The notes beneath the pieces are model-generated. The model saw only the letters and a program-made list of their open reading frames with translations. It was not told the DNA's origin and did no database searches. From Motilibacter peucedani (GTDB lineage: Bacteria > Actinomycetota > Actinomycetes > Motilibacterales > Motilibacteraceae): a DNA stretch of 64,000 bases. Each line of letters starts with the position of its first letter. Position 1 is the stretch's first letter. The position numbers were made by a program, and so were the translations under genes. Shown here piece after piece: positions 1 through 64,000 of this stretch. The DNA lies in NCBI RefSeq assembly GCF_003634695.1, contig NZ_RBWV01000016.1, positions 124,001 to 188,000 of the forward strand, in the 5' to 3' direction.

Positions 1-180
1 CTGCTCGCCCACCAGGGCGACCCGCGCGGTCGGCGAGCCGGAGGAGAACACCACCTGGGTGGCCGGCTCCCACAGCTCGCAGCCGCGGCAGGCAGGGGCG
101 GCCGAGCGGAGCCCGTCGAGGCCAACCCCCGCCGGCACCCACTGCGCCGCTCCGGGTCGTGCCTCGCTCGGTGCGCTCAT
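1..180 (-). CDS. UdgX/family-4 type uracil-DNA glycosylase, N-terminal fragment
   Basis: Only the first 60 codons are present; the gene runs off the left edge. The ATG (178-180) overlaps the TGA of the upstream gene as ATGA, so it is the last visible gene of a ParA operon. The readable N-terminus has a CxxC pair (CRGCEL) followed by ATQVVFSSG and RVALVGEQ, the order found in family-4 and UdgX glycosylases: two of the four Fe-S cluster cysteines, then the start of the GEQPG uracil-pocket motif. These enzymes remove or trap uracil in DNA; which subtype this is depends on residues outside the window. The family call rests on a short stretch but the motif order is characteristic. Confidence 0.75.
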   Translation of the reverse strand, partial: MSAPSEARPGAAQWVPAGVGLDGLRSAAPACRGCELWEPATQVVFSSGSPTARVALVGEQ

Positions 181-473
181 CGCTGCAGCCAGCTCCGGAT
201 CAGGTGGTAGGTCGCGTCCTCGGCGGTGTACCCGGCGGCCTCCGCCTGCGAACGCAGCCTCTTGCGCAGCGAGCGAGGCAGCCGGACCGTCAGCGTGACG
301 ACCTCGTCCTTGCCCTTCTTCGGGCGCTTGTCGGGCTTCTCGGTGGGCCGGTCGCGCGTCGTCTCGCGGGCTGGCGGCAGCTGCGCCTCGAAGGAGGTGA
401 GCCGCTCCGGGGCCGGGCGGGCGGTGCCGCCGGCGCCGGTGCGGAACGCCGGCCTCGGGCGGGGGTCGGTCAC
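177..473 (-). CDS. Small ribbon-helix-helix-like DNA-binding partner of ParA
   Basis: 98 aa starting at GTG 473, which overlaps the parA stop as GTGA; its own TGA overlaps the next ATG. The first ~55 residues are Pro/Arg/Thr-rich and probably disordered. The last ~40 residues (from VTLTVRLPRSLRKRL) read as a basic beta-strand followed by two helices, the layout of CopG/Arc ribbon-helix-helix domains. Small RHH proteins next to a ParA ATPase often act as the centromere-binding or repressor partner; that role is inferred from position. No standard parS-like sequence was recognised nearby. The GTG is chosen because of the 4-nt overlap; upstream extension would run antisense-like through parA. 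Confidence 0.7.
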   Translation of the reverse strand: MTDPRPRPAFRTGAGGTARPAPERLTSFEAQLPPARETTRDRPTEKPDKRPKKGKDEVVTLTVRLPRSLRKRLRSQAEAAGYTAEDATYHLIRSWLQR

Positions 474-1300
474 CTGCGACCTGCCTTCCTGGACGAGCGC
501 CCCGCGAGCGGTCCCGAGCCGAGGTCGGTGCCCAGCAGGTGGGTCAGGTGCGCGTCGAAGGCGGCGGCCGCCTCCCGGGCTCCCGGCGAGCGCAGCGCCT
601 GCACCGGCAGGTAGGCGCCGGCAGCCTGCTGCAGCGCGCTGCGGTCGAGCACCGGCGGCTCGAGCAGCAGCTCGGGGAAGGCCTCGCGCAGCTCGCCCAG
701 CCGGTGCCGGTGCTCGGCCGAGCGCGGCCGCACCCGGTTGACGACGATGCCCGCCGCGGCCAGCCGCAGGTTCGAGCCCTGCCGCACCGCCTCGACCGCG
801 TCGAGCGCCTGGGCCGCGCCGTGCAGGGCGAACAGCGCCGGCTCGGTGACGACGAGCGCGCGGTCGGACGCTGCCAGCGCGTTGCGCGTCAGGTGCCCGA
901 GCGCGGGCGGGCAGTCGAGCAGCACCAGCGCCGGGGCGGGGGAGCCGTCGGCGTAGCCGGCGTCGAGGCGCCCGAGCGCGCGGCGCAGCCGCAGCGGGTC
1001 GCGGTCGCCGGCCGCCTCGCGGGCCGACAGCGAGGTCTCGGAGACGACGACGCGTACGTCTGCCCCCCACCCGCTCGGCACCGCAGCCGCCGCGACGGCG
1101 CCGGAGCGCGCCTGGTCGAGGACGTCGGCGGCGGTCAGCGCCGCGGCGTCCGGATCGAGCACGGTCGAGGCGTTGGACTGCGGGTCGAGGTCCAGGACGA
1201 GCACGCGTACGCCGCGGCGCAGTGCCGCGCCCGCCAGCCCGAGGGTCACCGTCGTCTTGCCCACGCCGCCCTTGAGGCTGACGACGGAGATGACGATCAC
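470..1300 (-). CDS. parA: ParA/MinD-family P-loop ATPase
   Basis: 276 aa. The N-terminus carries the deviant Walker A motif KGGVGKTT (residues 10-17) preceded by MIVISVVSL, then the ParA DLDPQSNAS motif and LLDCPPALG (Walker B region), and IVVNRVRPRS. These ATPases dimerise on nonspecific DNA to position cargo such as plasmids, chromosome origins or protein clusters. The GTG start (1298-1300) lies 7 nt after a TAGGCT -10-like hexamer (1308-1313, minus strand) with no Shine-Dalgarno, suggesting a leaderless mRNA. It is first of a parA - RHH - UdgX operon and no ParB-type protein is adjacent, so it is an orphan system and not the chromosomal parAB at the origin. Confidence 0.9.
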   Translation of the reverse strand: MIVISVVSLKGGVGKTTVTLGLAGAALRRGVRVLVLDLDPQSNASTVLDPDAAALTAADVLDQARSGAVAAAAVPSGWGADVRVVVSETSLSAREAAGDRDPLRLRRALGRLDAGYADGSPAPALVLLDCPPALGHLTRNALAASDRALVVTEPALFALHGAAQALDAVEAVRQGSNLRLAAAGIVVNRVRPRSAEHRHRLGELREAFPELLLEPPVLDRSALQQAAGAYLPVQALRSPGAREAAAAFDAHLTHLLGTDLGSGPLAGRSSRKAGRR

Positions 1301-1315
1301 CGAGCGGAGCCTAGG

Positions 1316-1338
1316 GCCCGCGCGGTGCCGACGCGGGC
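1316..1338 (-). terminator. Perfect 7-bp inverted repeat between phr and parA
   Basis: GCCCGCG (1316-1322) and CGCGGGC (1332-1338) form a perfect stem with a 9-nt loop, directly after the photolyase stop and immediately upstream of the parA -10-like hexamer (1308-1313). It may be the phr terminator, but it lacks a T-run; because it sits in the parA -35/-10 spacer it could equally be an operator for the ParA/RHH pair. Confidence 0.4.
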
Positions 1339-1346
1339 AGGCGCGC

Positions 1347-2708
1347 TCAGGAGCGGGTCGCCTCGTAGCGGCGCAGCGCCTCGAGCCGCTCGGCCGCGTG
1401 GTCGACGATGCGCTCGGGGTAGCCCTCGCGCAGCCCGCCCGGCAGCAGCCAGGGCTCGTGGACCGCCTTGCCCGGCACGCCGCGCAGCTCGGGCACGTAG
1501 CGGCGGACGTAGTCGCCGTCGGGGTCGTACTGCTTGCCCTGCGTCACCGGGTTGAAGACGCGGAAGTAAGGCGCCGCGTCGGTGCCGGTGCCCGCCACCC
1601 ACTGCCAGCCGTGGTTGTTGCTCGCGAGGTCGCCGTCGCGCAGCCCGCGCATGAAGTGGCGGGCGCCCAGCCCCCAGTCGACGTGCAGGTCCTTCACGAG
1701 GAAGGACGCGACGACCATGCGCACCCGGTTGTGCACCCACCCGACGGCGGCGAGCTGGCGCATCCCGGCGTCGACGAACGGGTAGCCGGTGCGCCCCTGC
1801 GCCCAGGCCGTGAACCGCCGGTCGGCGTCGGCGCCCTCGTCGAGCTGGATGCCGGCCATGTCCGGCTTGAGCGAGCGGCGGGCGCTCTCGGGCTGCCGCC
1901 AGAGGACGTCGGCGTAGAACTCGCGCCAGCACAGCTCGTTGCGGTAGGTCGTGGGGCTCTTGCCCGGCAACCCGGCCAGGTCGGCGAGCAGGGTCCGCGG
2001 GTGCACCTCGCCGTACTTCAGGTGCGCGGACATCGCCGAGGTGCCGTCGAGGTCGGGCCGGTTGCGGGTGTCGGCGTAGTCGCGCAGCGCGCCGTCGCGG
2101 AACGCCCGCCACCTGGCCAGGGCCGCGCGCTCGCCGACCGGAGGCAGCTCCACCTCGGCGATGTCCGGCTCCGCGGGGACGCCGTCGCCGCGCAGGTGTG
2201 CGAACGACGGCTTGCGCGGCGAGGCGACCGGCGCCGGCCAGCCGTGCTGCGCCCACGCGCGCGCGAAGGGGCTGAAGACGCGGTAGCCCTCGCCCGAGCC
2301 GTTGACCACGGTGCCGGGGTCGACGGCGTAGGGGCTGCCCGTGCGCACGAGCGCGCGGTCGCCGCTCGCGCGCAGCGCCTGCTCGACGGCGGCGTCGCGG
2401 GCACGGCCGTGGACGCCGAAGTCGGCGGCGACGTGCACCGCGCCCGCCTCCACCTCGGCGGCGACGGAGGGTACGACCGTGGCCGGGTCGCCGTGGCGCA
2501 CGACCAGCGCGCCGTCGAGGCTCTCGTCGAGCGCGTGCAGCGAGCGCACCAGCCAGGCGCGCCGCACGTCGCCCGACGGCCCCCACAGCGCGGGGTCGAC
2601 GACGAACAGCGGGACCACCTGCTCGCCGTCGGCCACCGCGGCCCGCAGCGCGGGGTTGTCGCGCACGCGCAGGTCGCGCCGGAACCACATCACGCTCGCC
2701 TTCGCCAC
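1347..2708 (-). CDS. phr: Class I cyclobutane pyrimidine dimer photolyase / cryptochrome
   Basis: 453 aa, full length for the family. The N-terminal alpha/beta antenna domain starts with the typical VMWFRRDLRVRDNPAL; the C-terminal FAD domain includes TSAMSAHLKYGEVHPR, CWREFYADVLW, GRTGYPFVDAGMRQL and NNHGWQWVAGTG, the FAD- and dimer-pocket motifs of photolyases. The enzyme uses blue light and reduced FAD to split pyrimidine dimers. The GTG start (2708) is 6 nt downstream of TAGCGT (2715-2720, minus strand), so the transcript is probably leaderless. It is divergent from ideR and upstream of the parA operon, which ends in another DNA-repair gene. Confidence 0.95.
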   Translation of the reverse strand: MAKASVMWFRRDLRVRDNPALRAAVADGEQVVPLFVVDPALWGPSGDVRRAWLVRSLHALDESLDGALVVRHGDPATVVPSVAAEVEAGAVHVAADFGVHGRARDAAVEQALRASGDRALVRTGSPYAVDPGTVVNGSGEGYRVFSPFARAWAQHGWPAPVASPRKPSFAHLRGDGVPAEPDIAEVELPPVGERAALARWRAFRDGALRDYADTRNRPDLDGTSAMSAHLKYGEVHPRTLLADLAGLPGKSPTTYRNELCWREFYADVLWRQPESARRSLKPDMAGIQLDEGADADRRFTAWAQGRTGYPFVDAGMRQLAAVGWVHNRVRMVVASFLVKDLHVDWGLGARHFMRGLRDGDLASNNHGWQWVAGTGTDAAPYFRVFNPVTQGKQYDPDGDYVRRYVPELRGVPGKAVHEPWLLPGGLREGYPERIVDHAAERLEALRRYEATRS

Positions 2709-2796
2709 GCCCCGACGCTAGGCCCCCGCGTCCCGCGCAGCACGTCGGGCTCGGCACACCGGACGGGGGTTGTCCGGACAGAGCACACTTGTAGGC
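2709..2796. promoter_or_regulatory. Divergent phr / ideR promoter region with two leaderless -10 elements
   Basis: 88 bp. For phr, TAGCGT (2715-2720, minus strand) lies 6 nt from the GTG. For ideR, CACACT (2784-2789) lies 7 nt from GTG 2797. Neither start has a Shine-Dalgarno at the expected distance. A short palindromic TGTCCGGACA lies at 2771-2780, just upstream of the ideR -10, and could be a regulator site. No obvious IdeR iron box was recognised. Confidence 0.55.
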
Positions 2797-3576
2797 GTGA
2801 GCGACCTCATCGACACGACCGAGATGTACCTCCGGACTATCTACGAGCTCGAGGAGGAGGGCGTGCCGCCGATGCGCGCGCGCATCGCCGAGCGGCTCGG
2901 CCAGAGCGGCCCGACGGTCAGCCAGACGGTCTCGCGCATGCAGCGCGGCGGGCTGGTCGACCTCGGCGAGGGCAACCGGCTGGTCCTCACGGCGGTCGGC
3001 CAGGCGACGGCCATGCGCGTCATGCGCAAGCACCGGCTCGCCGAGTGCCTGCTCGTCTCGGTCATCGGCCTCGACTGGGAGCACGTCCACGAGGAGGCGT
3101 GCCGGTGGGAGCACGTCATGAGCGAGGCCGTCGAGCGCCGCCTGCTCGAGCTGCTCGACCACCCCACGCACTCGCCCTACGGCAACCCGATCCCCGGGCT
3201 CGACGAGCTCGGCGACGCCGACCCGCACGAGGCCTTCCGCGAGGGGCTGGTGCCCCTGCCCTCGGCCGCGGTCTCGGAGGAGACCCGCTCGGTCGTCGTG
3301 CGCCGGCTCGGCGAGCCGGTCCACGACCCGGACGCGCTCGCGGTCCTGCGGCGCATCGGCGTGCAGCCGGGCGCCGTCGTCTCCGTGCGCCGCACCCCCA
3401 CCGGGGTGCTCGTGGCCTCCGGCGGCGAGAGCGCCGAGCTCACCGACGCCATCGCGGCGCACGTCTTCGTCGCCGCGGGCTCGATGCCGCTCGACGTGCC
3501 GGCCGGTGCAGGTCTGGAGGAGGCCGGGCTCGCCGACGCGGGCTTCGAGGAGGCGGCGTCCGTGTCGCGGGGGTGA
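2797..3576 (+). CDS. ideR: DtxR/IdeR-family iron-dependent transcriptional regulator
   Basis: 259 aa from the GTG at 2797; an upstream in-frame ATG at 2770 is rejected because it lies before the -10 element and homologues begin DLIDTTEMYLR. The N-terminal winged helix (1-70, QSGPTVSQTVSRM recognition helix) is followed by the dimerisation domain and a C-terminal SH3-like domain. All ligands used by IdeR/DtxR are present with the same numbering: Met10, His79, Glu83, His98, Cys102, Glu105, His106. With Fe2+ bound, such proteins repress siderophore and iron-uptake genes and activate storage genes. The C-terminal tail after the SH3 domain is about 25 residues longer than usual and acidic/alanine-rich. 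Confidence 0.95.
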   Translation: MSDLIDTTEMYLRTIYELEEEGVPPMRARIAERLGQSGPTVSQTVSRMQRGGLVDLGEGNRLVLTAVGQATAMRVMRKHRLAECLLVSVIGLDWEHVHEEACRWEHVMSEAVERRLLELLDHPTHSPYGNPIPGLDELGDADPHEAFREGLVPLPSAAVSEETRSVVVRRLGEPVHDPDALAVLRRIGVQPGAVVSVRRTPTGVLVASGGESAELTDAIAAHVFVAAGSMPLDVPAGAGLEEAGLADAGFEEAASVSRG

Positions 3577-3630
3577 AACGCCGGTGAACTGTGGCGTGCG
3601 CCACTTCGACGCGCAAACACCCCGGGGCTC

Positions 3631-3660
3631 TGGACGCGGGCCGTGACCCTCCCGTAACCT
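3631..3660 (+). promoter_or_regulatory. Candidate promoter of the riboswitch transcript
   Basis: TGGACG (3631-3636) and TAACCT (3655-3660) are spaced by 18 nt and would start transcription near 3667, about 35 nt before the aptamer. The rest of 3577-3700 shows no gene. Confidence 0.4.
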
Positions 3661-3700
3661 CCGACGTGCCTCCACCAACCGGCGGAGGCGCTTCCGGTCG

Positions 3701-3868
3701 GACGCCGAGTCCTGCCCCGGGCGGAAGCAGGGCCGTCTCGAGCGACCGTTCGGCAGGAGCGGGGGACCCACGTGATGTGGGCGCTCTTCGGAGCGTCCTT
3801 GGGGTGAAGTCGCGACAGCGACCGGGTGACTCTTCCACCCGAACCCGACAGCTCACCTCGCAGGCGTC
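3701..3868 (+). promoter_or_regulatory. c-di-AMP riboswitch (ydaO-yuaA class)
   Basis: This 5' leader carries the conserved blocks of the actinobacterial ydaO class in order: CGCCGAGTCCTGCC (from 3703), GAGCGGGGGACCCA (3757-3770), TTGGGGTGAAGTCGCGACAG (3809 on), CCACCCGAACCCGACAGCT (3836 on). P1 closes perfectly: GACGCC (3701-3706) with GGCGTC (3863-3868). The class binds two c-di-AMP molecules and lowers expression of cell-wall hydrolases, osmolyte and K+ transport genes. Here it precedes an NlpC/P60 hydrolase. Only two nucleotides separate P1 from the Shine-Dalgarno AGAAGGA (3871-3877), leaving no room for a separate terminator, which points to translational control (inference). Confidence 0.93.
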
Positions 3869-3883
3869 GGAGAAGGACTACGC

Positions 3884-4939
3884 GTGTCGTCTGCCGTCGT
3901 CGTGCGCCCGCTCGCCCTGGGGACACCTTCCGACCACCTCATCGAGGTGGTCCCGGCACCTGTTCTGCCCTCTCGCACTCCCGCCGAACCGCGCGGCCGC
4001 CGCCGCGCCGGCGCCCACCGCCGGCCCTCGACCGCCGGCCGCACCGCTGCCCGCGCGGCCGTCGTCCCCGCTGTCGCCGCCGCCCTGGCCGCCCCCGTGG
4101 TCGGCGCCGGCGCCGCGCACGCGGCCCCCGGCTCGCACTCCTCGGCCCGCCTGGTGCACGCGACCACGACCGGCGCCCGCTCGGCCGTCGCCGCGCACAC
4201 CTCGCTGCTGAAGGCCTCGCCCTCGGTGACGCGCGTGGTCACGAGCCACCCGTCCCTCGACGGCAAGGCCCGCGGCGGCGCCGTCCGCTTCGTCCAGCGC
4301 CGCCTCGGCGTCAAGCCGACCGGCAAGTTCGGCACCGCGACCTCGCGGGCCGTCGCGCGGCTGCAGCGGGCCGCGGGCCTGCAGGTCACCGGGGTCGTCG
4401 ACTCCGCCACCTGGCGCGCGCTCGGCGTGGGCTCGCACTCGACCAGCCCGGTCCGCACCCGCACCGCCGCCAAGAGCACCACCGCCAAGAGCACCACCGC
4501 GAAGAGCTCGGCGAAGAGCTCCGACCGCGTCGTCGCCAAGGCCGACAGCGGCCGCTCGGTCCGTCTCGAGAACGGCCCCGGCAGCCTCGCCTTCGGCAAG
4601 CTGGTCCTCGCCGCCGCCCGGCACAACGCCGGCGGGCCCTACCGCTACGGCGGCACCTCGCCCCGCGGCTTCGACTGCTCGGGCTACGTGAGCTACGTCT
4701 TCCGCCAGCTCGGCGTCTCGCTGCCGCACTCCTCGGGCGCCATCCGCGGCGAGGTCAAGAAGATCTCGCGCTCGCAGGTCCGCCCCGGCGACCTCGTCTT
4801 CGTCTCGAAGCACGGCCGCACCAGCCACGTCGCGATCTACGCGGGGGGTGGCTACTGGTACGAAGCCAGCCACCCCGGCAAGCCGGTCGGCAAGAACAAG
4901 GCCTGGACCTCGTCGGTCAGCTACGGCCGGGTCGCCTGA
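3884..4939 (+). CDS. Secreted NlpC/P60 peptidoglycan hydrolase with peptidoglycan-binding domain
   Basis: 351 aa. GTG 3884 has AGAAGGA 6 nt upstream. A long basic N-region (about 55 residues) leads into a hydrophobic segment ending AHA-AP, a signal peptidase I-type site. A PG_binding_1 domain follows (about 128-190, VRFVQRRLGVKPTGKFG ... DSATWRALG), then a Lys/Thr/Ser linker with KSTTA repeats, then NlpC/P60 (about 230-345) with catalytic Cys265 (FDCSGYV), His315 (SHVAIYAG) and His330. It should cleave D-gamma-glutamyl-diaminopimelate bonds in stem peptides. The c-di-AMP riboswitch directly upstream ties its synthesis to turgor/c-di-AMP status, as known for Rpf-type hydrolases in Streptomyces. 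Confidence 0.95.
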   Translation: MSSAVVVRPLALGTPSDHLIEVVPAPVLPSRTPAEPRGRRRAGAHRRPSTAGRTAARAAVVPAVAAALAAPVVGAGAAHAAPGSHSSARLVHATTTGARSAVAAHTSLLKASPSVTRVVTSHPSLDGKARGGAVRFVQRRLGVKPTGKFGTATSRAVARLQRAAGLQVTGVVDSATWRALGVGSHSTSPVRTRTAAKSTTAKSTTAKSSAKSSDRVVAKADSGRSVRLENGPGSLAFGKLVLAAARHNAGGPYRYGGTSPRGFDCSGYVSYVFRQLGVSLPHSSGAIRGEVKKISRSQVRPGDLVFVSKHGRTSHVAIYAGGGYWYEASHPGKPVGKNKAWTSSVSYGRVA

Positions 4940-4952
4940 CCCGACGCCACCG

Positions 4953-5021
4953 CGCGGGACCACCCCCCTCCTGGTCCCGCGACCCGACGCCCCGCCGCCC
5001 GTCCTGGGCTGCGGGGCGTCG
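4953..5021. terminator. Two strong hairpins between convergent genes
   Basis: Hairpin 1: CGCGGGACCA (4953-4962) with TGGTCCCGCG (4972-4981), 10 bp, 9-nt loop. Hairpin 2: CGACGCCCCGC (4985-4995) with GCGGGGCGTCG (5011-5021), 11 bp. They fill the gap between the NlpC/P60 gene and the convergent phosphatase gene and probably act as a bidirectional terminator; no T-tract, as is usual in such GC-rich genomes. Confidence 0.75.
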
Positions 5022-5040
5022 GTGCGTCCGCGCCCGGCCG

Positions 5041-5622
5041 CTAGGCCCAGGCGCGGGCAGGCACGTTCCAGGCGGTGACGGCCGGCCGGCCGTGCTCTCG
5101 GCCCAGCGTGGCGACGGTGCCCGTGTCGAGCACGAAGCCGCTCCCGGCCGCCGGCTCGAGCTCGAGCCAGCGGGCCGTGAGCACCCGCAGCAGGTGGCCG
5201 TGCGCCACCAGGCACGCGTCCTGCCCGGCGTCCAGCGCCGGACGCACCCGGTCGAGCACGCGGTCGGTGCGGGCGCCCACCGCGGCCGCGCTCTCGCCGC
5301 CGGGAGCGCCGTCGTGCCACATGTCCCACGACCCGACGCGCTCGAGGATCTGCGGCGTGGTGATGCCCTCGTAGTCGCCGTAGTCCCACTCGACGAGGTC
5401 GGCGTCGGTCTCGGGCTGCAGGCCGGCGAGCTCGGCCGTCGTGACGGCTCGGGCCAGCGGGCTGGCCAGCACGAGCCCGAAGTCGAAGGCCGCGACGGCC
5501 GGGCGCAGGCTGCGCGCCTGCTGCTCGCCCCGCCCGGTCAGCGGGACGTCGGTGCGCCCGGTGTGGCGGCCGTCGCGCGACCACTCGGTCTCGCCGTGGC
5601 GGAGCAGGACCAGCGTCGGCAT
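5041..5622 (-). CDS. Histidine phosphatase (phosphoglycerate mutase-like) family protein
   Basis: 193 aa. The N-terminus LVLLRHGETEWSRDGRHTGR contains the catalytic RHGE motif; the second His lies in VAHGHLLRVLTARW, and DYGDYEGITTPQI holds the proton-donor region. These are the marks of broad-specificity phosphatases of the dPGM superfamily; the substrate cannot be told. Start chosen at ATG 5622 (MPTLVLLRHGE) with an AGAGGTG Shine-Dalgarno; a longer reading frame exists upstream but lacks conserved sequence and would run through the divergent small gene. Confidence 0.9.
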   Translation of the reverse strand: MPTLVLLRHGETEWSRDGRHTGRTDVPLTGRGEQQARSLRPAVAAFDFGLVLASPLARAVTTAELAGLQPETDADLVEWDYGDYEGITTPQILERVGSWDMWHDGAPGGESAAAVGARTDRVLDRVRPALDAGQDACLVAHGHLLRVLTARWLELEPAAGSGFVLDTGTVATLGREHGRPAVTAWNVPARAWA

Positions 5623-5685
5623 GGGGAGGCACCTCTCGTCGGCGGGGCAGGGACGTCGGGGAGCGCGTCGCGCACACTGGGTGTC

Positions 5686-5814
5686 ATGCACGATCCGCTG
5701 CTCCCCGACACCACCACCGACGAGCGCGACGAGGGCTGGGGCGAGCGCCCCGAGCCCAGCGACGCCGACGACGAGCGCCTGCGCCGCGAGGTGCCGCCCC
5801 ACCACGGCGACTAG
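5686..5814 (+). CDS. 42-aa acidic conserved actinobacterial protein
   Basis: A short ORF: MHDPLLPDTTTDERDEGWG ... DERLRREVPPHHGD. The composition (Asp/Glu-rich, a central GWGE, a terminal RxxPPHHGD) matches small uncharacterised proteins that recur in Actinobacteria, which I recall but cannot verify here. CACACT (5673-5678) is 7 nt before the ATG, the same leaderless promoter arrangement seen at many genes of this window, which supports it being expressed. It is divergent from the phosphatase gene and convergent with mscL. Function unknown. Confidence 0.75.
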   Translation: MHDPLLPDTTTDERDEGWGERPEPSDADDERLRREVPPHHGD

Positions 5815-5832
5815 CCTGGCACGGCGACCAGC

Positions 5833-6219
5833 TCAGCCGTTGCGCTGGGCGAGCAGCGCGTCGCGGATCTCGCGCAGCACGATGACGTCCTCGGGCACCG
5901 CCGCCGGCGGCGCCTCCTGGCCGCGCTGGAGCCGCTCGAGCAGCTTCTTGGTGGGCACGACGACCAGGAAGTAGACCACCGCGGCGGTGATGAGGAACGT
6001 CAGCGCCGCGTTGATGACCGCCCCGAAGTCGAAGGTCTGCCCGTGCCACTTCTTGGTGCCGCCGGACACGCCGCCGCCGAGGAAGATGTTGATCAGCGGC
6101 TGGAGCAGCGACTTGGTGACCGCCGTGACCAGTGCCGTGAACGCGGTGCCGATGACGACGGCGACCGCGAGGTCGACGACGTTGCCGCGCAGGACGAAGT
6201 CGCGGAACCCCTTGATCAT
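5833..6219 (-). CDS. mscL: Large-conductance mechanosensitive channel
   Basis: 128 aa, close to the family norm. It starts MIKGFRDFVLRGNVVDLAVA, the amphipathic N-helix and pore-lining TM1, has an extracellular loop (about 48-65), TM2 (FLITAAVVYFLVVVP) and a C-terminal cytoplasmic helix with KKLLERL and VLREIRDAL. The pentameric channel opens under membrane tension to release solutes in hypo-osmotic shock. ATG 6219 overlaps the stop of the SAF-domain gene as ATGA, so the two are translationally coupled. A c-di-AMP-controlled cell-wall hydrolase lies 1 kb away, so two turgor-related functions are close but not in one operon. Confidence 0.97.
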   Translation of the reverse strand: MIKGFRDFVLRGNVVDLAVAVVIGTAFTALVTAVTKSLLQPLINIFLGGGVSGGTKKWHGQTFDFGAVINAALTFLITAAVVYFLVVVPTKKLLERLQRGQEAPPAAVPEDVIVLREIRDALLAQRNG

Positions 6220-6965
6220 GGTGCCCTCCGTGTGTCACCGGACCGCCAGGGCGACGGTCCGGGCCGATCATCCCGCGGCACGACCACCAGCGACAGGCGG
6301 GAGCCGGTCGCCGCGCCGACCAGTTGGAGAGCCTCCGCCGGCGTGACGGCCAGCAGGAGCGGACTCGCCGCCGCGGCGCTGCCGAGCAGCCCGGACGGAC
6401 CGGTGCCGGAGGGCGCGGCGAGCACCCGGGCGGCCGCGGCCACGCGCCGTGGAGCTGAGCCTGGAGTCGCCTCGTCGCCGTAGCCCGCGCCGCCGCCGGC
6501 CGCGGCCAGCACGTCGACCCGGTCACCGGCGCGCACGAGCCGTCCCTCGCCCGGGTCGGAGAGCACCACCGGTGCGAGCACTCTCCCCGGGCCGACGGCG
6601 TCGACCAGTCCGGCGCCGGTCAGGCGCAGGTCGGTGACGAACTCGCCGGCGCGCACGCCGGACGCGAGCCGGCGGCCCACGGCCGCGGACAGGTCGAGCG
6701 CCGCGGCCGGCACGAGCGCGGGCGGGACGAGCAGCGTACGCAGGTCGCCCGCACCGAGGACGGCGCCCGCGGGCAGGTCGCGGGCGGCGACGGCAGCGCG
6801 CCGCTGGGCGGGCGCAGGAGGGGCGAGGGCGAGCAGCGCGGCCGCGACGGCCGCCCCGAGGCAGCCGGCGCCGAGCGCGCGACGGTGCCAGCGCAGCCGT
6901 CGCCGCAGCTGCCTCCACGCCGCCCGCGCTCGTCGGGCGAGGTCGTCGGCAGCGGCACGATGCAT
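6216..6965 (-). CDS. SAF-domain membrane protein (CpaB/RcpC-like)
   Basis: 249 aa. A basic cytoplasmic start (about 1-28) leads into one TM helix (about 29-50), then a SAF domain (AVAARDLPAGAVLGAGDLRTLLVPPALVPAAALD) and an RcpC-type beta region (LVRAGDRVDVLAAAGGG ... PLLLAVTPAEALQLVGA). Such proteins relate to Flp pilus assembly protein CpaB, but no tad genes are present, and a stand-alone SAF gene next to mscL is common in Actinobacteria. Its role is unknown. ATG 6965 is 7 nt after TAGCGT (6973-6978, minus strand), so probably leaderless. Confidence 0.8.
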   Translation of the reverse strand: MHRAAADDLARRARAAWRQLRRRLRWHRRALGAGCLGAAVAAALLALAPPAPAQRRAAVAARDLPAGAVLGAGDLRTLLVPPALVPAAALDLSAAVGRRLASGVRAGEFVTDLRLTGAGLVDAVGPGRVLAPVVLSDPGEGRLVRAGDRVDVLAAAGGGAGYGDEATPGSAPRRVAAAARVLAAPSGTGPSGLLGSAAAASPLLLAVTPAEALQLVGAATGSRLSLVVVPRDDRPGPSPWRSGDTRRAP

Positions 6966-7069
6966 GCGCCGGACGCTAGGGGCCGGCGGCCCCCCGCGTC
7001 AGCGCACGGGCGCGGCCCTGTGGACGACCGACGGGTGGCTCGCGGCCGGCTGTGGACGAGCGGGGCCGC

Positions 7070-7432
7070 TCAGGCGGCGCTGGTGCCCGACGTCGGGGGC
7101 GTCGACGAGCTGGACGATGCCGACGAGGTGGAGGAGCTCGACGAGCTGGAGCCGGAGTCCGACGACGAGGACGCGGCGGGGGTGCTGCTCGAGGGCGACG
7201 CAGCCGACGAGTCGGAGCCGCCGGAGCTCGAGCTGCCCGACCCCTTGGCCGAGGAGGAGCGGCTGTCGGTGCGGTAGAAGCCCGAGCCCTTGAAGACGAC
7301 GCCGACGTTCGAGTAGACCTTGCGCAGCTTCTGCCCGCACTCGGGGCACTCGGTCAGCGCGTCGTCGCTGAACGACTGGACCGCTTCGAAGCGGTGGTCG
7401 CAGGCGGTGCAGGCGTACTGGTACGTGGGCAC
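7070..7432 (-). CDS. ruc: FmdB-type zinc-ribbon protein, Ruc-like redox-regulated chaperone
   Basis: 120 aa from GTG 7432 (VPTYQYACTACDHRFEAVQ), preceded by a GGAGGA Shine-Dalgarno. Residues 1-55 form the zinc ribbon with CxxC pairs at Cys8/Cys11 and Cys29/Cys32, followed by VGVVFKGSGFYRTDSR; residues from ~56 on are a disordered, strongly serine-rich tail. This is the layout of mycobacterial Rv0991c (Ruc), a redox-regulated chaperone under HrcA control; a CIRCE operator sits just upstream here too. The serine tail is unusually homopolymeric. The neighbours mscL and the SAF gene are shared with the mycobacterial locus. Alternative: an FmdB-family regulator without chaperone activity. Confidence 0.85.
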   Translation of the reverse strand: MPTYQYACTACDHRFEAVQSFSDDALTECPECGQKLRKVYSNVGVVFKGSGFYRTDSRSSSAKGSGSSSSGGSDSSAASPSSSTPAASSSSDSGSSSSSSSTSSASSSSSTPPTSGTSAA

Positions 7433-7460
7433 GAGGTCCTCCGGCGGGGCTGCTCTGCGA

Positions 7461-7487
7461 TTGGCACTCACGAGACTCGAGTGCCAA
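7461..7487. promoter_or_regulatory. CIRCE element (HrcA operator)
   Basis: TTGGCACTC (7461-7469), 9-nt spacer, GAGTGCCAA (7479-7487): a perfect inverted repeat matching the CIRCE consensus TTAGCACTC-N9-GAGTGCTAA with one symmetrical change. It lies 29 bp upstream of the ruc GTG on the minus strand, with no groE or dnaK gene nearby, so ruc is the likely HrcA target. Confidence 0.93.
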
Positions 7488-7517
7488 TGATAGGGGACAG
7501 CGGCGCCGGCCGGGCGC

Positions 7518-8891
<1,374 letters not shown>

Positions 8892-8927
8892 GGTCTGCGC
8901 CTCCTCCCCTGCAGCGTACGGCCGCCG

Positions 8928-11000
8928 TCAGTCGAGCATCGAGGCCTGGATGGCGGTGAGCGCGATCGTGTAGACGATGTCCTCGACCAGCGCCCCGCGC
9001 GAGAGGTCGTTGACCGGCTTGCGCAGCCCCTGCAGCATCGGGCCGACGCTGACGACGTCGGCGCTGCGCTGCACGGCCTTGTAGGTCGTGTTGCCGGTGT
9101 TGAGGTCGGGGAAGACGAACACCGTCGCCCGCCCGGCGACCGCCGAGTCCGGCGCCTTGCTGCGCGCCACCGAGGCGATGGCGGCCGCGTCGTACTGCAG
9201 CGGCCCGTCGATCGCGAGGTCGGGCTCGCGCAGGCGCGCCAGCCGTGTCGCCTCGGCGACCTTCTCGACGTCCGAGCCCGACCCCGACGTGCCCGTGCTG
9301 AAGCTGATCATGGCGACGCGGGGCTCGATGCCGAAGGCCCGGGCCGAGCGCGCGCTCTGCACGGCGATGTCGGCGAGCTGCTCGGCGTCGGGGTCGGGGT
9401 TGACGGCGCAGTCGCCGTAGATGACGACCTGGTCGGGCAGGCACATGAAGAAGACCGACGAGACGAGCTTGGCCCCGGGCGCCGTCTTGAGGATCTGCAG
9501 CGCCGGCCGTACGGTCGCGGCCGTCGTGTGCACCGCGCCGGCCACCAGCCCGTCGACCGCTCCGGCGCGCAGCATGGTCGTGCCGAGCACGATCCGGTCG
9601 GCGAGCGAGTCGCGGGCCACCTCGGGGGTCAGCCCCTTGCTCGCGCGCGCCTGCACCAGCTCGTCGACGTAGTCGTCGAGCACGTCGCGGGGGTCGACGA
9701 CGTCGAGCCCGTCGGGCAGCGAGAGGCCCAGGCCGCTGGCCGTGGCCCGGATCTCGGCGGGGTCGCCCAGCAGCACCGGGCGGGCGATGCCGCGCTCGCT
9801 GCACAGGATGGCGGCGCGCAGGGTGCGCGGCTCCTCGCCCTCGGGCAGCACGATGCGCCGGTCGGCTGCGCGCGCCATCGTCGTGAGCCGCTGGCGGAAG
9901 GCCGCGGGGCTCAGGCGCGTGTGGGTACGCGTCGGCAGGGTCGCCAGCCACTCGTCGTCGACCGCGTCGGCGACGTTCTGCGCCACCAGCTCGGCCCGCT
10001 CGCGGTCGTCCGGCCGGATGCCGGGGTCGACGCCGTGCACCGCGTTCGCGGTCTCGTAGGTGTAGTCGCGGGAGAGCAGGATCGGCAGCCCGGTGGCTGC
10101 CGCCGGCCGGGCCAGCTCCCACACGCGCGGGTCGGGGGCCTCGCCGACCGTGAGCAGCAGCGCCGCCAGGCGGATGCCGTTCATGGCCGCGAGGCACGCC
10201 GACAGGACGACCTCGTGGCGGTCGCCGGGCACGACGACCAGGCGGCCCTCGCGCAGCAGCGGCAGCAGCGCGGGCACCGACTGGGCCGCCACGATCACGT
10301 CCTTGACCCGCCGGTCCTGGTCGCCCTCGTTGAGGACCTCGAGGTCGAGCTCGTCGCGCAGGTCGCGCACCCGCGCCCAGCCGAGCTCCTCGTGCAGCGG
10401 CACGGCTGCCACGAGCCGCACCCCGCGCGCGGCCAGCGCCTCGCGCAGCCGCTCGGCCCGCTCGTGCGTCGGCTCCGGAACCGCAGAGACGACCGCGCCG
10501 ATGACCCGGTCGTCCTCGCCGGCGCGGAAGGGCCCGCCCGCGATCGCGATGCTCTCGCCGATGCGCTCGAGGTCGCCGTCGCCCCACGGGGCCACGAGCA
10601 GCACGTCGGCGTCGAGCGCCTTGGCCAGCGCCGCGTTGGCCCGCCCGGCGTAGGCGAGCTCGGGCGCGGGGGTGAGCCCCTCGACGACGACCACGTCCGA
10701 GGCGGCGGCGACCTCCTCCGCGCCCGCGACGACGTCCTCCATGAGCGAGTCGATGCCGCCCGAGCCCAGCAGCCGCTCGACCTGCGCGGCCGGCAGGGAC
10801 TCCGGAGGCCGCAGGGTCGAGACGAGGCGCACGAGCGCGGTCGACGGGTCGCTCGCGCCGTCGTCGGCGCCCGGCTGGGCGAGCGGCTTGAGGTAGCCGA
10901 CGCGTACGCCTGAGAGGTCGAGCGCGCGCACCAGCCCGAGGCAGGTGGCGGTGAGCCCCGCGCCGTGGCCGGTCGAGACGACCAGCACCGTGCGGTTCAC
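8928..11000 (-). CDS. pta: Phosphate acetyltransferase, long form
   Basis: 690 aa. N-terminal P-loop-like/DRTGG region (starts NRTVLVVSTGHGAGLTATCLG), then the catalytic PTA_PTB domain (about 360-690) with AILCSERGIARPVLLGDP, TTMLRAGAVDGLVAGAVHTT and FPDLNTGNTTYKAVQRSADV. It interconverts acetyl-CoA plus phosphate with acetyl phosphate plus CoA. The start is GTG 11000, whose GTGA overlaps the ackA stop, so ackA and pta are translationally coupled in the order ackA-pta. The long form carries a regulatory N-terminal half. Confidence 0.96.
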   Translation of the reverse strand: MNRTVLVVSTGHGAGLTATCLGLVRALDLSGVRVGYLKPLAQPGADDGASDPSTALVRLVSTLRPPESLPAAQVERLLGSGGIDSLMEDVVAGAEEVAAASDVVVVEGLTPAPELAYAGRANAALAKALDADVLLVAPWGDGDLERIGESIAIAGGPFRAGEDDRVIGAVVSAVPEPTHERAERLREALAARGVRLVAAVPLHEELGWARVRDLRDELDLEVLNEGDQDRRVKDVIVAAQSVPALLPLLREGRLVVVPGDRHEVVLSACLAAMNGIRLAALLLTVGEAPDPRVWELARPAAATGLPILLSRDYTYETANAVHGVDPGIRPDDRERAELVAQNVADAVDDEWLATLPTRTHTRLSPAAFRQRLTTMARAADRRIVLPEGEEPRTLRAAILCSERGIARPVLLGDPAEIRATASGLGLSLPDGLDVVDPRDVLDDYVDELVQARASKGLTPEVARDSLADRIVLGTTMLRAGAVDGLVAGAVHTTAATVRPALQILKTAPGAKLVSSVFFMCLPDQVVIYGDCAVNPDPDAEQLADIAVQSARSARAFGIEPRVAMISFSTGTSGSGSDVEKVAEATRLARLREPDLAIDGPLQYDAAAIASVARSKAPDSAVAGRATVFVFPDLNTGNTTYKAVQRSADVVSVGPMLQGLRKPVNDLSRGALVEDIVYTIALTAIQASMLD

Positions 11001-12184
11001 CGTGCGGCCCCGACCAGCTCGCGCGCGTCGCGCGCGATGACGAGCTCCTCGTCGGTGGGGATGACCAGGACGTCGACGGGGGAGCCGGGCGCCGAGACCC
11101 GCCGCGCCTCCTGCGACCGCACCGCGTTGGCCCCCTCGTCGGCCCGCACGCCCAGGTGGGCGAGGAGCTCCTGCACGCGCGCCCGCACGCCGGTGCTGTT
11201 CTCGCCGATGCCGCCGGTGAACACGAGCGCGTCGAGCCCGCCCAGCGCGACGGTCAGCCCTGCCACGTGCTTGGCCAGCCGGTAGCAGAACAGCTCGAGG
11301 GCGAGCTGCGCCGGCGCGTCGCCGGCGAGTGCGGCCGCCTCCAGCTCGCGCATGTCGCGGTGGCCGGAGACGCCGAGGAGCCCGCTCTCGCGGTTGAGCA
11401 GCGCGACGACCTCCGCTGCGGAGACGCCGAGCCGGCGGGCCATGTGCTCGACCACCGCAGGGTCGATGTCGCCGGAGCGCGTGCCCATGACGAGCCCCTC
11501 GAGCGGCGTCAAGCCCATCGTCGTGTCGACCGAGCGGCCGTGCAGCACCGCCGCGGCGCTGCAGCCGTTGCCCAGGTGGGCGGAGACCAGGCGCAGCGAC
11601 TCGAGCGGGCGGTCGAGCACCTCGGCGGCGACCGCGGTGACGTAGCGGTGGCTGGTGCCGTGGAAGCCGTAGCGGCGGACCCCGTGTTCGGCGTACCAGT
11701 CCTCCGGCACCGCGTAGCGGTAGGCCCGCTCCGGCATCGTCTGGTGGAACGCGGTGTCGAACACCGTCACCTGCGGCAGGTCGGGCAGCACCGAGAGCGC
11801 GGCCTCGATGCCGGCGACGCCGGGCGCGACGTGCAGCGGTGCGAGGTCGGTGAGCCCGCGCAGCTCCGCCAGGACGTCGTCGTCGACGACGACCGAGCGC
11901 GTGAAGCGCGCGCCGCCGTGCACGATGCGGTGGCCGACGGCGACCAGGCCGCTGCGTACGTCGTCGGGGAGCTCCTCGAGCGCGACCGCCAGCGCGCCAC
12001 GGTGGGACGTGTCGTCGGGGGTGCGGGTCGTCGTGCCGACCCGCACGCTCGCGTCCGGTGTGCCCACGCGGTCGGCGAGCCCGGCGAAGGGCCGCTCCCC
12101 GGTGTCGGGGTCGACGACGGCGAGCTTCACCGTCGAGCTGCCGCAGTTGACCACCAGCACGCGACCGGCCGCGCCGTCACCCAC
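10997..12184 (-). CDS. ackA: Acetate kinase
   Basis: 395 aa. N-terminal VLVVNCGSSTVKLAVVD, then HRIVHGGARF, FHGTSHRYV, HLGNGCSAAAV, TPLEGLVMGTRSGDIDP and FTGGIGENS, the ASKHA-fold phosphate and adenosine motifs of acetate kinases. It makes ATP and acetate from acetyl phosphate. GTG 12184 is chosen because GGAGG lies 7 nt upstream; an earlier GTG five codons up is possible. The upstream gene is divergent with 70 bp between, containing a CATGCT -10 candidate for ackA. Confidence 0.96.
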   Translation of the reverse strand: MGDGAAGRVLVVNCGSSTVKLAVVDPDTGERPFAGLADRVGTPDASVRVGTTTRTPDDTSHRGALAVALEELPDDVRSGLVAVGHRIVHGGARFTRSVVVDDDVLAELRGLTDLAPLHVAPGVAGIEAALSVLPDLPQVTVFDTAFHQTMPERAYRYAVPEDWYAEHGVRRYGFHGTSHRYVTAVAAEVLDRPLESLRLVSAHLGNGCSAAAVLHGRSVDTTMGLTPLEGLVMGTRSGDIDPAVVEHMARRLGVSAAEVVALLNRESGLLGVSGHRDMRELEAAALAGDAPAQLALELFCYRLAKHVAGLTVALGGLDALVFTGGIGENSTGVRARVQELLAHLGVRADEGANAVRSQEARRVSAPGSPVDVLVIPTDEELVIARDARELVGAAR

Positions 12185-12254
12185 GTCGAAACCTCCGTCC
12201 CGCACCTGCGCACGTCGCCGGCACGAGGGCAAGCATGCCTGGCACACTGGCGGC

Positions 12255-13229
12255 GTGCAGGTGCCGGTGCCGTCGCTGCGCGCCCTGCTCACCCTGAGCA
12301 TGCCCGTCGCCGTCGTCGTGCTGGCGGTCCTCGACCGGCACGCCGTGGCCAGCGGCGTCCACAGCGTCCTGGCCGCCCGCCCGGGCTGGCTGCTCGTGGG
12401 CCTGCTCGGGCTCGTCGCGATGTGGGTCGCGGGCACGCTCACCCAGCTCGGCGTCCTGGCGGTGCGCCCGCCGCTGTCGCTGCTGTTCGCCGTGCAGGTG
12501 GCCGGCTCCTTCGCCAACTCCGTGCTGCCGGCGGGTGCAGGAGGGCTGGCCGTCAACGTGCGCTTCCTGCGCCGGCTGGGCCTCAGCCGCGAGGCGGCCT
12601 GCGCCTCGCAGGCGCTCAACACCAGCGCCGGTGCCGTCACCCACCTGCTTCTCGTCGCGGTCGTCGCCGCGCTGGCGCCCCACCGCCTGCTCGAGGAGGC
12701 CGCCACCCGGCTCGCCGGCTCGACCCGGGCGCTCGAGCCGTGGGCGGCGCCGGCCGTCGTCGCCACGGCAGCAGTGGTGGGGCTCGGCGCCTGGCTGAGC
12801 GCGCACCACGAGCACCGCTGGCTGGCCGCGGCACGGGTCGGCACCCGCGCGATGCTGGCCGAGCACCGGGCGCTCCACCGGGTCGTGCGCGACCCGGTGC
12901 GCGCGCTGCAGCTGTGGCCGGCGGCGATGAGCGTGCCGGTGCTGCACTCGCTGGTGCTGTTCGCGGTCCTGCGCTCGATCGGCGCGCCGCTGCCGATGCG
13001 GACCGTGCTGCTGACCTACCTGCTCGTCTCCGCGCTCAGCGCGATCGTCCCGTCGCCGGGCGGCGCGGGCAGCCTCGACGTCGCGCTCGTGGCCGGGCTC
13101 GCCGCAGCCGGGCTCTCGGTCGACTCGGCGGTGGCCGCGCTGGCGGCGTACCGCTTCCTCACCGTCTGGCTGCCGCTCGTGCCCGGCGCCTGCGTGCTCG
13201 GCGTGCTCGTGCGCCGCGGCGTGGTCTGA
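12255..13229 (+). CDS. YbhN/LPG_synthase_TM-family integral membrane protein
   Basis: 324 aa with about eight hydrophobic helices. VAGSFANSVLPAGAGGLAVN and SALSAIVPSPGGAGSLDVAL are the two glycine-rich re-entrant motifs typical of the UPF0104 / lysylphosphatidylglycerol-synthase transmembrane family (AglD, YbhN). Members move or modify lipids; the catalytic C-terminal domain of MprF is absent, so a flippase- or lipid-transport-like role is inferred. GTG 12255 is 6 nt after CACACT (12243-12248), probably leaderless. Its 3' end overlaps the convergent PAP2 gene by 214 bp. Confidence 0.85.
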   Translation: MQVPVPSLRALLTLSMPVAVVVLAVLDRHAVASGVHSVLAARPGWLLVGLLGLVAMWVAGTLTQLGVLAVRPPLSLLFAVQVAGSFANSVLPAGAGGLAVNVRFLRRLGLSREAACASQALNTSAGAVTHLLLVAVVAALAPHRLLEEAATRLAGSTRALEPWAAPAVVATAAVVGLGAWLSAHHEHRWLAAARVGTRAMLAEHRALHRVVRDPVRALQLWPAAMSVPVLHSLVLFAVLRSIGAPLPMRTVLLTYLLVSALSAIVPSPGGAGSLDVALVAGLAAAGLSVDSAVAALAAYRFLTVWLPLVPGACVLGVLVRRGVV

Positions 13230-13915
13230 CGCGCCGTGACGGCGGTCGCGGTCAGGCCCACGGCGACGCCCGCCACCACGTCGAGGACGTAGTGGTTCGC
13301 CGTCACCACCGTGACGAGCGCGGTGGTCACGGGGTACGCGGCGGCCAGCAGCCGCCGGCGCCCGTGGAAGGCGCGCACGAGGACGAGCGCCACCCACGTC
13401 GCCCACCCCAGGTGCAGCGAGGGCATGGCGGCGAACTGGTCGGCGCTGACCGGGCCCACCGGCGAGGTGCCGAGACCGGCGGCGGCCACCGCGTCGACGA
13501 AGCCGGCGCCGGGCAGCAGCCGCGGGGGGCTCACGGGGTAGGCGAAGAACACGACGAGCCCGGTGAGGTTGACCAGCACGAGCGCGTTGCGCGCGCTGCG
13601 GTAGAGCTCCGGCCGGCGCCACCAGCACCACGCCAGCACGCCGATGGTGACCGGGATGTGCACGAACTGGTACCACGAGGACGCCAGGTACGAGAGCGGC
13701 TCGTGGTGCGTGGTCCAGGTGTTGAGCGCGTGCTCGGCGTCGAGGTGGAGCACCCGCTCGAGGTGCTCCACTCCGCGGGCGTGGGCGTAGGCCTCGGAGC
13801 TGCGGGTGGCCGAGAGCTGGCGCACCCAGTCGTAGACCCGCACGAGCAGGAGCACGACCAGCAGCTCGAGCCAGAGGCGGGGCCGACCGTCGGGACGGGC
13901 CAGCCGGTCGCTCAC
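13016..13915 (-). CDS. PAP2-superfamily membrane phosphatase (inositolphosphotransferase-like)
   Basis: 299 aa. A first TM (LELLVVLLLVRVYDWVRQLS) and five further helices; the acid-phosphatase motifs are FAYPVSPPRLLPGAGF, MPSLHLGWATWVALV and NHYVLDVVAGVAVG, the PAP2_3 set. Such proteins dephosphorylate or transfer phospho-head groups on lipids. GTG 13915 overlaps the glycosyltransferase stop (GTGA), so the two are coupled. After the last helix the frame stays open for about 70 residues of low-complexity Thr/Ser/Ala sequence that is antisense to the neighbouring gene before stopping at 13016; this tail is suspicious and may be a frame-shift artefact or a real extension. Confidence 0.82.
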   Translation of the reverse strand: MSDRLARPDGRPRLWLELLVVLLLVRVYDWVRQLSATRSSEAYAHARGVEHLERVLHLDAEHALNTWTTHHEPLSYLASSWYQFVHIPVTIGVLAWCWWRRPELYRSARNALVLVNLTGLVVFFAYPVSPPRLLPGAGFVDAVAAAGLGTSPVGPVSADQFAAMPSLHLGWATWVALVLVRAFHGRRRLLAAAYPVTTALVTVVTANHYVLDVVAGVAVGLTATAVTARQTTPRRTSTPSTQAPGTSGSQTVRKRYAASAATAESTESPAAASPATSATSRLPAPPGDGTIALSAETSR

Positions 13916-15027
13916 CCGCACGGAGCCGCCTTCGCCGCCGCCGCCGCGTAGGCCGCGTCGACCCGGCCGAGAACCTGCGCCCAGTCGACCGGCGGGCAGG
14001 TGGTGCGGTTGTGCTCGGCCATGGCCAGGCGCAGCTCGGGCATAGCCACCAGCCGGGCGACCGCGGCCGCCAGCTCGGCGTCGTCGTGCACGAGCAGCCC
14101 GTTGACCCCGTCGACGACGAAGCTCTCGACGCCGCCGTCGGCACGGGCGACGACGGGCACCCCGGCGCAGCGGGCCTCGAGCGGCGCGAGGCCGAACGAC
14201 TCGAGCCGCGCCGGCGCCACGAACACGTCGGCCCGGGCGAGCAGCTCTCGCACCTGGGGCCGCGGCAGCCCGCCCGCCAGCTCGACCCAGCCGTCCATCC
14301 CGTGGGCCGAGAGGTAGGCCTGCATGGCCGGGCGCAGCGGCCCGTCGCCGGCGACCACTGCCCGGAGGCGCACGTCGCTGGCCGTCTGCGCGCGCACCTG
14401 GCGCAGGACCCGCAGCAGGTGGAGGGGGCGCTTGCGCGGCACCAGCCGCATGACGGCCACGACGAGCAGCTCGTCGGGCCGGTCGGCCGGGGCGTCGGTG
14501 CGCCAGGCAGCGGTGTCGATGCCGTTGGGCAGCACCTCGACCGGCCGGTCGCGCAGCGCCCGGCGCAGCGGGGCCGCCGCGGCCGGGCTCACCGCAGTCC
14601 AGTGCACCGGCGAGCCCGACCAGCGCGTCGCGGTGTCGAGCGCCCGGAACGCCGGGGCCAGCGTCGCCATCACCGAGTGCATCGTGACCACGACCGGGAT
14701 GCCGGCGCGTACGGCCGCGCGCCCCACCGTGGCGCCCAGCGGCGAGATGCCGCCGGCGTGCACGTGGAGCACGTCGGGCTTGAGCTGCTCGAGGGCCGCC
14801 CCTACGCGCAGCAGCGCGCCCGGGTGCAGGGGGTGGCGCAGCGGGCCGGCGGGCGCGAGGCGCACGACGCGTACGCCGTCGTCCTCGCTGCTGCTGCCCG
14901 GGGCGGTCGAGGTCAGCACGCCGACGTCGTGGCCCTCGGCCGACTGCAGCCGCGCGAGGTCGCGGACGTGCAGCTCCACGCCGCCGATGCGCGGGAGGTA
15001 GAAGTCGCTGACGTGGACGACCCTCAC
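13912..15027 (-). CDS. GT4-family glycosyltransferase
   Basis: 371 aa. Two Rossmann domains: N-terminal RVVHVSDFYLPRIGGVELHV (acceptor side, GG motif) and DVLHVHAGGISPLGATV; C-terminal VVAVMRLVPRKRPLHLLRVL, VVAGDGPLR, and the donor-binding EX7E region ARLESFGLAPLEARCAGVPV. This is a retaining GT-B enzyme similar to mannosyl- and GlcNAc-transferases such as PimB and MshA. GTG 15027 start. It is translationally coupled to the PAP2 gene and divergent from a PIG-L deacetylase, so synthesis and processing of a glycolipid is a reasonable guess; mycothiol synthesis (MshA/MshB) is possible but not shown. Confidence 0.9.
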   Translation of the reverse strand: MRVVHVSDFYLPRIGGVELHVRDLARLQSAEGHDVGVLTSTAPGSSSEDDGVRVVRLAPAGPLRHPLHPGALLRVGAALEQLKPDVLHVHAGGISPLGATVGRAAVRAGIPVVVTMHSVMATLAPAFRALDTATRWSGSPVHWTAVSPAAAAPLRRALRDRPVEVLPNGIDTAAWRTDAPADRPDELLVVAVMRLVPRKRPLHLLRVLRQVRAQTASDVRLRAVVAGDGPLRPAMQAYLSAHGMDGWVELAGGLPRPQVRELLARADVFVAPARLESFGLAPLEARCAGVPVVARADGGVESFVVDGVNGLLVHDDAELAAAVARLVAMPELRLAMAEHNRTTCPPVDWAQVLGRVDAAYAAAAAKAAPCG

Positions 15028-15047
15028 CGGTGCGGCACACTCTCGCC

Positions 15048-15863
15048 GTGAGCTTCACGCTGGTCGCGTTCCACGCCCACCCCGACGACGAGGCGCTGCT
15101 CACCGCCGGGACGATGGCGCGCGTGGCCGCCGAGGGCCACCGCGTGGTGCTGGTCGTGGCGACCACGGGGGAGCAGGGGCTGGCCAGCTCCGACTACGCC
15201 GACGGGCTCGCGACGGTGCGCACCGCCGAGCTCGAGCGCTCGGCGGGCGTGCTGGGCTGCGCGCGGGTGGCGTGGCTCGGCTACGACGACTCGGGCATGG
15301 AGCGCCCGGTGCTGCCCCGCGCGGGCGCCCGGCCGTTCGCGCTGGCACCGGTGGAGGAGGCCGCGCAGGCGCTGGCGGCCCTGCTGCGCGAGGAGGGCGC
15401 CGACCTGCTGACGGTCTACGACCCGGCGGGCGGCTACGGGCACCCCGACCATGTGCAGGTCCACGCCGTCGGCGTGCGCGCCGCAGAGCTCGCGGGCACG
15501 CCGGTCGTGCTGGAGGCGACGGTCGACCGGCGGCTGCTGCAGCGGGTGCTGCGCGTGGTGGCGCGCCTGCCCGGCGTACCGGCGGACTTCGCCGCCGAGC
15601 GCTTCTCCCACGCCTACTCCGCCCCTGCCGACATCACCCACCGGGTGCACGTCGGTGCCTACGCCGGCCAGAAGCGGGCGGCGATGTCCGCGCACGCGAG
15701 CCAGGGTAGCGCCGACACGGGCGTTCGTACGCTCGCCGTGCTGCTCCGCCTGCCGCGGCCGCTCTTCCGGGTGGTGTTCGCCCGCGAGTGGTACGTCGAG
15801 CGCGGCCGGCGCCCCGGCGGCAAGCCCCTCGACGACGTGTTCGCCACGCTGCGTCGGCGCTGA
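15048..15863 (+). CDS. PIG-L / LmbE-family deacetylase
   Basis: 271 aa from GTG 15048. The zinc motif AFHAHPDDEALL near the N-terminus, TTGEQGLAS, and the second metal site GGYGHPDHVQVHAVG identify a PIG-L N-acetylglucosaminyl deacetylase fold. Family members deacetylate GlcNAc-inositol (MshB), mycothiol conjugates (Mca) or GlcNAc-lipids. The substrate is open. CACACT (15036-15041) is 6 nt upstream of the GTG, fitting a leaderless transcript; the GTG start is preferred to an ATG at 15030, which lies upstream of that element. Confidence 0.9.
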   Translation: MSFTLVAFHAHPDDEALLTAGTMARVAAEGHRVVLVVATTGEQGLASSDYADGLATVRTAELERSAGVLGCARVAWLGYDDSGMERPVLPRAGARPFALAPVEEAAQALAALLREEGADLLTVYDPAGGYGHPDHVQVHAVGVRAAELAGTPVVLEATVDRRLLQRVLRVVARLPGVPADFAAERFSHAYSAPADITHRVHVGAYAGQKRAAMSAHASQGSADTGVRTLAVLLRLPRPLFRVVFAREWYVERGRRPGGKPLDDVFATLRRR

Positions 15864-15873
15864 CCGTGTCGGG

Positions 15874-15900
15874 TGTAATCCGCGCGGCACGAGCGGCGTC
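15874..15900 (+). promoter_or_regulatory. Possible ECF-type autoregulatory promoter
   Basis: TGTAATC (15874-15880) and CGTC (15897-15900), 16 nt apart, resemble the -35 (TGTAAC-like) and -10 (CGTC) of ECF promoters and lie directly before the sigma-factor gene. Confidence 0.35.
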
Positions 15901-15909
15901 TCTGCAGAC

Positions 15910-16446
15910 GTGAGCGAGCCTCAGCAGTTGCCGGCCTTCGACGAGTACGTCGTCGCCAGGTCAGCGGCCCTGCTGAGGTTCGCCTTCGTCCTGACGGGGG
16001 ATGCGCATCTCGCAGAGGACCTCCTCCAAGGAGCTCTGCTCAAGGCACACCGGAACTGGCAGCGGGTGGCGGCGACCGACCATCCCGACGCCTACGTCCG
16101 CCGGATCGTCGTCAACGACCACCTCTCGGACTCGCGGCGGCGTCGGGTCCTCGAGTCCTTGACCGCCGTGCTGCCCGACCGGCTCGCGGCCGGTGCCGGT
16201 GGCGACCCCGCTGCGCAGGTGGGGGAGCGCGACGAGCTGAGCCGCGCCCTCGAGACGCTGCCGGGCAAGCAGCGCGCGGTCCTCGTGCTCAGGCACTACG
16301 CCGGCTACGACGACGAGGCGATCGCCGAGACCCTCGGCTGCAGCGTCGGAGCCGTACGTGTGAACGCCAGTCGTGGCGCCGCACGGATGCGCGCACTGCT
16401 ACGCCCCCGAGACGCATTTCCAGCGACCACCGGAGACGAGCGATGA
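15910..16446 (+). CDS. SigE-family ECF RNA polymerase sigma factor
   Basis: 178 aa. Region 2 (FDEYVVARSAALLRFAFVLT ... AEDLLQGALLKAHRNW) and region 4 (ALETLPGKQRAVLVLRHYAG ... AETLGCSVGAVRVNASRG) are complete, the length and sequence of the actinobacterial SigE family of ECF sigma factors. GTG 15910 is taken as start. Its TGA overlaps the ATG of the next gene (ATGA), so sigma and partner are coupled. The partner is a single-pass membrane protein, the normal arrangement for a sigma/anti-sigma pair, although SigE-family partners are poorly known. Confidence 0.92.
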   Translation: MSEPQQLPAFDEYVVARSAALLRFAFVLTGDAHLAEDLLQGALLKAHRNWQRVAATDHPDAYVRRIVVNDHLSDSRRRRVLESLTAVLPDRLAAGAGGDPAAQVGERDELSRALETLPGKQRAVLVLRHYAGYDDEAIAETLGCSVGAVRVNASRGAARMRALLRPRDAFPATTGDER

Positions 16447-17915
16447 ACCCCTCTGGAAGCTCGGGCCCAGACAACGTCCCCAGGGACGAGATCGACGACC
16501 TGCTGGTCGCGGCGATGGCTCATCTCGCTGATGCGGCACCGCGCCCGGGTCGACGACTAGAACCTGCGGCGCTCCACCGCGAGAGGACCCGGCGCACCCG
16601 CCGTCGCGCCGGTGCGACGGTCGCTGCGATCGCCGCGACAATCGCCGTCGTCGCCGGCCTACCCGCACTCGTCGGCCACTCGAACACCCGTCGCAGCGCG
16701 CCTGCCCTGCCGCCGGTGGTCGCTCCTGCGGACTGCACGGCCTTCCACGGCGAGAACGACGGCATCGACCAAGCGCGCAACCACGTTCACCCGTTGTTAG
16801 CGAGCAGCGCGTTGTTGCACCCTGAAGACCTGACCGGAACGTGGTCCTCCCATGTGCTCACCCAGCAGGACACGGCCGTCTTCGCCTCGCCGCTGACCCG
16901 CGTCCCCGGCTCCTCTGCCGTCGCGACCGCGTCTGGCTTCCTCCAGCGAGCAGATCGTGCGCCGCTGTGGCAGGTCTACGACTCGGTGGCTCAGTACGCA
17001 CCTGGCACCACCTCCAGCGCCTTCGACCACCTGCTCGCTGTCCGGATGTGCGAGGGCACGCCGGTCGACCTCCGCCCGCGCTCGAGCCCGCGGCCGGCGC
17101 AGGGCGTGCGCGTCTTGGTCGACGAAGGAACCGCGACCGACCGGGTGGTCGCCTTCGTCGTCGAGGAGCGTGTCGCCATGGGAGAGTCCGGCGGCGATGC
17201 CTGGCGCGTCCTGGTCCGCCACGGCGACGAGATCGGCCTCGTGCGGATGAACCGCTCGGGCGGTGGCTCCGACGTGCGCAAGGTCGATCCCGACGCCGCG
17301 CTGTTGCGCCAGATCGGGACCGCGCTGCTCACACGGATGGCAGGCAGGCCCGTACCCGCACCCGCGACCTTCGGCGCGGTCTCTGGCCCGGCGGTCCCTC
17401 CCGCCGCAGCGATGCTCACCGCCGCAGACCTGGGGAAGGGCTGGACGGTGCAAGAAGGCACCGCGCTGCCGGCGAGCAACCTCGACGACTTCAGCCACGA
17501 CTGCGCTGCCCAGGAAGACGGACATGCCGCGAACCGCTCCGTCGTCCTCTCCGCTCCGACCGTCGTCCCGAGGGGAGCCGACGGGTTCGAGAACGTGTCC
17601 AAGTTCTCACCAGGTGAGGCAGCGTCGTTCGTGGCGCGCGTCCGTCGGCACCTCTCTGACGGATGCGCTGCGTACCTCGAGCGACCGCCGGCCGCCGACG
17701 AGGTCGGTGACGACCTGCTGTTCATGAGAGGACGACGCCCCAGCCAGCAGGACGTCGCCCTCGTGCGCAGCGGCGACGTCGTGGTCGAGGTCAGCTTCCC
17801 TGTCGACGGGCGGACTGCGGCAGCCCGTTCAGAGTGGGAACTCGCCGTGGCCCGCGCGGCGCTCGCCCGTGTGAACGCTGCTGCTGCGACAGAGCCCTCG
17901 CCAGGCTCGTCCTGA
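16443..17915 (+). CDS. Single-pass membrane protein, candidate anti-sigma/sensor partner
   Basis: 490 aa. Cytoplasmic N-terminus (1-52), one TM helix (about 55-78, AGATVAAIAATIAVVAGLPA) and a large extracytoplasmic part. The outer part seems internally duplicated: LLHPEDLTGTW ... C and MLTAADLGKGW ... C head two ~170-residue halves, each with Cys residues. No zinc anti-sigma motif (HxxxCxxC) is visible. The 4-nt overlap with the sigma gene suggests it controls that factor. Codon third positions look less GC-biased here than in flanking genes (by eye), so recent acquisition of the pair is possible. Confidence 0.7.
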   Translation: MNPSGSSGPDNVPRDEIDDLLVAAMAHLADAAPRPGRRLEPAALHRERTRRTRRRAGATVAAIAATIAVVAGLPALVGHSNTRRSAPALPPVVAPADCTAFHGENDGIDQARNHVHPLLASSALLHPEDLTGTWSSHVLTQQDTAVFASPLTRVPGSSAVATASGFLQRADRAPLWQVYDSVAQYAPGTTSSAFDHLLAVRMCEGTPVDLRPRSSPRPAQGVRVLVDEGTATDRVVAFVVEERVAMGESGGDAWRVLVRHGDEIGLVRMNRSGGGSDVRKVDPDAALLRQIGTALLTRMAGRPVPAPATFGAVSGPAVPPAAAMLTAADLGKGWTVQEGTALPASNLDDFSHDCAAQEDGHAANRSVVLSAPTVVPRGADGFENVSKFSPGEAASFVARVRRHLSDGCAAYLERPPAADEVGDDLLFMRGRRPSQQDVALVRSGDVVVEVSFPVDGRTAAARSEWELAVARAALARVNAAAATEPSPGSS

Positions 17916-17976
17916 CGTTTGGCGCTATGCGCCATCGTGGCGAACCTATTGGCACCATGCGCCATCGTGCCAAACG
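17916..17976. repeat. 61-bp nested imperfect palindrome downstream of the sigma/anti-sigma pair
   Basis: Outer arms CGTTTGGC (17916-17923) and GCCAAACG (17969-17976) are perfect. Inside lie GGCGC-tat-GCGCC, CGCCA-tcg-TGGCG and TTGGCAC-n11-GTGCCAA, and the motif ATGCGCCATCGTG occurs twice 31 nt apart. The element fills most of the gap between two convergent genes. It could be a bidirectional terminator, but tandem dyads of this kind are more elaborate than the other terminators here. Confidence 0.8.
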
Positions 17977-17996
17977 GATGAGGGGGTGGAGCTGGC

Positions 17997-18908
17997 TCAG
18001 CGCCGCCGCGGGAAGGTCATGCGCTCGAGGTCGCGCAGCGCCTGCACCCGACCGAACACTGGCCGCGCCTCCTCGGCGAAGCCCTCGACGTCGTCGCCGT
18101 AGCGCTGTGAGAAGTGGGTGAGGAGCAGCTGCTCGGCTCCTGCGTCGCGCGCGATGCCGGCCGCCTGGGCCGCTGTGCAGTGCGCGTAGGCCTGCGCGAG
18201 CTCGGCGTCGGCCTCGAGGAACGTCGACTCGCAGACCAGCACGGTCGCGCCACGCGCCACCTCGACAGCGCCGGGGCAGGGCCGGGTGTCCATCACTAAC
18301 GCGAACGACTGCCCCGGCCGCGGCACCGTCACCTCGTCGACTGTGACCCGCCGGCCCTCGACCTCGAGCGAGCCGGCGGCCAGCAGCGCGCCGACGGCGG
18401 GACCGCGTACGCCCAGTGCCGCTGCCCGCTCGGGCAGCACCCGGCGTCCGTCGGGCTCGTCGACCCGCCACCCCAGCGCTGGTACGCGGTGGTCCAGTTC
18501 CGCGCACGACAACCGCCAGGTGCCCGCGTCGTGCACGAGCCCGCCGCCCTCGACGGGGTGGCGGACCACGCTGGCGGCCGCCGGCCCGGACGCGACGAGC
18601 AGCGCGTCGACCATCGTCGACGCGGCCGCCGGGTAGTAGAGGTGGACCGGGGTGCGGGCGCCATCGAGCACCCGGCGCTGCACGACGCCAGGCAGGCCGA
18701 GGCAGTGGTCGCCGTGGGCGTGGGTGATGCAGATGACGTCGACCGCGGAGGCCGGGACGCCGGCGTGGGTCAGCTGTCGCTGGGTGCCCTCACCGGGGTC
18801 GAACAGGATGCCGGTGGAGTCCCACCGCAGGAGGTAGCCGTTGTGGTTGCGCGTGCGCGTCGGCACCTGCGACGCAGTGCCGAGGACGACGAGCTCCCGG
18901 CCGCTCAC
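17997..18908 (-). CDS. rnz: Ribonuclease Z
   Basis: 303 aa. Metallo-beta-lactamase fold with the zinc motif THAHGDHCLGLPG, ELDHRVPALGW, VMDTRPCPGA and LLLTHFSQRY, matching RNase Z, which trims the 3' end of tRNA precursors. A shorter flexible arm is likely. GTG 18908 overlaps the helD stop (GTGA). Both encoded tRNAs of the window have CC but no templated CCA at the immediate 3' end of a perfect CCA tail, consistent with a need for 3' processing. Confidence 0.92.
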   Translation of the reverse strand: MSGRELVVLGTASQVPTRTRNHNGYLLRWDSTGILFDPGEGTQRQLTHAGVPASAVDVICITHAHGDHCLGLPGVVQRRVLDGARTPVHLYYPAAASTMVDALLVASGPAAASVVRHPVEGGGLVHDAGTWRLSCAELDHRVPALGWRVDEPDGRRVLPERAAALGVRGPAVGALLAAGSLEVEGRRVTVDEVTVPRPGQSFALVMDTRPCPGAVEVARGATVLVCESTFLEADAELAQAYAHCTAAQAAGIARDAGAEQLLLTHFSQRYGDDVEGFAEEARPVFGRVQALRDLERMTFPRRR

Positions 18909-21181
18909 CGACCGGCGAGACCGCGCAGCACAGGCGGCAGCGCGCGCGAGTGCAGCACGCCGAGCCGCCGGGTGGTGCGGGTCAGCGCGACGTAGAGGTC
19001 GTTGAGCCCGCGCGGCGTCTCCTCGAGCAGCGCCTGCGGCTCCACGACCAGCACGCTGTCGAACTCGAGGCCCTTCGACTGCTGCACGGACAGCACGGTC
19101 ACGGGCGCGTCGAGGGCGGTCAGCCCGCCGCCGACCGAGGCGTCGGGGACGGCGGCGACGACGGCCGTACCGATCGCGTCCAGGAGCGAGCGCGGCGCCA
19201 GCACGGCGACCTTGCCGTCGCCGACGGCCGCCCGCTCCTCGGCGGCGGCCTGGGCGACGGCTGCCACGACGTCGCCCGCCTGCCGAGCCCACGGCTCGAT
19301 CCCCGACTCGCGGACCGCCCGGGCCGGCGTCACGTCGGCGTCGAGCTCGGTGAGCACCGCGTTGGCGACGTCCATGACCTCGAGCGGGGTGCGGTAGTTG
19401 ACGGTCAGCTCGGCCAGGCGCCAGCGGTCCTGCACGTGCGGCGCGAGCACCGCGCCCCACGAGTGGGCGCCCGCCAGTGCGGCGGTCTGCGCGACGTCGC
19501 CGACCAGGGTCATCGACTTGGTCGGGCAGCGGCGCATGACCACGCGCCAGGCCATCGGCGAGAGCTCCTGCGCCTCGTCGACGACGACGTGGCCGAAGGC
19601 CCACTCGCGGTCGCCGGCGGCGCGCTCGGCGGTGGTGAGGTAGTCCTGCGCCTGGGCGTAGCGGCCGGCGAGCTGCTCGGCCGAGACCATGCCCTCGAGG
19701 CCCAGCACGCCGAGCACCTCCTCGGCGTAGGCGCGCTCCCGGCGCTCCTGCTCCGCGCGCAGCGCCTCCTCCTCGTCGGGGTCGGTGTCGCTGCCGAGCA
19801 GCTCGGCCGCCTCGTCGAGCAGCGGCACGTCGGCCGGCGTCCACGGCCCGGGCCCGCGGCGGGGCGTCGGCACGAGCGGACGGTGCAGCAGCTTGCGCTC
19901 GGCCTCGGGCAGGTCGCGACCGGCGCGGGCGAGCGCCTCGGGCGAGGCGAACAGCTCGCCGAGCAGCCGCTCGGGCGTCAGGTGCGGCCACAGCTGGTCG
20001 ACCGCGTCGCGCACCGCCGGCTCGGCGCGCAGCTCGGCCCGGATCTCCGCGACGTCCTCGGCGTCGAGCGCGCGCGAGCCGTGGGCGGCCACCACCTGGC
20101 GGGTCAGCTCGTTGACGACCTCGCGGACGAAGACCTTGCGGGCGGCGTTGTGCGGCCGGCGCGAGCGGCGCGCCTTCTGCCGGGCGCGGTCGACGACCTG
20201 GCGGTCGAGGCGCAGCGTGTCACGGTCGACGACCAGCTCGAGCGCCTTGCCGCGGGGGAGCCGCTGCCGCTCGCGCACCGCTGCGGCGACCAGCTCGACC
20301 ATGCGCAGGTCGCCCTTGAGCTCGGCGACCTCGGGAGCCTCGTCGGCGACTGCGGTGACGCCCGGGTAGAGCTCGCCGACCGAGCTCAGCAGCACATCGG
20401 TCTCGCCGAGCGAGGGCAGCACCTGCTCGATGTAGCGGACGAACGCCGGGCTCGGGCCGACCACGAGCACGCCGCGGCGGGCCAGCCGGTCGCGGTAGGT
20501 GTAGAGCAGGTAGGCCGCGCGGTGCAGCGCCACGGCGGTCTTGCCGGTGCCGGGGCCGCCCTGCACGACCAGCACGCCGTCGAGCTCGTCGCGGATGATG
20601 CGGTCCTGCTCGGCCTGGATCGTCGCGACGATGTCGCCCATGCGCCCGGTGCGACTCGCCGAGAGCGCTGCCAGCAGGGCCGCCTCGCCGTTGAGGGTCT
20701 CGCGGTCCTCGTCGCTGAGGGAGTCGAGGTCGAGCACCTCGTCGTCGACGCCGGTGACCGAGCGCCCGCGGGTGGAGATGTGCCGGCGTCGCACGACGCC
20801 CTCGGGGTTGGCGGCCGTCGCGCGGTAGAACGCCTGTGCGGCCGGCGTGCGCCAGTCGACCTGCAGCTGGTCGAGCGCGTCGTCCGAGAGCCCGAGCCGG
20901 CCGACGTAGAGCCGGTCGCCCTCCACCCGGTCGAGGCGGCCGAAGCACAGGCCGTTCTCGACCGCCCACAGCTGCGCCAGCCGGTCGGTGTGCAGGGAGG
21001 CGAAGGCGTCGCGCTCCGAGCGGTTCTGGTGGGTGCCGGAGGTGTCCTGGCGGCGTACGTCGTCGAGCGCCCGCGCGGTGCGCTCCCTCAGCTCGTCGAG
21101 CCGGGCGTAGAGGCCGGCGACGTAGGCCTGCTCGCGCGCGAGCTCGGAGCCGGCCGGCTGCGCAGGTGTCTCGGCCGCCAC
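18905..21181 (-). CDS. helD: HelD-like superfamily 1 helicase / RNA polymerase recycling ATPase
   Basis: 758 aa. Starts with an N-terminal coiled coil (ELAREQAYVAGLYARLDELRE), Walker A GGPGTGKTAVALHRAAYLLY (about residue 205-224), Walker B VVVDEAQELSP, motif IV-VI LTVNYRTP and VLSVQQSKGLEFDSV, LYVALTRTT. The absence of UvrD 2B signature and the long middle insertion identify the HelD group, which pries RNA polymerase off DNA and can protect against rifampicin. GTG 21181 is 6 nt after CAGGAT (21188-21193, minus strand). Followed by rnz through a 4-nt overlap. Confidence 0.92.
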   Translation of the reverse strand: MAAETPAQPAGSELAREQAYVAGLYARLDELRERTARALDDVRRQDTSGTHQNRSERDAFASLHTDRLAQLWAVENGLCFGRLDRVEGDRLYVGRLGLSDDALDQLQVDWRTPAAQAFYRATAANPEGVVRRRHISTRGRSVTGVDDEVLDLDSLSDEDRETLNGEAALLAALSASRTGRMGDIVATIQAEQDRIIRDELDGVLVVQGGPGTGKTAVALHRAAYLLYTYRDRLARRGVLVVGPSPAFVRYIEQVLPSLGETDVLLSSVGELYPGVTAVADEAPEVAELKGDLRMVELVAAAVRERQRLPRGKALELVVDRDTLRLDRQVVDRARQKARRSRRPHNAARKVFVREVVNELTRQVVAAHGSRALDAEDVAEIRAELRAEPAVRDAVDQLWPHLTPERLLGELFASPEALARAGRDLPEAERKLLHRPLVPTPRRGPGPWTPADVPLLDEAAELLGSDTDPDEEEALRAEQERRERAYAEEVLGVLGLEGMVSAEQLAGRYAQAQDYLTTAERAAGDREWAFGHVVVDEAQELSPMAWRVVMRRCPTKSMTLVGDVAQTAALAGAHSWGAVLAPHVQDRWRLAELTVNYRTPLEVMDVANAVLTELDADVTPARAVRESGIEPWARQAGDVVAAVAQAAAEERAAVGDGKVAVLAPRSLLDAIGTAVVAAVPDASVGGGLTALDAPVTVLSVQQSKGLEFDSVLVVEPQALLEETPRGLNDLYVALTRTTRRLGVLHSRALPPVLRGLAGR

Positions 21182-21195
21182 GCGTCCATCCTGCC

Positions 21196-22020
21196 TCAAC
21201 CGCCGACGGGGGACTCCGCCCGGTCGTTCGCCAGGTCGACCACGAGCGCGCGGTGGTCGGAGAGCGGGAGCTCGAGGGCGTACGCGTCGCGCACCTCCGG
21301 CACGTCGCCGCGGCCGAGCACGTGGTCGAGCTGCGCCCGGGGCACGTGCGTGGGCCAGGTCTTCTCGGTGGCGAGCATGGTCCAGTCGCGGCACAGGTCG
21401 CGCGGCAGCTTCCCCGGCATGTTGAGGTCGCCGACCAGGAAGTGCGGGCGCGGCTCGTCGGCGAGCGCGGCGACCAGGCGGCGCAGCTGCGCGGCGTTCC
21501 AGCCCGGGATGAACGAGAGGTGGGTGTTGGCGACGGTGAACGGGCCGTCGGGCCCCTCGATGACGGCGACCACCGCCGCCCGCGGCTCGTCGCGCACCAT
21601 CACCAGCCGGCGGCGCCCGGCGTCGTTGCGCAGCAGCATCGGCGTGACCACGGGAACGGGGCGCAGGTGGACGACCCGCCAGCGGACCACCGGCAGCCGT
21701 GAGGCGATGGCGATGCCGTAGGCCGCCGGCTGGTGCGAGCCGCCCTCGTCGCTCTCCTCGTCCTGCGGGCCGGCCGCGCGCCAGGTCTCGCCCGGCGTGC
21801 CGACCAGCGCGGGCACGAAGCGCCAGTGCTCGGCGCGCATGGCCTCGGCCACGAGCGCGGTCTGGTCGATGCCGCCCGAGCGGACCTGGTGCCGGTCGAC
21901 CTCCTGGAGGGCCAGGACGTCGGCGTCGATCTGCTGCACGGCGGCGCGCAGGACGTCGGGGTCGGCCGCCTCGGAGCCCATGGCCCGGCCGGAGAGCAGG
22001 TTGAAGGTCGCGATGCGCAC
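21196..22020 (-). CDS. Endonuclease/exonuclease/phosphatase family protein
   Basis: 274 aa. RIATFNLLSGR, DVLALQEVDRHQ (metal-binding Glu), VANTHLSFIPGWN, LVGDLNMPG and LSDHRALVVDL are the DNase I/exonuclease III-fold motifs in order. The substrate (DNA, phospholipid or inositol phosphate) is not evident. GTG 22020; TAAGGG lies 6 nt upstream on the minus strand, close to but not matching the leaderless -10 pattern. 14 bp separate its stop from the helD start. Confidence 0.88.
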   Translation of the reverse strand: MRIATFNLLSGRAMGSEAADPDVLRAAVQQIDADVLALQEVDRHQVRSGGIDQTALVAEAMRAEHWRFVPALVGTPGETWRAAGPQDEESDEGGSHQPAAYGIAIASRLPVVRWRVVHLRPVPVVTPMLLRNDAGRRRLVMVRDEPRAAVVAVIEGPDGPFTVANTHLSFIPGWNAAQLRRLVAALADEPRPHFLVGDLNMPGKLPRDLCRDWTMLATEKTWPTHVPRAQLDHVLGRGDVPEVRDAYALELPLSDHRALVVDLANDRAESPVGG

Positions 22021-22089
22021 GTGCCGCCCTTACCCACGTCCCCCGCCAGCGCACGCACGCTCGTCGTGCCGTCGGGACGCGGGGAGGCG

Positions 22090-22129
22090 TGCGTGATCTG
22101 CACCCGCCAGAGCGGGGTCAGATCACGCA
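22090..22129 (-). terminator. 11-bp perfect hairpin downstream of the M23 peptidase gene
   Basis: TGCGTGATCTG (22090-22100) and CAGATCACGCA (22119-22129) pair perfectly around an 18-nt loop whose ends can pair further. It lies 31 bp after the M23 stop and upstream of the next minus-strand gene. Probably an intrinsic terminator; no T-tract. Confidence 0.6.
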
Positions 22130-22160
22130 GGCTTGCCGGGGCAGGGCTCCGGGGCGGGCG

Positions 22161-23414
22161 TCAGGGGGCGAGGAACGGCGCGGGGTCGACGTACTGCCCG
22201 TGCGCGATGACCTCGACGTGCAGGTGGCACCCCGTGGAGTAGCCGGTGGTGCCGGAGATGCCGATCACCTCGCCCCGGGTCACCTGCTCACCGGGAGCCA
22301 CCAGCGACTGGGTCAGGTGGTTGTAGGTCGTCGCCAGGCCGAGGGCCGCGTGCGTGACCACGACCCGGTTGCCGTAGGCGGTGTTCCAGGCGCTCGAGTG
22401 CACGATCCCGTCGGCGGCGGCGTGCACAGGGGTGCCGCACGGGACGCCGAAGTCGGTGCCCGTGTGCAGCTTGTAGGCGCCGGTCACCGGGTGCACCCGC
22501 ATCCCGAACGGCGAGGTCACCGGCCCGTCGGCGGGCCGCAGCAGGGAGCCCGGCCCGGCGCGTACCTCGCCGAGGTCGCCGACGGCGGACTGCGTACGCG
22601 TTCCCTCCGCCGCCTGCGCGGCGGCGAGCGCCGCATCCTCCGAGCTCGCAGCCCGTGCCTCGGCGAGGGCCTGCGCCTGGGCCGCGACTGCAGCGGCGAG
22701 CGAGGCGGCCGCCTGCTCCTGGGCGGCCTGGGTCGCCTGCAGCTCCTGCAGCGTCTGCGCCGCGTCCTCGCGGGCGAGCCCGAGCCGTCGGGCGGCGTCG
22801 CCGGTGCTGGCGAGCCGGGCGGCAGCAGCGTCGGCCCGCGCGTCGGCGCGGGCGAGGGTGAGCGTCTGCGAGCGGGTGGCGCGGCTGACGGCGACGATCT
22901 GGTCGCGGGCGTCGGCCGGGTCGTCGGCGGTGAGGATGCGGGCCAGCGCGCCCAGGCCGGTCAGGCCGCCGGAGCGGTAGGCCTCTCCCGCGAGCCGGCC
23001 GCGCGCCGCGCGGGCAGCGCCGGCCGCGCGCGCGGCCTGCTCGCTGGCGTCCTCGGCGCGCGTGACGGCCACCTGGGCGTCGGCTGCCGAGGCGGCAGCG
23101 CGGTCGTAGGACTCCTGGGCGGCGGTCGTGCGCTCCTGGGCGGCCGCCGCGGCCGCACGGGCCGCCGCCAGCGCGGAGCCGACCTGCGCCAGCCGCGCGG
23201 TCGCCACTGCCAGCCGGGCGCTGACCTCGTCGCCCTGGGGAGCGGGTGCAGCGGTCGCCGACGGCGTCGGCGAAGGCGTCGGGTCGGCCGTCGAGGCGCC
23301 CACGCCGAGCGTCACCGAGCCCGCTGCCAACAGCGCGCCGAGCGCGAGGGTGCGCGAGCGTACGACTGCGGGCGCGCGGTGCCGGCCCGGGCGGGCGGAG
23401 CGGGTGGAGGCCAT
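22161..23414 (-). CDS. Secreted M23 (LytM-type) metallopeptidase with coiled coil
   Basis: 417 aa. A basic start and hydrophobic stretch ending near GVGAS-TAD form a signal peptide or anchor (residues 17-43); then a Pro/Thr linker, a very alanine-rich coiled coil (about 60-270) and the M23 domain (about 295-415) with SPFGMRVHPVTG, HTGTDFGV (zinc His/Asp) and GCHLHVEV (zinc HxH). The zinc ligands and catalytic His (TYNHL) are present, so it should be an active endopeptidase. The NlpD/EnvC-like coiled coil suggests control by a partner, as with FtsX-dependent hydrolases. Confidence 0.92.
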   Translation of the reverse strand: MASTRSARPGRHRAPAVVRSRTLALGALLAAGSVTLGVGASTADPTPSPTPSATAAPAPQGDEVSARLAVATARLAQVGSALAAARAAAAAAQERTTAAQESYDRAAASAADAQVAVTRAEDASEQAARAAGAARAARGRLAGEAYRSGGLTGLGALARILTADDPADARDQIVAVSRATRSQTLTLARADARADAAAARLASTGDAARRLGLAREDAAQTLQELQATQAAQEQAAASLAAAVAAQAQALAEARAASSEDAALAAAQAAEGTRTQSAVGDLGEVRAGPGSLLRPADGPVTSPFGMRVHPVTGAYKLHTGTDFGVPCGTPVHAAADGIVHSSAWNTAYGNRVVVTHAALGLATTYNHLTQSLVAPGEQVTRGEVIGISGTTGYSTGCHLHVEVIAHGQYVDPAPFLAP

Positions 23415-23491
23415 GGTGCTTGCGACATCGGCACGGCGCGGTCGCCGCTTGACCCTTGCCGGGCCCGCCGGCGAGGCGCACTGTGTGGGGC

Positions 23492-23926
23492 ATGAGGGCC
23501 ATCGACATCTTGCGCGCCAAGGGCGGCGCCACCGTCACGATCCCGCCCGACGCCGACGTCCGCACCCTGCTCGACCTGCTCGCCGAGCACCGCATCGGGG
23601 CCGTCGTGCTCTCGCCGGACGGCACCACCATCGCGGGCATCGTCAGCGAGCGCGACGTCGTGCGCGCGCTCGCGGCGTCGGGGCCCGGCGTGCTGGACCA
23701 GCAGGTGAGCAGCATCTGCTCCCCGGAGGTCCACACCGTCGGGCTCGGCGTGCACATCGACGCGCTGATGCGCCTGATGACCGACCAGCGCATCCGCCAC
23801 ATCCCGGTCGTGGCCGACGGCACGCTGCAGGGCATCGTGAGCATCGGTGACGTCGTGAAGCACCGCATCGTCGAGCTCGAGGGCGAGCGCGCTGCGCTCA
23901 GCGACTACATCTCCGCCTCGGGCTGA
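23492..23926 (+). CDS. CBS-domain pair protein
   Basis: 144 aa. Two CBS motifs in tandem: TIPPDADVRTLLDLLAEHRI ... IVSERDVVRAL and HTVGLGVHIDALMRLMTDQR ... IVSIGDVVKHRIVELEGE. No other domain. Stand-alone CBS pairs bind adenosine ligands (AMP, ATP, SAM, c-di-AMP in some cases) and regulate partners. Start at ATG 23492 (RAIDILRAKG); CGCACT lies 9 nt upstream. Convergent with the antiporter gene, 7 bp apart. Its partner is unknown. Confidence 0.9.
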   Translation: MRAIDILRAKGGATVTIPPDADVRTLLDLLAEHRIGAVVLSPDGTTIAGIVSERDVVRALAASGPGVLDQQVSSICSPEVHTVGLGVHIDALMRLMTDQRIRHIPVVADGTLQGIVSIGDVVKHRIVELEGERAALSDYISASG

Positions 23927-23933
23927 CCCTGGC

Positions 23934-25421
23934 TCAGCCCGACACCCGCCAACGGGCGAGACGTCCGCTGCGCGAGACCTCGCGCAGCCGGCGCTCGGTG
24001 AGCTCGCGCGCGTCGGGCGTGACGACGAGGAGCAGCTCGTCGCCCACCCGCAGCACGGTCTGCGGCGTGGGCACCTGGGCGACGCCCTCGCGCACGACGA
24101 GCGTCAGCGTGGCGCCGCGCGGCAGCCGCAGCTCGAAGACCTCGATGCCGGCGAGCCGGGAGCCGGCAGGTACGCGCGCTTCGAGCAGGTCGGCCCCGAG
24201 CCGGCCGAGCGGGCTGGCCTCGACGTCGATCTCGCGGGCGGCCACGGGGTCGGCGAGCCGCAGCCAGCGCGCGGCCAGCGGCAGCGTCGGCGCCTGCACC
24301 AGCGTGCAGACGACGACCAGGACGAGCACGACGTTGAAGAGCCGGGGCGCGTCGTCGACGCGCTCCACGACCGGCAGGGTCGCCAGCACGATCGGCACGC
24401 CGCCGCGCAGGCCCGCCCACGAGAGGAAGGCCTGCTGGCGCCACGGCAGCCGGAACGGCGCAGCGCTCACGAGCACGCCGAGCGGACGGGCCAGCAGCAG
24501 CAGTACGGCGGAGAGCCCCAGCGCGGGCAGCACGACCCCCGGCAGCTCCGACGGGTCGGCCAGCAGGCCGAGCATGACGAAGAGCCCGATCTGGGCGAGC
24601 CAGCCCAGCCCCTCGACGAACCCGCGCGTCGCGGGTCGGTGGGGCAGGCCGGCGTTGCCGAGCACGAGGCCGGCGAGGTAGACCGCGAGGAAGCCGCTGG
24701 CGTGCAGCTGGGCGGCGCCGGAGTAGGCGACGACGCACACCGCGACCACGGCCAGCGGGAAGACACCGGCCGGGGGCAGGGCCACCCGGCGCAGCGCCCA
24801 GGTGCCGGCTGCTCCCACCAGCAGCCCGACCGCGGCGCCGGCGCTCAGCTCGTAGACGAGCAGCACGGGCAGGTGCCAGACGTCACGGCTGGTGAGGGCG
24901 TGCTCCGAGAGCGCGACCACGAGGATGACGACCGGGGCGTCGTTGAACCCCGACTCGGCCTCCAGCGCGCCGGCGAGCCGGTGCGGCAGCGGCACCTGGC
25001 GCAGCACGCTGAAGACCGCGGCCGCGTCCGTCGAGGCGACGATGGCGCCGAGCAGCAGCGCGCGCCGCGAGTCGAGGTCGAGCAGCGGCATGGCGACCGC
25101 CGCGGACACCGTGAGCGAGACCGCCACGCCCACGGTGGCGAGCGCCGCCGCGATGGGCACGGCGCTGCGCACCGACCGCCAGGGCGTCGTGAGCCCGCCC
25201 TCGGCCAGGATGATCACGAGCGCCGCGTAGCCCAGCACCTCCGCGCGCAGCGGGTCGTCGAACTGCACGCCGAACCCGTCCTCGCCGAGCACCATGCCCA
25301 GCGCGACGTAGACGAGCAGCGAGGGCAGCCCGGTGCCGGCCGAGAGCCGCGAGGTGGCGATGGCGAGCAGGAGCACCAGCGCGCCGACGAGCAGCGTCGC
25401 GTCCAGCTGGGCGACGGTCAC
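23934..25421 (-). CDS. NhaP2/CvrA-type K+(Na+)/H+ antiporter with RCK_C domain
   Basis: 495 aa. Twelve or so TM helices of the CPA1 family, with VASTDAAAVFSVLRQVPLP and ALEAESGFNDAPVVILVV (ion-binding Asp region), GLRGGVPIVLATLP, then a C-terminal TrkA_C/RCK_C domain (about 400-475: LPRGATLTLVVREG ... VLRVGDELLLVVTP). RCK_C domains of such antiporters bind nucleotides, including c-di-AMP in Firmicutes; here that is a hypothesis made attractive by the c-di-AMP riboswitch. GTG 25421 overlaps the upstream cyclo-ligase stop (GTGA). Confidence 0.93.
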   Translation of the reverse strand: MTVAQLDATLLVGALVLLLAIATSRLSAGTGLPSLLVYVALGMVLGEDGFGVQFDDPLRAEVLGYAALVIILAEGGLTTPWRSVRSAVPIAAALATVGVAVSLTVSAAVAMPLLDLDSRRALLLGAIVASTDAAAVFSVLRQVPLPHRLAGALEAESGFNDAPVVILVVALSEHALTSRDVWHLPVLLVYELSAGAAVGLLVGAAGTWALRRVALPPAGVFPLAVVAVCVVAYSGAAQLHASGFLAVYLAGLVLGNAGLPHRPATRGFVEGLGWLAQIGLFVMLGLLADPSELPGVVLPALGLSAVLLLLARPLGVLVSAAPFRLPWRQQAFLSWAGLRGGVPIVLATLPVVERVDDAPRLFNVVLVLVVVCTLVQAPTLPLAARWLRLADPVAAREIDVEASPLGRLGADLLEARVPAGSRLAGIEVFELRLPRGATLTLVVREGVAQVPTPQTVLRVGDELLLVVTPDARELTERRLREVSRSGRLARWRVSG

Positions 25422-26086
25422 GGCGGGCCGGAGTGCCGCAGGCGCACGACGCGGGTCGGGGTGACGGCGAGGTCGACGCGTACGTCGTGCGGCTCGGCGG
25501 GCAGCTCCTCGACCACCTCGTCGTCGCCGACGAGGGCGACGAGCAGCGCGGAGGGGCGTGCGCGGAGCAAGGCGCGGTCGTAGGACCCGCCGCCCTGGCC
25601 GAGCCGTGCGCCGCCCGGTGCGACGGCCAGCGCCGGCACGACGACCACGTCGGCGTCCGCGAGCGCGTCGCGGCCGAGGCCCCGGCCGGCCGGCTCGCGC
25701 AGGCGCGGGCGCACCGGCGAGGCGACGAGCGCGCCGCCGTGCCACTCCGCCCAGTCGAGGTCGAGGTCGGGGAGCAGGCGGGGGAGCAGCACGCGTACGC
25801 CGCGCTCCCTCAGCGCCGCCACCGCGGCCGCCGGGTCGGGCTCGGAAGGCACCGCGGCGTACGCGGCCACGCACCCCGCCGCCCGCAACTCCGGCAGGGC
25901 GAGGAGCGCGGCGCAGCGGGCGGCGTCGTCGGCCGCAGCGGACCCGGCGGCCCGCTCGCGACGGGCAGTTCTCAGCGCGTCGCGCAGGGTGATCTTGGAA
26001 TTCGTTGCAGCAGCACCCATGCTGGTGCCGCCCACCGTCGCCGGCTCGCCGGGCGCAGGCGGCGTGCGGGGCGGGGATGGCAGCAT
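25418..26086 (-). CDS. 5-formyltetrahydrofolate cyclo-ligase
   Basis: 222 aa from ATG 26086, or 200 aa from ATG 26020. The conserved part is LRDALRTARRERAAG, AYAAVPSEPDPAAAV, VLLPRLLPDLDLDW, VVVPALAVAPGGARLGQGGGSYDRAL, the nucleotide and folate motifs of the enzyme that makes 5,10-methenyl-THF. The upstream ATG has TACCCT exactly 6 nt before it (26093-26098, minus strand), the window's leaderless signature, so I favour it although it adds a Pro-rich 22-residue leader; homologues begin nearer 26020. In mycobacteria this gene is next to ruc; here they are 18 kb apart. Confidence 0.9.
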   Translation of the reverse strand: MLPSPPRTPPAPGEPATVGGTSMGAAATNSKITLRDALRTARRERAAGSAAADDAARCAALLALPELRAAGCVAAYAAVPSEPDPAAAVAALRERGVRVLLPRLLPDLDLDWAEWHGGALVASPVRPRLREPAGRGLGRDALADADVVVVPALAVAPGGARLGQGGGSYDRALLRARPSALLVALVGDDEVVEELPAEPHDVRVDLAVTPTRVVRLRHSGPP

Positions 26087-26170
26087 CCCCGAAGGGTAGG
26101 CGAGCCCCCACGGCGGGTGCGATCGCGCGTGCGGCCCGCCCGCGCGCCTTGACGAGAGGAGACCGCAGGC

Positions 26171-28093
26171 GTGGGCTTGCGCTACCGGCTCTGGCTGGTG
26201 CTCAGCGCCGTCGTGCTCGTCCCCCTCGTCGTCGCCGGTGTGGTCATCGTCCGCACGGTCAGCGCCGAGCGCGACGCGCGCGTCGCCGCCACGGGCGACG
26301 TGACGGCCCGGGCGGTCGGCAGCAGCCTGCAGCTCGAGTGCCAGCGGCTCGGCGCGCTCAGCGCGCAGCTCGCCGCCGAGGCCCAACTGCGGCCCGCGGG
26401 CCGTGGCGTCGACGCCGCCGTAGCGCGTGCCCGCACCGGCGAGGTCTCCTACGCCGCGGTCGTCACCGCGGCCGGCGAGGTCCACGACGGTGGGGTGCGC
26501 CGCCCCGCCGACCCGCGCACCGTGCGCTCCTGCGAGGTGCACCTGGACGCCCCGCTGCTGGTCGGCGTGACGCCGGTCGACGAGGTCGGGCGCGCGGTGG
26601 TGGTCGCCTCGGTCGACGGGGCGTGGCTGCAGCAGGCGCTGCGCGACGTCGACAGCACGGCCACCGTGACGGTGCTCGCCGACGGCCGGCCGGTCGCCAG
26701 CTCGCTGGGCGCCGGCGCCCCGCGCCGGGTCGACGGCGAGGTCGTCACCTCCCGGGCCGTCGAGCCGGGCTCCCGGCTCGTCGTCGCGGTCGCCCAGCCG
26801 GCGCCCGGGGAGCGCGGACTCGTCCTCGCCACCCTGCTCGCGCTGCTCGTCGCCGGTGCGCTGGTCGCCGCGCTGGTCCGCCTCGCGATCACGCTGCTCG
26901 TCAAGCCGCTGCTCGACCTCACCGAGGCCTCCGAACGGGTCGTCGCGGGCGACCTCGACGCCACCCTGCCCACCGCCTCCGACGACGAGGTCGGCCGGCT
27001 CGGTCGCTCCCTGAGCCTCATGACGGCGGAGATGAGGCAGTACCTCGGCCAGCTCCAGCGCAGCCGCGACGAGCTGCGCGACAACCTCGAGCGGCTCGGT
27101 GACGCCCTCGGCTCGACCCACGACCTCGACGGGCTCGTGCAGGTGGTGCTCGAGTCGGCGGTCGCCGCCGTCGAGGCGAAGGCGGGCGTCGCCTACGTCG
27201 CCGAGTCGGCCGGTGCGCTCACGCTGGTCGCCGCGCAGGGCATCGAGGACCTCGACGCCCCCGTGGCCCGGCGCCTGTTGCCGGGCCACGGCGTTCTCGG
27301 CCGGGTGGCCAGCGGCGGCGCTCCCGTGCGCGGCCGCCTCGGCACGTCACCCGGCGAGATCACGCCCGGCCCGGACGACCCGGCGGGCTGCGAGGTCCTG
27401 GCCGTGCCGCTGCGCGGCGGCGGCCGGGTGACCGGCGTCCTGGTGCTGCTCGACCACCTCGACGGATCCGGCTTCGGCCCGGCCGAGGAGGAGGAGATCC
27501 GCGGGCTCGCGTCGCAGGCCGGCATCGCCGTCGACAACGTGCTGCTGCACCGGGAGACCGAGCGGCTGGCCATCACCGACCCGCTCACCGGGCTCTGGAA
27601 CTTCCGCTACCTCTCGATGAGCCTGGCCCGCGAGATCGAGCGCGCCACGCGCTTCGACCGCTCGCTCGCGGTGCTGATGCTCGACATCGACCGCTTCAAG
27701 GCGATCAACGACACCCACGGCCACGCCACCGGCGACGCGGTGCTGCGCGAGTTCGCGGCGCGTGTAGGCGAGAAGACGCGCGACGTCGACGTCCTGGCGC
27801 GCTACGGCGGGGAGGAGTTCGTCCTCGTCCTGCCCGAGACGCTGCTCGACGGCGCCGTGCAGCTCGGGGAGCGCGTCCGCGAGGCGATCCGCGAGCTGCC
27901 CTTCCCCGGGCCCGAGGGCGGACCGGGCATACCGGTCACGGTCTCGATCGGCATCGCCGCGTTCCCCGAGCACGGCGGGTCGCCGGCCACGCTGCTGCGC
28001 AGCGCCGACGCGGCCCTCTACGCCGCCAAGCGGGCCGGTCGCGACCGGGTCGTCGTGGGCGCCGGTTCGGTGGCAGGGTGGGACCCATCGTGA
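26171..28093 (+). CDS. Membrane-bound diguanylate cyclase (sensor-HAMP-GAF-GGDEF)
   Basis: 640 aa; GTG 26171 with GAGGAGA upstream. TM1 about 8-30, extracytoplasmic sensor 31-215, TM2 about 218-238, HAMP (about 240-290, PLLDLTEASERVVAGDLDAT), a short coiled coil, GAF (about 320-455) and GGDEF (about 475-630). The active-site motif is intact as GGEEF (546-550), with metal Asp in MLDIDRFKAINDTHGH, and the inhibitory I-site RxxD is RDVD (537-540) at the correct five-residue distance. It should make c-di-GMP with product inhibition. The stop overlaps the moeA/glp start (GTGA). It occupies the place of galU in the mycobacterial locus. Confidence 0.95.
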   Translation: MGLRYRLWLVLSAVVLVPLVVAGVVIVRTVSAERDARVAATGDVTARAVGSSLQLECQRLGALSAQLAAEAQLRPAGRGVDAAVARARTGEVSYAAVVTAAGEVHDGGVRRPADPRTVRSCEVHLDAPLLVGVTPVDEVGRAVVVASVDGAWLQQALRDVDSTATVTVLADGRPVASSLGAGAPRRVDGEVVTSRAVEPGSRLVVAVAQPAPGERGLVLATLLALLVAGALVAALVRLAITLLVKPLLDLTEASERVVAGDLDATLPTASDDEVGRLGRSLSLMTAEMRQYLGQLQRSRDELRDNLERLGDALGSTHDLDGLVQVVLESAVAAVEAKAGVAYVAESAGALTLVAAQGIEDLDAPVARRLLPGHGVLGRVASGGAPVRGRLGTSPGEITPGPDDPAGCEVLAVPLRGGGRVTGVLVLLDHLDGSGFGPAEEEEIRGLASQAGIAVDNVLLHRETERLAITDPLTGLWNFRYLSMSLAREIERATRFDRSLAVLMLDIDRFKAINDTHGHATGDAVLREFAARVGEKTRDVDVLARYGGEEFVLVLPETLLDGAVQLGERVREAIRELPFPGPEGGPGIPVTVSIGIAAFPEHGGSPATLLRSADAALYAAKRAGRDRVVVGAGSVAGWDPS

Positions 28094-29312
28094 AGACCGT
28101 CGACGCCCACCTCGCAGACATCCTCGACCTCGTCGAGCCCCTCCCGCCGCTCGACCTCCAGCTGCTCGAGGCGCACGGCTGCGTCCTCGCCGAGGACGTC
28201 GCGGCGCCCACCGACCTGCCGGCCTGGGACAACTCGGGCATGGACGGCTACGCGGTGCGCCGCGCCGACGTCGCCACCGCGAGCGCCGAGCACCCGGTGC
28301 GACTGCCGGTCGTCGGCGACGTCCCCGCCGGCTCCCAGGTGAGCTACCGCGTGCAGCCGGGCCAGTGCGTACGCATCATGACCGGCGCGCCGGTCCCCGA
28401 GGGGGCCGACTCCGTCGTGCCGGTCGAGTGGACCGACCGCGGCACCGAGACCGTCGAGGTCCGGCAGGCGCCCGCCGCAGGCCAGCACGTGCGCCTGCGC
28501 GGCGGCGACGTACGCGCCGGTGACGTCGTCCTGACCGCGGGCACCCGCCTCGGTCCCGCCCACGTCGCACTGCTGGCCGCGGTCGGCCGGTCGCGCGCCC
28601 TCGTGCGCCCGCGCCCGCGCGTCGTGATGGTGTCGACCGGCAGCGAGCTGGTCGAGGCCGGCGCCGTGCCCGGGCACGGGCAGATCCCCGACGCCAACGG
28701 CCCGGGCCTCACCGCGGCGGCCCGCGAGGCCGGCGCCGTGGTCTTCCGGGTCGGGATCGTCCCCGACGACCCGCGCGTCCTGCTCGACACCATCGAGGAC
28801 CAGCTGGTGCGCGCCGACCTCGTCGTCACCACCGGCGGCGTGAGCGCCGGTGCCTACGACGTGGTCAAGGAGGTGCTCAGCCGGCTGGGCACCGTCGAGT
28901 TCGGGCCGGTCGCCATGCAGCCCGGCAAGCCGCAGGGCTTCGGCACCGTCGGCCCCGACGCCACGCCGATCTTCACGCTCCCCGGCAACCCGGTCAGCGC
29001 CTTCGTGTCGTTCGAGGTGTTCGTGCGCCCGGCGATCCGCCGCATGCTCGGCGTCGAGCCCCTGCACCGGCCGATGGTCTCGGCCGAGTGCACCGAGGCG
29101 CTCGACTCCCGCGCCGGTGTGCGCCAGTTCCTGCGCGGCTCACTGACCGAGCGCGACGGCCGCCTCGTGGTCGAGCCGTCGCCCGGCGGCCCCGGCTCCC
29201 ACCTGGTCGCCTCGCTCGCGAAGGCCAACTGCCTGCTGGTCGTCGGCGAGGATGTCACCCACGTCGCCGCCGGCGAGCAGGTGCCGGTCATGGTGCTCGA
29301 GCGGCGGACCTC

Positions 29313-29316
<4 letters not shown>
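28090..29316 (+). CDS. moeA: MoeA / gephyrin-like protein (Glp)
   Basis: 408 aa from GTG 28090 (overlapping the GGDEF stop); an in-frame GTG at 28078 is possible. MoeA_N (VDAHLADILDLVEPLPPLDL, DNSGMDGYAV), MoCF-binding core (MVSTGSELVEAG, TTGGVSAGAYDVVKEVL, FTLPGNPVSAFVSFEVFVRP) and MoeA_C are complete. MoeA inserts molybdate into molybdopterin. The position one operon away from sepX/glpR is that of mycobacterial MoeA1 and corynebacterial Glp, a gephyrin-like protein that binds FtsZ and the receptor GlpR; either role, or both, is open. moaC and mogA follow, favouring a real molybdenum-cofactor function as well. Confidence 0.93.
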
Positions 29317-29788
<472 letters not shown>

Positions 29789-29792
<4 letters not shown>

Positions 29793-30292
29793 GCGCGCCG
29801 CGTGCCCTGGTCGTCGTCGCCTCCAACCGCGCGGCCGACGGCGTCTACTCCGACCGCGGCGGCCCGGTGCTGGTGGAGGGCCTGGCCGAGCTCGGCTTCG
29901 CCGTCGACGGGCCGCAGGTCGTGCACGACGGTCTCCCGGTCGAGCGCGCGCTGCGCGCGGCGGTCGAGCACGGCTACGACGTGGTGCTGACGACGGGCGG
30001 CACCGGCCTCTCGCCCACCGACCGCACGCCGGAGGCGACCGCCGCGGTGGTCGAGCGCCGGGTGCCGGGCATCGAGGAGGCGCTGCGCGCCGACGGCCTC
30101 CGCCGCGGGGTGCCGACCGCCATGCTCTCGCGCGGGCTGGCCGGCCAGGCCGGCACCACCCTCGTGGTCAACGTCGCGGGCTCGCCCGGCGCCTGCCGCG
30201 ACGCCCTCGCCGTGCTCGGGCCCGTGCTCGTCCACGCCGTCTCCCAGCAGCGAGGCGGCGACCACCCCCAGCCCGCCGGCGAGGGGTCGTGA
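29789..30292 (+). CDS. mogA: Molybdopterin adenylyltransferase-like protein (MogA/MoaB)
   Basis: 167 aa from GTG 29789 (GTGA overlap with moaC). VVVASNRAADGVYSDRGGPV, VLTTGGTGLSPTDRTPEAT (molybdopterin-binding TTGGTG) and SRGLAGQAGTTLVVNVAGSP match MogA/MoaB. It adenylates molybdopterin before metal insertion by MoeA. The overlap chain moeA-moaC-mogA suggests matched synthesis. MoaB versus MogA cannot be separated by eye. Confidence 0.93.
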
Positions 30293-30894
30293 CAGCGCCC
30301 GGCTGGCCCGCGGAGCTCGACGAGGGCCCCGTCGGACTGCGGCCGCTGCGCCGCCGCGACGCCGAGGCGTGGCGCGAGCTGCGCAGCCGCAACGCGCGCT
30401 GGCTGGTGCCGTGGGAGGCGACGGCGCCCGACCCGGGCTCGCCGCCGATCTCCTTCGCCGCGACGGTGCGCTTCCTGCGGGCCGAGGCGCGGGCCGGGCG
30501 GGCGCTGCCCTTCGTCGTGACCTACGACGGCGTCCTCGTCGGTCAGGTCACCGTCAGCGGCATCACCCGCGGGTCGCTGTGCTCGGCGCAGGTCGGCTAC
30601 TGGGTCGACTCGGCGATGGCCGGCCGCGGCATCATCCCGACCGCGGTGGCCATGGTCGTCGACCACTGCTTCGGCCCGGTCGGCCTGCACCGCGTCGAGA
30701 TCAACATCCGGCCCGAGAACGCTGCGTCGCTGCGGGTCGTCGAGAAGCTCGGCTTCCGCGACGAGGGGGTGCGCCGGCGGCTGCTCCACATCGACGGCGA
30801 CTGGCGCGACCACCGCTCCTTCGCGCTGCTGCGCGAGGAGGTCCCGGGTGGTCTGCGCTCGCGGTGGCGCGCGGTCCGGCAGTCCTCCGGCTGA
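30289..30894 (+). CDS. rimJ: GNAT N-acetyltransferase, RimJ/RimL-like
   Basis: 201 aa from GTG 30289 (GTGA overlap with mogA). GLRPLRRRDAEAWRELRSRN, VGYWVDSAMAGRGIIPTAV (acetyl-CoA loop), HRVEINIRPENAASLRVVEK and LGFRDEGVRRRLLHIDGDW are those of RimJ-type Nalpha-acetyltransferases for ribosomal proteins. The same gene follows moeA1 in mycobacteria, so its linkage is old; why it is coupled to cofactor or divisome genes is unknown. Confidence 0.92.
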   Translation: MTAPGWPAELDEGPVGLRPLRRRDAEAWRELRSRNARWLVPWEATAPDPGSPPISFAATVRFLRAEARAGRALPFVVTYDGVLVGQVTVSGITRGSLCSAQVGYWVDSAMAGRGIIPTAVAMVVDHCFGPVGLHRVEINIRPENAASLRVVEKLGFRDEGVRRRLLHIDGDWRDHRSFALLREEVPGGLRSRWRAVRQSSG

Positions 30895-30999
30895 GCGTCC
30901 GCCCCGTCGCGGTGCGGTTGTGACGGCTGTGACTGGTGCGACACGCCGGGCGTCCCTCGGATGCGGCGACGCCGCTGGTCAGCGCCCTAGCGTGGGCAC

Positions 31000-31974
31000 G
31001 TGACCGGCCTGATCTTCGGGACAATCGTCGCCGCCTGGGCGGCTGTCCTGGTCCCCATGTGGCTGCGACGTCACGACGAGCGCAACGAGGCCCGCTCGGT
31101 CGAGCGGTTCTCCTCGGCGATGCGCGTGCTCTCGCGCCGCGGGCCGGCCACCTCGGGCCCCGCCGCGCCGGGTCGGCGCGCCGTCGTCATGCCGGCCCGC
31201 CCGCGGGTCGCCGACGTCCACGTCACGGGTCCCTCGCGCGAGCGGCGGCCGATCGTGCCGCTGCGCACGGTGCGCACCGCCACGACGACCGCCCCCACAG
31301 CCGGAAGGTCCACCCGCGTGACATCCCAGCCCCGGCCCGCCCGCCGCTCCGCGCCGCTCGCTCCCGTCGTCGCCGCCCTCGGCCGGCTGCGCCCCCGCGC
31401 GCCGCGCTCGACCGCGCCCGTCAGCCTGGTCGTGCGCCGCCGGCGCACGCTCGTGGGCCTGGCCGCGCTGCTCCTGGTCGTCACCGTCGCCTGGCTGCTC
31501 GGCCCCGCTCCGGTCTGGCTGCCCGTCCTCGCACTGCTCGCGCTGGTCGGCTACGTCGTCCACCTGCGGGCCCAGGCCCGCGTCAGCTCCGAGGCGGCCC
31601 GCCGCCGCGCCGCGGTGGAGCAGCGCACGGCGGCCCGCGCCGCACGCCGCTCGTCCACCGACCGGGTGCGCCGCGCCCGCGCCGCCGGCATCCCGGTGCC
31701 GGAGGCCGTCGACGAGGCGACCCTCGACGAGATGCTCGACGACGGCTGGGACCCGCGGGAGGTGCCGCTGCCCACCTACGTCGCCAAGTCGGCCGCGCCG
31801 CGCCTGCCCGACGCCGACGTCGCCGCCTTCTGGGGCGACCCGGCCCGCGACGACGAGTCCCCGCTGCCCGTGGGCTCGCCGGCTCCCGCGCCCGCTCCGG
31901 TCGACGAGGCCGACGAGGCGCTCGACGACGAGCTGGGAGCCATCCTCGAGCGCCGCCGCGTCGTCGGGGAGTAG
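31000..31974 (+). CDS. sepX: Divisome membrane protein SepX/GlpR
   Basis: 324 aa. The N-terminus is diagnostic: TM1 (LIFGTIVAAWAAVLVPMWLR) followed by RRHDERNEARSVERFSSAMR, then a long basic/Pro linker, two TM helices (about 148-190), and a charged cytoplasmic tail ending in an acidic stretch. SepX was described as a septum-stabilising protein in Streptomyces, and GlpR as the receptor of the MoeA-like Glp in Corynebacterium. Start GTG 31000 is 6 nt after TAGCGT (30988-30993), so leaderless. Located 105 bp after the moeA/glp operon. Confidence 0.88.
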   Translation: MTGLIFGTIVAAWAAVLVPMWLRRHDERNEARSVERFSSAMRVLSRRGPATSGPAAPGRRAVVMPARPRVADVHVTGPSRERRPIVPLRTVRTATTTAPTAGRSTRVTSQPRPARRSAPLAPVVAALGRLRPRAPRSTAPVSLVVRRRRTLVGLAALLLVVTVAWLLGPAPVWLPVLALLALVGYVVHLRAQARVSSEAARRRAAVEQRTAARAARRSSTDRVRRARAAGIPVPEAVDEATLDEMLDDGWDPREVPLPTYVAKSAAPRLPDADVAAFWGDPARDDESPLPVGSPAPAPAPVDEADEALDDELGAILERRRVVGE

Positions 31975-32033
31975 GTCGTGGGGAGCACGTCGCAGCCGGT
32001 CCCACCGGGTCGGCTATGCTTGCCGACGTTCTT

Positions 32034-32106
32034 GGGGCTGTAGCGCAGCTGGTAGCGCACCTCGTTCGCAACGAGGGGGTCAGGGGTTCGAGTCCCCTCA
32101 GCTCCA
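32034..32106 (+). tRNA. tRNA-Ala (anticodon CGC)
   Basis: Cloverleaf: acceptor GGGGCTG (32034-32040) with CAGCTCC (32099-32105), discriminator A; D arm GCGC...GCGC; anticodon stem CTCGT/ACGAG with loop TTCGCAA, anticodon CGC (reads GCG); T arm with GGTTCGAGT. The genome supplies ACC after position 32105, not a full CCA. A TATGCT -10 candidate is at 32015-32020. The convergent gene stops inside its last bases. Confidence 0.97.
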
Positions 32107-34506
32107 CCCAGACGTGCTCGCCGCGCGAGCGCGCAGCACCTCCGCCAGCCGGTCGGCGTACGCGTAGGTCTGCGGGTCGCTGAACCAGTCCGAGTGCGCG
32201 TGCACCGGCACTGCGACCGGCGAGGCGTCGGTCCAGAGCACCGGCGGGTCGTGCACCCAGGCGTCCACCGCCGGCTCGGTGCCCGGCGTCAGGGCCAGGC
32301 CGCCGATGTAGTCGCTGCGCCGGGCCAGGTTGGTCCAGCGCCCCACGCCGTCCTCGGTCAGCGCGTCGCGCAGCAGGCGCAGCTGGTCCTGGCCGAACCA
32401 GGCCGGGAACGCCCGGCCGTAGAGCCGGCTGACCGGTGCGGCGAGCGTCAGCAGCGCGGTGTGCGCGCGCACTGCGGCTGGCAGCTGGGCCATGACCGCC
32501 ACCGAGATGGGCGAGCCCTGGCTGTAGCCGGTGAGCAGGACCGCCACGTGCGGCTCGACCTGAAGCGGGTCGGGCAGCGCCTCGGGTGCGCCGCACCGCC
32601 CACGCTCGGTGTCCTGCTGGCCGACGGCCGGGTCGCGTGGGACCAGCTCCGCAGCTCCCACGATGCGGCGGATCCGGGTCACGAGCTCCGGCACCGATCG
32701 CTCGGCGTAGCTCGGCGGCGCCAGCGGGTGGACCGCGCGCGGCCAGAACGTGATGACGTCCCAGACGAGGCTCACCTTCTTGCGCGCCGCGGTGTCGACC
32801 AGCGCGCGGCGCACCTGGTTGACGAACGCGGCGGTCACCGCAGCAGCTGCCAGCGCCCCGAACTGGCCCAGCGAGCCGAGGTCGCGCTCGCGCCGGGCCG
32901 GCACGACGTCGTAGTGCACCAGCCAGAGGTCGGCGACGAAGGCCACGCAGGCGACGACGGTGAAGGTGGCCAGCGCGTAGGGCAGGTAGTCGGTGAGCCG
33001 CGCCCGCGCCCAGACCTTCGCGACGGCGCGGCGGCTGACCGAGTGCGCCGGCGTCGGGTCGTAGTCGGCCACGATCTCGGCCGCTACAGGTCCCGAGCGC
33101 AACAGGCGCAGACCGAGCGGCAGCACGGCGAGGACGAGCACGGCGACGACGGCGACCGCCAGGAACGCGACGCCCGAGGCGAAGACCGTGTAGGGCAGGC
33201 CCAACTGGTCGTGCGTGGTCTGACCCGCGTCCTTCGGCTTGCCCAGCACGTTGCTCGTCAGCAGCAGCAGCGTGGCCGAGAAGATGCTGGCCACCATCAC
33301 GGCGAGCAGGGCCACCACCGGCGCGGCGAACCCCGCGAGCATCCCCTCCTGGTGGCGCCACTGCCGACGCACGCACCCGGCGAGCGCGACGACGCACACC
33401 AGCCCGACCTCCACCAGCACCAGCAGGTCCTGCATCATCCGGTCGCCGCGCATCGGCTGGCCGTCGCTGCGGGAGGGGGAGCAGGCCAGCACCACGACCG
33501 CGACTCCGGCGACCACCGTCGACGACGCGGCGAGCGCCCGGTACGCCGACAGCGGCAGCGCCTGCGACCAGCCCTCGATCTGCGCCGTCCGGTCGGCGCC
33601 GCTCAGGACGCTGAGCACGACGGCGACCGCGGCGTACGCACTGGCGAGCGCCCACGCGGTGGTGCGGAAGGCGCCCCACGAGGAGTGCGGCAGCCCGGCG
33701 TACGCGGTGACGACCGAGGTGCCGACGCAGACGTGGAGGCAGCGCTGGCGCACGAGGGTCTGCTCGCCGTCCCAGAAGCGCGGCTGCGCGAGGCGCCACC
33801 CCGGCGGGCCGTCGGCGCCCGTGGAGCCGTCCCACCGCTCGTAGTTGCGGTTCGTGCGCCGGCCCAGCTCCCACAGCACGCCGACCGCGAGCAGCACCGC
33901 GGCGAGCGCCGCCGCCACCAGCACGCTGCGCCGGACCTCGGCGAGCAAGCCGATCGCGTGGGGCAGCACCGGCGGCGTCTTCGCCGCCGCCTGCCAGGCC
34001 ACCAGGTCGACGAGCACGTAGCCGAGCGTCGCCACGAACGACGCGGTGAGGGCGAGGGCCAGCAGGCGCAGGGCCGCGCGGGCGGTCCGCGACTCCCAGC
34101 TGCGGTCGACCCGGAGCAGCATCCAGTGCGCCAGGTTGACCAGCGCGAAGGGCAGGAGGAGCCCCCACAGCGCGGTGACCCAGCCCGCGTAGTCGAGCTT
34201 CCCCCAGCAGTAGGTCTCGTGCTCCATCGTGCGCGCCGGCGCCCGCGAGCCCGGGTACCACGACCGGTAGAACCCGGCGCTCGAGTCGCCGGCCACCTGC
34301 AGCGTCGACGGGGTCTCGAGGTTGGTCTCGGCGCTCGCCCCGCCGACGCCGTGGACGCGGATCTCCAGCACGGGCAGCGGCGCGCCAGGCGGCCGGCACA
34401 GCGAGGACACCTCGCCCCTGCCGTGCGCTGCCCAGACGCCGGTCAGGTCGGCGCCGGAGTAGCCGAAGGCGTGGCCGAGCCCGATGCCCGGCTGCTCCAG
34501 GTCCAT
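32098..34506 (-). CDS. Polytopic membrane protein with split alpha/beta-hydrolase motifs
   Basis: 802 aa. Residues 47-56 read LEIRVHGVGG, an oxyanion-loop-like HGxGG; then about ten TM helices (between 105 and 562); then a C-terminal soluble part with a nucleophile elbow TGYSQGSPI (Ser662) and HAHSDWFSDP (about 769-778), resembling the catalytic His end of serine hydrolases. I know no characterised family with this order. ATG 34506 has GACATT 6 nt upstream (34513-34518, minus strand). The stop codon lies on the antisense of the tRNA-Ala 3' end. Likely an envelope lipid or polymer hydrolase (inference). Confidence 0.75.
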   Translation of the reverse strand: MDLEQPGIGLGHAFGYSGADLTGVWAAHGRGEVSSLCRPPGAPLPVLEIRVHGVGGASAETNLETPSTLQVAGDSSAGFYRSWYPGSRAPARTMEHETYCWGKLDYAGWVTALWGLLLPFALVNLAHWMLLRVDRSWESRTARAALRLLALALTASFVATLGYVLVDLVAWQAAAKTPPVLPHAIGLLAEVRRSVLVAAALAAVLLAVGVLWELGRRTNRNYERWDGSTGADGPPGWRLAQPRFWDGEQTLVRQRCLHVCVGTSVVTAYAGLPHSSWGAFRTTAWALASAYAAVAVVLSVLSGADRTAQIEGWSQALPLSAYRALAASSTVVAGVAVVVLACSPSRSDGQPMRGDRMMQDLLVLVEVGLVCVVALAGCVRRQWRHQEGMLAGFAAPVVALLAVMVASIFSATLLLLTSNVLGKPKDAGQTTHDQLGLPYTVFASGVAFLAVAVVAVLVLAVLPLGLRLLRSGPVAAEIVADYDPTPAHSVSRRAVAKVWARARLTDYLPYALATFTVVACVAFVADLWLVHYDVVPARRERDLGSLGQFGALAAAAVTAAFVNQVRRALVDTAARKKVSLVWDVITFWPRAVHPLAPPSYAERSVPELVTRIRRIVGAAELVPRDPAVGQQDTERGRCGAPEALPDPLQVEPHVAVLLTGYSQGSPISVAVMAQLPAAVRAHTALLTLAAPVSRLYGRAFPAWFGQDQLRLLRDALTEDGVGRWTNLARRSDYIGGLALTPGTEPAVDAWVHDPPVLWTDASPVAVPVHAHSDWFSDPQTYAYADRLAEVLRARAASTSGWS

Positions 34507-34613
34507 GCCGTCAATGTCCGGCGGCGGGAGCGCGCTGTCCAGAGCCGGAGGGGCAGGAACCGGCGACGCCCGTAGGCTGGAGGCACACCCGTTGACCTGC
34601 GAGGAGTACTGCT

Positions 34614-34949
34614 GTGAGCTCTGCCACCACCGACGCTGCGCCGATCACCCTGCGCACCGCCGACGGCCGCTTCCGCATCGCCGCGGTCGCGGAGGCGTGC
34701 TCCTGGGCGGCGCTGCTGATCGGCATGTTCTTCAAGTACGTCGTGGTGAAGAACCAGGTGGGCGTGCAGGTCTTCGGGCCGATCCACGGCGCGTTCTTCA
34801 TCGCCTACGTGGTGTCGACCCTGCTGGTCGCCCGCGCCCACCGGTGGTCCGCCGGCGTGACGGTGGTCGGCCTGCTCGCCAGCATCCCGCCCTTCGGGAC
34901 GCTGGTGTTCGAGCGCTGGGCCGCGCGCAACGGCCGTCTCTCGCGCTAG
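34614..34949 (+). CDS. DUF3817-family small membrane protein
   Basis: 111 aa. Three TM helices: RIAAVAEACSWAALLIGMFF, FGPIHGAFFIAYVVSTLLVA and VTVVGLLASIPPFGTLVFER. The GPIHG and PPFGT motifs are those of DUF3817. Function unknown. Start GTG 34614 with GAGGAG upstream and a TAGGCT -10 candidate (34572-34577), so this one has a leader of about 35 nt. Confidence 0.88.
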   Translation: MSSATTDAAPITLRTADGRFRIAAVAEACSWAALLIGMFFKYVVVKNQVGVQVFGPIHGAFFIAYVVSTLLVARAHRWSAGVTVVGLLASIPPFGTLVFERWAARNGRLSR

Positions 34950-34956
34950 CGGTCGC

Positions 34957-35157
34957 TCAGAGCAGCGCGACGACGACCCAGCCGAGCCCGACCGCGAGCA
35001 GCGGCGTCGCGATGCGCCTCAGCACCGTGCGCTGCCCGCGAGGGTCGGCGTCCCGCTCCGCCGGGGAGCGCTGCCGCAGCCGGGCCAGGTCGACGGCGAG
35101 CACGACGGCTCCGATGGCGAAGAGCACCAGGCCGAAGGTGAGCCGCGATCCGTCCAT
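34957..35157 (-). CDS. Small two-helix membrane protein
   Basis: 66 aa: a first TM (RLTFGLVLFAIGAVVLAVDL), a charged loop (ARLRQRSPAERDADPRGQ) and a second TM ending in VVVALL. CACACT (35165-35170, minus strand) is 7 nt before the ATG, the leaderless pattern, which argues that it is a real gene. Located downstream of pmt on the same strand; function unknown. Confidence 0.7.
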   Translation of the reverse strand: MDGSRLTFGLVLFAIGAVVLAVDLARLRQRSPAERDADPRGQRTVLRRIATPLLAVGLGWVVVALL

Positions 35158-35181
35158 GCCGTCGAGTGTGCCAGGGCAGCG

Positions 35182-36774
35182 TCAGATCCAGCTCTGGAAC
35201 CACATCCGCGACAGCCAGTCGTGGTCGGGGATCGACTGGCTCGTGAGGATCGGGTAGAGGTAGGCGAAGTTCGCCACCACGAGCAGGACGTAGGCGCCGG
35301 CGGCAGCGGCCGACCACGTACGCCTGGTGACCGACGCCCGCGCCCCCCCGAGCGCGAGACCGATCACCATCGTGACGGCGAGCGCGATGTAGGGGGAGAA
35401 GACCACCGCGTAGAACGAGAAGATCGTGCGGTGCTGGTAGTTGAACCAGGGCAGGTAGCCGGCGCCGATGGCCGTGAGGATCGCTGCCGCGCGGTAGTCG
35501 CGCCGGCCGACCATCCGGTAGAGCAGCACGCCGATCGCGGGGATCGACGCCCACCACAGCGCCGGGGTGCCTAGGGCGGTGACGACCTCGTCGCAGGTGC
35601 CGGCACCGCAGTGGTACTGCGCATCGGTGCCCCGCTGGAACCAGAAGGCGGTGGGCCGGCCGAGGATGAGCCAGCTCCACGGGTTCGACTTGTAGGCGTG
35701 GAACTTCGCGAGTCCGACGTTGAAGTCGTACATCTCGTGGTGGTAGTACCAGAGGCTCTTCAGGGCGTCGGTCGGCAGCAGCGGGTAGCGCCCGGCGTTC
35801 TCCGGCTTCGCGGCCCACCCGCGGTCCCAGGCGTGCGCCGGGTCCGAGAGGAACCACCCGGTCCACGAGGCGATGTAGACCACCAGCGGGAGCAGCGCCA
35901 GGTAGACCACGAAGACTGGTACGTCTCGGCGCAGCGTGTCGAGGTAGGGCCGCTCGGCTCCTGCGGTCCGCCGGGCGGACGTCGTCCACACCAGCGCCAG
36001 CAGGCCGTAGGCGACGACGAAGAAGGCACCGTTCCACTTCGTGCCGCACGCCATCCCGAGGAACAGCCCGGCGCCCAGCAGCCACGGCCGGAGGCCCAGC
36101 GACGCCGAGCTCGCGCTGTGGTCGCGGCGGTTGGTCACGGTGTCGGCCAGCCGGCGCCGCACCCAGTCGCGGTCGACGACCACGCAGGCGAAGGCGCACA
36201 GCGCCCAGAACGTCAGCACGGGATCGAGCAGCGCGGTCCGGCTCTCGACGAGGTGCAGCCCGTCGGTGGCGAGCAGCAGCCCAGCCACGCAGCCCAGCAG
36301 CGTCGAGCGGAAGAGCCGGCGCCCGGTGCGCGCGACGACCAGCACGCCGAGCGTCCCCAGCAGCGCGACCGAGAACCGCCAGCCGAAGCCGTCGGGGTGC
36401 GCGCTGTGCAGGTGGTAGCCGAAGAGCTTCTCGCCGACCGCGATGACCCACTTGCCCAGCGGCGGGTGCACCACGAAGTCGGGGCCGGGTGTGGCAGGCG
36501 GCGGCCCGTCGTAGGGCACGGCGTACTCGACGCCGTAGTGCAGCATCGACTGCGCTTCCTGCGGGTAGAACTTCTCGTCGAAGACGATCGCAGCCGGCTT
36601 GCCGAGCCGCCAGAAGTGGAAGCACCCGGCCAGCGCCGCCACCAGCACCGGGCCGAGCCAGCCGATCACGCGGTCCGAGGGCATGGGCGTGACGAGCCGC
36701 TCGCGCACCGCCGAGGCGTAGCCGCGCGGGCGGGTCGTCAGGGCGCGGGGCGCTTCGGTGACGGTCGTCGACAC
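35182..36774 (-). CDS. pmt: Dolichyl-phosphate-mannose-type protein mannosyltransferase
   Basis: 530 aa. GT-C fold with about 11 TM helices; VFDEKFYPQEAQSMLHYGVE holds the Asp-Glu catalytic motif in the first periplasmic loop, and DFVVHPPLGKWVIAVGEKLF and SRTALLDPVLTFWALCAFA are conserved PMT blocks. Actinobacterial Pmt transfers mannose from polyprenyl-phosphate mannose to secreted proteins, often in Ser/Thr/Pro/Ala-rich linkers such as those in several secreted proteins of this window. GTG 36774 is 6 nt after TACGAT (36781-36786, minus strand). Divergent from rsmI, as in mycobacteria. Confidence 0.95.
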   Translation of the reverse strand: MSTTVTEAPRALTTRPRGYASAVRERLVTPMPSDRVIGWLGPVLVAALAGCFHFWRLGKPAAIVFDEKFYPQEAQSMLHYGVEYAVPYDGPPPATPGPDFVVHPPLGKWVIAVGEKLFGYHLHSAHPDGFGWRFSVALLGTLGVLVVARTGRRLFRSTLLGCVAGLLLATDGLHLVESRTALLDPVLTFWALCAFACVVVDRDWVRRRLADTVTNRRDHSASSASLGLRPWLLGAGLFLGMACGTKWNGAFFVVAYGLLALVWTTSARRTAGAERPYLDTLRRDVPVFVVYLALLPLVVYIASWTGWFLSDPAHAWDRGWAAKPENAGRYPLLPTDALKSLWYYHHEMYDFNVGLAKFHAYKSNPWSWLILGRPTAFWFQRGTDAQYHCGAGTCDEVVTALGTPALWWASIPAIGVLLYRMVGRRDYRAAAILTAIGAGYLPWFNYQHRTIFSFYAVVFSPYIALAVTMVIGLALGGARASVTRRTWSAAAAGAYVLLVVANFAYLYPILTSQSIPDHDWLSRMWFQSWI

Positions 36775-36810
36775 GCGGTCATCGTAGGGCGCGGGCGTAG
36801 GGTCGAGGCT
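36775..36810. promoter_or_regulatory. 36-bp divergent leaderless promoter pair (pmt / rsmI)
   Basis: The two start codons are 36 bp apart. Minus strand: TACGAT (36781-36786), 6 nt from pmt GTG. Plus strand: TAGGGT (36798-36803), 7 nt from rsmI GTG. The -10 hexamers face away from each other with 11 bp between, so the two polymerases would compete for overlapping DNA. Confidence 0.6.
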
Positions 36811-37686
36811 GTGAGCGACTCGACCGCCGGCGCCGGGCTGCTCGTCCTCGCAGGCACTCCCATCGGCGACGTCGCCGACGCCCCGCCGCGCCTGGCCGCC
36901 GAGCTCGCCGCCGCCGACGTCGTGGCCGCCGAGGACACCCGGCGCCTGCGCCGGCTCTGCGACGGGCTGGGGGTCGACCCGCCGAGCCGGGTCGTGAGCT
37001 ACTTCGAGGGCAACGAGGTGGCCCGCACGAGGGAGCTGGCCGACGCCCTCACCGGCGGTGCGCGCGTGCTGCTGGTCACCGACGCCGGCATGCCCAGCGT
37101 CTCCGACCCGGGCTACCGCCTGGTCGCTGCCGCCGTCGAGCGCGGCGTGCGGGTCACCGCCGTGCCCGGCCCCTCGGCGGTCCTGACCGCGGTCGCGCTC
37201 TCGGGCCTGCCGGCCGACCGCTTCTGCTTCGAGGGCTTCCTGCCGCGCAAGGCCGGCGAGCGGGCCAGGCGGCTGGCCGAGCTGGCGGAGGAACCGCGTA
37301 CGACCGTGTTCTTCGAGGCACCCCACCGGCTGGCCGCCGCCCTCGCCGACCTGGCCACCGCCTTCGGCGACGACCGGCCGTCGGCCGTCTGCCGCGAGCT
37401 GACCAAGACCTACGAGGAGGTACGCCGCGGCCCTCTCGGCGAGCTCGCGCGGTGGGCGGCTGAAGGCGTACGCGGTGAGATCACGGTGGTCGTCGCGGGC
37501 TTCGTGGCGCCCGCCGGCGACGAGGTGGACGACGAGGCGCTCGCCTCGGCCGTCGCCGAGCGCGAGGACGACGGGCTCGACCGCAAGGCTGCGCTCGCCG
37601 CGGTGGCGACGGCGACGGGCGTGCCGAAGCGCCGGGTCTACGCCGCGGTCCTCGCGGCCAAGCTGGCCGACTCGCCCGAACACTAG
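36811..37686 (+). CDS. rsmI: 16S rRNA (cytidine1402-2'-O)-methyltransferase
   Basis: 291 aa. SAM-binding tetrapyrrole-methylase fold: LLVLAGTPIGDVADAPPRLA, VAAEDTRRLRRLCDGLG, LVTDAGMPSVSDPGYRLV, AVPGPSAVLTAVALSGLP and CRELTKTYEEVRRGPLGEL are RsmI hallmarks. It methylates the ribose of C1402 in the decoding centre. Start GTG 36811 set by the leaderless -10; 9 bp from metG. A C-terminal helical part (DGLDRKAALAAVATATGVPK) is the usual RsmI HTH-like tail. Confidence 0.95.
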   Translation: MSDSTAGAGLLVLAGTPIGDVADAPPRLAAELAAADVVAAEDTRRLRRLCDGLGVDPPSRVVSYFEGNEVARTRELADALTGGARVLLVTDAGMPSVSDPGYRLVAAAVERGVRVTAVPGPSAVLTAVALSGLPADRFCFEGFLPRKAGERARRLAELAEEPRTTVFFEAPHRLAAALADLATAFGDDRPSAVCRELTKTYEEVRRGPLGELARWAAEGVRGEITVVVAGFVAPAGDEVDDEALASAVAEREDDGLDRKAALAAVATATGVPKRRVYAAVLAAKLADSPEH

Positions 37687-37695
37687 GCTGGGGGC

Positions 37696-39483
37696 ATGTC
37701 CCGCCCTGTGCTCACCGCGGTCGCGTGGCCGTACGCCAACGGCCCGCGCCACATCGGCCACGTCTCCGGCTTCGGAGTCCCCTCCGACGTCTTCAGCCGC
37801 TACATGCGGATGGCCGGCCACGACGTGCTGATGGTGAGCGGCACCGACGAGCACGGCACGCCGATCCAGGTGCAGGCCGACAACGAGGGCGTCACCGCCC
37901 GCGAGCTGGCCGACCGCTACAACGCGGTCATCGTCGAGGACCTGCGCGGGCTCGGGCTGTCCTACGACCTGTTCACCCGCACCACCACCGGCAACCACTA
38001 CGCGGTGGTGCAGGGACTGTTCGAGACGCTGCACCGCAACGGCTACATCGTGGCGCAGACCACGATGGGCGCGATCTCGCCGAGCACCGGCCGCACCCTG
38101 CCCGACCGCTACATCGAGGGCACCTGCCCCATCTGCGGCTACGACGGCGCCCGCGGCGACCAGTGCGACAACTGCGGCAACCAGCTCGACCCCACGGACC
38201 TCATCGACCCGCGCTCCCGCATCAACGGCGAGACGCCGAACTTCGTCGAGACCGAGCACTTCTTCCTCGACCTGCCGGCCGTCGCCGACGCGCTGACCGA
38301 GTGGCTGAAGACGCGTGAGGACTGGCGGCCCAACGTCCTGAAGTTCTCGCAGAACCTCATCGACGACCTGCACCCGCGCGCCATCACCCGCGACCTCGAG
38401 TGGGGCGTGCCCATCCCGCTCGAGGGCTGGGCCGACCGCAACGACAAGCGGATCTACGTGTGGTTCGACGCGGTCATCGGCTACCTCTCGGCGAGCATCG
38501 AGTGGGCGCGCCGCTCGGGCGACCCCGACGCGTGGCAGAAGTGGTGGCGCAACCGCGAGGCCGACGCCTACTACTTCATGGGCAAGGACAACATCGTCTT
38601 CCACTCGGTCATCTGGCCGGCGATCCTGCTGGGCTACGACGGCAAGGGCTCGAAGGGCGGCGAGCCCGGGCCGCTCGGCGAGCTCGACCTGCCGACCGAG
38701 ATCGTGTCGAGCGAGTTCCTCACGATGGAGGGCAAGAAGTTCTCGTCCTCGCGCTCGGTCGTCATCTACGTGCGCGACTTCCTCGAGCGCTACGACGCCG
38801 ACGCCCTGCGCTACTTCATCTGCGTCGCCGGCCCGGAGAACCAGGACACCGACTTCACCTGGGCCGAGTTCCGCCGCCGCAACAACGACGAGCTCGTCGC
38901 CGGCTGGGGCAACCTGGTCAACCGCTCGATCTCCATGGCGGCGAAGTACAACGGCGCCGTGCCGACCCCCGGCGAGCTGACCGAGGCCGACCAGGCGCTG
39001 CTGCGCACCGTGGAGGCGGGCTTCGCGACCGTCGGCGAGCTGATCGAGAAGCACCGGCAGAAGAACGCCATCACCGAGGCGATGCGCGTGGTCGGCGAGG
39101 CCAACAAGTACCTCAGCGACCAGGCGCCTTGGAAGCTCAAGGACGATCCCGCCCGCCGCGACACCGTGCTCTTCACCGCGCTGCAGGCGATCTCCGACTG
39201 CAACACCCTGCTCGCGCCGTTCCTGCCCCACTCGGCGCAGCAGGTGCACGAGGCGCTCGGCGGCACCGGCACCTTCTCGCCGCTGCCGCGGATCGAGCAG
39301 GTCGACGACCTCGACGGCGGGCCGGCCTACCCGGTCCTCACCGGCGACTACTCGCAGGTGCCCACCTGGGAGCCGCGCCCGATCGCGGCAGGCACGCCGC
39401 TCCAGCCGCCGACGCCGATCTTCACCAAGCTCGACGAGTCGGTCGTCGCCGAAGAGCTGGCGCGGCTGGAGAAGCCTGAGTGA
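37696..39483 (+). CDS. metG: Methionyl-tRNA synthetase
   Basis: 595 aa. Class I synthetase: [20 protein letters not shown] (HIGH-like), zinc knuckle CPIC/CDNC (about 145-161), KFSSSRS as the KMSKS loop, and the anticodon domain; no C-terminal tRNA-binding EMAP domain. ATG 37696 is 6 nt after TAGGCT (37684-37689), so leaderless despite following rsmI by 9 bp. It starts the chain metG-tatD-ksgA with 4-nt overlaps. Confidence 0.97.
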
Positions 39484-40352
39484 CCGAGCAGCCGACCCGT
39501 GCTCGCCAGGCCGGGGAGCGCACCCGCGACCTGACCCCGCCGCCTGCGCCGGAGCCGCTGCCGCTGCCGGTCGCCGACGCGCACTGCCACCTCGACATCG
39601 CCGACGGTGACACGTGGACCCCGGCCGAGCAGGCGATCTCGGCGGCGGCCGCGGTGGGCGTCCCGCGCATCGTGCAGGTCGGCTGCGACCGCCCGGGCGT
39701 CGCCTGGGCGGTGCAGGCGGCCGAGCGGTTCGAGGCCGTGGTGGCGGCCGTCGCCATGCACCCCAACGAGGCGCCCCTGCTCGCCGAGAGCGGGCTGCTC
39801 GACGACGCCCTCGCGGAGGTCGACGCGGCTGGGTCGCACCCCCGCGTACGCGCCATCGGCGAGACAGGTCTCGACTTCTTCCGCACCGGCCCCGAGGGCC
39901 GGGCGGCGCAGGAGCAGAGCTTCCGCGACCACATCACGGTCGCCGACCGGCACGGCAAGCCGGTGATGATCCACGACCGCGACGCCCACGCCGACGTGCT
40001 GCGCGTGCTCGCCGACCGGGCGCCCGACCGCGTGGTCTTCCACTGCTTCTCGGGCGACGCCGCGATGGCGGAGCACTGCGTGCAGCGCGGCTGGTTCCTG
40101 TCGTTCGCCGGCACGGTGACGTTCAAGAACGCCGAGGGCCTGCGCGACGCCCTGCGGGTGGCGCCGCTCGAGAACCTGCTGGTCGAGACCGACGCGCCGT
40201 TCCTGACCCCGACTCCCTTCCGCGGGCGGCCCAACGCGTCCTATCTCGTGCCGCTCACCGTCCGGCTGATGGCCGAGGTCAAGGGCGTGGCGGTCGAGAC
40301 GATGTGCGAGGCGCTCGCCGCCAACACCGAGCGCGCGTTCGGCGCCTGGTGA
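39480..40352 (+). CDS. tatD: TatD-family metal-dependent DNase
   Basis: 290 aa from GTG 39480 (GTGA overlap with metG). [10 protein letters not shown] (metal), [32 protein letters not shown] and [12 protein letters not shown] are the TatD motifs. An N-terminal extension of about 30 residues precedes the first motif. 3'-5' DNase and possible tRNA/protein quality-control roles are known for the family. In mycobacteria rpfB follows; here ksgA follows directly. Confidence 0.95.
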
Positions 40353-41197
40353 GCGACGCGCAGCTGCTCGGGCCCGCGGAGGTGCGCGCGCTGGCCGCCG
40401 AGCTCGGCGTCCGGCCGACCAAGCAGCTCGGGCAGAACTTCGTCATCGACCACGGCACCGTGCGCCGGATCGTGCGCACCGCTGGCCTGCGCGACGACGA
40501 CGTCGTGCTCGAGGTGGGCCCCGGTCTCGGGTCGCTGACCCTCGCCCTGCTCCCGCACGCCGCCCGGGTGACCGCCGTCGAGATCGACCCGGTGCTGGCT
40601 GCGCGGCTCCCGCGCACGGTCGCCGAACGCGCCCCCGGGCTGGTCGACCGCTTCGAGGTCGTCAACGCAGACGCGCTGCAGGTGGAGACGCTGCCCGGCC
40701 CGCCGCCCACCGCCCTGGTCGCCAACCTGCCCTACAACGTCGCGGTTCCCGTGCTGCTCCACCTGCTCGAGCGCTTCGCGACGATCCGCACGACGCTGGT
40801 CATGGTGCAGAGCGAGGTGGCCGACCGGCTGGCGGCCGAGCCGGGCAGCCGGGTCTACGGCGTGCCGAGCGTCAAGGCGCAGTGGTACGCGTCGGTGGCC
40901 CGCGCCGGCTCCGTCGGCCGGGCGGTCTTCTGGCCCGCGCCGAACGTCGACAGCGGCCTGGTCGCTCTCGAGCGTCGCGACCCACCGGCCACCACCGCCA
41001 CCCGAGAGCAGGTGTTCGCGCTGGTCGACGCCGCGTTCGCGCAGCGGCGCAAGGGGCTGCGGGCGGCGCTGGCCGGGTGGGCCGGTTCGCCCGCGGCGGC
41101 CGAGGAGCGGCTGCGGGCCGCCGGCATCCCGCCGCTCACCCGCGGCGAGGCGCTCACCGTCGCCGACTTCGCCCGGCTGGCGGCCACGGCCCCCTGA
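40349..41197 (+). CDS. ksgA: 16S rRNA (adenine1518/1519-N6)-dimethyltransferase
   Basis: 282 aa from GTG 40349 (GTGA overlap with tatD). [33 protein letters not shown] (SAM motif I), [17 protein letters not shown] (NLPY catalytic motif IV) and [13 protein letters not shown] identify KsgA/RsmA. It dimethylates two adenosines near the 16S 3' end late in 30S assembly. ispE begins 53 bp later with its own promoter candidate (TACGAT 41206-41211). Confidence 0.96.
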
Positions 41198-41250
41198 ACG
41201 ACACCTACGATCGGACGTCAGCAAGGCACGCCACGAAGGGATCCGTACGC

Positions 41251-42165
41251 ATGGGGCACGTCGCTGTGCGCGTGCCGGCGAAGGTCAACCTCCAGCTCGC
41301 GGTCGGGCCCCTGCGTGCCGACGGCTACCACGACCTCGCGACCGTGTTCCACGCCGTCTCGCTCTTCGACGAGGTGCACGCCGAGGACTGCCCGGCGCTC
41401 GAGGTCGTGACCACCGGACCGCAGGCCGACGCGGTGCCCGGCGGTGCCGACAACCTCGCCGGGCGGGCGGCCACCCTGCTCGCGGCGCGTGCCGGGCGGG
41501 CGCCGGAGGTGCGGCTGACCATCCGCAAGGACATCCCCGTCGCCGGCGGCATGGCCGGCGGCAGTGCCGACGCCGCGGCCGCGCTGGTCGCGTGCGACGC
41601 GCTGTGGGGCCTCGACCTCGGCCGCGAGGCGCTCGCGGGGCTGGCCGCGGAGCTCGGCAGCGACGTACCGTTCGCGCTGCTCGGCGGCACCGCTGTCGGC
41701 CTCGGCCGCGGCGAGCGGCTCACCCCGGCACTGGCCCGAGGCGGCTTCACCTGGGTCTTCGCCCTGGCGCACCAGGGGCTGGCGACGCCGCAGGTCTTCG
41801 CCGAGTGCGACCGCCAGCGCGCCGGCACCGCCGTCCCGGAGGCTGCGGTCTCCGAGCCGCTGATGGCCGCCCTGCGCGCCGGCGACCCGGTGGCGCTGGG
41901 CCGGGCGCTGGGCAACGACCTGCAGCCCGCAGCCCTCGCGCTGCGCCCGGAGCTCGGAGCCCTGCTCGAGCTCGGCCGCGCGCACGGGGCGCTCGGCGCG
42001 GTCCTCAGCGGCAGCGGCCCCACCTGCGCCTTCCTCGTCGAGAGCCGCGACGCCGGCCTCGCGCTGGGCGACGTCCTGCTCGCGAGCGGCGACGTGCGCG
42101 ACGTCCGGCACGCCCACGGCCCCGTGCACGGGGCCCGCACCATCACCCCGCGCGTGGAGGACTGA
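41251..42165 (+). CDS. ispE: 4-diphosphocytidyl-2-C-methyl-D-erythritol kinase
   Basis: 304 aa. GHMP kinase: VRVPAKVNLQLAVGPLRADG, ATP loop PVAGGMAGGSADAAAAL, DVPFALLGGTAVGLGRGE and LSGSGPTCAFLV. It is the MEP-pathway kinase for isoprenoid precursors, hence for polyprenyl phosphates used by pmt and the sugar transferase in this window. ATG 41251; AAGGG lies about 8 nt upstream. Five bp from the ABC-F gene. Confidence 0.96.
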   Translation: MGHVAVRVPAKVNLQLAVGPLRADGYHDLATVFHAVSLFDEVHAEDCPALEVVTTGPQADAVPGGADNLAGRAATLLAARAGRAPEVRLTIRKDIPVAGGMAGGSADAAAALVACDALWGLDLGREALAGLAAELGSDVPFALLGGTAVGLGRGERLTPALARGGFTWVFALAHQGLATPQVFAECDRQRAGTAVPEAAVSEPLMAALRAGDPVALGRALGNDLQPAALALRPELGALLELGRAHGALGAVLSGSGPTCAFLVESRDAGLALGDVLLASGDVRDVRHAHGPVHGARTITPRVED

Positions 42166-42170
42166 TCCCG

Positions 42171-43958
<1,788 letters not shown>

Positions 43959-44004
43959 GCGGGGCGTCCGCTACGGTGCCTGCACCCGACCCCGAGGAGC
44001 ACCC

Positions 44005-44400
44005 GTGCGCCGTCTCGTCGCCGCCCTGACCTGTGCCGTCACCGCCGTCGCCAGCGCCGTCGTGCTCGCGGCGCCGGCCTCCGCAGCCGGTCACCAGACC
44101 TACACCGCCTACAGCGACGGCAGCCCGGACGGCACCAACCGCTCGTTGGCCGTCTTCTACTCCTACGGCGACCTGCTGGTGGGCTGCGACATGTCGAAGG
44201 ACGGGCACCACTCGGTCGTCGTCTACTACGCGCGCGGGATGTCGGGATCGCGCGCGGTGCACAACCACAACGGCGCCGGCGGCCAGTGCACGCGCACCAG
44301 GCTCGACCTGCCCGAGGGCACCGACCTCGTCTTCCAGTCCTGCATCGGCGAGGGCTCGCGCATCTACGCCTGCGGCGACACCGTCGCGGCGACCGCCTAG
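44005..44400 (+). CDS. Small secreted protein of unknown function
   Basis: 131 aa. A clear signal peptide (RRLVAALTCAVTAVASAVVL, cleavage after APASA-AG). The mature part has four cysteines (two probable disulfides), many Tyr/His/Asp and motifs YTAYSDGSPDGT and FQSCIGEGSRIYACG. GTG 44005 with GAGGAG upstream and TACGGT (43971-43976) as -10. It is not recognisable as an enzyme. It precedes an ECF sigma operon but is separated by 55 bp. Confidence 0.8.
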   Translation: MRRLVAALTCAVTAVASAVVLAAPASAAGHQTYTAYSDGSPDGTNRSLAVFYSYGDLLVGCDMSKDGHHSVVVYYARGMSGSRAVHNHNGAGGQCTRTRLDLPEGTDLVFQSCIGEGSRIYACGDTVAATA

Positions 44401-44455
44401 CGGCCCGGGGCGGGTGCCTCCGTAACGCCAGGGGGTGCTCGTGGCATGTAGAGGT

Positions 44456-45013
44456 GTGACACCGACAGACAGCTCGCTGCTCCGCTCGGCCGGCCACGAC
44501 CCGGCGGCCTTCCGCGCGCTCTACGAGCGCTACGCCGAAGCCCTGCACGGCTTCTTCGTGCGCCGCACGGGGGAGCCGGACGCGGCGCTCGACCTCACCG
44601 CCGAGACGTTCGCGCAGGCGTGGACCCACCGGCACCGGTTCGACGACGTCCACGACGGCTCCTGCGGTCCGTGGCTGTTCGGCATCGCACGCAACCTGCT
44701 GCTGCGCGCGGTGCGCGACCGGCGGCTCGCGATGGAGGCGAGCGAGCGCATGCGGCTCTCGCTCGCCCGCTCCGGCGCGACGCCCGGGCCGGAGTGGGTC
44801 GACGGGCTCGAGGTCGACCTGCTCGAGGCCCTCGCGGGTCTGCCCGAGGGCCAGCGCCGCGCTGTCGAGCTCCGCGTCCTCGACGACCAGCCCTACGAGC
44901 GGGTCGCTGCCGAGCTCGGCGTCTCCCCAGGCGCTGCGAGGGTCCGCGTGTCGCGCGGGATCTCGCAGCTGCGTACGTCCCTCGACCCCCACCTCGGGAA
45001 GGACCCCTCATGA
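44456..45013 (+). CDS. ECF RNA polymerase sigma factor
   Basis: 185 aa. Region 2 DPAAFRALYERYAEALHGFF ... LTAETFAQAWTHRHRF; region 4 ALAGLPEGQRRAVELRVLD ... AAELGVSPGAARVRVSRG. Start GTG 44456 (VTPTDSSLLRS), chosen over an earlier ATG-like frame because homologues begin close to region 2. The stop overlaps the next ATG (ATGA). Upstream GTAACG (about 44422) resembles an ECF -35 but no convincing -10 was found. Confidence 0.92.
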   Translation: MTPTDSSLLRSAGHDPAAFRALYERYAEALHGFFVRRTGEPDAALDLTAETFAQAWTHRHRFDDVHDGSCGPWLFGIARNLLLRAVRDRRLAMEASERMRLSLARSGATPGPEWVDGLEVDLLEALAGLPEGQRRAVELRVLDDQPYERVAAELGVSPGAARVRVSRGISQLRTSLDPHLGKDPS

Positions 45014-45510
45014 CCGCGCTGCCCCCTGCCCTCGCCGCCCTCGGCGACGACCTCGAGCGCGCCGTCGCGGCGCAGGTCGCCGGAACGGTGCGCACCCGGC
45101 GTACGCGTCGCCTGCGCTCGCGCCACGCGGTCGCCGCGCTCGTCGCCGGCGGTGTCGTGTCGCTGGCCGGCACCGCCGCCGCGGTCGTCGCGCTCGGCCC
45201 GGACGAGGTCGCCACCGGCATGCCGGCCGGCTCCATGGCCTTCGCCGGGGTCACGCCGGCGTGCACCGACGAGGGCCGCAGCACCTTCCGCTGCACTGTC
45301 GCCGGCGGTGTGCGCAGCACCGAGGTGAGCGACTGGACGGGCACGATCGAACCCTTCACCGACGCCCGCTCGACGATCGCCGGAGGCTGCGTGTCGCAGG
45401 ACGCGAAGGGCGTGCTGTGGCTCTGCTACGGCGGTCAGAAGGCGGTCGACATGCAGCTCATCGGCCCTGACTACCTGGGCCAGCACAGCTCCGGCCCCAG
45501 CGTCGGCTAG
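45010..45510 (+). CDS. Single-pass membrane protein, candidate anti-sigma partner
   Basis: 166 aa. Cytoplasmic N-terminus of about 40 residues (LGDDLERAVAAQVAGTVRTR), one TM (HAVAALVAGGVVSLAGTAAA), and an outer part with four cysteines (ACTDEGRSTFRC, GGCVSQDAKGVLWLC). ATGA overlap with the sigma gene argues for functional pairing. No zinc anti-sigma motif. Its TAG and that of the convergent MarR gene share the palindrome CTAG (45507-45510). Confidence 0.72.
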   Translation: MTALPPALAALGDDLERAVAAQVAGTVRTRRTRRLRSRHAVAALVAGGVVSLAGTAAAVVALGPDEVATGMPAGSMAFAGVTPACTDEGRSTFRCTVAGGVRSTEVSDWTGTIEPFTDARSTIAGGCVSQDAKGVLWLCYGGQKAVDMQLIGPDYLGQHSSGPSVG

Positions 45511-46001
45511 TCGTCGAGCGGCAGCAGCAGGGTGCGCAGCGCCGCCACCAGCGCGCTGCGCGCCGGCTCGTCGAGGGGCGCGAGCAGCGCCCGCTCGCGG
45601 GCGACCAGGTCGCTCATCGCGCGGTCGACGGCCGCGGTCCCGCCCTCGGTGAGCAGCACGCGCACCGACCGCCCGTCGGCGGCGTCGGGTACGCGCTCGA
45701 CCAGTCCCCGCTCGACCAGCCGGCTGATGCGGTGGGTCATGGTGCCGGAGCTGACGAGGTTCTGCGTGACGAGCTGGCCCGGGGTGAGCGGCTCGCCGGC
45801 CCGGCGCAGGGCGGCCAGCACGTCGAACTCCCAGGCCTCGAGGCCGGACTCGTCGAGGGCGGCGCGCCGCTCGCGGTCGAGGTGGCGCGAGAGGCGCGAC
45901 ACCCGGCTCAGCACCGCCAGCGGCGAGACGTCGAGCTCGGGGCGCTGGGCCAGCCACGCCTCGAGCAGCCGGTCGACCTCGTCGCGCCCGGCGGCGCTCA
46001 G
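45507..46001 (-). CDS. MarR-family transcriptional regulator, possible CTG start
   Basis: About 164 aa: DEVDRLLEAWLAQRPELDVS, SRHLDRERRAALDESGLEAW, then the winged helix TPGQLVTQNLVSSGTMTHRI and wing VERVPDAADGRSVRVLLTEGG. The expected N-terminus (a few residues before DEVDRLL) contains no ATG/GTG/TTG in frame; the only codon fitting both homology and the local 4-nt-overlap habit is CTG 45999-46001, overlapping the TetR stop as CTGA. Otherwise the start is GTG 46109/46112, which would overlap tetR by more than 100 nt. Ligand unknown. Confidence 0.8.
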   Translation of the reverse strand: MSAAGRDEVDRLLEAWLAQRPELDVSPLAVLSRVSRLSRHLDRERRAALDESGLEAWEFDVLAALRRAGEPLTPGQLVTQNLVSSGTMTHRISRLVERGLVERVPDAADGRSVRVLLTEGGTAAVDRAMSDLVARERALLAPLDEPARSALVAALRTLLLPLDD

Positions 46002-55941: not shown

Positions 55942-56526
55942 CTGACCGAGGCGACCTTCCTCGTCGTCGGCCTCGGCAACCCGGGAGAGGAGTACGCCGC
56001 CACCCGCCACAACGCGGGCTGGCTCGTGCTCGACGTCCTGGCGCAGCGGGCCGGGGGGCGCTTCAGCGCCTCCCGGCGCTGCCGTGCCGACGTGCTGGAG
56101 ACCCGGCTCGGCGGGCCGGGCGGCTCGCGCGTCGTGCTGGCGAAGCCGCGCTCCTACATGAACGAGTCCGGCGGACCGGTGGCGGCCCTGCGCGACTTCT
56201 ACAAGATCGACCCGGCGCACACCGTCGCGGTGCACGACGAGCTCGACCTGCCGTTCGGCTCCCTGCGGCTCAAGTTCGGCGGCGGCGACAACGGCCACAA
56301 CGGGCTCAAGTCGATGCGCCGCTCGCTGGGCACCGGCGACTTCTTCCGGGCGCGCTTCGGCATCGGGCGCCCGCCCGGTCGCCAGGACCCCGCCGACTAC
56401 GTGCTCAAGCCGTTCGCCTCCGCCGAGCGCAAGGAGGTCGACGTGCTCGCCGAGCGCGCGGCCGACGCCGTCGAGGTGCTGCTGGCCCAGGGCCTCGAGC
56501 AGGCGCAGCAGCAGTTCAACGACTGA
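55942..56526 (+). CDS. pth: Peptidyl-tRNA hydrolase, apparent CTG start
   Basis: 194 aa. [20 protein letters not shown] (catalytic His and Asn), [40 protein letters not shown] and [20 protein letters not shown] are complete Pth motifs. The reading frame opens at the rplY stop (55936-55938) and reads GCC CTG ACC GAG GCG ACC TTC; there is no ATG, GTG or TTG before the conserved core until 56026, which would delete the catalytic His. CTG 55942 gives (M)[14 protein letters not shown], the usual length, with AGGG seven nt upstream. Recycles peptidyl-tRNA; essential. Confidence 0.95.
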
Positions 56527-56549
56527 ACGGCGCCCGTAGACTGGGCCGC

Positions 56550-57524
56550 ATGTCGACCGCTGCACCGCACGCTCCTGGCCGTCTCGACCGCGACGCCGTC
56601 ACCTACGTCGCCGGCCACCGCGGGCTGGTGGGCGGGGCGGTGTGGCGCCACTTCGAGGCCGAGGGCTTCACCCGCCTGGTCGGTCGCAGCTCGCGCGAGC
56701 TCGACCTGCGCGACCGCGACGCGGTGTTCGCGTTCTTCCGCGAGGTCCGTCCCGAGGTCGTCGTGGTGGCTGCGGCGAAGGTCGGCGGCATCCTCGCCAA
56801 CGACACCTACCCCGCCGACTTCCTCAGCGAGAACCTGCAGATCCAGGTCAACCTGATGGACGCGGCCCGCGAGCAGCGCACCCCGCGCCTGCTGTTCCTC
56901 GGCTCGAGCTGCATCTACCCGAAGTTCGCCGAGCAGCCGATCCGCGAGGACTCCCTGCTGACCGGGGCCCTCGAGCCCACCAACGACGCCTACGCGATCG
57001 CGAAGATCGCCGGCATCATGCAGGTCCAGTCGATCCGCCGGCAGGACGACCTGCACTACATCTCGGCGATGCCGACCAACCTCTACGGCCCGGGCGACAA
57101 CTTCGACCCGAAGGGCTCGCACGTGCTGCCGGCGCTGATCCGCCGCTTCCACGAGGCCGCGGAGGCCGGCGTGCCGAGCGTCACCTGCTGGGGCAGCGGC
57201 ACCCCGCGCCGCGAGTTCCTGCACGTCGACGACCTCGCGCGGGCGTGCCTGTTCCTGCTCGAGAACTACGACTCGCCCGAGACCATCAACGTGGGCACCG
57301 GCGAGGACCTCACGATCCGCGAGCTGGCCGAGACCGTGGCCGACGTCGTCGGCTACACCGGCACCATCGAGTGGGACACCAGCAAGCCCGACGGCACGCC
57401 CCGCAAGCTGCTCGACGTCTCGCGCCTGGAGCAGCTGGGCTGGAAGCCGTCGGTGCGCCTGCCCGACGGGCTGCGCTCGACCTACGAGTGGTACCTCGCC
57501 CACCTCGAGACGCTGCGCGGCTGA
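56550..57524 (+). CDS. fcl: GDP-L-fucose synthase
   Basis: 324 aa. SDR epimerase/reductase: TYVAGHRGLVGGAVWRHFE (NADP Rossmann loop), AAAKVGGILANDTYPADFL, LGSSCIYPKFAEQPIRED (active-site Cys121), NDAYAIAKIAG (Tyr148, Lys152) and MPTNLYGPGDNFDP. It converts GDP-4-keto-6-deoxymannose to GDP-L-fucose; gmd is not in the window. ATG 56550 is 7 nt after TAGACT (56537-56542), leaderless. It probably serves envelope polysaccharide. Confidence 0.93.
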   Translation: MSTAAPHAPGRLDRDAVTYVAGHRGLVGGAVWRHFEAEGFTRLVGRSSRELDLRDRDAVFAFFREVRPEVVVVAAAKVGGILANDTYPADFLSENLQIQVNLMDAAREQRTPRLLFLGSSCIYPKFAEQPIREDSLLTGALEPTNDAYAIAKIAGIMQVQSIRRQDDLHYISAMPTNLYGPGDNFDPKGSHVLPALIRRFHEAAEAGVPSVTCWGSGTPRREFLHVDDLARACLFLLENYDSPETINVGTGEDLTIRELAETVADVVGYTGTIEWDTSKPDGTPRKLLDVSRLEQLGWKPSVRLPDGLRSTYEWYLAHLETLRG

Positions 57525-57537
57525 GCCGCCCGCCGGC

Positions 57538-60267
<2,730 letters not shown>

Positions 60268-60303
60268 GGCGAGCAGACTACTGGAGCCCTCCCGGGCGGC
60301 CCG

Positions 60304-61788
60304 CTACAGCCGTACGGTCACGGAGGTGGTGACGCGCGCCCCGCGCGGACCGGCGGTCAGGGCCACCACCCAGCGGCCGTGCTTGGCCGGGCGGTGCTTC
60401 ACCGTGCGGTTCCAGGTGAGGACCCGGGTGCCCCGCGCCAGCGTGCGCGAGACCACCACGGTGGCCGGCGCCGCCTTGGCGCCGCGCGCCGGCACCGGGC
60501 GGACGGTCATCGTGACCGTCGCCTTCCGGTCGAGGCGGAACGCGACGCGTACGCTGCGCGCCGCCACGACCGAGCGGCAGCCGGTGCGCCGGGTGCTGAC
60601 CGCGCACACCACCACCTTGGGCTTTCCCGGCTTGGCGACCGGAGGGGCAGGCGGAGCCGGCGGAGCAGGGGGCGCGGGCGGGGCCGGGGGTGCAGGCGGA
60701 GCAGGCGCGGGCGCGTCGGCGGTGGTCGGCAGCACGACCCGACCGACCTGGTTGGAGCCCGGGTCGGTGAACCACAGGGCGCCGTCGGGACCCGCCGCGA
60801 GGTCGCCGAGCGTGCGGGGCCCGAGGTCGTAGGACGCCCCCACCGCCTCGCCGTCGACCCGGTTGAGGAAGGTGTGCTTGGTCGAGCGGTCGACGGTGGT
60901 GAACCACAGGTGCCCGTCGGAGGCGAGCGTGATGTCGCTCGGGCCCGCGTTGGAGGCCAGCGGGACGGTGTGGGGCGCGCCGGCGGCGTCGAGGTAGCCC
61001 AGGGCGCTGTCGTAGGGCGACACCGAGCCCCAGGCACCGCCGTTCCACCAGGCGGTCCACCAGAGCCGGCCGGTCGAGTCGAACGCCATCGAGCGGATGT
61101 CGCTGCGCGCGGGGTCGACCGCCACCGAGGAGCCCGCGCCGTCGGGCCCGATGCGGTGCAGCGTCTGGTTGGGTCCCCCGAGCTGGCTGGCGCAGCCGAA
61201 CCACAGGGCGCCGCCCGCGTCGGCGATGCTCGGCGACGGACCCTCGCAGGTCACCGGGAGCGAGCTCCAGGTGCCTCGCACGCCGGTGGAGAAGCGCAGC
61301 ACCTCGTCGCCGTAGCGGGTGGTGGCGTAGAGGGAGGACCCCGTCGGCGTGAGCGACTCGAGCGGTGCTACCGGGTCGCCGAGCGGCGAGTCCTTGTAGA
61401 GCTCGGGCGCGCCGGCGCCCGCGGCGCTCACGGGCACGCGGAACACCCGGGTGTCGACCTCGTCGGCGAACCAGACGGCGTCGGGCCCTGCGGCGATGAG
61501 GTCGGGGCCGGTGTCGTCCACGCTGCTGTCGGACGGGACGGGGACCTCGCTGAGCGTGCCCGCGGCGGTGATGCGGCCGAGCTTGTGGGAGGCCAGCTCG
61601 GTGAACCACACCGCGCCGTCGGGCCCGGTCACCAGGTGGCTCGGCTTGGCCCCGCCGGTCGGCAGGTCGACCACCGTGAGGGCGGGCGCGGTGTCCGCCG
61701 ATGCCGCGGTGGGCGCCAGCAGCCCCGCACCGGCGAGGGCGGCAGCGGTCAGCGCGACGGGGACGGCTCGGGTCACGGACGCACGCAT
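60304..61788 (-). CDS. Secreted beta-propeller (virginiamycin B lyase-like/NHL) protein
   Basis: 494 aa. Signal peptide ending ASA-DT (about residue 32), six or seven propeller repeats with the recurring GPDGAVWFTE / GPDGALWFTDPGSNQVGR motif (as in Vgb streptogramin lyases), an (APP)n linker about 360-385 and a C-terminal Ig/fibronectin-like domain (VRVAFRLDRKATVTMTVRPV ... VTTSVTVRL). Secretion and the extra domain make it unlikely to be an antibiotic lyase; carbohydrate or wall binding is possible. ATG 61788 is 7 nt after TAGGAT (61796-61801, minus strand). Confidence 0.85.
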   Translation of the reverse strand: MRASVTRAVPVALTAAALAGAGLLAPTAASADTAPALTVVDLPTGGAKPSHLVTGPDGAVWFTELASHKLGRITAAGTLSEVPVPSDSSVDDTGPDLIAAGPDAVWFADEVDTRVFRVPVSAAGAGAPELYKDSPLGDPVAPLESLTPTGSSLYATTRYGDEVLRFSTGVRGTWSSLPVTCEGPSPSIADAGGALWFGCASQLGGPNQTLHRIGPDGAGSSVAVDPARSDIRSMAFDSTGRLWWTAWWNGGAWGSVSPYDSALGYLDAAGAPHTVPLASNAGPSDITLASDGHLWFTTVDRSTKHTFLNRVDGEAVGASYDLGPRTLGDLAAGPDGALWFTDPGSNQVGRVVLPTTADAPAPAPPAPPAPPAPPAPPAPPAPPVAKPGKPKVVVCAVSTRRTGCRSVVAARSVRVAFRLDRKATVTMTVRPVPARGAKAAPATVVVSRTLARGTRVLTWNRTVKHRPAKHGRWVVALTAGPRGARVTTSVTVRL

Positions 61789-61847
61789 GGGCGCGATCCT
61801 AGGCAGACGCCGCGAGCTCTGGCCAGGCCCGCAGGCCCGCCGGACCG

Positions 61848-61888
61848 TAGGCTGAGAGGCACACCCCCGCTCCGGCCTCGGACGGGGG
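61848..61888 (+). promoter_or_regulatory. mfd promoter candidate and leader hairpin
   Basis: TAGGCT (61848-61853) is a -10 candidate giving a leader of about 60 nt. CCCCCG (61864-61869) and CGGGGG (61883-61888) can pair. GAGGAG precedes the ATG by 10 nt. Confidence 0.4.
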
Positions 61889-61918
61889 CTGTCCGTCGTG
61901 CGCGAGGAGCGAGTCCCC

Positions 61919-64000
<2,082 letters not shown>

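Follow-up and report, generated by a model that had tools for sequence, protein, structure and literature searches.

A ydaO-class c-di-AMP riboswitch adjoining the Shine-Dalgarno region of an NlpC/P60 hydrolase gene in Motilibacter peucedani, with probable translational action through the aptamer pseudoknot

Introduction

The c-di-AMP riboswitches are usually described as terminator-based. In the case of the nlpC riboswitch of Corynebacterium glutamicum, raised c-di-AMP leads to less protein and leaves the transcript unchanged; the study reported translational action without a terminator and suggested a CTCC:GGAG pseudoknot involving the ribosome-binding site (RBS) (PMC9960051, 2023). RBS blocking was proposed earlier for Streptomyces, as cited in PMC8079986. 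The solved ydaO aptamer (RNA-Puzzles 12) has a pseudoknot (PMC5393176), and a review classes ydaO with the docking-type switches (PMC10907184). Given this precedent for translational control of an NlpC/P60 gene by c-di-AMP in C. glutamicum, the locus described here, found in a 64,000-nt stretch of M. peucedani DNA (hereafter the window, to which all coordinates refer), is a new example and not a new kind of switch.

Identification and span of the aptamer

A covariance search of the 64 kb window revealed one c-di-AMP (ydaO/yuaA) aptamer. The RF00379 model matched positions 3721-3881 (+) over its full length (model positions 1-134) with a score of 71.4 bits (E 1.4e-14), well above the cut-off of 38 bits. 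All core blocks expected from the Rfam consensus are preserved, which bears out the first-pass annotation of this DNA, where all conserved ydaO blocks had been reported as present. Judged from its sequence, the RNA leader is a c-di-AMP aptamer of the ydaO class, and c-di-AMP would be its ligand. The following elements were distinguished:

3701..3868 (+), c-di-AMP (ydaO/yuaA) aptamer, span corrected by alignment with relatives
3701..3706 (+), 5′ strand of P1, GACGCC; perfect pairing with 3863-3868; CGCC invariant in 14 relatives
3863..3868 (+), 3′ strand of P1, GGCGUC; the Shine-Dalgarno (SD) region lies directly 3′
3710..3716 (+), 5′ strand of P2, UCCUGCC, with partner GGCAGGA at 3752-3758; every cell paired (100%) among 14 relatives, with a both-side change at one pair
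3759..3764 (+), 5′ strand of a core helix, GCGGGG, with partner at 3856-3861, in the conserved block GCGGGGGACCCA; from the Rfam alignment and pair counts
3824..3840 (+), last aptamer hairpin, GGGUG-ACUCUUC-CACCC, loop 3829-3835; the stem covaries (helix 6) and the loop covaries with the SD tail across relatives

The Rfam alignment places P1, with a mismatch, at 3731-3734. This position is ruled out by the block CGCCGAGTCCTG, located at 3703-3714 in the window and invariant in 14 aptamers from the family or order of the window organism, which sets the true 5′ edge at the P1 starting at 3701. Rfam misplaces P1 in the window copy because the long P2 hairpin is skipped. The true 5′ edge is recognizable by GCCGAGTCCTG in 14/14 aligned same-family aptamers, and P2 of the window is an extended hairpin.

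With P1 and P2, which close the two-fold core, set at their corrected positions, pairing holds for 97.9% of the cells of the tested helices in the 14 relatives, and changes on both sides occur in 7 of the 31 aptamer pairs, against 3.4 in shuffles (0/500), so the aptamer fold is not a product of chance. The P1 helix, described earlier as perfect, indeed has six of six pairs (3701-3706 with 3863-3868); pairs 5 and 6 show both-side changes among the 14 same-family or same-order sequences, and pairs 4-6 covary in a wider non-redundant set of relatives.

The hydrolase gene and its genomic context

The gene following the aptamer, and a motif preceding it, are:

3884..4939 (+), gene for a secreted peptidoglycan hydrolase with a GTG start; PG_binding_1 (aa 143-180) and NlpC/P60 (aa 250-335) domains (Pfam)
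3643..3658 (+), direct repeat GTGACC-N5-GTAAC, MtrA-like; the second repeat overlaps a candidate -10 element

The 351-aa product contains an NlpC/P60 domain (E 2.7e-24; NLPC_P60, 85.6 bits against a cut-off of 23) and a PG_binding_1 domain (E 1.5e-12), and its orthologues at loci L004 and L006 share 64-65% identity and carry these same domains. The genome carries three RF00379 aptamers, of which L002 precedes a gene for an NlpC/P60 protein and L003 one for a transglycosylase (Rpf-type) protein, and it also encodes a protein with a DisA-type cyclase (DAC) domain. Within the class, RF00379 was detected in 111 of 148 genomes, spread across the class, and the switch is nearly always located 5′ of cell-wall hydrolase genes; the 90 downstream proteins scanned showed (i) NlpC/P60 (38), (ii) transglycosylase-like (Rpf) (29), (iii) LysM (25) and (iv) peptidase M23 (8) domains. 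The window locus is a typical class member with an ordinary layout. One genome (L223) carries two c-di-AMP aptamers at most 2.2 kb apart, each with its own start codon directly 3′.

Upstream of the aptamer, a candidate promoter is composed of a -35 element (TGGACG, 3631-3636) and a -10 element (TAACCT, 3655-3660) separated by 18 nt. The nlpC gene of C. glutamicum is repressed by MtrA. The pattern KTRACC-N5-GTDAC, which is the consensus printed in PMC5650626 relaxed at one position, has a single match in the 64 kb window, with 0.12 expected, and similar sequences occur upstream of the orthologues L004 and L005. The GTGACC-N5-GTAAC repeat is a candidate MtrA site, a lead provided by the motif itself. 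The product of the preceding gene (2770-3576; same strand, approximately 300 nt away from the start of the hydrolase gene) is a metal-dependent repressor of the DtxR/IdeR type that carries a FeoA domain. Just past the hydrolase stop codon, a strong G+C-rich inverted repeat (CGCGGGACCA...TGGTCCCGCG, 4950-4980) without a T-run separates the gene from a convergent histidine-phosphatase gene (5041-5805, -).

The loop-tail pseudoknot across relatives

Aptamers parsed from relatives numbered 177, and 93 non-redundant loci were used to assess covariation between the last hairpin loop and the tail. This loop, located directly 5′ of CCCGAACCCG, and the tail 3′ of P1 are complementary, and the sequences vary by locus: CUUCCAG/CUGGAAG (L002, L014), CCUCCU/AGGAGG (L015), CUCACC/GGUGAG (L021) and CCUUCUC/GAGAAGG (L126). 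The mean loop:tail energy of the 93 loci is -9.24 kcal/mol, against -6.92 +/- 0.20 kcal/mol when permuted (0/5000, z -11.5), while the same permutation comparison was null for control stretches located further downstream (z -1.4) or before P1 (z 1.2). The pairing is the known aptamer pseudoknot; in the ydaO sequence printed in PMC5393176 the corresponding loop and tail are likewise complementary (CUCCUUCG/CGAAGGAG).

Of the 161 actinobacterial loci for which a start was called, 124 have a 3′ pseudoknot strand that overlaps the SD, which, together with the covariation, indicates that the aptamer normally includes the SD. Loci whose pseudoknot strand overlaps the SD window (class-a, 90 representatives) retain the signal (-9.28 vs -7.32, z -7.6), with median distances (n=90) of 0 nt between P1 and the pseudoknot/SD strand and 7 nt between this strand and the start codon. 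Loop:tail covariation is likewise present among loci whose called SD is located further downstream (z -5.0). A second layout, in 37/161 loci (L135, L150, L163 and 34 others), consists of the purine-rich pseudoknot strand, a second SD and then a more distant start codon. Several of these loci, e.g., L158, contain a GGCGG...CCGCC repeat around the SD that could compete with P1.

On balance, we lean towards the view that the c-di-AMP riboswitch of most actinobacteria acts as a single-piece translational switch, in which the SD constitutes the 3′ strand of the aptamer pseudoknot, and that a class-wide regulon of cell-wall hydrolase genes is under such translational control by c-di-AMP, accompanied by the second layout with its SD downstream. 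No statement of class-wide loop:SD covariation was found in the literature searched, in which the key primary papers were not covered, and novelty is not claimed.

Proposed mechanism and the window copy of the pseudoknot

Two further elements complete the window locus:

3869..3877 (+), SD region GGAGAAGGA, which would form the pseudoknot 3′ strand; 6 nt separate its end from the GTG
3831..3835 (+), UCUUC, candidate anti-SD strand, pairing with GGAGA (3869-3873) or GAAGG (3872-3876)

The switch most likely turns translation of the NlpC/P60 hydrolase OFF at high c-di-AMP, through an SD held in the pseudoknot. Binding of c-di-AMP would stabilize the fold of the aptamer, with its P1 and its loop:tail pseudoknot; the 3′ strand of the latter would be the SD, and the bound aptamer would thereby hold the RBS directly behind P1. 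An OFF direction is expected, and formation of the window pseudoknot in vivo is presumed, probably aided by stacking on P1. A terminator is unneeded in such an arrangement, since the SD is itself the 3′ strand of the pseudoknot.

The first-pass annotation had attributed gating to P1 alone, ending two nucleotides before the SD and leaving no expression platform. This spacing applies to an SD taken as AGAAGGA but not to the SD region GGAGAAGGA, whose first purine is the base right after P1, with zero gap. The attribution to P1 alone is not supported by comparison with the relatives, in which the SD normally serves as 3′ strand of a pseudoknot within the aptamer.

The window copy of this pseudoknot is weak. 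Its loop, ACUCUUC (3829-3835), forms five pairs with the SD region, one of them a wobble, in either register; the predicted energy (-5.5 kcal/mol, 11-nt loop) is among the five weakest of the 177 loci, and the loop would find a better partner in 86% of foreign tails than in its own. Stronger pairing is predicted for the same-family orthologues L004 (-8.5 kcal/mol), L006 (-8.4 kcal/mol) and L007 (-11.2 kcal/mol), and for the two other copies in the genome, L002 (-11.2 kcal/mol, with seven pairs) and L003 (-9.0 kcal/mol). Strong sequestration of the SD by the window pseudoknot would be an overstatement, and was rejected, yet its formation is plausible. A second candidate anti-SD, in the P3 linker, was also rejected: GUCCUU (3795-3800) and AAGGAC (3873-3878) are perfect six-base complements in the window, but this pairing is not conserved (z -1.2, 92 loci).

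If the loop:SD pseudoknot were lost or marginal in the window copy, P1, ending at the first SD base, might block the ribosome by itself. The weak loop:SD pairing fits this explanation, as does a P1 of six perfect pairs that leaves no gap before the SD; a preQ1 riboswitch, moreover, can attenuate translation with an RBS up to 10 nt from the aptamer (PMC10907184). We nevertheless regard it as rather unlikely, given the stronger pairings of L004, L006 and L007 and the conservation of the pseudoknot in the aptamer class; moreover, a six-pair P1 is ordinary, at least six contiguous pairs being present in 29 of the 90 class-a representatives. Within the preferred reading, a pseudoknot-held SD, the weakness of the window pseudoknot means that P1 and steric packing may carry a larger share in this copy.

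Structure prediction of the leader gave little guidance: minimum-energy folding (nearest-neighbour) did not single out the aptamer (z 0.19), and the cost of opening the SD was near-equal with the aptamer imposed and without it (4.1 vs 3.7 kcal/mol, with P2 set one base off).

Terminators and the level of control

A scan of both strands from 3500 to 5060, a region comprising the leader and the whole gene, gave no terminator-like site, in line with the lack of a terminator noted in the first-pass annotation. In a simple scan of the first 200 nt after P1, terminator-like sites were detected in 11 of 171 actinobacterial loci, compared with 6.9 in shuffles, and in 10 of 21 loci of Firmicutes, compared with 4.2. 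Most of the 11 actinobacterial sites belong to one related group, of which the two loci scanned for domains (L019 and L021) encode transglycosylase/LysM Rpf-type proteins. In L019, L021, L054, L059, L081, L094, L100 and L115 (mostly Streptomyces Rpf-type leaders) we observed a short imperfect hairpin ending in GCTGTTTT, which overlaps the start codon and the pseudoknot strand and might explain the premature termination reported for Streptomyces rpfA.

A uniformly terminator-based arrangement in Firmicutes was rejected, as in L226, L236, L237, L241 and L244 an SD with its start codon follows immediately. Because several Firmicutes loci adjoin an SD without a terminator, the contrast with actinobacteria is a matter of degree. 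The departure from Firmicutes switches proposed for the window locus, as one that calls for a new mechanism, is not supported: the layout is common in the actinobacterial class, C. glutamicum provides a precedent, and some Firmicutes copies likewise have no terminator.

The RNA polymerase might alternatively stop in or after the c-di-AMP-bound aptamer, giving transcription attenuation without a canonical terminator. Such attenuation is reported for S. coelicolor rpfA in secondary sources (PMC10117811; discussed in PMC9960051), but the count of terminator-like sites in actinobacterial loci (11/171 against 6.9 in shuffles, compared with 10/21 against 4.2 in Firmicutes), their absence from 3500-5060 in the window, and the unchanged transcript of the C. 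glutamicum nlpC switch (PMC9960051) make it unlikely here. That the leader is a relic, with its core kept and its response or SD control lost, is very improbable: the weak loop:SD pairing of the window would suit it, but the Rfam core blocks are intact, and the genome encodes a cyclase and two further copies with stronger pairing (L002, L003).

Translational control, as proposed earlier, is the best-supported reading for an aptamer that adjoins the SD with no intrinsic terminator. The pseudoknot-held SD is supported by the aptamer score, helix covariation, the loop:tail energy, the pseudoknot of PMC5393176, the lack of a terminator, the cyclase of the genome and C. glutamicum nlpC; it is weakened by the weak window pairing, the uninformative folding and the report of termination at Streptomyces rpfA (PMC10117811).

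The comparison indicates that the common actinobacterial form of this switch places the RBS inside the aptamer, before genes of wall-cutting enzymes. This makes the question of transcriptional versus translational control testable by compensatory loop/SD mutations, and allows divergent copies to be predicted. The window locus alone adds little; what remains of interest is the class-wide pattern and the weak pseudoknot of the window copy, which offers a natural test of the contributions of the pseudoknot and P1.

Comparison with known systems

The ydaO (kimA) riboswitch of Bacillus subtilis (RF00379) shares the aptamer class and ligand with the window switch, but ends transcription via an intrinsic terminator (as cited in PMC9960051), and none is present at the window locus. 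The rpfA riboswitch of S. coelicolor and S. venezuelae is, like that of the window, an actinobacterial ydaO-class switch located 5′ of a cell-wall hydrolase gene; unlike in the window, the downstream gene encodes a transglycosylase-type Rpf, and premature transcription termination is reported (PMC10117811). In the env8 cobalamin riboswitch, an interdomain-docking switch (PMC10907184), a loop of the ligand-bound aptamer pairs with the RBS region, as proposed for the window; there the RBS lies in the loop of a separate hairpin, whereas in the window it is a single strand beside P1.

The RSnlpC switch of C. glutamicum (cg2402/nlpC; PMC9960051) belongs to another actinobacterial order; its nlpC gene heads an operon, whereas the window hydrolase is followed by a convergent gene, and the loop:SD pairing predicted for the window is weak. 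Both consist of a ydaO-class aptamer 5′ of an NlpC/P60 peptidase gene with no canonical terminator, and the translational OFF evidence and the suggested pairing of a pyrimidine stretch with the RBS in C. glutamicum have their likely counterpart in the window switch, as judged from its sequence.
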